The notes under the pieces: generated by a model
Seen by the model: the letters and a program-made list of their open reading frames with translations, nothing else
The model's database searches: none
Told to the model about the DNA's origin: nothing
Part shown: positions 1 to 52,374 of the stretch, piece by piece
How the letters are laid out: the number at the start of each line of letters is the position of its first letter
How positions within the stretch are numbered: position 1 is the stretch's first letter
From: Azoarcus sp.
Lineage (GTDB): Bacteria > Pseudomonadota > Gammaproteobacteria > Burkholderiales > Rhodocyclaceae
Direction of reading: 5' to 3'
NCBI GenBank assembly: GCA_031258965.1
Contig: JAIRMC010000062.1
Location: forward strand, 1-52,374
DNA: 52,374 nucleotides
Translations under genes and position numbers: made by a program

Positions 1-138
1 GAATCCGGCGTTGAGCGGGGCGCGGTTATCGGCGAGCAGTTTGTCGAGGTTCGACATTGTGCGTTCAAGCGCGGCCATCGAGCGTTGGGCGCTGTCGAAC
101 GCGCTTTTGCCTTGGCCGTTGGGGCGGGCTAGAGCGGC
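1..138 (-). pseudogene. 5'-truncated MCE/MlaD-like protein fragment
   Basis: The minus strand reads an open 46-codon stretch that leaves the window on the left. It has the heptad-like helical sequence typical of the region after the MCE domain in MlaD/PqiB-type lipid-transport proteins, with short motifs such as SNLDKLLADNRAPLNAG. An in-frame TGA at 139-141 closes the frame upstream, and the first ATG is only at 78, so the N-terminal membrane anchor and MCE fold are absent here. GC-rich codon use stops abruptly near 130-140, where AT-richer sequence begins. I read it as the 3' part of a gene beheaded by a rearrangement. A short helical stretch is weak evidence for the family, so the assignment is tentative. 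Confidence 0.4.
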
Positions 139-142
139 TCAC

Positions 143-457
143 CACCATCGAGAACGGTGGGTCAGTTTCAATGTGTTGTTGACAACTAACGCCACTGGAC
201 AGTTTTTTGGTAATTCCGGCGAGATTAATCTTACGTAAACTGTTGTTGCGGGAGCGCTTGGGGCTATTCCAGGGGTTACACTAGGTGCTTTAAAAAGCAT
301 TGTTGGGGCACAAAGCACAGGGAACATATTGGGCCGTATTGGGCTAGCTAGTAATTTGAAGATCGCTACTACGACTGTTGGAATAGAAATATCAGCTAAG
401 CTGCCAGAAGTAACTATTAATTTAAAGCAATACAATGAATACGCTCCTAGAAAATAA
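143..457 (+). pseudogene. decayed, AT-richer reading frame of unknown origin
   Basis: One frame stays protein-like across about 300 bases except for a TAA at 236-238. Before the stop it reads a segment rich in N, T, G and F. After it comes a glycine/alanine-rich hydrophobic stretch (VVAGALGAIPGVTLGALKSI) and a polar tail ending at a TAA at 455-457. Base composition is clearly lower in GC than the neighbouring genes, which suggests foreign DNA. I do not recognise the family. The continuity of the frame across the stop suggests the C-terminal end of a gene that has taken a nonsense mutation and lost its 5' end. Confidence 0.3.
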
Positions 458-507
458 GGAAAAGAGGTAGACATGGCAGCATGTCCTCTTGTAAATAGAG
501 ACGAACG

Positions 508-699
508 ATGGGCCACAAACCGAAGCATCCGCAAAGCGGCGAACTGTTCAGCACGCCATCGAGGAGTCCTCCCGCCTGGAGGTGCAAGTATTGCGGGGTT
601 GTTCTTCGAGAGGGGTACGGTCATACGAATTCTGGCGAGGCTTTACGCTCCCCTTTCGACGCCCTTTTCCGGAAAGACAAAAGAAGCAATCACGCCTAG
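508..699 (+). pseudogene. possible IS5/IS1182-type transposase N-terminal remnant
   Basis: A 63-codon frame opens with a Lys/His/Pro-rich start followed by SGELF and STP. This resembles the first residues of IS5/IS1182-group transposases, which often begin with a GELF-type motif. The similarity ends after about 17 residues. The rest is arginine- and serine-rich, carries a CKYC pair and runs into the 3' end of the terC-like gene on the other strand, so it is probably not translated from one intact gene. Upstream, an ATG at 473 follows an AGAGG-like ribosome site but leads nowhere recognisable. Treat as a scar of a mobile element, not a working gene. Confidence 0.25.
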
Positions 700-1701
700 C
701 GCCAGCATGCCGAGTACGATCGCAAGGCTCCATCCCGGCGAGATGTGGATGCCCGTATCGAAGATGGCGTGATTCCAGGCCTGGATCGCCATTTTCGCGC
801 CAATGAAAAAGAGTAGGGCGATAACCGCCTTTTCGAGATGCGCCAGATATTTGGTCAGCGCCACGAGTACGAAATACAGGCTGCGCAGGCCAAGAATGGC
901 AAAGATCATTGCGGCATAAACAAGCAGCGGCTCCTGTGTCATGGCAATGACAGCCGGAACGGAATCGAAGGCAAAGGCAATATCGGAGGTTTCGATTGCC
1001 ATCAGGCACAGGAACGCCGGTGTAGCGTACAGGACGCCCGCGCGCGTTACATCGGCGACGCTTTTGTCGGCATCCCCTGCCTCGCCATTGGTATGGTCGG
1101 TAGTATCGCCCTTGAAAATTTCATGGTGACGAACAAAAAAATGATCGAGATACAGCTTCGTGTAGACCGGGATCAATCTACCGGTCAGACGCACCGACCA
1201 GTGATTTGAATAATCCTCGATGTCCCCGCCATCGCTCGGTCGCTGCAACATCTTGACCGCGCTCCAGATTACGAAAACCGCGAACACGAAACCGACCCAG
1301 GGGCTAGCATGGAAAAGCTCCGTGCCGATAACCACGAAGACAGCGCGAAAAACAAGGGCGCCAATGATGCCGTAATAAAGAATACGGTGTTGCAGGATTC
1401 CCTTGATACTGAACGAAGCGAAGACCGCCATGAACACCATCAGATTGTCGACCGAAAGCGATTTTTCGAGCGCGTAGCCAGCCAGGTAAAGATCCGCCCA
1501 TATCTTGTTGAACCGTACCCATAGATAGCCGTAAAAGAGTATCGCCAGGCTCACCCAGAAGATCGACCAGCCCGCCGCATCCCTGAGCGAGATTCCAGTG
1601 CTCTTCTTGTGCGCGAAAACGTCAAGATAAACCGATACAGCCACGACCGCGAAAAAGATCAGGATCGTTTCCAGCGGAAACCCAAAATGCTCCATTGGCA
1701 T
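643..1701 (-). CDS. TerC/Alx-family integral membrane protein
   Basis: A 352-residue polytopic membrane protein of the TerC family; members such as E. coli Alx act in manganese or tellurite/metal homeostasis. The two family signatures are present: an EKSLSVDN segment (residues 79-86) and ETSDIAFAFDSVPA (237-250), whose acidic residues are proposed to form the metal path. A charged cytoplasmic loop (about 155-220) separates the two halves. A GAGAGG-like site lies just before the ATG. The gene stands alone between scar DNA and the nif operon, with 470 non-coding bases upstream. I looked for a yybP-ykoY manganese riboswitch in the leader and could not convince myself of one. Family assignment is firm; the transported ion is not known. 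Confidence 0.9.
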   Translation of the reverse strand: MPMEHFGFPLETILIFFAVVAVSVYLDVFAHKKSTGISLRDAAGWSIFWVSLAILFYGYLWVRFNKIWADLYLAGYALEKSLSVDNLMVFMAVFASFSIKGILQHRILYYGIIGALVFRAVFVVIGTELFHASPWVGFVFAVFVIWSAVKMLQRPSDGGDIEDYSNHWSVRLTGRLIPVYTKLYLDHFFVRHHEIFKGDTTDHTNGEAGDADKSVADVTRAGVLYATPAFLCLMAIETSDIAFAFDSVPAVIAMTQEPLLVYAAMIFAILGLRSLYFVLVALTKYLAHLEKAVIALLFFIGAKMAIQAWNHAIFDTGIHISPGWSLAIVLGMLALGVIASFVFPEKGVERGA

Positions 1702-2171
1702 TGCCTCTCAAGTAAACCATCAGACGATGATTGTCAGGGCGGAAATCGCTTTCCTTTCATGATGAATGAATGTCGAGAAGCGACAGTCTAATTTTGGATG
1801 GTATACCAGAATACGGGCAGCGCGGTTTTACATCCCGGTGCGTCTGCCATGCATGATCGCAAATTTGTAGAATCGGCTTGATCCGTCGGGGAGGAACGGG
1901 GTATGAAATGGCTATGGGTTGTTCTGGGGATAGTTCCCTGGCGGCTTTGAGGGCAATGTCGGGTTCCGTCTGTTTCTCCCAGATTTCAGAGAGGGGGCAT
2001 TGTAATTCTCCGGGGATACATGAGGCTCATGAAACGACCCTGTCCCAGTCAGAACAAGAGGGTTGGGTGTTTCGCAGGGACGGCGACGTAGGCTCGTGGC
2101 AACCCCTGCGGGTCGTGGATTGCCACGCTTCGCTTGCAATGATGGTTGACTCGACCCGCGCCCCCGGATGC
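1702..2171. other. intergenic region upstream of the terC-like gene
   Basis: 470 bases without a convincing gene. It holds the promoter region of the terC-like gene, an inverted TGTCG/CGACA pair at 1771-1785, and a dispersed-repeat copy at 2117-2145. A plus-strand ATG at 1902 follows a strong GGGGAGGAACGGGG site but opens only 15 codons (a hydrophobic MKWLWVVLGIV start) before a stop. That could be the decapitated 5' end of a lost membrane-protein gene. Confidence 0.5.
2117..2145 (-). repeat. dispersed intergenic repeat copy (minus orientation)
   Basis: The complement reads CATTGCAAGCGAAGCGTGGC followed by AATCCA, matching the motif seen elsewhere in the window as CATTGCGAGGAGCGAAGC...GTGGCAATCCA. 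It lies between the terC-like gene and fdxB. Confidence 0.65.
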
Positions 2172-2462
2172 TCACGCAGCCAGGGGCGCGGGAGCGTAGC
2201 TGTAGCATTTCTTCGGACAGACGCGGTTACAGGCGCCACAGCCGATGCAGTCGGCCAGGTTTTTCAGGCTCATGACGGAGGCGTCTCCGCCGTCGTCGTC
2301 GTCATCGTCGTCGTCGGTGACTTTTTCGATCAGGTCGAGTACGTCGCGGGGGCAGACTTTGTAGCAGCGGCCACAGCCGATGCAGGTTTCCTGATTGATG
2401 GCGGTAACGAATTCGGGCGTCCAGGCAGTGCCGCCGTAGGTCAGGCCGGTAATGTGAGTCAT
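2172..2462 (-). CDS. fdxB: nif-specific 2[4Fe-4S] ferredoxin III (FdxB-type)
   Basis: A 96-residue ferredoxin, last gene of the nifE operon, probably an electron carrier for nitrogenase or its cofactor assembly. Cysteines C27, C30, C33, C37 and C72, C75, C78, C82 give two CxxCxxCxxxCP-type cluster motifs. The spacing between the clusters and the N-terminal TPEFV segment are characteristic of the nif-associated ferredoxin III family. The linker contains an unbroken run of aspartates (about residues 50-57) encoded by a GAC/GAT trinucleotide array, which is unusual and could vary in length by slippage. The start lies 33 bases downstream of the preceding gene's stop, consistent with cotranscription. 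Confidence 0.9.
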   Translation of the reverse strand: MTHITGLTYGGTAWTPEFVTAINQETCIGCGRCYKVCPRDVLDLIEKVTDDDDDDDDGGDASVMSLKNLADCIGCGACNRVCPKKCYSYAPAPLAA

Positions 2463-2495
2463 CTATGGTTCCTTGTTTGCGTTGGATCAACTTTC

Positions 2496-2954
2496 TTATA
2501 GCCCCGCCACTTCCGGGTAGCTGCCGATGCGCTCCAGCGCGATGGCGAGCAGTTTGTCGGCCTCGTCCTTCATTTTGGAGAGGCTGGGGAAGCCGAAACG
2601 GTGAACGTCGCGCAAGGTCTTGTCGATGACGACGAGTTTGCCAACCGTCACCAGGGCGCGCCCGAAACCTTCATGGGTGAGGTGGACGAGCGGCACGGCC
2701 ATCAGCTTGCATTCTTTTTCGATCAGCACGGAAATGGCGTTGTAGAGGCATTTCACCCGCGCGACGATGATGTCGCCAGGGTCGCCGGTCAGGGGGATTT
2801 CGGCTTTCTTTTCTTTGGTGAGGATGAAGGGTTCGAGGATTTTTCCTGGCGGCCAGGCGCTGTATTGACCGTAGGTGTCCAGGGCGCGCACTTGGCGCAC
2901 CATCTCCTTGATGAAGTCGGTTTCAAAAACAGGATCGGCGGTTTCAGTGCTCAT
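2496..2954 (-). CDS. NifX-associated nitrogen fixation protein (DUF269)
   Basis: A 152-residue protein of the NifX-associated DUF269 family, found almost only next to nifX in diazotrophs; its exact role in FeMo-cofactor traffic is unsettled. Family features include an N-terminal FIKEMVRQVRALDTYG segment and a C-terminal FGFPSLSKMKDEADKLL helix. The open frame extends further upstream to 3005, but the ATG at 2954 is preceded by GGAG at good spacing and matches the usual family length, so I chose it. It overlaps the end of the rseC-like gene by 11 bases, implying translational coupling. Confidence 0.9.
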   Translation of the reverse strand: MSTETADPVFETDFIKEMVRQVRALDTYGQYSAWPPGKILEPFILTKEKKAEIPLTGDPGDIIVARVKCLYNAISVLIEKECKLMAVPLVHLTHEGFGRALVTVGKLVVIDKTLRDVHRFGFPSLSKMKDEADKLLAIALERIGSYPEVAGL

Positions 2955-3420
2955 GGCGATGCTCCGTGTGTGAAGGAAAACCGGGGGCCAGTTTGATCCG
3001 GGCAAATGTGGGAACGCGACGCGCGAAATATCTCGTCAGCAGCAGGGCGGCGGCGAATCCCGCGCCCGCGCCGAGGATGGCGAAGAGATCGCCGCCCGCG
3101 CCCTGCCCAATGCCCGCGCCCGCGAGCATGGCAAAGGCGGGAAAGATGTAGCCCAACAGAGGGGCGGCAAGTGCGTTTTCCGGCGCTGCGAAACAGACCC
3201 GATCACCCGCCCGCAAATGGGCGATGGATGCGGCGTCGATGTGCGCGATGTCGATATGCATCCGTTGCCCGGCAGCCAGTTTGCCGATGCCGCAAGCCCT
3301 GCCGTGATCGCAGTGTGCACAGGCGCTGTCGATGGCGAGCGCGAGTCCGCCGTCGCCAACGGCAAGCACCGTGCCTTGCGGCATGCCGTCGGTGGTGGAG
3401 GCGGAAAGATTTGTGTACAT
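2944..3420 (-). CDS. RseC/MucC-family membrane protein inside the nif operon
   Basis: A 158-residue protein of the RseC family. In E. coli RseC acts with the Rsx (Rnf-like) complex in reducing SoxR and also modulates sigma-E. Visible are an N-terminal soluble domain with the cysteine motif CAHCDHGRAC (C34, C37, C43), two transmembrane segments (about 84-104 and 112-129) and a His-rich tail. The start overlaps the nifX stop as TGATG, with a GGGAAGG-like site upstream; an in-frame ATG at 3432 is less likely. It also overlaps the next gene, so it is embedded in the nif operon rather than merely near it. The nearby Rnf operon suggests it tunes redox traffic to nitrogenase, but that is inference. 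Confidence 0.8.
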   Translation of the reverse strand: MYTNLSASTTDGMPQGTVLAVGDGGLALAIDSACAHCDHGRACGIGKLAAGQRMHIDIAHIDAASIAHLRAGDRVCFAAPENALAAPLLGYIFPAFAMLAGAGIGQGAGGDLFAILGAGAGFAAALLLTRYFARRVPTFARIKLAPGFPSHTEHRHEH

Positions 3421-3890
3421 CAGCCTTCCCACCCTTCTGATTCCATCAGCGTGAAACGGTCGATGGCGTTTGCTTTCGCCCTTGCCGCCAGTGCACGCGC
3501 GATCCAGGGGACACGGCTTTCCGCGCCGTCTTCCCGTAGGGCGGCGCGGATTTCCCGCAGTAATCCAGCAATGTCGTCATTCTGGCCTACGCGGATGGGT
3601 TGTATACCTCTGGCAAGCAATTGCCTGATGGCGGAGGCGCCGATGGCGTGTACGAACACCGCGTCGCAGCCCGCGAGGAATTCGATTTTGGCGGCAAGCT
3701 TGTTTTCGTTGCCGTCCATGGTTTCTTCGGGGAATTCCGCAAAGCCGCTCAAAGCGGCTTTGTCCGGGCCGATTTCGTAGACGACGAAGGCCGTCGCCGC
3801 GCCGAAGTGCAGGTTGACCCGCGCGCGGTTGTCGGAGGCGAAGGCGAGTTTCAGTATGGGCGCCCTGACGTCAGCAGGAGGCAGCGGCAC
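3420..3890 (-). CDS. nifX: nitrogenase cofactor carrier NifX
   Basis: NifX binds the FeMo-co precursor (NifB-co/VK-cluster) and shuttles it around NifEN. The core shows the family signature LKLAFASDN...[11 protein letters not shown] followed by a Rossmann-like NifX/NafY fold. The frame is open up to an ATG at 3965, which would overlap nifN by 95 bases. The GTG at 3890, with GGGAGG 12 bases upstream, leaves only a 20-base overlap and gives 156 residues, closer to the family's usual size, so I prefer it; the longer 181-residue form is the alternative. Its stop overlaps the rseC-like start. Confidence 0.88.
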
Positions 3891-5271
3891 ACGTTGCAAC
3901 CGCCTCCCTCTCAATGGCGCGGGAGCCGTCCCGCCAGTAGAGGGATCGATATATTCCGGGTACATGATTCTTATTGGCCTGTAAAAGGTTGGCGATGTCG
4001 AACAGGGCTTGCCGCGAGCCGCGATAGCCCATCCAGGCGCGGGCGTGGCCGCCGATCAGGTCGTATTGGGGGAAACCGGCATGCAGGAGTGGCCGCGACA
4101 GGCGGCGAGCGGTTTCCGTAGCGTGCGAGTTGCCGATGATGAGTTGCGCGTCGGCCTCGTCAGCCTGCCGTTCAAGGTCTTCCAGATCGCCGACGAGCAC
4201 TTCATGCACGGGCACGACCGCCAGTGCTTCCGTTCTGATGGGGGTGACGGCAGCGACGATTTCACCGCCCATGTCGAGGATGAAGCGGGAAAACATGGTG
4301 AGCAGATCGGGGTCGGCGGCGATGGCGACGCGGGCGAATCCGAGCATGAAATGGCAATCCACCATCGCGTCTCGCAACTGGTCGCGCTGGCGTTCCAACC
4401 TTGGCGGCACGGATTGGCCGGAAATCTGCGCGAGGGCCGTAGTGAAGGCGTCGCAGGCGGCAAGGCCCATGAGTCCGTCGAAGCGGAAGTCGGGTACGCT
4501 GGTGCGCACCCGCAGGATGTCCGCTGCCTTGTCGAGCGATGCGCCAATTACCATCGTGGCGGCGGATTCGCCCATGCAGGCGATTTCCGCGCGTGACGTG
4601 CCGCCCAAAGTGAGCGGAGAGAATTCCGCTTCGGTCAGATGGCCGTCGAGGGCGTCGGCAAGGTCAGGCAGGACGATGGGATGCAGGCCGAAGGCTTCCA
4701 CCCATTCCTTGACGGTTTCCACGTCGCCTGGCGTGAGCATGGACGAGGCCAGTACATTGACCTGTTTCGGGCAGCGGCCAGCGTGGCGGCCAGCCGGGAC
4801 GAGCGTCTCGATAATCGCTTCCAGTCCCAGGGCGAAGCCGGTTTCCAGGCAGCCCGCGAAATCCGGTGTGTTGACCGGCGCCACGGCCATACCGGCGTGC
4901 GCCGGATGCGCGGCGCGGAATGCCTTGAGGGCGCGTCGGATGTCCGCGCCCTGGGTTTCGGATAATCCCGTCGTGAGCAGCCCGATGATGTCGGGCCGGT
5001 TCTTTTCCGCCTGCACATGGAGCGCCTCGATGATGTTCCCGTCGGCCCCCATGACGGCGGAAATTTGATCCATCGCCGTCGTTTGCAAGGGAATGGGTTC
5101 GCGGAAATGGCGCACGAAAAACACTTTGCCGAACGCCGTGCAGCCCTGCGAGCCGTGCATCAGGGGCACGGCCCGCGCCAAGCCGAGGAAGGCGAGCGCG
5201 GCGCCCAATGGCTGGCTGGATTTCAGGGGGCTGACCGCCAGCGCCTTCACGGTTTTCAATATTTCCGCCAT
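3871..5271 (-). CDS. nifN: nitrogenase FeMo-cofactor scaffold subunit NifN
   Basis: A 466-residue NifN, partner of NifE in the alpha2-beta2 scaffold on which NifB-co matures to FeMo-co. It has the NifK-like fold with the motif [14 protein letters not shown] (ligand-type C44) near the N-terminus and a C-terminal [17 protein letters not shown] segment typical of NifN. Length is normal for the family. It starts nine bases after the nifE stop and overlaps nifX, so the three genes form one transcript. Confidence 0.96.
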
Positions 5272-5280
5272 GTCGCCTCT

Positions 5281-6714
5281 CTATGCCGCCGCCAGGCCCG
5301 CGCCAGATTGCGGGGTTTTGATCCCCGATCCCTGACAACTGGTTCCTGACCGCCAGGGCGCGCTCTGGCGCACGGCCCGCCAGACCGGGCTTTCGATGGA
5401 CAGCGCCAGTTGTCGCGCCAGTTCCGGCATGCCGTCGTAACCGGCATAGGCGAATTCCCGTTCCTGATTGATGTCGAGAAAGGGAATACGGGCTTTCAGG
5501 GCGGTATAAAGGTTGCGCCCCCCGGCGATGAGGATGTCCGCGCCATAGTCATGGAAGGTGGAAAGCAGGTTTTGCGGGCTGCCGTCATCAATCATCTTCG
5601 CGTCCTCGCCCATCAGTTCTCGGATGCGCGCCTTGTCTTCCCCGGTAGATTTCTTCGTGCCCGTGGCGACGACCGTCATGCCCAGGTCCTGTAGGGCAGA
5701 GACGATGGACCAGGATTTCACGCCGCCGGTGTAGAGCAATACCCGCTTGCCGCGCAGGCGTTCCCGCCAAGGTTGCAGGCGCGCGCGCGCCTTGGCTTCT
5801 TCGCGCGCGATCAGTGCTTCGACGCGCGCGGCAAGACCGTCATCGCCAATGACGCGGGCAAAGTCGCGCAGGGCGCGGGAGGTGTCCGCCACGCCGTAGA
5901 AGCTGCCCTCGAAAAATGGTACGCCGTAGTTTTCTTCGAGTTTACGCGCCACATTCAACATCGCTTTGGCGCACACCAGCATCGTCACGCGGGCGCGGTG
6001 CATGGTCTGGACTTCGCCAAAACGGGCATCGCCGGAAAGCGAACCGAGTATGCGCAACCCCAGTTCGTCGAACAGCGGCGCGACTTTCCAGAATTCTCCG
6101 GCGATGTTGTATTCGCCGATCAGGTTGACGTCATAAGTGGGAATGCCTGCCGGATGCGCGGGCGCGGGATCGGGTTCGCGCGTGCCGATCACGTACCGGA
6201 ACATGGCTTCGCCCGCCAGCCGGTTGCCCAGGTTTTTGGCGCCGTAGAATCCGGCGGCGTCCACGGGAATCACCGGTACGCTCCAGCGTGCGGCAGCCGC
6301 CTTGCACACAGCTTCCAGATCATCGCCCATCAGGGCCGTCACACAGGTGGCATAGACGAACACGGCGGCGGGGCGGTAGGTCTCAATCGCCTGGCGGATG
6401 GCGTGGAACAGCCGTTTTTCCGAGCGGCCCATCACGATGTCGGTTTCCGACAAATCCGTTGTCATGCCAATGCGGTAAAGTGCCGCGCCGGAGGATTTCG
6501 CCCCCCGGTTATCCCAAGTGTTGCCCGCACAGGCTATGGGGCCGTGCACGATGTGCGCCACGTCGGCAATGGGCAAGAGCGCAATCTGTGCGCCGTCAAA
6601 AGCGCAGCCGCCCGCCGTCGCTCCCGGCTTGGGCCGGACGCAGCCGGATTTCTCCTTGTGGTTGTGATGACAGGCGGGTTCGTCGAACAACGCCTGGATT
6701 TCACTGGCTTTCAT
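5281..6714 (-). CDS. nifE: nitrogenase FeMo-cofactor scaffold subunit NifE
   Basis: A 477-residue NifE, first gene of its operon. Cluster-ligand motifs are present: GGCAFDGA (C37), [12 protein letters not shown] (C62) and [12 protein letters not shown] (C124). An N-terminal [11 protein letters not shown] segment matches the short Cys-rich leader common in NifE. The C-terminal half carries GGVKSWS and the INQERE motif near the cofactor site. The ATG at 6714 lies about 30 bases downstream of the sigma-54 element at 6744-6759. NifEN receives NifB-co and hands finished cofactor toward NifDK; nifHDK itself is not in this window. Confidence 0.97.
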
Positions 6715-6743
6715 GCATGTCTCCTGATGGCTGCCAATAAGCT

Positions 6744-6759
6744 AGCAAGAGCCGTGCCA
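6744..6759 (-). promoter_or_regulatory. sigma-54 promoter of the nifE operon
   Basis: The minus strand reads TGGCAC-GGCTC-TTGCT, a full match to the -24/-12 consensus TGGCAC-N5-TTGC[A/T]. It lies about 30 bases upstream of the nifE ATG, in the right orientation. Confidence 0.92.
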
Positions 6760-6813
6760 CGTTATAGGCAATTGTTTTATTTAATTTTCTATCGCATTGC
6801 CAGGTTCTGGCGA

Positions 6814-6829
6814 TGTCGGAAAAGCGACA
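6814..6829. promoter_or_regulatory. NifA upstream activator sequence for nifE
   Basis: TGT-N10-ACA (TGTCGGAAAAGCGACA), the NifA binding consensus, 55 bases upstream of the sigma-54 element. The half-sites extend to TGTCG/CGACA, shared with the rnfA copy and nearly with the nifB copy. Confidence 0.88.
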
Positions 6830-6866
6830 AAGCAGTAAACCGGCGAGGTCGTCCGGGGCATTCACC

Positions 6867-7517
6867 TCATATTTCGGGCGCGAAGCATTGGGCATAATCG
6901 ACGCATTCGCCGCAGGAAGGCGCTGGGCAGACATAGATGCCGTCGCGGGCGCAGTAGAAGCGGTAGATGAACTTCTTCCACTTCATGTCTTCGGTATTTT
7001 GCCGAGCGAGCGACGGAAAGGCGTTGTAGAGCAGGCTGGAGAGTTCGCCACGGTTCGCCAGCCCCAGGTCATGCCAGAGATGATCGTTGCCCGCACAGGC
7101 CCTCGCCACGATGAAGGCCAGCCAGGTTTCCGAGGGAAAGCATGCCGCGCGATGCGCCAGCAACAGGCTGACCAAATCCTGGCGTTCGGGTATGTCCACG
7201 GTCCGGTTGGGCGGAACGGGCCAGGGAACCGGGCGGGGGCCAGGGAAATAAGCGTTCCACAGATTTTCCAGTTCTGTCGCGGGCAGTCCTAGATCGGTAG
7301 GCAACACGCCTTCTCCGCACAGATGGCCCGCCAGCAGACTGGCCAGCACGGGGCGGTTCGGATCGACGAGCGCGTGGGGTGAGGCGGCGCGCGCGAGCAA
7401 CTCGGCCTGGCGCAGACGACGCGGTCCGACGAAAATGCTCCCATCGGCCTTGGACGTTGCCGTTTTCTCTGCCGCTTCCTCGTATCTGGCGCGTGATAGC
7501 CCTTGTCGCGCTGACAT
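6867..7517 (-). CDS. nifQ: molybdenum-processing protein NifQ
   Basis: A 216-residue NifQ, thought to carry a Mo-Fe-S cluster and donate molybdenum to FeMo-co on NifEN. The diagnostic C-terminal motif C-x4-C-x2-C-x5-C is seen at C197, C202, C205 and C211, preceded by the family's WKKFIYRFYC segment. The ATG overlaps the ferredoxin stop (TGATG), so translation is coupled. It ends the nifB operon just before the nifE activator site. Confidence 0.92.
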   Translation of the reverse strand: MSARQGLSRARYEEAAEKTATSKADGSIFVGPRRLRQAELLARAASPHALVDPNRPVLASLLAGHLCGEGVLPTDLGLPATELENLWNAYFPGPRPVPWPVPPNRTVDIPERQDLVSLLLAHRAACFPSETWLAFIVARACAGNDHLWHDLGLANRGELSSLLYNAFPSLARQNTEDMKWKKFIYRFYCARDGIYVCPAPSCGECVDYAQCFAPEI

Positions 7518-7786
7518 CAGACCGCTTCCGATAACGCTCGCAGCCTTGCGGGTGGAATCCCGGTCAGGCTGCCGGGGGGATTCAAGGCCGCGCCCAGTTC
7601 ATCGACAATGGCGCATTCGACTGGACAAATGGCGGCACATTGGGCTTCCGGGAATTCAGCCATGCATTCGGTGCATTTCTCCGGCTCGATGACAAATACC
7701 GGATCGTCGGCATGGATGGCCTGATTGGGACAGACTCCGGCGCAAGCCCAGCAGTTGATACAGGCTTCGGTGATGGAAAGCGCCAT
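7517..7786 (-). CDS. nifB-associated 2[4Fe-4S] ferredoxin
   Basis: An 89-residue ferredoxin with cysteines C9, C12, C15, C19 for one cluster and C38, C41, C50, C54 for a second whose internal spacing is enlarged (CxxC-x8-CxxxCP), as in FdxN-type ferredoxins next to nifB. It probably supplies electrons for the radical chemistry of NifB or for nitrogenase. It starts 21 bases after the nifB stop and its own stop overlaps nifQ. The C-terminal tail lacks further cysteines after C58. Confidence 0.9.
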   Translation of the reverse strand: MALSITEACINCWACAGVCPNQAIHADDPVFVIEPEKCTECMAEFPEAQCAAICPVECAIVDELGAALNPPGSLTGIPPARLRALSEAV

Positions 7787-7807
7787 GTCGATTCCCTTCG
7801 TGCAAGC

Positions 7808-9361
7808 TCATGCGTATTTTTGCCGGACGGGAGCAAGCGCCCCGGTCACCGCCATTTCCCGATACACCGCCAGCACGGCGTCTTCGATGATTTCCATTGC
7901 GTGCTCGCCGTTTGGCTGGATGCCTGCCGCTTCCAGGCTGCTCCAGGGTTCATAGCCGATTTTGGCGCAAAGCAGAACTTCGCAGCCGGAGAGCGCGGCA
8001 ATCGTGCGTTCCAGAATGGATGCAGCGGAACGTCCTTCCTCGTCTTCCTCGCCGCGCTGTTCCGTACCCGCGCAATACAAATCCGTCTTGCGATGACCCA
8101 CGAAACGCACGCCTGCGGGAGAAGCCTCATACACCAGGAATTCCTTGGCGTGCCCGAAGTGCTGGTTAATCAGCCCCTGTCCGGTCGTGGCAACCGCCAT
8201 CAGCACCGGACGACAGCTTGCGGGCACGAGAGGGAGGCGTGGCAATTCTTGCTCTGCGACAATCGCTGTCATGGCGTCCGTCTCTGCCGTCAAAACCCTG
8301 GGCGCGCGTTTGTCCTCTCGTCCGGCTTCCATCCGGCGGATGATCGCCTCGCGCGTTTCCCTGCGCCGGGACATGGCAAGATCGTAATCTATCGACATGA
8401 AGTCGAGTTTGTCCAGCACGAATTCCGCGCTCCGATCCTCGCCCAGCAGTCCCACGGCATCCGCCCGACACTGGCGGCAATGTCGCATCATCGGCATATT
8501 GTCCGCGCAGGCATCCTGCAACGTCTGCAATTCCGCCGCCGTGGGGGCGCGCTGTCCCATGATTCCGTAATGGCTGCCATGCCCGGCCTCGGCGATCAAT
8601 GGCATGACATTATGCAGAAATGCGCCCTTGTCCTTCACGGCCCGCGAAACTTCCTTCAAGTGTTCATCATTCACGCCGGGAATCATCACCGAATTCACCT
8701 TCACCAGAATGCCCCGCTCGGCCAGCATCGCAAGCCCTCTTTGCTGTTGTTTGATCAGAATGGCGGCGGCCTCCCGGCCACGAATGCGGCGGTTCCGCCA
8801 GAAAATCCACGGATATATCCGCATGCCGATTTCAGGGTCGAGACAGTTGATGGTGATTGTTACGTGACCGATGTTGTGCCGGGAAATTTCATCGACATGT
8901 TCTGGAAGATTCAGTCCATTGGTCGACACGCACAATTTGATGTCCGGCGCTTTTTCGGAAAGCAGGCGGAAAGTCTCGAACGTGCGTTCAGGGTTGGCCA
9001 GCGGATCGCCTGGCCCGGCGATACCGAGCACCGCCATCTGCGGAATCGCCGCCGCGACCGCCAACGCCTTCCTTACGGCCTGGGTGGGCGTGAGCAACTC
9101 GGACGCCACGCCAGGGCGGGACTCGTTGGCGCAATCGTATTTGCGGTCGCAATAATTGCATTGAATATTGCAGGCGGGCGCGACAGCGACGTGCATGCGC
9201 GCGAAGTAGTGGTGCGCCTCTTCCGAATAACAGGGATGATCCTGCACTTTGATGCGGACAGGTTCGGGCAGATGCGAGAGTGCGCCAGACACCGTGCCAC
9301 AGCCGCCCGCCGTGCGGTCGCCGCCGGAAGACGCGGCACAGGAAAGAACGGGCAAATCCAT
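7808..9361 (-). CDS. nifB: FeMo-cofactor biosynthesis radical SAM protein NifB
   Basis: NifB fuses two [4Fe-4S] clusters and inserts carbide to make NifB-co, the first committed step for all nitrogenase cofactors. The 517-residue protein has the radical-SAM motif CNIQCNYC (C64, C68, C71) with the extra ligand C77, the GPGDPL SAM-binding segment, and a C-terminal NifX-like domain (about 385-505) starting near MAVATTG...NQHFGHA. AAGGAG precedes the ATG. The sigma-54 promoter and NifA site upstream place it in its own operon with the ferredoxin and nifQ. Confidence 0.97.
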   Translation of the reverse strand: MDLPVLSCAASSGGDRTAGGCGTVSGALSHLPEPVRIKVQDHPCYSEEAHHYFARMHVAVAPACNIQCNYCDRKYDCANESRPGVASELLTPTQAVRKALAVAAAIPQMAVLGIAGPGDPLANPERTFETFRLLSEKAPDIKLCVSTNGLNLPEHVDEISRHNIGHVTITINCLDPEIGMRIYPWIFWRNRRIRGREAAAILIKQQQRGLAMLAERGILVKVNSVMIPGVNDEHLKEVSRAVKDKGAFLHNVMPLIAEAGHGSHYGIMGQRAPTAAELQTLQDACADNMPMMRHCRQCRADAVGLLGEDRSAEFVLDKLDFMSIDYDLAMSRRRETREAIIRRMEAGREDKRAPRVLTAETDAMTAIVAEQELPRLPLVPASCRPVLMAVATTGQGLINQHFGHAKEFLVYEASPAGVRFVGHRKTDLYCAGTEQRGEEDEEGRSAASILERTIAALSGCEVLLCAKIGYEPWSSLEAAGIQPNGEHAMEIIEDAVLAVYREMAVTGALAPVRQKYA

Positions 9362-9394
9362 TTCGAAGGCTCCTTAAGTGGCCTCCGGGCTGGC

Positions 9395-9410
9395 AGCAAA
9401 CGCTGTGCCA
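9395..9410 (-). promoter_or_regulatory. sigma-54 promoter of the nifB operon
   Basis: The minus strand reads TGGCAC-AGCGT-TTGCT, a full match to the -24/-12 consensus, about 35 bases upstream of the nifB ATG. Confidence 0.92.
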
Positions 9411-9470
9411 GAATATTTATATTCTATAAACAGTTAGTTAGGATTCTTCGACAAGGCATCTGGGGTACCT

Positions 9471-9486
9471 TGTCAGGAAAACGACA
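9471..9486. promoter_or_regulatory. NifA upstream activator sequence for nifB
   Basis: TGT-N10-ACA (TGTCAGGAAAACGACA), 61 bases upstream of the sigma-54 element and similar to the nifE and rnfA copies. Confidence 0.87.
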
Positions 9487-9630
9487 AGATAGATGTACCG
9501 TTTCAGGCGGTCCGGAGCGCCGCTGATTCAGTCTTTGATCCGGATTCCGGGTGTGACGGACATGCCCACGTACAGACTTGCCGCCGCGGGTTGGCCGGGG
9601 TCTCAACCTTCGCGCCGCCCTGAAGGGGGG

Positions 9631-10530
9631 TCAAGCCGGAGTTGGTTTTTCGATGAACGCACGCGCAAAGCAGAGGTCTTCCCATGCTTTGCTCTTATCC
9701 AGCGGGTTGCGCAGCAGATAGGCGGGGTGGTAGGTGACGAGCACGGGCAGGCCGCTGCGCTCGAAGCGTTTGCCGCGCGCGGCGGCGATGCTGATTTCGC
9801 GCCCAAGTAGCGCCTGCGCCGCTGGGCGGCCCAGCGCGATGAGCAGCCGGGGCTGGATGAGGGCGATCTGGCGGTCCAGGAATGGCAGGCATGCGGCGAT
9901 TTCCGCTGCTTCGGGTGTGCGGTTGAACGGTGGGCGGCATTTGACGGCGTTGGCGATGTAAACATCCTTGCCGCGTTCCAGGCCGATGGCCGCAAGCATG
10001 CGGTCGAGCAGTTTTCCAGCCTGCCCGACGAAAGGCTCGCCGCGCCGGTCTTCTTCTGCGCCCGGCCCTTCGCCGACGAACATCCAGCGCGCATTGTGGT
10101 CGCCCACGCCGGGTACGGCCTGTTCACGCTGTTTACAAAGCGCGCAGGCGCGGCAGGCGCGGATGGTTTCTTCAAGCACGGGCCAGTCCAGCATGGCGAT
10201 GCGGCTTGCGGAAATGGTTTCCTGTGCGGGTTCCGGTGTGGCGGCGGGCACGGGCGCGTGGCGATCCATTCGGTTTGGGGGGTGCTTCGCTTCACTCGCA
10301 ATGACCGCTCCTCCCCCGTCATTGCGAGGAGCGAAGCCCCGTGGCAATCCAGATGCCGCATCGGATTGCTTTGCCTCATTCACAATGGCGATTGGTTCAG
10401 GAATGTTCCTGGCGTTTTCTTCGCGGGGCGGCAGAGCTGCCGCTTCGGTTTCGGTCGCGCGCAGCCGCCACAAAGGCGTGAGGCCCATTTCGCGGAGTAT
10501 GGCGGCGCGGCGTGGTTTCACAGGCCGCAC
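9631..10530 (-). CDS. family 4/5-type uracil-DNA glycosylase with a repeat-derived insert
   Basis: A 299-residue Fe-S uracil-DNA glycosylase that removes uracil from DNA. The catalytic domain (about 115-299) shows a cysteine set C126, C129, C132 with C198, the water-activating motif GEGPG (153-157), FVGQAGKLLD and the C-terminal HPAYLLR (268-274). The start is a GTG overlapping rimI by 13 bases, as is usual for the tsaB-rimI-udg order. Oddly, residues about 51-91, between a short N-terminal motif and the catalytic domain, are encoded by two facing copies of a dispersed intergenic repeat that stay in frame, giving segments such as GLPRGFAPRNDGGG. The insert sits in what should be a flexible linker. 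Confidence 0.93.
   Translation of the reverse strand: MRPVKPRRAAILREMGLTPLWRLRATETEAAALPPREENARNIPEPIAIVNEAKQSDAASGLPRGFAPRNDGGGAVIASEAKHPPNRMDRHAPVPAATPEPAQETISASRIAMLDWPVLEETIRACRACALCKQREQAVPGVGDHNARWMFVGEGPGAEEDRRGEPFVGQAGKLLDRMLAAIGLERGKDVYIANAVKCRPPFNRTPEAAEIAACLPFLDRQIALIQPRLLIALGRPAAQALLGREISIAAARGKRFERSGLPVLVTYHPAYLLRNPLDKSKAWEDLCFARAFIEKPTPA
10275..10363. repeat. two facing dispersed-repeat copies inside the glycosylase gene
   Basis: Left copy: GCTTCGCTTCACTCGCAATG. Right copy: GTCATTGCGAGGAGCGAAGC, followed by GTGGCAATCCA. They face each other and can form a hairpin. The reading frame of the host gene is preserved. Confidence 0.8.
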
Positions 10531-10970
10531 CGCATCACGATGGCGTCCTCGCGTCCATCGGGTGAGGGGTAGTAGCTCGCGCGGCGGCCGATTTCGACAA
10601 AGCCGGTACGCTGGTACAGCGCGAGGGCGCGTGTGTTGGAAGGGCGCACTTCAAGGAAGAACCAAAGGCAGCCATCGTGCCGGATCTTGTCCATCAGGAA
10701 TTCGAGCAGGCGGCGGCCAAGGCCGCGCCCTTGTTCGCCGCGCACCACGCTGAGGTTGAGCAGGTGGGCTTCGTCGAGCACCATGAACACGACGGCGTAG
10801 GCGACGGGCAAAGCGCCCTCGTACATCAGGGGGCAGAAATAGTCCGAGTCGAGCGAGTCGACAAAGTTCTGCCGCGTCCAGGGGGAAGCATGCAGACAGG
10901 CTTCCTGCGCCGTTACCCAGTCCAGGTCGCTTTCCGTCATGGGGACGAAGCGGCATTTGTCTGCTGTCAT
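10518..10970 (-). CDS. rimI: ribosomal-protein/alanine N-acetyltransferase RimI
   Basis: A 150-residue GNAT-fold acetyltransferase that modifies the N-terminal alanine of ribosomal protein S18. The acetyl-CoA-binding loop reads RGEQGRGLGRRLLEF, and the later FLEVRPSNTRALALYQRTGF block is typical of RimI. It starts within the tsaB stop (ATGA overlap) and is followed by the glycosylase with overlap, a common proteobacterial operon. Confidence 0.93.
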   Translation of the reverse strand: MTADKCRFVPMTESDLDWVTAQEACLHASPWTRQNFVDSLDSDYFCPLMYEGALPVAYAVVFMVLDEAHLLNLSVVRGEQGRGLGRRLLEFLMDKIRHDGCLWFFLEVRPSNTRALALYQRTGFVEIGRRASYYPSPDGREDAIVMRCGL

Positions 10971-11650
10971 GCCTTATTGCCCCGCGCGAGGCGCTCAGTC
11001 GTGGTCAAGGCCACTTTGTTGCGCACGTAAAGGGGCGTGGCGCGTTCGGGCGGCACGATGTCCGTTTCGCCCGCTTCCGCCGCCAGACGGGCGATGGTTT
11101 CTGCCAGGGGAACGGCTAGCGGATCGCAACCTGCGAGCGATGCGCGCACGGCGGCGAGCGGGGTATCGAAGGCGGCGAATGCGGAGCCTAGCCCGAAGTA
11201 GCCGCTTTCTGGCGGCGGCAGCGCTTCGGGCGGGCAACAGGCGGGGGCGGAGAGTTCGACCGGCAGGCCATTTTCGATCCGGTAGCGCCCATGGTAAATC
11301 TCGCCCATGCGCGCGTCGGTCGCGGCCAGCGCCAGGGGCAGGGGAGACTGCGCGGCCAGCGCCGCTAGGCTGCATACAGGGATGACGCCCAACCCCGCGC
11401 CGAGGGCAAGACCCTGGGCAACGCCGCAGGCCAGGCGCAGGCCGGTAAACGCGCCGGGACCGCTGCCGAAGGCCACGGCGTCGAGCGCACCGATGCCGAG
11501 TCCGCCTTCGTCCAGCAGGTTGCGGGCGGCAGCAAGGATGTAGTTGGAATGATTGCCATGCCCTTCGATCCTGCGCAGGCGAGTTTCGCCGCCGAGGCGA
11601 AGCGCGACGCTGGCGCGCTCGCAGGAGAATTCAAAAGCCAGAAGTTTCAT
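10967..11650 (-). CDS. tsaB: tRNA t6A biosynthesis protein TsaB
   Basis: A 227-residue TsaB (YeaZ), which with TsaD and TsaE forms the complex that adds threonylcarbamoyl to A37 of ANN-decoding tRNAs. The N-terminal ASKHA fold begins MKLLAFEFSCERASVAL and carries the GSGPGAFTGLRLACG signature. Residues at the C-terminus (PLYVRNKVA) match the family end. It is the first gene of the tsaB-rimI-udg operon, transcribed away from rnf. Confidence 0.93.
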   Translation of the reverse strand: MKLLAFEFSCERASVALRLGGETRLRRIEGHGNHSNYILAAARNLLDEGGLGIGALDAVAFGSGPGAFTGLRLACGVAQGLALGAGLGVIPVCSLAALAAQSPLPLALAATDARMGEIYHGRYRIENGLPVELSAPACCPPEALPPPESGYFGLGSAFAAFDTPLAAVRASLAGCDPLAVPLAETIARLAAEAGETDIVPPERATPLYVRNKVALTTTERLARGNKA

Positions 11651-11715
11651 CGTGGCGGTATTTTAACGGGCGCGCGAGCATGCCGTGTCTACCGTTTTGG
11701 GGACGCGCTCTCCCC

Positions 11716-11741
11716 GCCTGTCATTACGAGGCGCGCAATCC
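11716..11741 (+). repeat. degenerate dispersed-repeat copy
   Basis: Contains GTCATTACGAGGCGCGCAAT then CCC, a shortened variant of the GTCATTGCGAGGAGCG... motif. Confidence 0.55.
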
Positions 11742-11824
11742 CCGTATATCGCGCTGCGCGCGGCGGGCCTGGCTGTTGTCGCGCCGTTGAGCGCGGAGAT
11801 ATTGCCGCGGATTGCGGAAAACCC

Positions 11825-11840
11825 TGTCGGGTTTGCGACA
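11825..11840. promoter_or_regulatory. NifA upstream activator sequence for rnfA
   Basis: TGT-N10-ACA (TGTCGGGTTTGCGACA), 76 bases upstream of the rnfA sigma-54 element. Its TGTCG/CGACA half-sites are identical to those at nifE. Confidence 0.87.
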
Positions 11841-11915
11841 CAGGGTCTGACAAAAATACTTTCCGCTTCAATAGACATGCGCGCCAATCCCCGCCCAGCA
11901 TGGGTTCCAGGGAGT

Positions 11916-11931
11916 TGGCACGGGCATTGCA
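11916..11931 (+). promoter_or_regulatory. sigma-54 promoter of the rnf operon
   Basis: TGGCAC-GGGCA-TTGCA, a perfect -24/-12 element, about 50 bases upstream of the rnfA ATG. With the NifA site it puts rnf in the nif regulon. Confidence 0.92.
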
Positions 11932-11981
11932 AGACATGACTAATCTCTTTTTTTGGGGGCGGACGCCTTCTCCCGTACGCT

Positions 11982-12566
11982 ATGAGCGAACTGCTGTTGC
12001 TTCTGATTTCCACGGCGCTCGTCAATAACGTGGTGCTCATCAAATTCCTTGGCCTTTGCCCGGTCATGGGCGTCTCCCGGAATCTGGAGAGCGCCCTGGG
12101 CATGGGCATGGCGACAACCTTTGTGCTCACCCTGGCCGCCGCTGCGAGCTGGATGCTGGAGCACTGGCTGCTCGTGCCTTTCGGGCTGGAATTCTTGCGC
12201 ATTCTCACTTTTATCCTGGTCATTGCTTCGGTAGTGCAGTTCACGGAGATGTTCGTGAAAAAGATCAGTCCCGGTCTCTATCAGGCGCTGGGTATCTACC
12301 TGCCGCTCATTACCACCAACTGTGCCGTACTGGGCGTCTCGCTCCTGAATGTGCAGCAGGCGCATGGCTTTTTCTGGAGCCTCGCTTACGCCTTCGGTTC
12401 CGCCGTGGGTTTTACGCTGGTGTTGATGATCTTTGCTGGCCTGCGCGAACGCATCGCCCTTTCCCGCGTGCCCGCCGCTTTCGCGGGCGCGCCGATAGCC
12501 TTTGTCGCCATCAGCCTTCTGGCGCTTGCTTTCATGGGCTTTTCCGGGCTGAACGTCCAGGGATGA
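11982..12566 (+). CDS. rnfA: Rnf electron transport complex subunit RnfA
   Basis: A 194-residue membrane subunit with six predicted transmembrane helices, homologous to RnfE and NqrD/E. The conserved [13 protein letters not shown] and [10 protein letters not shown] segments, each with a cysteine placed mid-helix, form the intramembrane Fe-S site shared with RnfE. It is the first gene of a seven-gene operon behind a NifA/sigma-54 promoter. The complex moves electrons between NADH and ferredoxin across the inner membrane; in diazotrophs it makes the low-potential ferredoxin for nitrogenase. Confidence 0.96.
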
Positions 12567-12572
12567 ATAACG

Positions 12573-13097
12573 ATGACAGCCATTTTGACCCTGACGCTCC
12601 TGGGTGCCGCGCTAGGGCTGGCGCTGGGCATTGCCGGGCGGCTTTTGGCGGTGGAGGCCGATGCCGATGTCGCTGGACTGGAGAGCCTGCTGCCCGGTAC
12701 AAATTGTGGGCAGTGCGGTTTTCCCGGCTGTGCGGGGGCCGCCGCCGCCATGATTTCCGGGGCCGCCCCGCCGAGCTGCTGTCCGCCGGGCGGCAAGGCG
12801 GTCGCCCTGGCGCTGGCGGAAAAACTCGGGGTAGGCCTCGATCTTTCCCGTGTTGTCGACGAAGGGCCGAAGCTGGCCGTGGTGGCCGAGGATCTGTGCA
12901 TCGGCTGTTGTCGCTGCCTCAGAGCCTGCCCTACGGACGCCATTCTCGGCGCGCCCAAGCAGATTCACAACGTTCTGAAGGAAGCCTGCACCGGCTGCGC
13001 CGCCTGCGTCGAACATTGCCCGACAGGTGCCTTGATCATACAGCCGATGCCGGTGAGCTGGCAGTATTGGGTCATGCCCAAACCGGTCGCCGCCTGA
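12573..13097 (+). CDS. rnfB: Rnf complex ferredoxin-type subunit RnfB
   Basis: A 174-residue subunit: an N-terminal membrane anchor (about 4-25), then a CGQCGFPGC cluster domain (C45, C48, C53, C70), then two ferredoxin-type motifs (C109/112/115/119 and C139/142/145/149). RnfB is the soluble face that exchanges electrons with ferredoxin. It starts six bases after rnfA. Confidence 0.95.
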   Translation: MTAILTLTLLGAALGLALGIAGRLLAVEADADVAGLESLLPGTNCGQCGFPGCAGAAAAMISGAAPPSCCPPGGKAVALALAEKLGVGLDLSRVVDEGPKLAVVAEDLCIGCCRCLRACPTDAILGAPKQIHNVLKEACTGCAACVEHCPTGALIIQPMPVSWQYWVMPKPVAA

Positions 13098-13110
13098 AAG
13101 GAAAACCCGC

Positions 13111-14610
13111 ATGGGCCTGATGGAAAAAATCTTTACTCGATCCTGGGGCGTCCACCCGCGGGATTACAAGCATCCCGCCGCTGACGCGCCAGTGCGCGTC
13201 ATGCCGATGCCGGAACGGCTTTATCTTTCGCTGGCGCAACATTTGGGCGCGCCTGCCCGGCCTGCCGTGCTGGTCGGACAGAAGGTGAAAAAGGGCGAAA
13301 AAATCGCTGATCCCCAGGGGCCGGTCTCTGCCGCCATTCACGCGCCAACTTCCGGTGTCATCGCCGCCATCGGAGAGATTCCCGCGCCGCATCCCTCCGG
13401 CCTGCCTGTGCAGGCGATCATCCTGGAAGCCGATGGCCGGGATGAATGGAGCGAGGCGCTGACGGCCTGCGACAACCCCCTTGGTCTTGCGCCGGATGAA
13501 ATCAGTTACCGCGTCGCCGCTGCGGGCGTGGTGGGTATGGGGGGCGCGACTTTTCCTTCGGCGCTGAAGCTTTCTTCTTCCCGCAAGGCGGGCGTGACGA
13601 CGCTCGTCATGAACGGCGGCGAGTGCGAACCTTATCTCTCCTGCGACGACCGCCTGATGCGCGACAAGGCTGAAACCATCATCGACGGCATCCGCCTGAT
13701 GCTCCACGCTACCGGCGCGAAGGAAGCCATCGTCGGCATCGAGGACAACAAGCCGGAAGCTATCGCCGCCATGCGGAAGGCCGTCGCCGCGCATGCGGGG
13801 GTGCGCGTCCGCCCCATTCCGGCGCGCTATCCGATGGGGTCGGAGAAACAACTGGTGCAGACGCTCACGGGCAGGGAAATTCCCGCTGGCGCGCTGCCCG
13901 CCGAGGTGGGCGTGGTAGTGCATAACGTCGGCACGGCCAGGGCAGTCTCGGAAGCCATCCGCCTGGGCCGCCCGCTCATTTCCCGCTTGCTGACAGTCAA
14001 CGGCGGCTGCGTGGGCGCACCCGGCAATATCGTGGCGCCAGTCGGGGCGCTAGTCGAAGAAGTCCTTGCTTTCGCGGGCGGCATCGAAGCCAGACCGGCA
14101 CGGCTTGTCATGGGCGGGCCGATGATGGGTGTGTCGCTACCGCATGCGCGAACGCCCGTCATCAAGGGAACGAGCGGCATCCTCGCCCTGAATGCCGCGC
14201 AGGCCGCCGACAGCCGGGAAGAAGCCTGTATCCGCTGCGCGAGTTGCGCGCGCGCCTGTCCGATACAGCTCATGCCGCTGGACATGGCGCGGCACATTCG
14301 GGGCGACGATCTGAAAGGCGCGCTCAGACTCGGCCTGAAAGACTGCATCGCTTGCGGCTGCTGCGCCTACGTTTGCCCAGCGCATATTCCCCTGGTGCAA
14401 TACTTTACCTACGCCAAAGGCACATTGGCGGCGGAAGATCGCGCCAGGCAGAAAGCCGAGGCAACTCGTAGACTGGCCGCCGCGCGCAGCGAGCGGCTGG
14501 CGCGGGAAGCCCGCGAAAAAGCCGAGATCGCCGCCCGTCGCAAAGCGGAGCGCGAGGCCGCCAAAGCCGCCGCCGCGTCTGCCAGAAGCGCCGGAGAAAT
14601 GTCCGCATGA
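13111..14610 (+). CDS. rnfC: Rnf complex NADH-side subunit RnfC
   Basis: A 499-residue peripheral subunit that binds NADH and FMN. It has the GVVGMGGATFPSALKL nucleotide/flavin loop, the MNGGECEPYLSCDDRLMR segment, and two [4Fe-4S] motifs beginning at C373 (CIRCASCARACP) and C412 (CIACGCCAYVCP). After about residue 445 there is an Ala/Arg/Lys/Glu-rich helical tail, shorter than the long repeat tail of E. coli RsxC. The stop overlaps rnfD as ATGA. Confidence 0.96.
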   Translation: MGLMEKIFTRSWGVHPRDYKHPAADAPVRVMPMPERLYLSLAQHLGAPARPAVLVGQKVKKGEKIADPQGPVSAAIHAPTSGVIAAIGEIPAPHPSGLPVQAIILEADGRDEWSEALTACDNPLGLAPDEISYRVAAAGVVGMGGATFPSALKLSSSRKAGVTTLVMNGGECEPYLSCDDRLMRDKAETIIDGIRLMLHATGAKEAIVGIEDNKPEAIAAMRKAVAAHAGVRVRPIPARYPMGSEKQLVQTLTGREIPAGALPAEVGVVVHNVGTARAVSEAIRLGRPLISRLLTVNGGCVGAPGNIVAPVGALVEEVLAFAGGIEARPARLVMGGPMMGVSLPHARTPVIKGTSGILALNAAQAADSREEACIRCASCARACPIQLMPLDMARHIRGDDLKGALRLGLKDCIACGCCAYVCPAHIPLVQYFTYAKGTLAAEDRARQKAEATRRLAAARSERLAREAREKAEIAARRKAEREAAKAAAASARSAGEMSA

Positions 14611-15698
14611 ATGCTGATGGCTACCATGCCGACCGTGTCTTCGCCTCGCCCCATGCCCACGGTGGCGGCGAGATCCGGCGCACCATGCTGCAAGTCCAGC
14701 TCGCCTTGGTGCCCGCGACCCTGTTTGGTTTTTGGCTTTACGGCTGGCCCGCCTTTTTCCTGTGGCTGCTCACGCTTTTCTTTGCACAGATTTTTGAAGT
14801 CATCAGCCTGCGCTTGACCGGAAACACTGGCCAGACCGGCTCTCCTGGCGATGGCTCCGCCCTGCTGACTGGCTGGCTGCTGGCGATGACCCTGCCGCCT
14901 TGGTCGGCCTGGTGGATCGGCGCACTGGGCGCGTTCATCGCCATCGTCATCGGCAAACAGGTATTCGGCGGATTGGGGCAAAACGTTTTCAATCCCGCCA
15001 TGGCGGCGCGGGTGGCGCTGCTAGTTTCCTTCCCCCTGCAACTGACCGCCTGGGTTGTGCCCTTGCCGCTCTCCGGCCTCGACGCGCCGGGTTTCCTCGA
15101 CGGTCTGCGCATCACACTGGGGCAAATCCCCGTGCCGGATGCCATGACTAGCGCTTCGTTGCTCGGCTACGCTAAGACGGAGCTTTCCCGCGGCCTTGGG
15201 CTGGCGCAGGCGTTCGCCGCCGGTCATGCGCCCCAACTTTCCTGGCCAGGCGTGCGCGCGGGCAGTATGGGCGAATCTTCCGTGCTCCTGATCCTTGCGG
15301 GCGGCGTTTTCCTGCTGGCGACCGATGTCATCCGCTGGCAAGCGCCCCTGGGGGTGCTGGCGGGCGCGCTGATCCCCGCCTCGATTGCCCACGTCATTGC
15401 ACCGGAAACCCATTTGGACGCCGCCAGCCATCTCCTTTCCGGCGCGCTGATGCTCGGTGCCTTCTTTATTGCCACCGATTACGTCACTTCCCCGGCCACC
15501 GGCGCGGGGCGGCTCATTTTCGGACTGGGCGCCGGGCTGCTGACCTGGATCATTCGCACGCTGGGCGGTTATCCCGAAGGCGTGGCTTTCGCCATTCTGT
15601 TCATGAACGCCCTGACTCCCCTCATCGACCGTTACGTCAGGCCGCGCATTCTGGGCCGCACCCGCTCGGGTCAGCCCATCCGCGGCGCGGGCAAGTGA
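14607..15698 (+). CDS. rnfD: Rnf complex membrane flavoprotein subunit RnfD
   Basis: A 363-residue polytopic subunit homologous to NqrB. The likely covalent FMN site is Thr181 in the segment DAMTSAS, in the periplasmic-side position used by the family. The VFNPAMAARVALL motif and ATDYVTSP near the C-terminus are also conserved. It overlaps rnfC by four bases. Confidence 0.95.
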   Translation: MNADGYHADRVFASPHAHGGGEIRRTMLQVQLALVPATLFGFWLYGWPAFFLWLLTLFFAQIFEVISLRLTGNTGQTGSPGDGSALLTGWLLAMTLPPWSAWWIGALGAFIAIVIGKQVFGGLGQNVFNPAMAARVALLVSFPLQLTAWVVPLPLSGLDAPGFLDGLRITLGQIPVPDAMTSASLLGYAKTELSRGLGLAQAFAAGHAPQLSWPGVRAGSMGESSVLLILAGGVFLLATDVIRWQAPLGVLAGALIPASIAHVIAPETHLDAASHLLSGALMLGAFFIATDYVTSPATGAGRLIFGLGAGLLTWIIRTLGGYPEGVAFAILFMNALTPLIDRYVRPRILGRTRSGQPIRGAGK

Positions 15699-15707
15699 GC
15701 TTCCGAC

Positions 15708-16328
15708 ATGGCGTTCGCGGAACTGAAGGCGCATCCCCTCTACCAGCCCCTGCTGCTGGGTCTCATGACACTGCTGGCTTCCGCCACGCTTGCCTGGGCT
15801 TCCAGCGCCACGCGGGGAGCCATTGCCGAAGCTGAAGCCCGGGATTTGCGCGATTCGCTGACACAAGTGCTGCCCGAAGATTTCGTCGACAACGACTTGC
15901 TGGCGGACAGCGCCGACATCGACATCGGCAACGGTAAACCCTTGCGGGCTTACCGAGCGCGATCAGGCGGAACGGTCAAAGGCGTGGTGTTCACCGTCAT
16001 CGGCAAGGGTTACGGCGGCGAAATCGCCGTCCTGATGGCGGTTGATGAAAATGGCCGCATCCTGGGCGCGCGGGTACTGAAACATACGGAAACCCCAGGG
16101 CTGGGCGACAAGATCGAAATCGCCAAAAGCGATTGGATAAACGGTTTTACCGGTAAGACGCTTTCGGCGGCGAACTGGGCGGTAAAAAAAGACGGTGGCG
16201 ACTTCGACCAGTTCGCGGGCGCGACCATCACGCCTCGCGCCGTGGTGAGCGCCGTCAAGAACGGGCTGGAAATATTCGCCCGCCACAGGGCCACACTGCT
16301 TGGCGCGGACAAGGAGCACGACGGATGA
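15708..16328 (+). CDS. rnfG: Rnf complex covalent-FMN subunit RnfG
   Basis: A 206-residue subunit with one N-terminal membrane anchor and a periplasmic FMN-binding domain. The flavinylation motif reads AGATIT at 170-175, so FMN should be phosphoester-linked to Thr175; the position before the motif's glycine is Ala instead of the usual Ser/Asp. The LKHTETPGLGDKIE segment is typical. The gene order D-G-E matches E. coli rsx. Confidence 0.95.
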   Translation: MAFAELKAHPLYQPLLLGLMTLLASATLAWASSATRGAIAEAEARDLRDSLTQVLPEDFVDNDLLADSADIDIGNGKPLRAYRARSGGTVKGVVFTVIGKGYGGEIAVLMAVDENGRILGARVLKHTETPGLGDKIEIAKSDWINGFTGKTLSAANWAVKKDGGDFDQFAGATITPRAVVSAVKNGLEIFARHRATLLGADKEHDG

Positions 16329-16966
16329 GCGCATCCATCAAGACACTCGTCAAAGATGGCGTCTGGGATAACAACGTCGTCTTTACGCAAATGATCGGAC
16401 TTTGTCCTGCGGCGGCCGTCACGACCAGCGGCACGAACGGACTGGGCATGGGGTTGGCCACCACGGCGGTGCTGGTCATCGCAAACGTTCTCGTCGCGCT
16501 GGTTCGCAACATCATCAGCCCGCAGGTGCGGATACCCGTTTTTGTCGTCCTGATCGCCAGTCTCGTCACCGTGGTGGACATGCTGCTCAACGCCTGGCTG
16601 CACGAACTCTACAAAGTGTTGGGCCTGTTCATCGCCTTGATCGTGGTCAACTGCGCGATTCTCGGACGGGTAGAAGCCTTCGCCTCGAAAAACGGCGTCT
16701 GGCCCGCGTTCGTGGACGGCCTGGCGATGGGTTTCGGGTTTACCGTCGCCCTGACCCTGATCGGACTGATCCGGGAATTTCTCGGCAGTGGCACCCTCTT
16801 TGCGCAAGCCTCGCAGCTTCTGGGCGCGAGCTTCGCCTTTCTGGAAATCCGTGCGCACGAAAACGGCGGGGCGCTCCTCATGATCCTGCCCCCCGGCGCG
16901 TTTGCCGTGCTCGGGTTTCTGCTGGCGGGCAAACGTCTGCTGGATACACGGAAAAACGCCGCCTGA
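16325..16966 (+). CDS. rnfE: Rnf electron transport complex subunit RnfE
   Basis: A 213-residue six-helix membrane subunit, paralogue of RnfA. It has DNNVVFTQMIGLCPAAAVT and LIVVNCAILGR, whose cysteines match those of RnfA across the pseudo-twofold axis. The start overlaps the rnfG stop by four bases. The last helix ends in a basic tail facing the cytoplasm. Confidence 0.95.
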   Translation: MSASIKTLVKDGVWDNNVVFTQMIGLCPAAAVTTSGTNGLGMGLATTAVLVIANVLVALVRNIISPQVRIPVFVVLIASLVTVVDMLLNAWLHELYKVLGLFIALIVVNCAILGRVEAFASKNGVWPAFVDGLAMGFGFTVALTLIGLIREFLGSGTLFAQASQLLGASFAFLEIRAHENGGALLMILPPGAFAVLGFLLAGKRLLDTRKNAA

Positions 16967-16984
16967 ACCCGTCAGGGGAAAACC

Positions 16985-17266
16985 ATGCAGATCGCCCTTG
17001 CTTATTCTGAACCCGGCCAGCAAATCTGGATGAACCTCGACGTGCCAGAGTCCGCCACCTTGCGGGAAGCCATCGAACGCTCCGGCATCCTGCGGCAGTT
17101 TCCCCATATTGACCTGGAAAGTCAGAAAACCGGCATTTTCGGCAAACTCGCCAAACTTGATACCATCCTCAAGCCGGGCGACCGGGTGGAAATCTACCGC
17201 CCCATCATCGCCGACCCGGAAACCGTCCCGCGTAGGGACAGAGGGGAGGACGAAAAATCTCCTTGA
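16985..17266 (+). CDS. rnfH: RnfH/RatB-like ubiquitin-fold protein
   Basis: A 93-residue beta-grasp protein. The core VEIYRPIIADPE and the alternation of hydrophobic strands match RnfH, found at the end of nif-linked rnf operons and elsewhere next to ratA. Its role is unsettled. Its place 18 bases after rnfE, at the end of a NifA-controlled operon, argues that it works with the Rnf complex here. The C-terminal tail is charged and lacks a diglycine. Confidence 0.9.
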   Translation: MQIALAYSEPGQQIWMNLDVPESATLREAIERSGILRQFPHIDLESQKTGIFGKLAKLDTILKPGDRVEIYRPIIADPETVPRRDRGEDEKSP

Positions 17267-17395
17267 TTATATCCGCCGCCCGCGAGCGCTCCTTTTTGTC
17301 ATTGTGAACACCGCATTGCCGCGTAAAACTATGTTCCATAGGGCATCCTTCCATCCAGTCAGCGGGCGGGATTGTGCCTAGATTAAACATCTATA

Positions 17396-17426
17396 CGATA
17401 AGAGCGGCATCAAGCCGCCCTTATCG
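17396..17426. terminator. hairpin between convergent rnfH and cytochrome c genes
   Basis: CGATAAG-A-GCGGC pairs with GCCGC-C-CTTATCG around an ATCAA loop, with one A/C mismatch. There is no strong T run on either side, so it is probably a bidirectional or Rho-assisted terminator. Confidence 0.6.
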
Positions 17427-17451
17427 TCGCGCTATTCTTCCCCGCCCTTGG

Positions 17452-17757
17452 TCATTTCAGCGAGAGCACCCACTTCACCAGTGTTTTCGCTTCATCAGGC
17501 GTTACTTTGTTGGGCGTCATCGGAACCGGCCCCCATACACCTGAACCGCCGTTGATGACCTTACCCGCGAGTTTGTCGACCGCGTCGGCCTGACCGGCAT
17601 ACTTGGCGGCGACTTCTTTATAGGCGGGGCCGATCAGTTTGGCGTCGACCTTGTGGCAGGCCGTACAGCCCTTGGCCTTGGCAAGATCTTCGGAGGCCAG
17701 GGCGGGCATGGACAGGAACCCGGCGGCAATCGTGACGGCAACAAACATTTTTTTCAT
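17452..17757 (-). CDS. periplasmic class I cytochrome c (c-551/c8 type)
   Basis: A 101-residue precursor with a signal peptide (about 1-21, cleaved after PALA). The haem motif CTACH is at 31-35 and the axial methionine is Met80 in GPVPM. Size and the [10 protein letters not shown] segment match the small c-551 family that feeds cbb3 oxidase or denitrification enzymes. GAGGA lies upstream of the ATG. It faces the rnf operon and is a plausible donor to the cbb3 oxidase further right. Confidence 0.93.
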
Positions 17758-17885
17758 TGGAGATTCCTCATGATGATGGTGTTGTAGAAGGTGCTCGGAG
17801 GATATTACGCCAAGAACCGCCGCTTGCCTACCTCTCGATAACCCATATTGAAAAAATTTGCCGCCACGGCAGGAAAGGCGGGTTT

Positions 17886-18656
17886 TTATTGTTGCCCGGA
17901 TGCCTCGCCTCCGGGGTTCGTGAGCCCTGGAATCCGCTCGACGAACCGCCTCAGCATTGCGAGGGCGTGGGGCGCATCCGCCGCCTCGGCGTGTCGTGCC
18001 GCCGGATTGCCCAAGGCTCTTTCTTTCTCCAAGAGGGCCGCCATGATTTCACCGTCGAATTCAGGATGGAACTGCGTGCTCCACACCATTGGCGCGTAGC
18101 GCAGGATTTGATGGGGGTCGTGCGCCGATCCCGCCAGCGCTTCCGCGCCTTTCGGCAGACTTGCCACGGTCTGCGCGTGGAACAGATTTACTGCGTAACG
18201 CCGGGGCATGCCGTCTAGCAGTGGTTCCTGTCCGGCGCGTGGATACAGCGAGATTTCCCGCGTCCCCAGTTCCAACCCCGCCGGATGATCCTCGACCACG
18301 CCGCCTAGTGCGTGCGCGAGGAGCTGATGGCCGTAACACACCCCGAGGACCGGTAAACCCGCATCCAGCGCGTCGCACAACCACCCGGCTGCCGCCTCGC
18401 TCCATGGCAGGCGGTCTGTCACCATTGCATCCGATCCCGTCACCAGCGCCCCGGCGTAAACATGGGGCCTTTCGGGGCGCTCGCCCCGCTCCGCGTGCAC
18501 ACGCCGCACCAGATGCCGCGCGTCCAGTTTTTCCAGCCCGCCCGCGCGGACGAACATACGGTCGTAGTCGCCGTACCGGCGCTGTATCGCGCGGGAGGCG
18601 CTGCCTGTCTGTAAAATCAGGATCGGCTTTTCGACCACTGTTTCCCAAGTGTTCAT
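17886..18656 (-). CDS. class I glutamine amidotransferase (GuaA-like domain)
   Basis: A 256-residue stand-alone class I amidotransferase. The nucleophile elbow reads GVCYGHQ (C107) and the rest of the triad is H197 and E199 in FHPEF. Proteins of this type hydrolyse glutamine, or in related cases gamma-glutamyl compounds, but no partner synthase is next to it. The N-terminal segment [10 protein letters not shown] and the [10 protein letters not shown] segment match uncharacterised GMP-synthase-like amidotransferases. Substrate unknown. Confidence 0.88.
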
Positions 18657-19261
18657 GAACGTTTCCAGTGGAGATGTTGGCGGCGCTTTTGGAGATTGCC
18701 ATCATACGTTCCCGAAGGACACTCCGGGTGAATCAATCGTCATCGCAAGCGTCCAGATTGCCTTGGTTTCGGTAGCCTCGCCGGTTCGCGCAAATGCAAA
18801 AATCGCTTGGTCGCCAGCCTCGGGGCAGCCATTTGCACGGATTGCGCCGGGGGGAAAGGAAGCGGCGGCATAAGGTATAAATACCGTTGACGCGAACCTG
18901 GATGGAAAGCTTTCCACGCCATCCGGCGGATGCGCCGACACGTTGGCAGCCGCTGTGTGGCGCGCAAGGGTTATTTAAATATAAACAATATCTTATAAAA
19001 TATATATGTATTTTTTTTAATAGTGTACTCCTGTTGAAATCGTGCTATATTTACGCAGTCGGCCAACGTGTCGACAGAAAATGCGAGCGAAAAAATAATA
19101 GTTGTTGAATTGAAAACCCGACGCAGGGTAGATATAATTTCTAGCATATTTTTATGATTTGGTTGTGCATCCGGATGCGATTCATCTATGTGGGTTCCGC
19201 CGAATGTTGTGCGCATCAATAATAATTTCGGGAATTGCCTTGTTTTCCAGGGGGTAGCATT
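18657..19261. other. long intergenic region with an AT-rich block
   Basis: 605 bases without a convincing gene. The left half is GC-rich and holds only weak frames. From about 18970 to 19260 it becomes strikingly AT-rich (a run TATATATGTATTTTTTTTAA and neighbours), unlike anything else in the window. A consensus-like sigma-70 promoter for the response regulator lies at its right side. Confidence 0.6.
19110..19138 (+). promoter_or_regulatory. sigma-70 promoter of the response-regulator gene
   Basis: TTGAAA, 17 bases, TATAAT: near-ideal -35 and -10 elements. A start near 19145 would give a leader of about 117 bases with the palindrome GCATCCGGATGC in it. Confidence 0.7.
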
Positions 19262-20305
19262 GTGAGCTTCTTTGGTCAGATTTTTTCCTTCTTCCGCAGG
19301 AAATCCCAGCCCTCGGTAATCGAGGAAGAACTGGAAGATCGCCGCTTGCGCCCGCGCGTTAACCCTAGAGAGGAGACGCGGGTTCTCGTGATCGACGATT
19401 CCCCGACAATCCTCACGGCGATGAAGCGGTTCCTTGAATCGGCACACTGTGTGTTCTTGGGTGCGCTCGACGCGAAAATGGGCATGGAAGTCGCCCTCAC
19501 CCAGAAGCCGGACATGATTTTCCTCGATATCGTCATGCCCGGTATCAATGGTTTCGCGGCCCTGCGCGCCTTGCGCAAGAATGCCCGCACGCGGGACATT
19601 CCCATTGTCATGATGAGCGGCAACGAACAGGCCAAGGCGCAGTTCTTTGGCGCGCACATCGGCGCCGACGATTTCATGAAGAAGCCGTTTACCCGCTTCG
19701 AGGTATTCGCCCACATTGCCCGTTTGCTTGACGAAGATTGTGTTCCGCGGCGTCCGCCGCTGGATCTGCCCGATAACGCCCAGGCGGCAGAGCCGGAAAT
19801 CACGCCAGTGGCGCCGCTGCACGAAAGCGCCCGCGTCCGGGGAGGGGACGACGATGGCGCGCCCAAGGCCGCTCCCCGAAAAGCAGCCGAAGCCCATGCG
19901 GCGCAACCCGCAGCCGTCAAGCCCAAACCCAGACCCCCTGCCGAGGCGGTCGCCGGGTTGGCCGAACAGCCCGTCGCAGCGTCTGCCCGTCCGGCAGGTC
20001 ACGCGGCTGTGCCCCACCCCGTGCCAGCTACCGTGGCACGGGCGGAACCCGCTCCGGAGGCACAGCCTTCCGCCCAGGTAGTTTCCATCGCGCCGCCTCC
20101 CACGCCTTCGCTCTCGGTTCCGGTCATCTCTTCGGAATTGCTGAACCGGATCGCGCGTCTGGCGCAACTTGCCCAGTCCGATCCCGAAGCACTGAAGGCG
20201 CTGGTCGTTCTCTCGTCGCAGTTGTGCGCTCAATTCATTGAGGCAAACGGGAAAGCGCCCATGGAGCCAACGACCCGTGCGCGGGCAACCGCCACGGCCA
20301 CTTGA
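19262..20305 (+). CDS. receiver-domain response regulator with Pro/Ala linker
   Basis: A 347-residue protein. The receiver domain (about 39-155) has the acidic pair D45/D46, phospho-acceptor D89, S119 and K141. After it comes a long Pro/Ala/Glu-rich disordered region (about 160-290) and a short helical end (about 295-325, ELLNRIARLAQLAQ) with no DNA-binding or enzyme domain. The GTG at 19262 has AGGGGG upstream and gives a start MSFFGQIF; the frame extends nine codons further but without a better site. The N-terminal hydrophobic, basic helix could touch the membrane. The receiver resembles PilG/CheY types. No kinase gene is adjacent. Confidence 0.85.
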   Translation: MSFFGQIFSFFRRKSQPSVIEEELEDRRLRPRVNPREETRVLVIDDSPTILTAMKRFLESAHCVFLGALDAKMGMEVALTQKPDMIFLDIVMPGINGFAALRALRKNARTRDIPIVMMSGNEQAKAQFFGAHIGADDFMKKPFTRFEVFAHIARLLDEDCVPRRPPLDLPDNAQAAEPEITPVAPLHESARVRGGDDDGAPKAAPRKAAEAHAAQPAAVKPKPRPPAEAVAGLAEQPVAASARPAGHAAVPHPVPATVARAEPAPEAQPSAQVVSIAPPPTPSLSVPVISSELLNRIARLAQLAQSDPEALKALVVLSSQLCAQFIEANGKAPMEPTTRARATATAT

Positions 20306-20477
20306 GGGGGGCGGAAAGCGTTTTCCTCTTTCGAACCGTTTCAGCAGCGGTTTCGCCAGAGGTGAAGCTTGTTGCACATCCAGCCACTGGCGGGCACAAT
20401 AAAATGCCATCTTGCCTCACGATTCCGCCACTCGTGGTGGAATCGTGGCATTCAGGGCCGTGAAATGGAGAACCTGC

Positions 20478-21104
20478 ATGAAACTCACCAGCAACAGTTT
20501 CGCCGAGGGACAAAAAATCCCAGGCGAATTCGCCTTCGGCATCCATGATGCCGTCCACCACGTTAGCCTGGGCAATAATCGTAATCCCCACCTTGCCTGG
20601 AGCGAGGTTCCCGAAGGCGTGAAAAGCTTTGTCGTGATCTGTCACGATCCGGACGCGCCAAGCAAGGACGACGACGTCAATCAAGAGGGACGTAGCGTGC
20701 CCGCCAGTCTGGAACGGGCCGTTTTTTTCCATTGGGCGCTGGTGGACTTACCTGCCGATTTACGGGAAATCGCCGCTGGCGAGTTTTCGCGCGAAGTCAC
20801 GCCGCGCGGCAAATCCGGCCCCTCTGCGCCGCGCGGCGCGCGGCGCGGCATCAACGATTACACCAACTGGTTCGCCAACGACTATGACATGCGCGGCGAT
20901 TACTACGGTTACGACGGGCCTTGCCCGCCGTGGAACGACGAAATTCCCCATCGCTACGTATTTACGCTTTATGCGGTTGACGTGGAGCGCCTGCCGGTCA
21001 AGGGGCGCTTCAGCGGCGCGGACGTCCGCGCCGCCTTGCAGGGGCACATCCTGGCCGAAGCCAGCCTTACCGGCATTTACAGCCTGAATCCGGCTGTGTC
21101 CTGA
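20478..21104 (+). CDS. YbhB/YbcL family (PEBP-like) protein
   Basis: A 208-residue protein of the phosphatidylethanolamine-binding/Raf-kinase-inhibitor-like family. It has the conserved CHDPDAPS motif (55-62), HWALVDLP and a GYDGPCPPWND segment forming the anion-binding pocket. Bacterial members have no settled function. GGAG precedes the ATG at 20478. Its stop lies in a palindrome shared with the convergent lnt gene. Confidence 0.93.
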   Translation: MKLTSNSFAEGQKIPGEFAFGIHDAVHHVSLGNNRNPHLAWSEVPEGVKSFVVICHDPDAPSKDDDVNQEGRSVPASLERAVFFHWALVDLPADLREIAAGEFSREVTPRGKSGPSAPRGARRGINDYTNWFANDYDMRGDYYGYDGPCPPWNDEIPHRYVFTLYAVDVERLPVKGRFSGADVRAALQGHILAEASLTGIYSLNPAVS

Positions 21105-21118
21105 AACGTTTCAGGACA
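21097..21118. terminator. 22-bp perfect palindrome spanning both convergent stop codons
   Basis: TGTCCTGAAACGTTTCAGG followed by ACA is its own reverse complement. The ybhB-like stop (21102-21104) and the lnt stop (21113-21111) are mirror images inside it, both written TCC TGA. It is probably the transcription end for both genes. Confidence 0.6.
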
Positions 21119-22592
21119 AGCCGGGAGTGAGACGGCGTCCGCGCATCAGGATGAGAACGGTCAGGATAATCAAAGCGCCCGCGAGCGCGGGCGCATCCCC
21201 CCGGCGTGCGTAAGGTGTGCTGCCTCGGTAAGCGGTAACACGCGTCTCCAGCACACCGCGCGTGAAAGCAGGTAGCACTGTAGGCACGGAGCCGTCGGGC
21301 AGCGCCAGGGCGGTCATGCCGGTGTTGGTGGCGCGCAGCATGGGGCGACCGTTTTCCATCGCGCGAACTCTGGCGATTTGCAGGTGCTGCGGCTGTGCGT
21401 GGGAGTCGCCGTACCAGGCCAGGTTCGAGAGATTGAGCATGAGTCCGGCTTGCGGCAGGCTGGAGATCAGCTCGGAACCGAAAATATCCTCGTAACATAT
21501 GTTGACGGCGATATGCCGTCCATGAAGCGTGAAGGGTGACTGCGCCCATTCGCCCGGAAGTTGCTGTGACATCGGAATGTTCGCCAGGCCGTAGAACCAT
21601 CCGAAAAGCGGTGGCGAATATTCGCCGAAAGGGACGAGATGGCGTTTTGTGTAGCGTTGTCCGCCGCCCGCGCCCAGGGTGATCGCGCTGTTGCGGTATT
21701 GTCCGGCTTCCTGGACGAACGCGCCGGTCAGCAGGGTTGCGCCGCGCTGGACGAGGGTAGCGGTCAGCGCGTCGAGATAGCCCTTGGGCAGCCAATCCAG
21801 CGTGGGCAGCGCGGTTTCTGGCAGGACGATGACCTCGCCGCGCGCCACGTTTACGAGATCGGCGTTGACGCGCAGGACTTCGGCGAAGCTCGCCGGATCC
21901 CATTTGAGCGATTGCTCGATGTTGGGCTGTACCAGCGAAACCGCCAGCGGCTCGCCTTCGGGCGCGACCCAGGCATGCCGCGACAGCCCCCATCCCGTCA
22001 TGAAAATGAGCGCGACCGGCGCGGCGAAAAGCTGGGCCGCCTTTTTGCGTGCGCTGGCGGGTACCGCCGCGCAGAATGCCGCGAGGGCGGCGGCAAAGGC
22101 CGTCAAGCCGCCGACGCCGTATACGCCGAGCACAGCGAAATACCCCGCCAGCGGACTGGGCGGTGTCTGGGTATAGCCGATGGAGAGCCACGGAAACCCG
22201 GTGAAAAGTGTGCCGCGCAGCCATTCGGCCAGAAGCCATGCGGCGGCGAACAACAGCGCCCGCCGCGCCGCGCCGCCAGCGCGCCAGCGCGCGTAAATCG
22301 CTCCCGCGATGGCCGGGTAGAGCGCAAGGTAGGTGCAGAAAAGGAAGATGGCGAAAGCCGCCAGCAGTGGATTCATGCCGCCATAGCGTTCGAGCGCGAT
22401 GTAGAGCCACGATACCCCGGCGCCGAACGCCCCGAGTCCCCAGGCGAAGCCAAGTCCGAAGCCTGCTCGCGCCGATGAGGCCTGCTCCAGCAGTGCCGCC
22501 AGTATGGCAAGGCTGACAAACGCGAGGGGAAACCAAGCCAGGGGTGCGAAAGCCGCTACCGAAAGCGCACCGGCAAGGACAGCAAATATCAT
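21111..22592 (-). CDS. lnt: apolipoprotein N-acyltransferase Lnt
   Basis: A 493-residue inner-membrane enzyme that adds the third acyl chain to lipoproteins. Seven to eight helices precede and follow a nitrilase-type periplasmic domain (about 215-455) with the catalytic triad E259 (LPETALP), K316 (YTKRHLVPFGEY) and C366 (NICYEDIFG). The frame runs further upstream, but the ATG at 22592 overlaps the corC stop as ATGA and begins a membrane helix at once, so it is the natural start. The corC-lnt pairing is standard in proteobacteria. Confidence 0.95.
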   Translation of the reverse strand: MIFAVLAGALSVAAFAPLAWFPLAFVSLAILAALLEQASSARAGFGLGFAWGLGAFGAGVSWLYIALERYGGMNPLLAAFAIFLFCTYLALYPAIAGAIYARWRAGGAARRALLFAAAWLLAEWLRGTLFTGFPWLSIGYTQTPPSPLAGYFAVLGVYGVGGLTAFAAALAAFCAAVPASARKKAAQLFAAPVALIFMTGWGLSRHAWVAPEGEPLAVSLVQPNIEQSLKWDPASFAEVLRVNADLVNVARGEVIVLPETALPTLDWLPKGYLDALTATLVQRGATLLTGAFVQEAGQYRNSAITLGAGGGQRYTKRHLVPFGEYSPPLFGWFYGLANIPMSQQLPGEWAQSPFTLHGRHIAVNICYEDIFGSELISSLPQAGLMLNLSNLAWYGDSHAQPQHLQIARVRAMENGRPMLRATNTGMTALALPDGSVPTVLPAFTRGVLETRVTAYRGSTPYARRGDAPALAGALIILTVLILMRGRRLTPGLS

Positions 22593-23452
22593 GCGGAAGC
22601 CGCCTCGGCTTCCGCCTCCGGTGATGCGGGGCCGTGGTCGACGAGCAGCGTATAGATGCGCCGTCCGTCGGCGCGCAGCACGCGAAAGCACAGGCCGTCA
22701 ATGGTAATCGCCTCATCGCGGCGCGGCAGCCGTCCGAGATGGCGGATCAGGAAGCCGCCGATGGTATCCACGCCTTCATCGTTGAACGCGGTGGCGAATG
22801 CATCATTGAAGTCGCCTATTGTGGTCGTCGCTTTTACCCGGCAGCGTCCAGTCTGATCGGGCAGGATGTCGTCATCGTCATCGTAGTCGTATTCGTCTTC
22901 GATTTCGCCGACGATCTGTTCAAGTACGTCTTCGATGGTCACGAGTCCGGCGACGCCGCCGTATTCATCGACCACGATTGCCATGTGATTACGGCTCAGG
23001 CGAAACTCGCGCAACAGCACGTCAAGTGGTTTGGATTCCGGGATGAATACCGCCGGGCGCAGTGTTTCGCGCAGTTTGAATTCCCGCCCAGCAAAGTATC
23101 GCAGCAGATCCTTGGCGAGCATAATGCCAACAACATTATCCTTGCCGTCGCAGACGACCGGAAAGCGCGAATGCGCGGTCTTTACGGCAAAAGCGGCGAT
23201 GGTCTCCATGGAATCGTCGATTTGGAGCACGTCCATTTGCGAACGCGGCACCATGATGTCGCGCACCCGCATGTCGGAGATTTGCAGCGCGCCTTCGATG
23301 ATCGCCAGAATATCGGCATCCAGCAATTCACGTCCATGGGCGGCGCGCAGGAGAGCGACGAGTTCAGCGCGATCTTCCGGCTCCGGGGCGAGTAGCGCCG
23401 ACAGGCGTTCCAGCAGGGAGGGCTTGTCGGCGGCAAAACCGGAATCGTTCAT
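22589..23452 (-). CDS. corC: CorC/HlyC-family CBS-domain protein
   Basis: A 287-residue cytosolic protein with two CBS domains (about 65-185) opening at the MVPRSQMDVL segment, and a C-terminal CorC/HlyC domain (about 200-280, including GGFLIRHLGRLP). E. coli CorC is tied to magnesium/cobalt efflux. An acidic, aspartate-rich stretch (about 187-197) sits between the domains. It lies between ybeY and lnt as in many relatives. Confidence 0.93.
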   Translation of the reverse strand: MNDSGFAADKPSLLERLSALLAPEPEDRAELVALLRAAHGRELLDADILAIIEGALQISDMRVRDIMVPRSQMDVLQIDDSMETIAAFAVKTAHSRFPVVCDGKDNVVGIMLAKDLLRYFAGREFKLRETLRPAVFIPESKPLDVLLREFRLSRNHMAIVVDEYGGVAGLVTIEDVLEQIVGEIEDEYDYDDDDDILPDQTGRCRVKATTTIGDFNDAFATAFNDEGVDTIGGFLIRHLGRLPRRDEAITIDGLCFRVLRADGRRIYTLLVDHGPASPEAEAEAASA

Positions 23453-23479
23453 GGCATCATTGTACGAACGCCGCGCCGC

Positions 23480-24223
23480 TCAGGCGTAAGGATCGGCATA
23501 ACCGAGCGAACGCAGGATGTCCCGCTCGCGCGCCTCCATGTTCTCGGCATCGTCCTTCTCCTTGTGGTCGAACCCTTGCAGGTGCAGCATGCCATGTACG
23601 ACGAGGTGGGCGAAGTGGGCATCGAGCGGCTTGCCCTGCGTACTGGCTTCGCGCGTCACCACCGGCACGCAGAGTACGAGATCGCCGTGTATTGTCGCAT
23701 CGTCGCCCGTCTCGCTGTCATAGAAGAATGTCAATACATTGGTGGCGTAGTCCTGGCCGCGATAATTCTTGTTCAGTTCGCGCCCCTCCGTCTCGCCGAC
23801 CAGCCGCACGCTGGCTTCCACATCGCGCAACAGCGCCGCCTGCGCCCATCGCCGGATCTGATGCTTCTTGGGCGCGTTGAGGCGATCTTCGCCATCAAGC
23901 GCCTTTTGCACGGCAAGGTTCAGCATCGGCGGCGTTCCCGGCAAATCGGCGGTTTCGACGGGAAGCAGGTCGTGATGCACATCAACCCGCAGGCTGATGA
24001 CATTGCAGGCGCCTGGCTGCACGTTGATGATCGGCACCGCCGCTTCGTCGCCGGACACATCGGCCTCTATTTCGAGATCGCTCCAGCCATTTTCCGGGAA
24101 CGACAACACTAAACGGCGTCCGCCTCCGAGGTCGATTTCGAGCCGCTCGGCGCGTACCCGGCTGCCTTTGCCATCGCTGCCCATCGCGGTTATCCTGGGT
24201 TTATTCGTCAGCTTCGTCGTCAT
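23480..24223 (-). CDS. ybeY: endoribonuclease YbeY with an extra N-terminal domain
   Basis: A 247-residue protein whose C-terminal part (about 100-247) is a normal YbeY, the zinc-dependent RNase for 16S rRNA maturation and ribosome quality control, with metal ligands in HGMLHLQGFDH (H210, H214, H220). The first 95 residues are unusual: a beta-rich segment with DLGGGRRLVLSFPENG and NVQPGACNVISLRV that I do not recognise as part of YbeY. YbeY normally starts near M100 (23926), which gives a normal length. The frame is open, GC-biased and overlaps phoH by 23 bases, so the extension is probably translated. Either a fusion with a small conserved protein or a mis-chosen start would explain it. Confidence 0.88.
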   Translation of the reverse strand: MTTKLTNKPRITAMGSDGKGSRVRAERLEIDLGGGRRLVLSFPENGWSDLEIEADVSGDEAAVPIINVQPGACNVISLRVDVHHDLLPVETADLPGTPPMLNLAVQKALDGEDRLNAPKKHQIRRWAQAALLRDVEASVRLVGETEGRELNKNYRGQDYATNVLTFFYDSETGDDATIHGDLVLCVPVVTREASTQGKPLDAHFAHLVVHGMLHLQGFDHKEKDDAENMEARERDILRSLGYADPYA

Positions 24224-25193
24224 GGCCTTTGTCTTCCTCCTCGTCTTTATGAGCCGCCGCTTCCGGCGCGTCGCGTTTTCTGGCGTAAGCCTCGACGATG
24301 TGCGCCACCAATGGATGTCGCACCACGTCTTCCTTGCCGAATTCGGTAAATGCCAGCCCCCGCACCCGCCCGAGCAGGGCGCGCGCTTCCGCCAGCCCGC
24401 TGCGGTTGCCGCGCGGCAGATCGACCTGGGTCAGATCGCCCGTGACCACCACCTTCGCGCCGAAGCCGATGCGGGTCAGGAACATCTTCATCTGCTCGGG
24501 CGTGGTGTTCTGGGCTTCGTCGAGAATGATGAAGGCATTGTTGAGCGTGCGCCCGCGCATGAAGGCGAGCGGCGCGACCTCGATGGCGCCGCGTTCGAAA
24601 AGCTTGCCGACACGGTCGAAGCCCATCAGATCATAGAGCGCATCGTAGAGTGGCCGCAAATAAGGATCGACTTTCTGTGCCAGATCGCCGGGCAGGAAGC
24701 CCAGACGTTCACCCGCCTCCACCGCCGGGCGGGTAAGGATGATGCGTTCCACCAGGTCGCGCTCGAAAGCATCGACGGCGCTCGCCACCGCGAGATAAGT
24801 CTTGCCCGTACCCGCCGGGCCGATGCCGAAAGTGATGTCGTGCTCCTGGATATTCTTCAGATAGTCGATCTGATGTTGCGTGCGCCCGTGTAGTTCGCTG
24901 CGCCGCGTAACCAGCACCGGCGCGTCGGCGGGCGCTTCGTCCCGGTTGGCGACTTCCACCAGTCCGAGCTGGATATCCTCGCGCGGCAGATCTCGGTCGG
25001 CCCTGGCGTAAAAATGGCGCAATGCCATCTCGCCCCGCCGCGCGTTGCGGCCTCGCAGGGTGAAATGCGCGCCCCGGCGGACAATGGCGATGTCGAAAGC
25101 GTTTTCGATCTGGCGCAGGTTTTCGTCGAAAGCCCCACACAAACGGACCAGCCGCGCGTTGTCCGCCGGTTCAAACGACAGTTCCAGAGACAT
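24201..25193 (-). CDS. PhoH-like ATPase (PhoL)
   Basis: A 330-residue PhoH-family NTPase, usually next to ybeY and linked to RNA metabolism. An N-terminal KH-like segment precedes Walker A GPAGTGKT (125-132) and Walker B DEAQN (225-229). The C-terminal 25 residues are very rich in Glu, Asp and Lys. The frame allows a TTG three codons earlier; the ATG at 25193 is preferred. The miaB-phoH-ybeY-corC-lnt order is the conserved proteobacterial block. Confidence 0.93.
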
Positions 25194-25211
25194 TGCCGTC
25201 AAGATTCTCCC

Positions 25212-26561
25212 TCAGATTTCACCAACCACGATTTCACCGCGCAGGCTGTGCGGCATGGCGGCGGTAATCCTCACATCGGCGAACTGGCCCATCAGGCGCT
25301 CGCGCACATGCGCCGGAACGGGGAAGTTCACCACCCGGTTATTGGCGGTACGCCCGTACAGATCGGCATCATTCTTCTTTGCAACACCTTCGACCAGGAT
25401 GCGCTCGACGTCGCCGACCATCGACTGGCTGATGGCCTGCGCCTGTTCGTCGATGCGTTTTTGCAGCCGCGCCAGCCAGCCAAGTTTGGTTTCCCGCGTC
25501 ACAGGATCATCCATCTCCGCCGCAGGCGTGCCGGGCCGCGTGCTGTAGACAAAACTGAACGCGCCATCGAAGCCGATCTCGTCGATCAGCTTCATCGTTT
25601 TCTCGAAATCCTCGGCGGTTTCGCCCGGAAAACCAACGATGAAATCCGAACTCAGGGACAAACCGGGCCGGGCCGCGCGCAACCGCCGCACGATGGACTT
25701 GAACTCCAGCACCGTATAACCGCGCTTCATTGCCGCCAGCACCCTGTCCGAACCCGACTGCACCGGCAAATGCAATTGCGGCGCCAGATTGGGCAGGCGG
25801 GCGTAGGCCTCGATCAGCCTCGGCGTCATCTCGCGCGGATGCGAACTCGTGAAGCGGACGCGCCCGATACCGGCAATGCCGTGCACGCATTCCAGCAATA
25901 GGGCAAAGTCGCCCGTCTCGCCGCAGCCCTTTTCCAGTTCGCCGCGCCAAGCATTCACGTTCTGCCCGAGCAGCGTTACCTCCCGCACCCTTTGCGCCGC
26001 CAGCGCCGTCACCTCCGCAAGCACGTCATCGAGCGGGCGCGAGACTTCCTCGCCGCGCGTATAAGGCACCACGCAGAACGTGCAATATTTGGAACACCCC
26101 TCCATGACCGAAACGAAAGCCGACGCGCCTTCGACGCGCGCTTGCGGCAAGGCGTCGAACTTCTCCACCTCGGGGAAGGAAATGTCCACCTGAGGCCGCC
26201 CGCTTTCCCTGCGCCGCGCGATGAGCTGCGGCAGCCGGTGCAGCGTCTGCGGCCCGAACACAACGTCCACATAAGGCGCGCGTCGCACGATGGCCTCGCC
26301 TTCCTGGCTCGCCACGCAGCCGCCGACACCGATGATGAGTCCGGGCCGCTCCGCCTTGATCCGGCGCACCCGGCCCAGATCGTGGAATACCCGTTCCTGC
26401 GCTTTCTCGCGCACTGAACAGGTATTGAACAAAATAATGTCCGCTTCCTCGGGTTTATCGGTGAGCGCCAAAGGCTCTTGTGCAGCGAGCACGCATGCCA
26501 TTTTGTCGGAGTCGTACTCGTTCATCTGGCACCCGAAGGTGCGAATATACAGTTTCTTCAT
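25212..26561 (-). CDS. miaB: tRNA-2-methylthio-N6-dimethylallyladenosine synthase MiaB
   Basis: A 449-residue methylthiotransferase that thiomethylates i6A37 in tRNA. The N-terminal UPF0004 domain supplies C11, C48 and C82. The radical-SAM cluster is C156, C160, C163 in the segment CSKYCTFC. The C-terminal TRAM domain ends near the stop. The open frame extends to 26615, but the ATG at 26561 starts [14 protein letters not shown] exactly where the family does. Confidence 0.96.
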
Positions 26562-26744
26562 GCCATTCCAGACAACCGCTCGCGCATGAAAAACGCTATG
26601 CGGACGAATCCGCATAGAGTACTACAGCTTTTCCGCCGAGGTTTTCAGAATTATCCGGTACTGTCGCAAATGAATTGTGACAGCCGTTTTTCGTGCTGCC
26701 TGGCTGTAGGGCAGTTTGTTTCAAATCCGGCGGTGGTTTGCGCC

Positions 26745-27479
26745 TTATTTTTCGTGTGGACGTGGAAACGGCGCTGTGTCGGCGAAAAAGAGTGCGGAAG
26801 CAAGTGGCGGGAACAAAGGGTCTTTATCCTCGGCGGGCGATGGTAGCTGGGCGCGCATCCAGCCGGAAACGATGTCCGCGCAGGCGGCAAGCATGACGGC
26901 GGTCATTTGTTCGGGATCGCCGCCGCTGCTTGTCCGCCACTCGCGCACTGCCGTAATCAGCTCGAAAGCTTGGCGCAGGATTTCCGTGCGCGGGTCGCTT
27001 TTGCCGATGATGAAACAAGTCGGCGTTTTCAAGCTGCGCAAGGGGGCCGCGCCAGCCAGATCGGGGCGGCCCGCAAGAATGCCCAGTGCGGCAATGCGTC
27101 CGGGGAGACGAGCGGCGACGCGGATGGCGGCGGCGGCGGCAGTGTGGGATGCCAGCATGCCTAGCGGCAACGTGACCAGCCGGGGCTGATAGCGAATCCA
27201 TTCGAGCACGGCCAGCACGCGCTCGCTTAGCTCGGCGACGTTGTAATAGGTATCCGTGTCGTTCCATTCCTCGCGGGTCAGCAGGTTGAGCGCCAGTGTG
27301 GCGTAACCGGCCTTTTGCAGCGCGAGGGCCACGGACGTTTCCAGCTTGTGTTCGTGATAGGGAAGCGTGCAGGTTTGTAGTATCAGGATCAATCCGCGCA
27401 CGTTGGGAGCATGGGCCATGCGGGCGATCAACCACGCATCGTGCGCGGGAATGCTGAGCTTGGTGTGACGCAGTTTCAC
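26745..27479 (-). CDS. alpha/beta-hydrolase (dienelactone-hydrolase-like)
   Basis: A 244-residue alpha/beta-hydrolase of the group often linked to phosphoribosyltransferases. The block AIRVAARLPGRIAALGILAGRPDLAG followed by TPTCFIIG matches it (seen as two separate short motifs). The nucleophile position reads LASHT (S111) where relatives have GAST, so the elbow is altered and activity is uncertain. The start is a GTG with only a weak ribosome site, so the N-terminus is tentative. It stands alone between miaB and gap; 234 empty bases precede it. Confidence 0.7.
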   Translation of the reverse strand: MKLRHTKLSIPAHDAWLIARMAHAPNVRGLILILQTCTLPYHEHKLETSVALALQKAGYATLALNLLTREEWNDTDTYYNVAELSERVLAVLEWIRYQPRLVTLPLGMLASHTAAAAAIRVAARLPGRIAALGILAGRPDLAGAAPLRSLKTPTCFIIGKSDPRTEILRQAFELITAVREWRTSSGGDPEQMTAVMLAACADIVSGWMRAQLPSPAEDKDPLFPPLASALFFADTAPFPRPHEK

Positions 27480-27713
27480 TTGCGATGGATGTCGAATTGC
27501 GTTGTCGGAGACCGGAAAGCCGAGGGTATCGAAAGTGCCGGAAAGGTGGCTGCGATCCAGCCGCGGAGATTATAGGCTTTCTGGACGATACCGCCGGGAA
27601 TTCGCACACGGGCAGACGTTTGGATTGCATTTCCGCGCGGGGCGTTGCCGGGAAGGCGGCGGACGCATGGTCTGCCCAAGACAGGGCCGTGCTTACGCTG
27701 TTTTTGCCGCCTT

Positions 27714-28742
27714 TTACGTGGCTTTGACCCACGCCCGCGCCGTATCCAGCATTCGGCAGGAGTAACCCCATTCGTTGTCGTACCATGCCAGGACTTTGAC
27801 GAGCGTCTTGCCGTTTTCGTCTGACAGTACGCGGGTTTGGGTGGCGTCGAATGTGGAAGAAACCGTCGTATGGTTAAAGTCGGAAGACACGAGCGGGTCG
27901 TTATTCACCGCCAGGATGCCTTTCAGTGGGCCAGCGGCGGCGGCGCTCAGCAGCGCGTTGATTTCTTCCTTCGTTGTGGCGCGTCCGGGGGTGAAAGTCA
28001 AATCCACCAGTGAGACGTTGATCGTCGGCACCCGCAGCGAGAAACCGTCGAAACGGCCTTTCAATTGCGGCAACACCAAGCCCACGGCCTTGGCCGCGCC
28101 GGTCTTGGTCGGGATGATGTTGGCCGCGGCGGCCCGCGCCCGGCGCAAATCCTTGTGGCGCACATCGACCGTTACCTGATCGTTGGTATAGGCGTGGATC
28201 GTGGTCATCAAACCCTGTTCGATGCCGACAGCCTCGGACAGCGCCTTGGCCACGGGAGCCAGGCAATTGGTTGTGCAAGAGGCGTTGGAGACGACCGTCA
28301 TCGTGGAAGCGAGCACGCCCTCATTGACGCCATAAACCACGGTGGCATCCACATCATCGCCGCCGGGTGCGGAGATGAGCACCTTTTTTGCTCCCTGCGC
28401 CAGCAGTGCTTGCGCCTTTTCCTTGCTGGTATAAGCGCCGGTGCATTCGAGCAGCAGATCGACGCCGTGCTTTGCCCAGTCGATGTCGCTGGGGTTCTTG
28501 GTAGAGTGGAAAGGAATCTTCTTGCCATCGACGATCAGGAAATCATCGCCTTCGGTTTCGACCGGCACGCCAAAACGTCCGTGCGTGGTGTCGTATTTGA
28601 GCAGATGGGCATTAGTGGCGAGGCCGCCCGAGCCGTTGATGGCGACGACATCGAATTCGTCTTGCAGGCCTTGTTCATGGATGGCGCGGAAAGTACAGCG
28701 GCCAATGCGTCCGAAGCCGTTGATGGCAACCTTGATGGTCAT
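27714..28742 (-). CDS. gap: type I glyceraldehyde-3-phosphate dehydrogenase
   Basis: A 342-residue GAPDH of glycolysis/gluconeogenesis. Catalytic C156 lies in SNASCTTN and H183 in TIHAYTNDQ. The cofactor loop reads [12 protein letters not shown] where most NAD-dependent enzymes have IND; loss of that aspartate, which grips the adenosine ribose, hints at NADP or mixed use (inference). AGGAG precedes the ATG. It is divergent from rlmJ. Confidence 0.95.
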
Positions 28743-28849
28743 GAATTTCTCCTGTGAGGGGGGCTGCCGTCCGAGGCTCTCGCGGCGGATGAAAAGCTAT
28801 GATTCTAGCCCATTCCCGCACAAGGCACGAATGGCGCGCATCGACTTCA

Positions 28850-28902
28850 GGGCAATCGCATGAATGCCCCACTCGTACACGCTGGCATTTGTGCGATTGC
28901 CC
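28850..28902. repeat. inverted repeat between gap and rlmJ
   Basis: Arms of 19 bases (28850-28868 and 28884-28902; outer part GGGCAATCGCA / TGCGATTGCCC) match at 17 positions around a 15-base loop. They lie 108 bases upstream of gap and 64 upstream of rlmJ. It could be an operator or a hairpin. Confidence 0.6.
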
Positions 28903-28965
28903 CGGCGGAAAGCGGCGCATTGTGCGTGGTGGTAGCATGCAATGCCCTTGCGCGCGTCCGTTCTC

Positions 28966-29811
28966 ATGCTCAGTTACCGTCACGCTTTCCATGTTGGCAA
29001 TCACGCCGATGTCCTCAAGCATTTCGTACTTGCCGAACTGCTCGCCTACTACAACAAAAAAGAGAAGCCGTGGACGTACATCGACACTCACGCGGGCGCG
29101 GGTTGTTACGCGCTGGAGAGCGAGGAGACGGGCAAGACGGCAGAATTCGCGGAAGGGATCGGACGGCTTTGGACGCGGCCCGATCCGCCCGGAGCGATAG
29201 CGGCTTACTTGGATGCGGTGCGCCAGTTCAATCCGGGCGAACGGCTGTTGTTTTACCCCGGCTCGCCCGCGCTGGCGATGAGCTTCGCGCGCGGGCGCGA
29301 CAGCCTGCATCTGTTCGAGCGGCATCCGGTGGATTTGCAAGCGCTACAGCGGATTTTCTCCAGCCGGGCATCCCGTGTCCACATCCGTGGCGGCGATGGC
29401 TTTGCGGGACTGGTCGCCTTGCTGCCGCCGCCGGGCCGCCGCGCCGTGACGCTCATCGACCCTTCCTACGAGGTCAAAAGCGATTACCGGCATGTGGTTG
29501 ATGTGCTCGACGCGGCCCTGTGCCGGTTCGCCACGGGTTGCTATGTGCTTTGGTATCCGTTGCTGGCGCGCCCGGAATCCCGGCTGCTTCCCGGGCGGCT
29601 GGCGAAACTCGGGGCGGAAAGCTGGCTGGACGTGCGTCTGCGCGTACGCCGCGCGCCCAAGACGGGCTTCGGCATGTCCGGCAGCGGCCTTTACATCGTG
29701 AATCCACCGTGGGTGTTGCCAGAACGCCTGCGGGCCGCGCTGCCGTGGCTGGCCGGGGCGCTTGGTCTCGACGAGGGCGCGGGGTTCGACCTGGATTATC
29801 GTATTGCGTGA
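28966..29811 (+). CDS. rlmJ: 23S rRNA (adenine-2030-N6)-methyltransferase RlmJ
   Basis: A 281-residue RlmJ. It starts MLSYRHAFHVGNHADVLKH, the family N-terminus, with the SAM-binding DTHAGAG at 40-46. The catalytic N6-MTase motif reads DPSYE at about D165, where DPPYE is usual. The frame opens eight codons earlier, but this ATG matches the family start. It converges on the ClC gene, overlapping it by 16 bases at the 3' ends. Confidence 0.93.
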   Translation: MLSYRHAFHVGNHADVLKHFVLAELLAYYNKKEKPWTYIDTHAGAGCYALESEETGKTAEFAEGIGRLWTRPDPPGAIAAYLDAVRQFNPGERLLFYPGSPALAMSFARGRDSLHLFERHPVDLQALQRIFSSRASRVHIRGGDGFAGLVALLPPPGRRAVTLIDPSYEVKSDYRHVVDVLDAALCRFATGCYVLWYPLLARPESRLLPGRLAKLGAESWLDVRLRVRRAPKTGFGMSGSGLYIVNPPWVLPERLRAALPWLAGALGLDEGAGFDLDYRIA

Positions 29812-31235
29812 TCGCCAGCCATGGCGGCATCCCGCGCGCGCTGCTTGCGCTCGGCGCGGTAAAGCGCGGGCATCGCCAGCGCGTGGTAGAGCGGCATGCG
29901 GCAGACCGACCTGGAAATACCGTAAGCCATGGCGGCAGCGGCCATGAGGGGGAGCAACATCTGGTGGTTGTCGGTCATTTCCATGACGATGACGAAGGCG
30001 GTGATGGGCGATTGCGTCATCGCCGCCAGGAAACCCACCATGCCGAGGACGAGGAAGGCGGCATAGTCCTCGGCGGGCATCTCCGGCAGCAGTGTTGCGA
30101 TGATCGTGCCCAGTCCCGCGCCGACGGCGAGCGCCGGAGCGAACATGCCGCCGGGGATGCGCGCGGCGAAAGCCAGCCAGATCGCTGCCATTTTGATAAG
30201 CATGAAATACAGCGGCAGGCGCGCGCTGCCTTCGAGCGCGGCGCGCGTTTCAGCGTAACCCGTGCCGTAGATGAGGCCGCCGCTCGCCAGTCCAAGCAGG
30301 GCGGTGCCGAATCCGCAGGCCGCGGCGAAAGCGACGGGCCGCCGCTGGCTGAATTTTCCGGCGGCGCCGGGCAGGCCGCGCGAAGATGCAATCAGCAGGC
30401 GGGCGAAACCGCCGCCGAAAAGACCGCCGAATACACCCGCCGCCAGCACCGGCCACGCGCCGCCGGGCCAGTCGAGTCCGATGCCCGCCGCGGTGCGGCC
30501 AAAATAGGTATAGCTGCCGAGTATCGCCAGCGACATCAGACCGGCAAAAATGACCGCGATAAGTGTTGTGCTATTACCACGAAATGCGCGATAACGGCAC
30601 ATTTCCTCGATGGCGAACATGATGCCGCCGAGCGGCGTGTTGAATGCGGCGGCGATGCCCGCGCCCGCGCCCGCGGCGATCAGGTCGCGGCTCGCCGCGA
30701 TGTGGCCGAAGCGATGACCGGCGAGCATGTGCATGGCGGAAGCGCCGACCTGCACCGACGGGCCTTCGCGGCCAATGGAGGCACCGACGAGAAGGCCTCC
30801 AAGCGTCAGGAACACCTTGGAGATGGCGAGGCGGAGCGATAAAAATTGCCCGCGCACACCGGGGTTCTCGGCCAGCAGGGCCGCGATAGCCTGTGGAATG
30901 CCGCTGCCTTCCGTGCCGGGGAAGAACCGCGCGGTCAGCCAGGCCAGCGCGGCGAATCCGGCGGGAGCGATGAAAAGCGCGGCCCAGGGCGCGGCGGCGA
31001 TCAGCCCGTGATGAATAGCGATGGCATGGTCGGCGCCGATGGCGAACAGGATCGAAATCGTTCCCGCGAGCAAGGCCGCGCCCACCAACAACAAGCGTTT
31101 TCGCCAACTGCGCGGCGACAGCCAAGGTAATATGCGGCGCTGGCCGCTGCGTGCGTGCAAACGGCGTCGCGGGTGGGCGTTGCCGGGTGTTGTAGCGTCC
31201 GGGCCGGGGGGGATGTCAGAAAGTGGAGTGGTCAT
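29796..31235 (-). CDS. ClC-family chloride channel/antiporter
   Basis: A 479-residue ClC protein with about ten or more membrane segments. The anion-path motifs GSGIP, GREGP and GGMFAP are present, and ligand regions near the C-terminus (MTQSPITAFVIVMEMT) are conserved. The external gating glutamate is in GREGP. N- and C-terminal tails are basic. No CBS domains follow, as in the shorter bacterial members. Confidence 0.93.
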   Translation of the reverse strand: MTTPLSDIPPGPDATTPGNAHPRRRLHARSGQRRILPWLSPRSWRKRLLLVGAALLAGTISILFAIGADHAIAIHHGLIAAAPWAALFIAPAGFAALAWLTARFFPGTEGSGIPQAIAALLAENPGVRGQFLSLRLAISKVFLTLGGLLVGASIGREGPSVQVGASAMHMLAGHRFGHIAASRDLIAAGAGAGIAAAFNTPLGGIMFAIEEMCRYRAFRGNSTTLIAVIFAGLMSLAILGSYTYFGRTAAGIGLDWPGGAWPVLAAGVFGGLFGGGFARLLIASSRGLPGAAGKFSQRRPVAFAAACGFGTALLGLASGGLIYGTGYAETRAALEGSARLPLYFMLIKMAAIWLAFAARIPGGMFAPALAVGAGLGTIIATLLPEMPAEDYAAFLVLGMVGFLAAMTQSPITAFVIVMEMTDNHQMLLPLMAAAAMAYGISRSVCRMPLYHALAMPALYRAERKQRARDAAMAGDHAIR

Positions 31236-31411
31236 GAGCGGCCTGGAACCTTTGGAAAGCCCTTGGAAACCGTTGGGAAAATGTGAAAAAAGTCAAGTTC
31301 TATGAATTTAGAGAATGCCGGGGTGACGGGGGGAACGCTTCTGCGGTAGAGTGCGAACTTGTTTGTTCCCGCGAGTGCGGACATACATCTTTCTAGGGAC
31401 ATCTGAATACC

Positions 31412-32182
31412 ATGGCGGTTGAGCTTTTCAATGATGGCAAGCATGTTTGTCTGGCGTTCTATGATCTTGTCGATGAAACTGCGGATCATGCTGTGCAGTG
31501 CAACCAGTTCCTAGTTGTCGATGGCGAGCATGGCGCCCTGCTTGAACCCGGGGGCAACATGACCTACAACGGTCTGTTGATGAGTATGGCGCGATATTTT
31601 TATTCGCGCGACCTAGATTACATCTTTGCCTCTCACCAAGACCCCGACATCATCGCATCGGCCAACAAATGGATGGTAACGACGAATTGCCGGGTGCTGA
31701 TTTCCAAGCTGTGGACGCGCTTTCTGCCACACTTCACCACGGGCCGCAATTACACCGACCGTATCATCGGCATTCCCGACGAAGGCATGGCGGTGCCGCT
31801 CGGCAATTGCAAGCTCAAGGCCATTCCGGCGCATTTCCTGCATTCGGAAGGCAATTTCCAGATTTATGATCCGATTTCCAAGATTCTGTTCTCGGGCGAC
31901 CTGGGGGTTTCGCTGCTGGACTACGCCGATGCCAGCAAGCCCGTAGCCGATTTCGACGCGCATATCGACTTCATGGCCGGTTTCCACCGGCGTTACATGA
32001 TTTCCAACAAGATCTGTCGCTACTGGGCGCAGATGGCGCGCCAGCTCGACATCCAGCAGATCGTGCCTCAGCACGGCGCGCGTTTCGTGGGCAAGGCCAT
32101 GGTCAACCGCTTCATCGACTGGGTGGAAAATCTCCAGTGCGGCGTCGACCTCATGACGCAGGATAACTACCGCCTTCCGTAA
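31412..32182 (+). CDS. ODP-like metallo-beta-lactamase-fold di-iron protein
   Basis: A 256-residue protein of the metallo-beta-lactamase fold resembling the flavodiiron core without flavodoxin (oxygen-binding di-iron proteins, ODP). Candidate ligands are H75, D77, D79 in HQDPD, H144 in HFLHSEG, D163 in FSGDLG and H221 in PQHG. Members reversibly bind oxygen or act in redox sensing, often near chemotaxis genes; none is adjacent. A canonical terminator follows the stop. Confidence 0.85.
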   Translation: MAVELFNDGKHVCLAFYDLVDETADHAVQCNQFLVVDGEHGALLEPGGNMTYNGLLMSMARYFYSRDLDYIFASHQDPDIIASANKWMVTTNCRVLISKLWTRFLPHFTTGRNYTDRIIGIPDEGMAVPLGNCKLKAIPAHFLHSEGNFQIYDPISKILFSGDLGVSLLDYADASKPVADFDAHIDFMAGFHRRYMISNKICRYWAQMARQLDIQQIVPQHGARFVGKAMVNRFIDWVENLQCGVDLMTQDNYRLP

Positions 32183-32272
32183 CGCCAGACATAACCCATC
32201 CCTCACCTCCTGCAAGTCGGCGTTGCTGATCTGGAAGCCCGGGGTGCGGCTTGCCGTCGTCCATGGGAAAAG

Positions 32273-32305
32273 TCCCGAGCGGCTTTGAGCCGCGCGGGAT
32301 TTTTT
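32273..32305 (+). terminator. Rho-independent terminator after the ODP-like gene
   Basis: A GC-rich stem TCCCG-A-GCGGCT / AGCCGC-G-CGGGA with a short TTG loop and a following T6 run. Confidence 0.85.
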
Positions 32306-32363
32306 CGTCGCCAGTCTCTTCCCCGCCGCGCCCCGGCGCGCCGCGTTGCGAGGAGCGAATAAA

Positions 32364-33512
32364 ATGTGCGAAATCTTCCGGGAAAACATCATGGAGCCGC
32401 TTGCTGCTCATGCCGTCACTGAAGTTGTCTCGCGTGGCCGTCGCCATGCCGAACCCGCGCCGCGAGGGCGGGGCCAGTTCCAGCGCGACCGCGACCGCAT
32501 CATCCACTCGACGGCATTCCGCCGTCTCGAATACAAGACGCAGGTCTTCATCAACCATGAAGGCGACCTGTTCCGCACCCGTCTGACCCACAGTCTGGAA
32601 GTAGCGCAACTGTCGCGCAGCATGGCGCGCGCCTTGCGGCTCAATGAAGACCTTGCCGAAGCCGTGGCGCTCGCGCACGATCTTGGGCACACGCCTTTCG
32701 GCCACGCCGGGCAGGACGTGCTTGATGACTGCATGAAAGCGCATGGCGGCTTCGAGCACAATCTGCAATCGCTACGCATCGTCGATCTGCTTGAAGAACG
32801 TTACGCCGGGTTCGACGGCCTCAACCTGATGTACGAAACGCGGGAAGGCATCCTCAAACATTGTTCACCGGCGAATGCCCGCCTGCTTGGCGAAATTGGC
32901 CGACGTTTCATCGACGGCGCGCGCCCCTCGCTCGAAGCCCAGATCGTCAACCTCGCCGACGAAATCGCCTATAACAACCACGATGTCGACGACGGCTTGC
33001 GCTCGGAACTCATCACGCTCGAACAGCTCGATACCGTGGCGATCTTCGCGCAATGCCGCCGTGAGGCCGAAGCGCAATGGCCGGGGCTGGAAGGGCGTCG
33101 TCTGATACACGAAACCATCCGCCGCATGATTAATGCCATGGCGCTCGATCTCATCGCCGCCACGCGCGCGAATATCGCCTCGGCGGGCGTCGAGACACTC
33201 GACGACGTACATCGCGCCCCGGTGCTGGCGGCCTACTCCGAGGATCTGTCTCTGAAACTGCGCGAACTGAAAGCCTTTTTGCGCGACAAACTCTATCGTC
33301 ACGAACAAGTGCTGCAAACCATCAACGGCGCGCGGCGCATCGTCGCCGAGCTTTTCGCGGCCTACATGGCGGAACCGGGCCAGTTGCCGCCGCGCCACCA
33401 AGCGCGCGCCGCCGATGGCAAACCGCGTGCAATCGCCGACTACATTGCCGGAATGACCGACCGCTACGCGGAAAAAGAACATCGACGGCTTTGCGGCGCA
33501 GGCGGATTTTAG
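32364..33512 (+). CDS. dGTP triphosphohydrolase-like HD-domain protein
   Basis: A 382-residue deoxyguanosinetriphosphate triphosphohydrolase-like protein that cleaves dNTPs to nucleosides. The HD motif is H76, H105-D106 with a distal Asp in [10 protein letters not shown]. The [14 protein letters not shown] block is a family mark. The ATG at 32364 has GAGGAG nine bases upstream; the ATG at 32391, giving MEPLAAHAV, matches relatives' starts better but has a weaker site. The GAGGAG belongs to a sequence like the dispersed repeat (GTTGCGAGGAGCGAA). Confidence 0.92.
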
Positions 33513-33752
33513 TTGTTGGTCATAGATTCGCCGCGCCGCAAACTCTTGAACCACGCGGGTAACGGGGGTATATTCGCCCCTCCCGTTCGGGCGACTCCGG
33601 GAGCCGGGCCTGCTTGCCGAGGCCGGGTTTTCGTGTGCCCGACTTTTTTGTGTCCGCGCGGCGCGCGCCGACGGGGGTGGTGACAGGCGGTGGTGCCCGT
33701 CCGGACTGTACCCGCAGGCGATCCGGTAAAAGTTGTTTCGAGGATGAGCAAG
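33513..33752 (+). other. structured, GC-rich leader upstream of gltB
   Basis: 240 bases hold competing hairpins (CGCCC/GGGCG against CTCCCG/CGGGAG near 33576-33602), a further stem CCGG-CCT/AGGCCGG near 33603-33626, and two T-rich tracts (TTTTC about 33628, TTTTTT about 33645). The layout looks like an attenuator, but I recognise no known RNA family. Confidence 0.4.
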
Positions 33753-36700
33753 ATGGATTTCCCCCAGAAGCAGGGACTATACGACCCGGCGAACGAACGT
33801 GACGCATGCGGCGTGGGCTTCATCGCCCACATCAAGGGCAGGAAGTCTCACGACATCATTCGGCAGGGTCTGGAAATTCTGGAGAACCTCGACCATCGCG
33901 GCGCGGTCGGGGCCGATCCCCTGCAAGGCGATGGCGCGGGAATCCTGATCCAGATTCCGGACGCGCTCTACCGCGAGGACATGGCGCGCCAGGGCGTGAC
34001 GCTGCCGCCGCCGGGCGAATACGGTGTCGCCATGGTCTTTCTGCCGCAAGAGGCCGCCACTCGCCTGGCCTGTGAGGAAGAACTCGAACGCGCTGCCCGC
34101 GCCGAAGGCCAGATCGTCCTGGGCTGGCGCGACGTGCCGGTCAACCGCGATATGCCCATGTCGCCCGCGGTAAAAGCCACCGAACCCGTCATCCGTCAGC
34201 TTTTCGTCGGGCGCGGTCCAGATGTGATGGTCACCGAAGCACTCGAGCGCAAGCTTTACGTGGCCCGCCGCCGTGCGGCCAACGCCATCGGCGCGCTCGA
34301 TCTCAAACACGGGCGGGCGTATTACGCGGCGTCCTTTTCGGCGCGCACCGTCGGCTACAAGGGCTTGCTGCTGGCCCCGCAGGTGGGCGTCTATTACCGC
34401 GACCTCGCCGACCCGCGCGCGGCCTCGGCGCTGGCGCTCGTACACCAGCGTTTCTCGACCAACACCTTCCCGAGATGGGATCTCGCGCAGCCGTTTCGCT
34501 ACATCGCCCACAATGGCGAAATCAATACCGTACGTGGCAACTACAATTGGATGCGCGCGCGCGAAAAAGGCGTCTCCTCGCCCCTGCTCGGCAACGATCT
34601 CGCCAAGATATGGCCGTTGATCTACCCCGGCCAGTCCGACTCCGCTTCTTTCGACAATGCCCTCGAACTCTTGGTGATGAGCGGCTATTCGATGGCGCAC
34701 GCGGTGATGATGATGATCCCGGAAGCCTGGGAGTCGCATGCCCAGATGGACGAGCGCCGCCGCGCCTTCTACGAATACCATGCCGCGATGATGGAACCGT
34801 GGGACGGCCCTGCCGCCGTGGCCTTTACCGATGGCCGCCAGATTGGCGCGACGCTCGACCGCAACGGGCTGCGCCCGGCGCGCTATCTCGTCACCGACGA
34901 CGACCTCGTGGTGATGGCTTCCGAATCGGGCGTTCTGCCGATTCCCGAGAGCCGGATCATCCGGAAATGGCGTCTGCAACCGGGGAAGATGTTCCTGATC
35001 GACCTCGACCAGGGCCGCATCATCGACGACAAGGAAATCAAGGATTCCCTCGCGCGCGCGCGCCCCTACGCCGACTGGCTCTCCAAGATCAACATCAAGC
35101 TCGACGGGCTGGACGCGCCCGCGCCCGCGCCCGCCGTCCATGCCGCGAGCCTGCTCGACCGCCAGCAGGCGTTCGGCTTCACGCAGGAAGACCTCAAGTT
35201 CATCCTAGAGCCGATGGGTCGCAGCGGCGAGGAAAGCACCGGCTCGATGGGCAACGACTCGCCGCTGGCGGTGCTCTCGAACAAGGAAAAACCACTTTTC
35301 AACTACTTCCGCCAGCTTTTTGCGCAAGTCACCAACCCGCCGATCGACCCGATCCGCGAGCAACTGGTGATGTCGCTGGTTTCCTTCATCGGGCCGAAGC
35401 CCAATCTGCTCGAAATCAACGAAATCAATCCGCCCTTCCGCCTGGAGGTCACGCAGCCGGTGCTCGATTTCGGCGACATGGCGAAGATTCGCAACATCGC
35501 CCGCTACACGCACGAAAAATTCCGTTCGGCGGAACTGGACATCTGTTACCCGGTCGCCTGGGGTCGGGAAGGCGTCGAAGCGCGTCTGGCCTCGCTCTGC
35601 GCCGAGGCCGAAAGCGCGGTGCTGCAAGGCAACAACATCCTGATCGTCTCCGACCGCAAGATTAGCGCCGGGGCGGTAGCGATTCCCGTCCTGCTGGCGC
35701 TGTCGGCGATCCATCAACACCTCGTCGCGCGCGGGCTGCGCACGCGGGCCGGATTGGTGGTCGAAACCGGCAGCGTGCGCGAGACGCACCATTTCGCGGT
35801 GCTCGCCGGTTTTGGCGCGGAGGCGGTACACCCCTATGTCACGCTCGAAACCCTGCAACAAATCGCGGGCAGCCCCGAAAAAGGCGAGGAATACATCCAC
35901 AACTTCGTCAAGGCAGTGGGCAAGGGTTTGCGCAAGGTAATGTCCAAAATGGGCATCTCCACTTACATGTCCTATACTGGCGCGCAGATCTTCGAGGCTG
36001 TCGGCCTGCGGCGGGCTTTTGTCGATCGCTACTTCAACGGCACATCCAGCCAGGTGGAAGGCATCGGTCTCTTCGAGGTCATGGAAGAGACGATTCGCCT
36101 GCACCGCAAGGCGTTCAGTGCGGATCCCGTGCTCGTCGACATGCTCGACCCTGGCGGCGAATACGCTTTCCGCATCCGGGGCGACGAGCACATGTGGACG
36201 CCGGACGCCATCGCCAAACTCCAGCACTCGACGCGCGCCGGTAAATACGACAGCTACAAGGAATACGCGAACATCATCAATGACCAGGGCCGCCGCCACA
36301 TGACCCTGCGCGGTCTGTTTGAGCTGAAGCCCGCCGGGGCGCCGGTTCCGCTCGACGAAGTAGAACCGGCGCGCGAAATCGTCAAACGCTTTGCCACCGG
36401 GGCCATGTCGCTCGGTTCGATCTCCACCGAGGCCCACACCACGCTCGCGCTTGCCATGAACCGCATTGGCGGCCGCTCCAACACTGGCGAGGGCGGCGAA
36501 GACCCGCGCCGTTTCAGGCCCGTCGCGCGCGTTATGAAACTGTCACAACTGATCGGCGAATCGCGCGTCGAGCGCGACATCGATCTCCTCGTCGGCGATT
36601 CCCTGCGCTCCTCGATCAAGCAGGTGGCCTCTGGCCGTTTCGGCGTCACCGCCGAATACCTGGCCAATGCCGACCAGATACAGATCAAAATGGCCCAAGG

Positions 36701-38417
36701 GGCCAAACCCGGCGAGGGCGGCCAGTTGCCGGGACACAAAGTCTCCGAATACATCGGCTTTTTACGCCACTCGGTGCCGGGCGTCATCCTGATTTCCCCG
36801 CCGCCGCATCACGACATCTATTCCATCGAAGACCTGGCGCAGCTTATCCACGACCTGAAGAACGTCAATTCGCGGGCGGACATTTCGGTCAAACTCGTCT
36901 CCGAGATCGGCGTTGGCACCGTCGCCGCCGGGGTGGCGAAAGCCAAGGCCGACCACATCGTGATCTCCGGCCATGACGGCGGTACGGGCGCGTCGCCTCT
37001 CTCGTCAATCAAGCACGCCGGTTCGCCCTGGGAGCTGGGTCTTGCTGAAACACAGCAAACCTTGGTCATCAACCGCTTGCGCGGGCGGGTGAGGCTTCAG
37101 GTCGACGGCCAGATGAAAACGGGCCGCGACGTTGTGATCGGCGCGCTGCTTGGCGCCGATGAATTCGGCTTTTCCACCGCGCCGCTGGTCGTCGAGGGCT
37201 GCGTAATGATGCGCAAATGCCACCTCAACACCTGTCCGGTCGGCGTCGCCACACAAGATCCGGTGTTGCGCCGCCGCTTTTCCGGCCAGCCCGAGCACGT
37301 CGTCAACTACTTCTTCTTCGTCGCTGAAGAAGTCCGCGAACTCATGGCACAGCTTGGCATCCGCAAGTTCGACGATCTCATTGGGCGCTCTGATCTCATC
37401 GACATGAAAAAAGGCATCGCGCACTGGAAAGCGCGCGGTCTCGACTACAGCCGCATTTTTTACCGGCCCGATGCTCCCTCCGGCGTGGCGCGGCTGCATC
37501 GAGAAACCCAGGATCACGGCCTTGCCAAGGCGCTCGACAACCAGATTCTCGAACGCGCCGCGCCCGCGCTGGCGCACGGCGAAAAAGTCGAAATCGACGT
37601 GTCGGTGAAAAACATCCACCGCACCGTCGGCGCGATGCTCTCCGGCGCGGTTGCCGCCCGGCACGGACGAGCCGGACTGCCCGAGGACAGCGTTCGCATC
37701 CGCCTCACCGGCACGGCGGGGCAATCGTTCGCCGCCTTCCTTGCGCGCGGCGTCACCCTCGAACTTATCGGCGAGGGCAACGACTACGTCGGCAAGGGGC
37801 TTTCAGGCGGGCGCGTCATCGTGCGGCCGCACGCCGACTTTCAGGGCGCGAGCGGCAACAACATCATCATCGGCAACACCGTGCTCTACGGCGCCACCGA
37901 AGGTGAAGCATATTTCGCGGGCGTCGCGGGCGAGCGTTTCGCGGTGCGCAACTCCGGCGCGACGGCGGTGATCGAAGGCGTTGGCGACCACGGCTGCGAA
38001 TACATGACCGGCGGCACGGTCGTCGTCCTCGGCCAGACCGGACGCAACTTCGCGGCGGGCATGTCGGGCGGCGTCGCCTACGTGCTCGACACCACTGGCG
38101 ACTTCAAAGGGCTGTGCAACCTGTCGCAAGTCACCCTCGAACCCTTGCCTGCCCCTGACGGTACGATGTCCGCCGCCGCCGACGAACTCGCCGCCGCCGG
38201 ACGCGCCGACATCGACCATCTGTCGATGCGGGACGAAGTCATCCTCAAGGGCCTGATCGGACGCCATGTGCGCTTCACGGGCAGTGAGCGCGCCCGCCAC
38301 ATCCTCGAAAACTGGGAAGGGTGGCGGGGCCGCTTCGTCAAGGTCATGCCTAACGAATATCGCCGCGCGCTCGGCGAAATTGCCGCGCGGCGTCAGCAGC
38401 AACGGGAGGTTGCATAA
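33753..38417 (+). CDS. gltB: glutamate synthase large subunit GltB
   Basis: A 1554-residue GltB. It makes glutamate from glutamine and 2-oxoglutarate. The amidotransferase domain begins at the processed nucleophile C19 (DACGVGF). The central and FMN-binding synthase domains follow, with the [3Fe-4S] ligands C1150, C1156 and C1161. The C-terminal domain carries the GXGXG beta-helix. The frame opens at 33690 and an ATG also exists at 33744; the ATG at 33753 has GAGG at proper spacing. gltD follows after one base. Confidence 0.97.
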
Positions 38418-38418
38418 A

Positions 38419-39885
38419 ATGGGCAAACCCACCGGCTTTCTTGAATTTCCCCGCCAAGCGCAGGAATACCTGCCCGTTGCCGAACGTATCCGCAACTACA
38501 AGGAATTCACGCTCCGCCTCGCCGACGACAAGGCGCAGATACAGGGCGCGCGCTGCATGGACTGTGGCATTCCGTTTTGCAACAACGCCTGTCCTGTCAA
38601 CAACATCATTCCCGACTGGAACGACCTCGTCTTTCGTGGACAATGGCAGCGCGCGATCACCGTGCTGCATTCGACCAACAACTTCCCCGAGTTTACGGGC
38701 CGCGTCTGCCCTTCGCCTTGCGAGGCCGCTTGCACCCTGGGCTACAACGCCGAGGCGGTCGGCATCAAATCCATTGAACAGGCCATCATCGACAAAGCCT
38801 GGAGCGAAGGTTGGGTGCATCCGCAACCGTCGGCGGCGAAAACCGGCAAGAAAGTGGCCGTGGTCGGCGGCGGCCCGGCGGGTTTGGCGGCGGCGCAACA
38901 GCTTGCGCGGGCCGGTCACGACGTCACTGTATTCGAGAAAAACAACTACGTCGGCGGTCTTTTGCGTTACGGCATTCCCGACTTCAAGCTCGATAAAAGC
39001 ATCATCGACCGTCGCGTGGCGCAAATGGAAGCCGAAGGGGTGACATTCCGCACCGGCGTTCTCGTCGGCGCAAAAGCCCTGCCAGCGGGCATCTCCAGCG
39101 ATGCAAAAGAAACCCTTGCCGCCGACAGCCTGCTCGCCGGGTTCGACGCCATCGTGTTGGCGGGCGGCTCGGAGACGCCGCGCGACCTGCCCGTGCCGGG
39201 GCGCGAACTTGTCGGCGTGCATTTCGCGCTCGAATTCCTCATCCCGCAAAACCGTCAGGTCGCGGGCGAGGCGTCCAACCCGATCCCGGCGGCGGATTGC
39301 AACGTCGTTGTCATTGGCGGCGGCGATACCGGCGCCGACTGCGTGGGCACCAGCTACCGCCACGGCGCGAAAACCGTCACCCAGTTCGAACTCATGCCGC
39401 GCCCGCCCGAACAGGAAAACAAGGCGCTCACCTGGCCGTACTGGCCGAACAAACTGCGCACATCCTCCTCGCACCTCGAAGGCGAAACGCGGCGCGAATA
39501 CGCAATTGCCACCCAGGAATTCATCGGCAAGAACGGCAAGCTCACGGGTGTAAAAACCGTGCGGCTGGACTGGAACGGCAATCGCATGAGCGAAATCCCC
39601 GGCTCGGAAGAAATCTTCCCCGCCGAAAGAGTCTTCCTGGCGATGGGCTTCACCAGCCCCGTGGCGGGCGTACTCGACGCTTTCGGCGTGGCAAAAGACC
39701 CGCGCGGCAACGCCAAGGCCACCACCGAAGCCACGGGCGGCTACGCGACCAGCGTCCCCAAAGTCTTTGCCGCCGGAGATATGCGGCGCGGCCAGTCGCT
39801 GGTCGTGTGGGCCATCCGCGAAGGACGGCAATGCGCAAGAGCAGTGGACGAGTTCTTGATGGGCACGAGCGTGCTGCCGCGATAG
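38419..39885 (+). CDS. gltD: glutamate synthase small subunit GltD
   Basis: A 488-residue GltD that supplies electrons from NAD(P)H. The two N-terminal low-potential [4Fe-4S] motifs read [14 protein letters not shown] and [11 protein letters not shown]. The FAD domain begins [10 protein letters not shown] and the pyridine-nucleotide domain [14 protein letters not shown] precedes the ATG. With gltB it assimilates ammonium via the GS-GOGAT cycle, fitting a diazotroph. Confidence 0.97.
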
Positions 39886-39915
39886 CCTGGGGATGTTGTA
39901 GCGTGGCACGGAAAC

Positions 39916-40000
39916 GGTGGGTTGGCAGAGAGGTCGATTGCACTGGTCTTGAAAACCAGCAACGGGTAACCGTTCCAGGGTTCGAATCCCTGACCCACCG
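39916..40000 (+). tRNA. tRNA-Ser (UGA anticodon)
   Basis: Acceptor GGTGGGT / ACCCACC pairs perfectly. The anticodon stem CTGGT/ACCAG encloses loop CTTGAAA with anticodon TGA. A long variable arm (AACGG/CCGTT) marks tRNA-Ser, and the T arm is CAGGG/CCCTG with TTCGAA. Position 73 is G and CCA is not encoded. Confidence 0.95.
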
Positions 40001-40002
40001 CC

Positions 40003-40191
40003 GCCGACAGCGGACTGGCGGCGCATGCGTGGGGCGGCATCACCTACAGCGCGACGAGCGTGCCGGAGCCGGAAATGTGGGCGATGCTGCTGGCGGGGCT
40101 GGGCGTGATGGGTGCACCCGCCCGGCGGCGCACCCGCAAAACCGGATGGCTTCAGGCATGTCTGATCCCTGAACAGCCGCCCGGTTACTGA
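40003..40191 (+). pseudogene. C-terminal remnant of a PEP-CTERM protein
   Basis: Directly after the tRNA a frame reads GGITYSATS, then the sorting signal VPEPE, a hydrophobic stretch WAMLLAGLGVMG and an Arg-rich end ARRRTRK, ending at TGA. This is a PEP-CTERM domain, which targets proteins to an exosortase-type export and anchoring system. No start codon or upstream domain exists: the frame runs back into the tRNA. The rest of the gene is lost or lies elsewhere. Confidence 0.8.
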
Positions 40192-40470
40192 CGCATCTGC
40201 ACCAGATCCTCCCCGCGCAATCCAGTGGTTTTGAGCACGATCTCAAAATCGACACCACAAGCCAGCATCGCCCGGGCAATTTCCAGGGATGCGCTACGGC
40301 GTCCCCCCTCAAGTCCTTCCGAGCGGCCTTGTTCCAGCTCCTTTCCCAGCCCGATCCGTTCTAGTTCTTCGGCTATGGTCATGGTTCCCTCCTCGTAATC
40401 CGGCAAGCGGCGCGCCAGTTGTTCGACGAAGTCTCGCGGCCTGCCCGTGTTGCCTGCTTGCAGTTTTTCC
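40185..40470 (-). pseudogene. Rpn/PD-(D/E)XK nuclease-family C-terminal remnant
   Basis: The minus strand reads GRPRDFVEQLARRLPDYEE, then MTIAEELERIGL and a Glu/Gly/Arg-rich coil, ending in the segment TGLRGEDLVQMRQ. This is how recombination-promoting nuclease/transposase (Rpn, DUF4351-like) proteins end. The nuclease domain itself is absent, so it is a fragment. Its stop overlaps that of the PEP-CTERM remnant, end to end. The upstream sequence to about 40730 has several weak frames that I cannot name. Confidence 0.5.
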
Positions 40471-40619
40471 TGTCCAGATGGGCGCGCATTGCGGCGGCGC
40501 GCGCTAACTTGCCCGTATACGTGAGCAGGTATACACTTCGGACGCTCCGGGGCGGGTTGGGAGCGCTGGCCTTTTTGCGGTGCGTTCGAGGTTTTCCCCC
40601 TTCCGGCTTACCTGATTCC

Positions 40620-40654
40620 AACAGGCCGCACAGTTTGTGTGGCCTGTTTTCTTT
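40620..40654 (+). terminator. strong hairpin with T-rich tail upstream of ccoI
   Basis: AACAGGCCGCACA pairs with TGTGTGGCCTGTT over a GTT loop (13 pairs, one G-U), followed by TTCTTT. It looks like a Rho-independent terminator left by the broken region, or insulation of ccoI. Confidence 0.65.
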
Positions 40655-40702
40655 GGCGCGTCCAATGTTCGTCGCTGCCAGTTCCGAATGCGTGTCCAGG
40701 CC

Positions 40703-43180
40703 ATGAGTCCGAATTCCCCGCTTTCCACGGCATCCACCGCTACCGAACCAGCCTGTTACCACTGCGGTTTGCCGGTGCCGTCGGGGACGGATTACCGGGT
40801 GGTCGTGGAAGGGGTGGAGCGCCGCATGTGCTGCGCGGGTTGCGAGGCAGTGGCGCAGGCAATCGTCGGCAATGGCTTGTCCGGCTATTATCGCCACCGC
40901 GACGCCATGCCCGAAAAACGCGCCGAGGCGATGCCGGATGAGTTGCGCGACCTGGGGCTTTTCGATCATCCCGAGTTCCAGCAGGGTTTCGTGCGCCCGG
41001 TGGGCGAGCATGAGCGCGAGGCTTCGCTGATCCTCGAAGGCATTACCTGCGCCGCTTGCGTGTGGCTCAATGAACAGCATGTTGCCCGCCAGCCGGGGGT
41101 TTCGGCGGTGCAGATCAATTACGCCACCCGGCGCGCCCGCGTGCGATGGGATGAGCGCCAGATCAAGCTCTCCGGCATTCTGGCGGCGATCCAGGCCATT
41201 GGCTATCGCGCTTATCCTTACGATGCCGCGCGCGCCGAGCAGGTGGCCGACCGCGAGCGGCGTTCGATGTTGTGGCGGGTCTTCGTCGCCGGTTTCGGCA
41301 TGATGCAGGTGATGATGTACGCCTTCCCGGCCTACATGGCGGGCGATGGCGACATGACCGCGGATATGGAACTCCTGCTGCGCTGGGCGAGTTTGATCCT
41401 GACCCTGCCGGTAGTGCTGTATTCGGCGGCGCCGTTTTTCCAGCGCGCTTGGCGCGACATCCGCCTGCGCCGCCTGGGGATGGATGTGCCGGTCGCGCTC
41501 GGCGTCGGCAGCGCGTTCCTGGCGAGCCTGTGGGCGACTCTGACGCATGGGCCGGTGGTTTATTTCGATTCGGTGACGATGTTCGTGTTTTTCCTGCTTG
41601 GCGGGCGCTATCTTGAAATGCTGGCGCGGCAGCGGGCGGTGCGCGGCATCGAGGAGTTGGGCAAAGTGTTGCCCGCGTTCAGCGAACGCCTGCCGGACTG
41701 GCCGCGCCCCGGCAGCGAGCGTGTGCCGGTGTCGCAACTCGCGCCGGGAGATCATGTGCGGGTACGTCCGGGAGAGGTGGCGCCGGTCGATGGGGTCGTG
41801 GTCGAAGGCGTGAGCGAGGCCAATGAGGCGCTGCTGACAGGTGAGAGCCGCCCCGTGCCCAAGGCGGCGGGCGCGCCGCTCACTGGCGGCAGCATCAATG
41901 TTTCCAGTCCGCTCGTGCTGCGGGTCGAGCAGGTGGGCGACGGCACACGGTTGGCGGCGATCCGCCGCCTAATGGAGCGGGCCGCGAGCGAGAAGCCGCG
42001 ACTGGCGACGCTTTCCGACCGGCTAGCGGCGCGTTTCGTCGTGGCCTTGCTGGCGCTGGCGACAGTGGCCGGGGTTGCGTGGTATTTCGTCGAACCGTCG
42101 CGGGCCTTGTGGGTGTTCGTGTCGGTGCTGGTGGTGGCCTGCCCTTGCGCCCTGTCCCTGGCGACGCCGACCGCGCTCACGGTGGCGACCGACGCGTTGG
42201 CGCGCATGGGGGTGCTAGTGACGCGCGGGTACGCGATAGAAACGCTGGCGCGCGTCAATCATTATGTGTTCGACAAGACCGGCACGCTGACCATGGGGCG
42301 GATGACAGTGGAAGAAGTGCTTCCGCTCGGCGGGATGGACGCCGATGCGCTGTGTGCGCTCGGCGCGGCGCTGGAGCAGGGATCGGAGCATCCGGTCGCG
42401 CTTGGTTTGCGCGCGGCGGCGGACGGCAAGCCGCCGGTCGCGGTCAGCGGCGTGCTTGCGGAAACCGGACAGGGGATGTCCGGGCGCTACGATGCCGGGG
42501 CGGTGTGGATCGGCCGCCCGGATTTCGTCGCCGCGCGGTTGGGGCAGCCATTGCCCGCCGAGACTGCCGCGCTGGAGGCAAAAGCGGGCACAGTGGTGGC
42601 CCTGGCCGATGAACGGAGCTGGCTCGGGCTGTTCCGCTTGGCCGATACCTTGCGTCCGGCGGCGACCGATCTAATCTGCCAGCTTGACGCGGCGGGAATT
42701 CCGGCGACGATCCTGTCGGGTGATGCGCCGGCGGCGGCGGCGGCGGCGGGGCGCGAGCTGGGTATCGCCGATGCGCGCGGTGGCATGACGCCGCAGGACA
42801 AATTGACGTTCATCACGGGCTTGCAAAACGATCCGGCCAAGGTGGTGGCGATGGTCGGCGACGGGGTAAACGACGCGCCGGTGTTGGCGCAGGCACATGT
42901 CTCGGTGGCAGTGGGCAGCGGCACCGACCTCGCGCGCAACCAGGCCGACATCGTGCTGCTTGGCGAAGACCTCGCCCGGCTTGCCGAAGGGGCCGGGGTG
43001 GCGCGCAAGACATTGCGCATCATCCGGCAGAATTTGTGGTGGTCGTTCGCATACAATTTTTCCGCCGTGCCGTTGGCGATGACCGGCTGGGTGACGCCCC
43101 TGATGGCAGGCGTCGGCATGGCCGGCAGTTCGCTGTTGGTTGTTCTCAATGCGTTGCGCTTGCAGCGCCGCCGGGAGTGA
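40703..43180 (+). CDS. ccoI: cbb3-oxidase copper P1B-ATPase CcoI
   Basis: An 825-residue copper-exporting P-type ATPase that loads Cu for the cbb3 oxidase. The N-terminus has the FixI/CcoI-type cysteines CYHCG and CCAGC, then an HMA domain with C116-AA-C119. The transmembrane CPC motif is C480-P-C482, phosphorylation D524 is in DKTGTLT, and the hinge is GDGVNDAP. ccoS follows directly. The ribosome site is weak. The gene carries no visible FNR box of its own. Confidence 0.94.
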   Translation: MSPNSPLSTASTATEPACYHCGLPVPSGTDYRVVVEGVERRMCCAGCEAVAQAIVGNGLSGYYRHRDAMPEKRAEAMPDELRDLGLFDHPEFQQGFVRPVGEHEREASLILEGITCAACVWLNEQHVARQPGVSAVQINYATRRARVRWDERQIKLSGILAAIQAIGYRAYPYDAARAEQVADRERRSMLWRVFVAGFGMMQVMMYAFPAYMAGDGDMTADMELLLRWASLILTLPVVLYSAAPFFQRAWRDIRLRRLGMDVPVALGVGSAFLASLWATLTHGPVVYFDSVTMFVFFLLGGRYLEMLARQRAVRGIEELGKVLPAFSERLPDWPRPGSERVPVSQLAPGDHVRVRPGEVAPVDGVVVEGVSEANEALLTGESRPVPKAAGAPLTGGSINVSSPLVLRVEQVGDGTRLAAIRRLMERAASEKPRLATLSDRLAARFVVALLALATVAGVAWYFVEPSRALWVFVSVLVVACPCALSLATPTALTVATDALARMGVLVTRGYAIETLARVNHYVFDKTGTLTMGRMTVEEVLPLGGMDADALCALGAALEQGSEHPVALGLRAAADGKPPVAVSGVLAETGQGMSGRYDAGAVWIGRPDFVAARLGQPLPAETAALEAKAGTVVALADERSWLGLFRLADTLRPAATDLICQLDAAGIPATILSGDAPAAAAAAGRELGIADARGGMTPQDKLTFITGLQNDPAKVVAMVGDGVNDAPVLAQAHVSVAVGSGTDLARNQADIVLLGEDLARLAEGAGVARKTLRIIRQNLWWSFAYNFSAVPLAMTGWVTPLMAGVGMAGSSLLVVLNALRLQRRRE

Positions 43181-43187
43181 GCCAGGA

Positions 43188-43385
43188 ATGGAAAGTCTTT
43201 ATTTGTTGATTCCGCTCTCGATTGTGCTGGTTTTTATAATCGGCGCGCTGTTTTGGTGGTCGTTGCGCACTGGGCAGTACGACGATCTCGAAGGCCCGGC
43301 ATATCGGATTCTGCTTGACGACCGGGACGAATTCCGGCAAGAGGGAAAGGGGGGCGAGGCAACGCCAGAGGCCGAACAAAATTGA
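43188..43385 (+). CDS. ccoS: cbb3 oxidase maturation protein CcoS
   Basis: A 65-residue single-pass membrane protein needed for cofactor insertion in cbb3 oxidase. A helix (about 4-25) is followed by the family motif WWSLRTGQYDDLEGPAYRIL. It begins eight bases after the ccoI stop, with AGGA at the start. Confidence 0.92.
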   Translation: MESLYLLIPLSIVLVFIIGALFWWSLRTGQYDDLEGPAYRILLDDRDEFRQEGKGGEATPEAEQN

Positions 43386-43421
43386 TTCGCAACGAAACTT
43401 GTTCGTGAATTGTCGGCAACT

Positions 43422-43435
43422 TTGATCCAGGTCAA
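43422..43435. promoter_or_regulatory. FNR/ANR box of the candidate small RNA
   Basis: TTGAT-CCAG-GTCAA matches TTGAT-N4-ATCAA at nine of ten positions. Its centre (43428.5) is 41.5 bases before a start at about 43470, the class II spacing, with CATACT as a -10 element at 43457-43462. Confidence 0.75.
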
Positions 43436-43469
43436 TGGAATACAACGAAAACGCGGCATACTAGCCCCA

Positions 43470-43573
43470 GTTTTGCGCGGTGGCCGGAGTCGAGGGAGAA
43501 ACGCTCGGTTGCCGTGAGGGTTTGATGTCTCTCTGTTGGGGTTGGGGGTGCGTGCCATGCGCACCCTTTTTTT
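43470..43573 (+). ncRNA. candidate FNR-controlled small RNA
   Basis: A complete transcription unit without a gene: FNR box and -10 element, about 104 bases, and a strong terminator. The transcript can form a 9-pair hairpin (43478-43486 with 43506-43514), an exposed purine-rich loop with GAGGGAGAAA, a G/U-rich single-stranded stretch and the terminator hairpin. Size and control resemble the anaerobic sRNA class of E. coli FnrS, but the sequence does not look alike to me. A mini-frame from 43526 is Cys/Trp-rich and runs through the terminator; a leader-peptide role is the alternative. Confidence 0.45.
43546..43573 (+). terminator. Rho-independent terminator between ccoS and ccoN
   Basis: GGGTGCG / CGCACCC with a 7-base loop, followed at once by T7. 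Confidence 0.85.
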
Positions 43574-43610
43574 GTTTACGTTTTGCCCCAAAGTGCGTGA
43601 TGTATTGTCG

Positions 43611-43642
43611 AAATGGATTTGTGCACTGCCGCAAATCCATTT
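43611..43642. repeat. 11-bp inverted repeat upstream of ccoN
   Basis: AAATGGATTTG and CAAATCCATTT, perfect arms around a 10-base loop, between the terminator and the ccoN FNR box. Confidence 0.75.
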
Positions 43643-43733
43643 GTGCGCCGCCGCATTTTATTTTTTATCGTGTTGTCGCAAATTGACGGGGTTTCGCTGG
43701 CTCGCGGACTGCAATACAATTCACAACCGCAAC

Positions 43734-43747
43734 TTGATCTGTATCAA
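43734..43747. promoter_or_regulatory. FNR/ANR box of the ccoNOQP operon
   Basis: TTGAT-CTGT-ATCAA, a perfect consensus. Its centre is 41.5 bases before a start near 43782; a -10-like TATCCT lies at 43769-43774. ccoN starts 77 bases later. This fits low-oxygen induction of cbb3 oxidase. Confidence 0.9.
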
Positions 43748-43858
43748 ATTGTATATCCCGCCCAAAGGTATCCTTCGCCCGACGGCAACGGTGGGGTTTC
43801 TCACGGTTGTTGGCGTTGTGGTGTCGAGAGGGGTTTTGTCAACTAAGAGGTGACTCAT

Positions 43859-45283
43859 ATGCAATCGCAAGCGACTTATAACTACAAAGTCGTGCGTCAG
43901 TTCGCCATCATGACGGTGGTGTGGGGCATAGTGGGCATGCTTGTCGGCGTGATCGTCGCGGCACAGCTCGTATGGCCCGATCTGAACGTACTGGAATACC
44001 TGCATTTCGGCAGGTTGCGTCCGTTACACACAAACGCGGTAATCTTCGCGTTCGGCGGTTGCGCCTTGTTCGCAACATCCTTCTATGTCGTACAGCGAAC
44101 CTGTCATACCAGGCTGTTCGCGCCGGGGCTGGCTTCCTTCGTCTTCTGGGGCTGGCAACTCATCATCGTCGCGGCGGCTCTCACCCTTCCCCTCGGTATC
44201 ACCACAGGCAAGGAATACGCCGAACTCGAATGGCCGATCGACATCGCCATCGCCGTTGTCTGGGTGGCCTACGCAGTCGTGTTCTTCGGCACCATCGCCA
44301 CGCGCAAGGTCAGTCACATCTATGTGGCGAACTGGTTCTACGGCGCTTTCATCATCGCCGTGGCCCTGTTGCACATCGTCAATAGCGCGGAAATCCCGGT
44401 ATCGCTGCTCAAGTCCTACTCTGCCTACGCCGGTGTGCAGGACGCCATGGTGCAGTGGTGGTATGGCCACAACGCAGTGGGCTTCTTCCTGACCGCGGGC
44501 TTCCTGGGCATGATGTACTACTTCGTGCCCAAGCAGGCGGATCGGCCCATCTACTCGTACCGTCTGTCGGTAGTGCACTTCTGGGCGCTCATCTTCACCT
44601 ACATGTGGGCGGGGCCGCACCATCTGCATTACACCGCGCTGCCCGACTGGGCGCAGTCCGTCGGCATGCTTTTCTCGCTCATCCTGCTGGCCCCGTCCTG
44701 GGGTGGCATGATCAACGGCATCATGACGCTTTCGGGCGCGTGGCACAAACTGCGCACCGACCCGATCCTGAAGTTCATGATCACCTCGCTGTCGTTCTAC
44801 GGCATGTCGACCTTCGAGGGGCCGATGATGTCGGTGAAGAGCGTCAATGCGCTGTCTCACTACACCGACTGGACGGTCGGCCACGTGCACTCGGGCGCGC
44901 TGGGCTGGGTGGCGCTGATCTCGATCGGCGCGATCTACTTCCTGTTGCCGCGCCTGTATGGCAAGACCGAGATGTACAGCACCAAGCTGGTCAATACGCA
45001 CTTCTGGATAGCCACCGTCGGCATCGTGCTCTACATCGCCTCGATGTGGATCGCGGGCGTGATGCAAGGTCTGATGTGGCGCGCGACCAGCCCGGACGGC
45101 ACGCTCAGCTACGAGTTCGTCGAAGGCGTGAAAGCGACCTACCCGTTCTGGACCATCCGTCTGGTGGGCGGCACGCTCTTCCTCGTCGGCATGCTGGTCA
45201 TGTTCTACAACATGCTCAAGACCATCGCTGGCGCAAAAGCCTATAACGCTCCGGTGGTGGCTCCCGCTGCCGCCCACGCTTAA
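43859..45283 (+). CDS. ccoN: cbb3-type cytochrome c oxidase subunit I CcoN
   Basis: The 474-residue catalytic subunit with 12 helices carrying the low-spin haem b, haem b3 and CuB. Histidines in [30 protein letters not shown] and [11 protein letters not shown] are the expected ligands. The ATG at 43859 has GAGG eight bases upstream; a GTG three codons earlier is less likely. It reduces oxygen with high affinity, protecting nitrogenase while keeping respiration. Confidence 0.97.
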
Positions 45284-45298
45284 GTCGGAGATTCAGAC

Positions 45299-45931
45299 AT
45301 GGCTCAATCAAAACACGACGCGATTGAACGCAACGTATTCCTTATGATCGTCCTCACTCTGCTCGCAGTCAGCGTGGGGGGATTGGTGGAAATCGTTCCG
45401 CTGTTCTTTCAGACATCGACGACGACGGCGGTAGACGACAAGGGCAATGCGCTCGACGTAAAGCCCTACGACGCGCTCCGCCTCGCTGGCCGAGACATCT
45501 ACATCCGTGAAGGCTGCTACAACTGTCATTCGCAGATGATTCGTCCCTTCCGTTCCGAGACCGAGCGTTATGGTCATTACTCGGTGGCGGGCGAGTTCAT
45601 CTACGACCATCCATTCCAGTGGGGTTCAAAGCGGACAGGGCCGGATCTGGCCCGCGTCGGCGCCCGTTACACGGATGAATGGCAGCGCGTGCACCTTCTC
45701 AATCCGCGCGACGTCGTACCGGAGTCGAACATGCCGGCGTTCCCGTGGCTCGACCGCCCGCTTCAGGCGGCTGACATCGGGGCGCGCATGAAGGCGTTGC
45801 GCTTGGTCGGCGTGCCTTACACCGATAGCGAGATCGCCGATGCACCGGCGGCGGTTGTCGGCAAGACCGAACTTGACGCCGTGGTTGCCTACCTCCAGGG
45901 GTTGGGCTTGGCGCTTCGTAACGTAAGGTAA
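45299..45931 (+). CDS. ccoO: cbb3 oxidase monohaem subunit CcoO
   Basis: A 210-residue membrane-anchored cytochrome c. One N-terminal helix, then haem motif CYNCH at 73-77 in [14 protein letters not shown], with the axial methionine probably in [10 protein letters not shown]. It follows ccoN after 15 bases. Confidence 0.97.
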
Positions 45932-45948
45932 GACGGGATTGCGCCGCC

Positions 45949-46137
45949 ATGGTTGAAGTTGTCAATAACCTGAGAACCATCGTCATCGTATTGAGCCTGC
46001 TGTGCTTCGTAGCCATCTGCTATTGGGCATACAGCAAACATGCGAAGACAGGGTTCGACGAGGCGGCGCAGTTGCCTCTGGCCGATGACGATATACCGGC
46101 AAGTCCGGCTGACAAGGAAGGAATGACAAATGGCTGA
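45949..46137 (+). CDS. ccoQ: cbb3 oxidase small subunit CcoQ
   Basis: A 62-residue single-helix protein (about 8-28) with an acidic tail. CcoQ stabilises the complex and the CcoP contact. It overlaps ccoP by eight bases. Confidence 0.9.
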   Translation: MVEVVNNLRTIVIVLSLLCFVAICYWAYSKHAKTGFDEAAQLPLADDDIPASPADKEGMTNG

Positions 46138-47098
46138 CTTTATCAGCGGTTTCTGGAACTTATACGTGACGGGCCTCGTTGCTTTTGGCCTGCTGTTCTG
46201 TCTCGTCGTGTTGGTCACGAACATGACGTCGCAGGGCGCTGGAGAACCCAAATTGCAGGCGCACGTCTGGGACGAAAACCTGAGGGAATACAACAACCCG
46301 CTGCCGCGCTGGTGGTTGTACCTGTTTTGGGCGACCGTCATTTTTTCAATCTTCTATCTCTACCTGTTCCCGGGTTTCGGTTCCCGGCACAGCGATCCGG
46401 CTGATCCAGCCAAGGATCGCGGCCTGCGCGCCGAGTATGCGAAGGAAATCAGGAGCGCCAACAAGCAGTATGGCCCGATCTTCGAGAAGTATCTGGGGAC
46501 GGATCTGGCTGCCTTGTCGGCGGATCCTGCGGCGGTCGCGGCGGGCAAGCGCCTGTTCCTGACCTATTGTTCGCAGTGCCATGGTTCGGCGGCCAGGGGC
46601 GCCAAGGGCAAGAGCTACGGCTTCCCCGACCTGACCGATAGCGACTGGCTGTATGGCGGCGATCCGGCGACCATCAAGACCAGCATCGAAGGTGGCCGCG
46701 CCGGGGTGATGACAGCCTTTGGCGGCACGCTCAACAGTGAGCAGACCAGGGATGTAGCCAACTATGTGCGTTTGATCGCCGGTCTGGGTTCGGATGCGGC
46801 CCGTGCTGCTCGTGGCAGGGATGTTTTCGCCACCAACTGCACTGTCTGCCATGGGCCGGAGGGCAAGGGTGCGAGATCCATGGGCGAGGCATTCGCCGTA
46901 CTGGGCGCCCCCGATCTCACCGATGGCATATGGCTGTACAGCAACTCGGAAGAAGCCATCATCGACGGCGTTACCAGAGGCCGCAATGCTGGCCCGGACA
47001 GCGTGACCAACACCATGCCTGCTTGGAAGGATTTTCTTGGCGATGCCAAGGTACACATCCTCGCGGCGTATGTGTATAGCCTGAACAACAAGAAATAA
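46130..47098 (+). CDS. ccoP: cbb3 oxidase dihaem subunit CcoP
   Basis: A 322-residue dihaem cytochrome c. Two N-terminal helices are followed by haem motifs CSQCH (147-151) and CTVCH (237-241), each in a cytochrome-c domain. The segment YNNPLPRWW is the family mark. It ends the ccoNOQP operon before a strong terminator. Confidence 0.97.
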   Translation: MADFISGFWNLYVTGLVAFGLLFCLVVLVTNMTSQGAGEPKLQAHVWDENLREYNNPLPRWWLYLFWATVIFSIFYLYLFPGFGSRHSDPADPAKDRGLRAEYAKEIRSANKQYGPIFEKYLGTDLAALSADPAAVAAGKRLFLTYCSQCHGSAARGAKGKSYGFPDLTDSDWLYGGDPATIKTSIEGGRAGVMTAFGGTLNSEQTRDVANYVRLIAGLGSDAARAARGRDVFATNCTVCHGPEGKGARSMGEAFAVLGAPDLTDGIWLYSNSEEAIIDGVTRGRNAGPDSVTNTMPAWKDFLGDAKVHILAAYVYSLNNKK

Positions 47099-47105
47099 AA
47101 CAGGG

Positions 47106-47147
47106 AAGATGGCCCCGGATGCGAAACTGTCCGGGGCCGTCTTTTCC
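47106..47147 (+). terminator. terminator after ccoP
   Basis: AAGATGGCCCCGGA pairs with TCCGGGGCCGTCTT (14 pairs, one G-U) over a 10-base loop, then TT and C-rich sequence. Confidence 0.8.
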
Positions 47148-47197
47148 CCCTGCCGGGCGGAATATCCCGGTACTCTGCCGAGAGGAGGGCTATTCCA

Positions 47198-48640
47198 ATG
47201 AGTGATACTATCTCCGATACATCTTCCCCTGCATCCTCTTCGATTCCTGTTCCAGCACGGGGAAAGAAAGAAAACGGCGGATTGTATACAGCCCACAAAA
47301 AGATTTATGTCCGTTCGACCAGAGGTTTTTTTACCAGATGGCGATGGGCGTTGGTCGTGTTTACCCAGATCATTTTCTACGGCCTGCCCTGGCTGACCTG
47401 GAATGATCGCCAAGCGGTGCTGCTGCATCTGGTCGAACGGAAGTTTTACATTTTCGGTTGGGTTTTCTGGCCGCAGGATGTGTTCTTCCTGGCGATTCTG
47501 CTGATTATTTCCGCGTATTCATTGTTCTTTTTCACCGCGATCGCTGGGCGATTGTGGTGTGGTTACGCCTGTCCGCAGACGGTGTACACCGAGATTTTCT
47601 TATGGATCGAGCAAAAAATCGAAGGTGAGCATCTCAAGCGGGCAAAACTTGATGCCTCGCCGATGGACAGGCGCAAATTCCTCATCAAAACGGCCAAATA
47701 CATGGCGTGGGCCGCGTTGGCGCTATGGACGGGCTTCACCTTTGTCGCCTATTTTTCGCCGCTCGATGAATTGCTTGGCTCGGTGTTCACCCTGGATTTC
47801 GGGTCATGGGAAACATTCTGGATTCTGTTTTACGGCACATTCACGTTTGTGTTTGCCGGTTTCATGCGTGAGCAGGTGTGCAAGTTCATGTGCCCGTATG
47901 CTCGCTTCCAGTCGGTGATGTTCGATCCCGATACACTGGTGATCACCTACGACGAAGCGCGCGGCGAGCCGCGCGGCGTGCACCGCAAAGGCGAGGCGGC
48001 GGCGGGCAAGGGCGATTGCATCGACTGTGGAATTTGCGTTCAGGTCTGCCCGACCGGCGTCGACATCCGAAATGGCCTGCAATATGAATGCATTGGCTGT
48101 GCGGCCTGCGTCGATGCCTGCGACCAGATCATGGACAAGGTAGGCGCGCCGCGCGGACTGGTGCGCTATTCGACCGAGACCGCCCTCAAGCGGGGTTGGG
48201 GAAGGTCGGAAATCTTCCACCACATATTGCGTCTGCGCACCCTGGTTTATGGCGCAGTATTGCTCCTTATCGGCAGCGCCTTCATATGGGGGCTGGCCAC
48301 GCGGATACCGCTGCGGGTCGATGTCATTCGTGACCGGGCTTCGCTTGGGCAAGAAATTCCCGGCGGGCTGATCGAAAACGTGTACATGTTGCACATCATG
48401 AACATGACCGAACAGCCACGGGTCTTCACTGTCGGAGTGGAAGGTCTGCGCGAGGCGCAAATTCCCGGCGAACGCCGGGTCGAGGTGGAGGCGGCGCAAT
48501 CCCATGAAGTTACCTTGCGGGTGCATGTGCCGTTGGACGCGGGCGAACAGGGCGCGAACAGGATATTTTTCGAGGTTTCTGCCGAAGACGATCCCAGCGT
48601 GAGACGGCGGGAAAAAGCGACCTTCTTTTTCCCCGGCTGA
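47198..48640 (+). CDS. ccoG: cbb3 oxidase accessory ferredoxin-type protein CcoG
   Basis: A 480-residue polytopic protein that helps reduce copper for CcoN assembly. It has a GRLWCGYACPQT motif (C121), KFMCPYARFQ and two cytoplasmic cluster motifs near C274 (CIDCGICVQVCP) and C298 (CIGCAACVDACD), then a C-terminal immunoglobulin-like domain. The N-terminal 25 residues are Ser/Pro-rich. It opens the ccoG-ccoH unit. Confidence 0.95.
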   Translation: MSDTISDTSSPASSSIPVPARGKKENGGLYTAHKKIYVRSTRGFFTRWRWALVVFTQIIFYGLPWLTWNDRQAVLLHLVERKFYIFGWVFWPQDVFFLAILLIISAYSLFFFTAIAGRLWCGYACPQTVYTEIFLWIEQKIEGEHLKRAKLDASPMDRRKFLIKTAKYMAWAALALWTGFTFVAYFSPLDELLGSVFTLDFGSWETFWILFYGTFTFVFAGFMREQVCKFMCPYARFQSVMFDPDTLVITYDEARGEPRGVHRKGEAAAGKGDCIDCGICVQVCPTGVDIRNGLQYECIGCAACVDACDQIMDKVGAPRGLVRYSTETALKRGWGRSEIFHHILRLRTLVYGAVLLLIGSAFIWGLATRIPLRVDVIRDRASLGQEIPGGLIENVYMLHIMNMTEQPRVFTVGVEGLREAQIPGERRVEVEAAQSHEVTLRVHVPLDAGEQGANRIFFEVSAEDDPSVRRREKATFFFPG

Positions 48641-48661
48641 TTTTGAAACAGGAAAGAATTG

Positions 48662-49207
48662 ATGGATTCGCAAATAACGGGCGTGCGTGATGAACCTTGG
48701 CATCGGCAAGGCTGGCCGTGGTTCCTGATCGCATTACCTGCAATCGCCGTAGTGGCGGGAATCGTAACGCTGATCCTTGCCCACCGCAGTTGGGATGGTC
48801 TCGTATCCGACGACTATTACAAAGAGGGTCAGAGCATCGTGCAAGTCGTCGACCGTCTTGAGTATGCGCGGGAAATGGGCCTGTCGGCGCGCGCGCGGGT
48901 GCGCGATGGCGCAATCAGCGTCGAATTGTCCATTGAGCGGGAAGAAGATCTGCCCGCAACGCTTTATTTGACCATTGTCCATCCGACCCATAGTGGATCT
49001 GATCAGCAAGTATTGCTACAGAAAGGGTCGGACGGCGTGTATTCGGGAGAAATCGCTCCGTTGCGTGCTGGCCGTTGGAGTTTCCGGCTGGAAGACAGCC
49101 TGAAAAGCGAGCGTGAGTTGAAAAACAACCCCCGAAGTTGGCGCATGGACGGAATTGCCAATCTCCCGATGGAAACGGAGATATTGCTTGAGCCGTTCAA
49201 TTCTTAA
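48662..49207 (+). CDS. ccoH: FixH/CcoH-family cbb3 assembly protein
   Basis: A 181-residue FixH/CcoH protein with one helix (about 17-41) and a periplasmic beta domain; the segment VSDDYYKEGQ is the family mark. The frame opens at a TTG one codon earlier, but the ATG is preferred. It follows ccoG by 21 bases. CcoH is needed for cbb3 assembly. Confidence 0.9.
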   Translation: MDSQITGVRDEPWHRQGWPWFLIALPAIAVVAGIVTLILAHRSWDGLVSDDYYKEGQSIVQVVDRLEYAREMGLSARARVRDGAISVELSIEREEDLPATLYLTIVHPTHSGSDQQVLLQKGSDGVYSGEIAPLRAGRWSFRLEDSLKSERELKNNPRSWRMDGIANLPMETEILLEPFNS

Positions 49208-49230
49208 ACTGCTGAAGGAGGTGCTCCACC

Positions 49231-49407
49231 ATGGCACTAGAACTTTTTTCGACGTCGTTTGGCATGCTCAGCCTGATTACCATCTTGGGCGTGATTGTCA
49301 TAGCTGCTTTTTGCATTCGCTATTTTACGAATCGCATTGCGGAAGATGAGCGCAGGGCCGCGCAGCAGTGTGCAGCGCAGCAGCGCGAAAGGGGCGCCAA
49401 GGCGTAA
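49231..49407 (+). CDS. DUF3149 small membrane protein
   Basis: A 58-residue protein with one hydrophobic helix (about 9-31) followed by a charged amphipathic tail rich in Arg, Gln and Glu. It fits the DUF3149 family, small proteins seen in betaproteobacteria near cbb3 genes. AAGGAGGTG lies at ideal spacing before the ATG, a stronger site than any neighbour has. It probably belongs with the oxidase unit. Function unknown. Confidence 0.8.
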   Translation: MALELFSTSFGMLSLITILGVIVIAAFCIRYFTNRIAEDERRAAQQCAAQQRERGAKA

Positions 49408-49414
49408 CCTCTGC

Positions 49415-49458
49415 CTGACACAAAAACGGCCCGGTCAACCGGGCCGTTTTTGTGTCAG
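49415..49458. terminator. bidirectional terminator
   Basis: Perfect 20-bp arms (outer part CTGACACAAAAACGGCCCGG) around a TCAA loop. The A5 and T5 tracts serve as the U-run on either strand, ending both the DUF3149 gene and the universal stress protein gene. Confidence 0.9.
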
Positions 49459-49497
49459 AAAGTGGAAACGGCGGAAACGAAAGAAGCAGCAAGCGTT

Positions 49498-49941
49498 TCA
49501 GCGGTAAACAAGCACCGGGGTTTTGCTGTGCGTGAGCACTTTTTGCGTCTCGCTGCCTAGCAGCAAACCGGCAATGCCGCGGCGCCCATGCGAGGCCATG
49601 AAAATCAGATCGCAGCCATGTCGATCGGTGGCATTGACGATCGCCTCATAAGGGACTTCGTTGACCTGTGTGTCCGTGCTGGCGGTGATTCCCTCCACCT
49701 CTGCCGCCGCCTTGGCGCGATCCAGAATGCGTTGGGCTTCCTGTTGCGCGGATTGGGCGAACTGCTCCGGGGTGGTAGGGTCGATCAGCGCGCCCTCGCC
49801 ATAGATGGGCATCGGGAAATCGGGTTGCGAGTAAAAAAAAGTGATGCGGGCCTCGATTTCCTTGGCGAAAGCAATGGCGCGGGTAACGGCGGTATCGGAC
49901 AAAGGCGACCCGTCGATTGGTACAAGGATGTGCTTGAACAT
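49498..49941 (-). CDS. universal stress protein (UspA family)
   Basis: A 147-residue ATP-binding-type USP domain: MFKHILVPIDGSPLSDTA at the start, and the G-x2-G-x9-G-(S/T) signature late in the chain (ASHGRRGIAGLLLGSET). The 331 bases upstream hold an imperfect FNR-like box (50214-50227). GAGGGAA precedes the ATG. Confidence 0.93.
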   Translation of the reverse strand: MFKHILVPIDGSPLSDTAVTRAIAFAKEIEARITFFYSQPDFPMPIYGEGALIDPTTPEQFAQSAQQEAQRILDRAKAAAEVEGITASTDTQVNEVPYEAIVNATDRHGCDLIFMASHGRRGIAGLLLGSETQKVLTHSKTPVLVYR

Positions 49942-50272
49942 GGCGTGGTTCCCTCTTGTAGTTAGCTAGCTGATTATAGCGACAGAATTTCGATAGTTTG
50001 TGCTTAATGTGCGGCAATGGCGCGAATTCCGCCAGGGGATATTTTTTCTCCAATCCGTATCGGGAGTGTGTAAAAAGCATTATGACGACTGTTATTGCGG
50101 ACGTTATCATGCCCAGGGCCGTAAAAGTTGTATGCCGAAGCGGCGGAAAGCGTGTGTCGTGCCTGCCATGACAATGCACCCCGCAACGGTAGCAGGGCAG
50201 GGCGGGGGGGACTTTGATCAAAGTTAAACCCTGCATGTGCCACTTGGTCACACGGACAAAAGGGAGAGAGCC
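49942..50272. other. divergent usp-phaC intergenic region
   Basis: 331 bases without a gene. It holds a partial FNR-like element TTGAT-CAAA-GTTAA (50214-50227), embedded in the palindrome CTTTGATCAAAG. It may control either gene; the spacing fits neither start well. Confidence 0.4.
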
Positions 50273-52057
50273 ATGACCAGAAGCAGCACGACCGGAGAGA
50301 GCGGGCAAGCGCGCGACCATACCGCACGGCATGACGGGGTTTTCGACCCCGGGCTAGTCTTGAAAGAAACCATGCACAAGCTGCATGAGGGCATCGAAGG
50401 GTCTGTCGACCCCATCGGCATGGGGGCGCCCATCATCCACGCGCAGTTAGCGTGGATGCTGCATCCACAAGAGTTTACCGAGCGGATTGCGCGCTTGTCG
50501 TCCGACTTATGGAAACTGTATCTCCACACCCTGACCCGGCTGACGGGGCGCGAAAGCGTAGACCCCATCCTGCCGCATCCCGACGACGTCCGCTTTGCCG
50601 ATCCGGTCTGGAGGCAATCCGCTTCCTGGGACTTGATAAAAGAGTGGTATCTCGCCTTCACCCACAACATGCAGGACATGCTCTACGACACACCGGGGCT
50701 TAGCGGCAAAGAACGGCGCAAGGCGGCGTTTTGGTGGCGGAAATGGCTCAATGCGGTAGCGCCGACCAATTTCTTGCTGACCAATCCGGTCGCTTTGCGG
50801 AAAGCCGCCGAGACTCGCGGGGAGAGCCTTGTCGCCGGGTTCCAGAATTTCCTTGAAGATCTGCGGGCGGGCACGGTGCGGATGACGCCACTCGACGGCT
50901 TCAAGGTTGGCGTCAATCTCGCCACCACGCCGGGCGCGGTGATATTCCGCAACCAGCTTGTCGAAGTCATCCACTACACCCCGACCCAGCCCAAGGTGCA
51001 TGCCGAGCCGGTGGTGATCGTCACGCCGTGGATCAACAAGTTCTACATTCTCGATCTCAACGAAAAGAAAAGCATGGTGCGCTTCCTGCTCGACCAGGGG
51101 CTGGACGTATACATCACCAGTTGGAAGAACCCGGACGAGTCGATGCGCAATACAACCTTCGACGATTACCTGCTCAACGGGATACAGGCGATCATCGACG
51201 TCGCGCGCAACTTCAGCGGCGCGCCCAAAGTGCACGCGGTAGGCTACTGCATTGGCGGCACGGCGCTGACGATGTACATGGCCTGGGCGAACCGGCACTT
51301 CAAGCCCGAAGAAGTCCCTGTCGCCGATTTCACCCTTTTCACCACGCTCGTCGACTTCAGCAAACCGGGCGACATCGAAGTCTTCATCGATCCCCCGACC
51401 ATCCGCTACCTTGGCGACAACATGGCGCGCAAAGGGTATTTCGACGGCAAGGAAATGGCGGCCTCCTTCCGGCTACTGCGCTCGAACAGCCTGATCTGGA
51501 CCTACGTCGTCCATGGCTGGCTGTACGGCGAGCCACTGACGCCGTTCGACGTCCTGTTCTGGAACATGGACTGCACCCGTCTGCCCTGCGCGATGCACCT
51601 GTGGTACCTGCGCGAACTTTACCTCCACAACCGCCTGATTCACCGTGATGCCCTCACCGTGGCGGGCGAGCCGCTCGACCTTGCCCGCATTACCCAACCG
51701 CTCTACGCCGTATCGGCAGAGGACGACCACATTGCGCCCTGGGCGCAGACCTTCCGCATCAACAACATCGTCAACGGCCCCAAGCGTTATGTGCTCTCCA
51801 GTTCCGGCCACATCTTCGGCATCGTCAATCCGGTAGTAAACCCGCCCAAGCGCCGTTACTGGATCGGCGAGCCGCGCCGTTCCGACACCGCCGAACATTG
51901 GCGAAGCACGGCAAGCGAGCAGCAAGGGTCGTGGTGGCCGGACTGGGTGGAATGGCTCAGGCCGCGTGTCGGCAACCTAGTGGAAGCCAGACCGGCAGCC
52001 AGCAAGCAATATCCGCAATTGGCCCCTGCGCCGGGAACTTACGTGACCGAGTCTTGA
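50273..52057 (+). CDS. phaC: class I poly(3-hydroxyalkanoate) synthase PhaC
   Basis: A 594-residue PHA synthase that polymerises hydroxyacyl-CoA into storage polymer. The catalytic triad is C326 in GYCIGG, D485 in EDDHIAPW and H513 in SSGHIFG. The N-terminal domain and length fit class I (no PhaE/PhaR). AGGGAGAG precedes the ATG at 50273; the frame opens 12 codons earlier without a better site. No phaA/B genes are in the window. Confidence 0.95.
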   Translation: MTRSSTTGESGQARDHTARHDGVFDPGLVLKETMHKLHEGIEGSVDPIGMGAPIIHAQLAWMLHPQEFTERIARLSSDLWKLYLHTLTRLTGRESVDPILPHPDDVRFADPVWRQSASWDLIKEWYLAFTHNMQDMLYDTPGLSGKERRKAAFWWRKWLNAVAPTNFLLTNPVALRKAAETRGESLVAGFQNFLEDLRAGTVRMTPLDGFKVGVNLATTPGAVIFRNQLVEVIHYTPTQPKVHAEPVVIVTPWINKFYILDLNEKKSMVRFLLDQGLDVYITSWKNPDESMRNTTFDDYLLNGIQAIIDVARNFSGAPKVHAVGYCIGGTALTMYMAWANRHFKPEEVPVADFTLFTTLVDFSKPGDIEVFIDPPTIRYLGDNMARKGYFDGKEMAASFRLLRSNSLIWTYVVHGWLYGEPLTPFDVLFWNMDCTRLPCAMHLWYLRELYLHNRLIHRDALTVAGEPLDLARITQPLYAVSAEDDHIAPWAQTFRINNIVNGPKRYVLSSSGHIFGIVNPVVNPPKRRYWIGEPRRSDTAEHWRSTASEQQGSWWPDWVEWLRPRVGNLVEARPAASKQYPQLAPAPGTYVTES

Positions 52058-52095
52058 AAACCCGCCCGTGACAAGGGGCGATGCCAATCCCCGCC

Positions 52096-52170
52096 ATTGT
52101 GAAGGGCAACGCCAACATCCGTCATTGCGAGGAGTGAACCGACGTGGCAATCCATACGCCGTCCGGATTG
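52096..52170 (+). repeat. dispersed intergenic repeat copies
   Basis: Contains GTCATTGCGAGGAGTGAAC then CGACGTGGCAATCCA, with a weaker leading copy (CCATTGTGAAGGGCAA). This is the best-preserved plus-strand copy. Confidence 0.75.
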
Positions 52171-52239
52171 CTGCTGTGTAAAGCCGTCACACCACTGCCT
52201 GGACAAACAAAATGAGTGCCCGCGATATCAGAGCCGCAT

Positions 52240-52277
52240 GTTGCGTCCGTCCGGGACAAGTCCCGGACGGACGCAAC
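52240..52277. repeat. perfect palindrome with 18-bp arms
   Basis: GTTGCGTCCGTCCGGGAC, AA, and the exact complement. The right arm runs into the first unit of the tandem array. Confidence 0.85.
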
Positions 52278-52374
52278 ACTTGTCTTGCTCGGACGCAACA
52301 CTTGTCTTGCTCGGACGCAACACTTGTCTTGCTCGGACGCAACACTTGTCTTGCTCGGACGCAACACTTGTCTT
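52269..52374. repeat. 22-bp direct tandem repeat, cut by the window end
   Basis: Four identical units beginning GGACGCAACACTTGTCTTGC (then TC) plus 18 bases of a fifth; no spacers. It continues beyond the window. Confidence 0.9.

Follow-up and report, generated by a model that had tools for sequence, protein, structure and literature searches.

A candidate FNR-activated small RNA from the cbb3 oxidase cluster of Rhodocyclales, with a DsrC-like gene among its predicted targets

Members of the Rhodocyclales make their living by alternating oxygen with other acceptors, and genera of this group, among them Thauera, Azoarcus, Aromatoleum, Dechloromonas, Accumulibacter and Zoogloea, matter for denitrification, for the breakdown of aromatic compounds and for the removal of phosphorus. 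The window analysed here (the whole stretch of DNA, 52,374 nucleotides, from an Azoarcus sp.) contains a cbb3 oxidase cluster, with genes identified by Pfam in the order ccoI, ccoS, ccoN, ccoO, ccoP, ccoG. The spacer between ccoS and ccoN contains an FNR box, a -10 element and an intrinsic terminator, and a second FNR box then precedes ccoN. What does the first of these boxes serve? The first-pass annotation of this DNA read it as the promoter of an FNR-controlled small RNA (sRNA), and the conserved box, -10, core and terminator described below support that reading. Very probably the locus is a gene for a trans-acting sRNA, activated by FNR at low oxygen, that would block the ribosome-binding sites of other genes.

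Layout and predicted promoter

The features of the locus are collected in Table 1. The predicted +1 is placed near 43470 because the box is then centred at -41.5. The near-perfect box, the -10 element at class II spacing and an RNA of about 104 nt ending in seven T residues had all been claimed from the window, and the coordinates agree with each of these.

Table 1 Features of the ccoS-ccoN spacer and its flanking genes, in window positions
Feature	Position	Strand	Basis
FNR box of the sRNA, TTGATCCAGGTCAA	43422-43435	+	one mismatch to TTGATNNNNATCAA
-10 element CATACT, class II spacing	43457-43462	+	read directly; column conservation in relatives
Predicted sRNA, about 104 nt	43470-43573	+	start placed by box and -10, end by T-run
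5' hairpin with purine-rich loop	43477-43515	+	fold; sequence and length differ among relatives
Conserved, likely seed GTCTCTCTGTTGGGGTTGGGG	43527-43547	+	complementarity to the ribosome-binding sites in two gene families
Intrinsic terminator, stem plus T7	43544-43573	+	stem 43544-43568, T-run 43567-43573; pairing kept in relatives
Perfect FNR box of ccoN, outside the sRNA	43734-43747	+	pattern scan
ccoS (FixS, PF03597), upstream neighbour	43188-43385	+	Pfam
ccoN (COX1, PF00115), downstream neighbour	43850-45283	+	listed start; an ATG at 43859 is an alternative

A pattern scan of the 52 kb found six FNR sites with at most one mismatch, compared with 0.76 expected, and the only perfect one is the box of ccoN. 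The terminator has the longest stem among four terminator-like sites in 851 nt (1.4 expected). As a single sequence, the sRNA does not have a special fold within the window (z -0.95), and no sigma-70-type promoter was called at it there; the proof is therefore comparative.

Two other elements of the window may be recorded here. A further one-mismatch FNR box, TTGATCGTGGTCAA, is found at 16637-16650, and an inverted repeat (AAATGGATTTG...CAAATCCATTT, 43611-43642) stands downstream of the sRNA terminator, ahead of the ccoN box.

For the comparison, 143 loci were assembled, of which 132 are distinct. The pattern TTGAN6TCAA is found within 180 nt before the conserved core in 129 of the 131 testable distinct loci (133 rows, less L095 and L113, which are too short upstream), the two exceptions being L078 and L102. 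As a background, stretches of two genomes were tiled into 7428 windows of 180 nt, of which 13 contain the pattern. Of these 129 loci, 116 have a -10 element, defined as at least four of six matches to TATAAT, at the class II offset; seven other offset ranges gave between 6 and 12 of 129. The sRNA locus of the window likewise has its FNR box at class II distance together with a -10. The genome itself encodes an Fnr protein that scores above the family cut-off and keeps the N-terminal cysteine cluster, and it also encodes Hfq. From this arrangement we infer that the sRNA is transcribed and that its transcription depends on FNR.

A conserved 3' core and its distribution

When 60 relatives were searched at the DNA level, the stretch shared most widely proved to be 43526-43573 and not the hairpin of the first-pass annotation. 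This 3' half of the sRNA (43527-43573), consisting of GUCUCUCUGUUGGGGUUGGGG and the terminator, is nearly invariant. In 25 of 26 aligned loci, GTCTCTCTGTTGGGGTTGGGG or a close variant is followed by the terminator and preceded by an FNR box; the remaining locus (L026) is a chance match within a coding gene. The identity of the core is partly by construction, because most loci were found by means of the core, whereas box, -10 and position are not.

Pairing in the terminator stem reaches 98.9% over 63 sequences. Double-sided changes occur in 23 cells, compared with a shuffled mean of 2.3, 22 of them at one loop-proximal pair and one at its neighbour. Judged from the DNA, the locus thus appears to encode a conserved short RNA with an intrinsic terminator.

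The segment between start and core varies among relatives in both sequence and length, giving predicted sRNAs of 63-158 nt (median 97). Of 129 relatives, 126 have some 5' hairpin in their minimum-energy fold. The purine-rich loop GAGGGAGAAA, considered as a seed, is not conserved: among 25 loci it is confined to the window, apart from a partial match in the closest relative. For this reason the loop is not likely to be the targeting part, and the likely seed is instead the conserved 3' linker. In fold predictions the middle of this linker, UGUU, is open, and its flanks lie in a weak hairpin, in which UCUC may pair weakly with GGGG; only the middle is clearly open.

The core also allows us to weigh the suggestion that the element is a short coding gene, or the functionless 3' end of the ccoS transcript. 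An ATG does precede the core in the window, but it is not conserved, and since lineages differ by one G within the core (GGGGG or GGGG), any reading frame would be shifted. The element also has its own conserved box and -10. We regard this explanation, in either form, as extremely improbable.

A covariance search of relatives, named in the first-pass annotation as a check, found this 3' half widely conserved. The covariance model, R1, matches 120 of 150 sampled genomes of the family at E<=0.01. Of these matches 114 score at least 49 bits, a count that excludes three at 34.7-39.2 bits (G337, G408, G425) and three at 21-25 bits; the remaining 30 genomes have no match. There is one match in the window's own genome. 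An exact-pattern scan of GTDB species genomes gave at least 118 stretches, and among the matches listed are Thauera, Azoarcus, Aromatoleum, Zoogloea, Dechloromonas, Azonexus, Accumulibacter and Uliginosibacterium. The sRNA is thus not peculiar to the window's genome but is found in many Rhodocyclales, and the named loci place the family in that group.

Across the order, R1 matches 46 of 300 genomes at E<=0.01, and 37 of the 46 belong to other families. Among these 37, the matches in G210 (69 bits) and G230 (66 bits) lie beside ccoI, ccoS and ccoN. Of the other 35, 19 were inspected (L172-L190, at most 36.6 bits), and none has a cco gene within 1.5 kb. Six such weak matches (L175, L176, L179, L185, L187 and L188) fall on terminators that, by eye, stand just after a gene with an AmtB-like end, and a pyrimidine-rich stretch precedes the stem in all six.

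Relation to ccoN

Is the element then simply part of the ccoN transcript? It could be a cis-acting leader or attenuator of ccoNOQP, in which the terminator ends transcription begun at the upstream FNR promoter and ccoN is served by regulated read-through. The position is compatible with this, ccoN being found within 900 nt downstream in 112 of the 132 distinct loci. ccoS is found within 700 nt upstream in 124 of the 132 (five lack it there and three are too short). However, a second box stands before ccoN in 108 of the 112 loci, as does the perfect box in the window; the four in which it is missing (L007, L078, L085, L115) fit the leader better.

The remaining 20 loci are of three kinds: five end too early, four have ccoN 1.8-2.4 kb away, and 11 have no ccoN in the 1.5-7.5 kb that were read. 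The RNA is thus kept in 15 of the 132 loci although ccoN is not adjacent, and it is unlikely to act as a ccoN leader there. In 11 of these 15 non-adjacent loci examined, TTGAN6TCAA is absent from the next 1.5 kb, and in those 11 the sRNA's own box is still present. In two Zoogloea loci (L093, L110), and likewise in L130 and L136, rlmN occupies the place of ccoN (L110 was checked, the others were assigned by eye).

Family genomes that have no R1 match bear on the same question. CcoN is present in 15 of the 20 that were searched among these 30, and six RNA-less relatives (L202, L204, L206, L208, L211, L213) have a ccoS-ccoN spacer with a single FNR box, which shows ccoN with one box and speaks against a leader. 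G368, RNA-less by R1, retains the box and the terminator without the seed.

The complementarity of the linker to the start regions of other genes, described below, also argues against the leader, which we consider improbable. On the sequence comparisons, the sRNA is separable from ccoN and is not simply its leader, in line with the first-pass annotation, which had set it apart from ccoN on the strength of the latter's own perfect box.

As a separate observation, five loci (L103, L112, L127, L133, L054) have a gene with an Fnr-like N-terminus downstream, at the usual place of ccoN; these calls were made by eye, with L112 checked. In L112 and L127 an Rrf2-type gene precedes it.

Predicted targets and proposed function

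Candidate targets were sought in the 60 relatives with the reverse complement of the seed, allowing at most one mismatch, and the surroundings of 20 of the 21 in-family matches outside the sRNA gene were read. Two gene families recurred. In two genera a DsrC-family gene (PF04358, TIGR03342) has a site 7 nt upstream of its start codon, and in five genomes of the window's genus the gene of one and the same small protein has a site 5 nt upstream of its start codon. The other in-family matches are in front of single genes or inside genes. Other sites judged by eye to be unproven or chance are a hemerythrin-like gene (G029) and sucA-like genes of one genus (G399, G441); an M23 peptidase gene (G017), genes like proA, ftsH and MOSC, a phage protein gene and some sites inside genes were judged likewise.

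The DsrC set comprises 24 orthologues with at least 61% identity from 13 genera. Their mean duplex energy with the sRNA is -31.7 (range -15.3 to -42.1), compared with -16.3 (sd 2.1) for shuffled seeds (z -7.3). The site in G385 matches the seed perfectly over 20 nt, and in G430, G378 and G458 C-to-U and A-to-G changes keep the pairing through G-U pairs. Six DsrC paralogues with about 50% identity score like shuffled seeds. The sRNA is present in 22 of the 24 genomes, and for 20 of these 22 sites no more than 6 of 1000 shuffled seeds do as well; the other two sRNA-bearing genomes, G102 and G342, have poor sites (equalled by 21 and 561 of 1000). The two genomes without the sRNA score -21.0 (G336, 1 of 1000) and -23.4 (G377, 37 of 1000), and the G336 score means that an above-chance site can exist without the sRNA. 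In G385 the best of 641 sampled starts reaches -28.4 and dsrC itself -42.1, a value compared with the sample and not ranked within it, dsrC being missing from the sampled starts probably because in the rough ORF calling long antisense ORFs shadow short genes. In the locus mapped in this genome (L262), the dsrC-like gene stands between a gene for GTP cyclohydrolase I, upstream, and a thioredoxin gene, downstream.

The second candidate is a protein of 88-93 residues present in 18 of 21 genomes of the window's genus, with no Pfam or NCBIfam family above cut-off. The mean duplex energy of the 18 orthologues is -27.7, compared with -17.6 for shuffled seeds (z -7.0). Twelve of the 18 sites beat all 300 shuffled seeds and 15 have p<0.05, the exceptions being two weak sites (0.06 and 0.09) and G006, which has no site. 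In the window's own genome two of 529 sampled starts outscore its -27.3 (z -2.9).

Four other segments of both target genes gave z values of -0.8 to +3.2, so the signal is found only at the start codon. Conserved pairing with the mRNAs of other loci is thus predicted by computation. It does not extend to a general motif: the strict pattern of CCCAACAGAGA, 3-10 nt and ATG shows no family-wide enrichment, with 22 matches in 199 genomes, eight of them the sRNA gene, leaving 14 against 15 for the permuted control. Not every genus is covered by these two target families. DsrC-family proteins are found in 38 of 150 family genomes at E<=1e-15, and the target orthologue in only 24, so DsrC cannot explain the conservation of the seed elsewhere; further targets beyond the two families are probable.

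The same pairing is relevant to the idea that the RNA is a sponge for Hfq or a CsrA-like protein, its complementarity to targets being incidental. The core is rich in G and U, and the 5' loop of the window's species could resemble a CsrA site. That loop, however, is not conserved, and the start-codon pairing greatly exceeds that of shuffled seeds and survives base changes by means of G-U pairs; a sponge is very improbable.

We hypothesise that, at low oxygen, FNR activates the trans-acting sRNA gene, and that the RNA, with a terminator and U-tail of the Hfq-binding kind at its 3' end, probably depends on Hfq. Its pairing region would then meet ribosome-binding sites reading like CCCCAACCCCAACAGAGAGA and block translation. 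Repression would fall on the DsrC-like sulfur-relay gene in at least 13 of the 68 sampled genera (a thioredoxin gene comes after it in the single locus mapped) and, within the genus of the window, on the uncharacterised small protein. From its position between ccoS and ccoN, the sRNA would respond to the same signal that turns on the high-affinity oxidase. On balance we favour the broader view that this is a Rhodocyclales-wide anaerobic sRNA regulon, run from the cbb3 cluster and shutting off DsrC-type sulfur relay and other proteins.

If the DsrC-like link is true, it ties oxygen sensing to sulfur relay: the FNR signal that raises the high-affinity oxidase would also make an RNA that silences dsrC (with the thioredoxin gene behind it in G385), and this would be the first known sRNA control of a DsrC-family gene, as far as our search of the open-licence literature tells. 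Since the sRNA is conserved, sits at a fixed address, has a promoter that can be read and comes with named candidate targets, the regulon is directly testable in culturable strains.

The first-pass annotation considered the locus undescribed, and our searches bear this out. In the open-licence literature searched we found no description of this sRNA, no sRNA for the Rhodocyclales oxygen switch, and nothing joining DsrC, sRNA and Hfq. The FnrS family is included in Rfam. No Rfam 15 family scores above its gathering threshold at the element or at the loci of eight relatives, one tRNA being the only such match in 63260 bases. In window positions 40000-47000 there are four matches up to E 5, all to other families and below cut-off, with no FnrS. 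SorY (22.4 of 111 bits) and SprD (24.8 of 100), on or beside the element, are below cut-off and regarded as chance.

The design has a parallel in S17/RF02278, a toxic sRNA of Betaproteobacteria. This is an Hfq-dependent RNA of many Betaproteobacteria with a conserved seed beside an intrinsic terminator, whose sites lie at ribosome-binding sites, and a 27-nt conserved region is reported in Aromatoleum and Ca. Desulfobacillus (PMC11722255). The window sRNA shares the placement of the seed next to the terminator, but identity is ruled out by a different locus and sequence, and there is no RF02278 match at the locus. The window's own genome has an RF02278 copy on another contig (G000:C114:8706-8770, L152, 60.6 bits), a second conserved sRNA of this genome, and the copy in G030 is likewise elsewhere than the sRNA locus.

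Neisseria AniS and FnrS are, like the present RNA, betaproteobacterial, and they are described as made under oxygen limitation, with targets termed elusive (PMC5362039). They are set apart here by the lack of an above-cut-off Rfam match at the locus. A functional parallel is FnrS of Escherichia coli, which has an FNR box at -42.5 and is directly activated by FNR (PMC3688515). It is FNR-activated from near the class II position and lowers its targets without oxygen, a behaviour that we infer for the window sRNA. The seed, genomic place and predicted targets differ between the two, but the window sRNA is proposed to work likewise, by repressing translation in trans.
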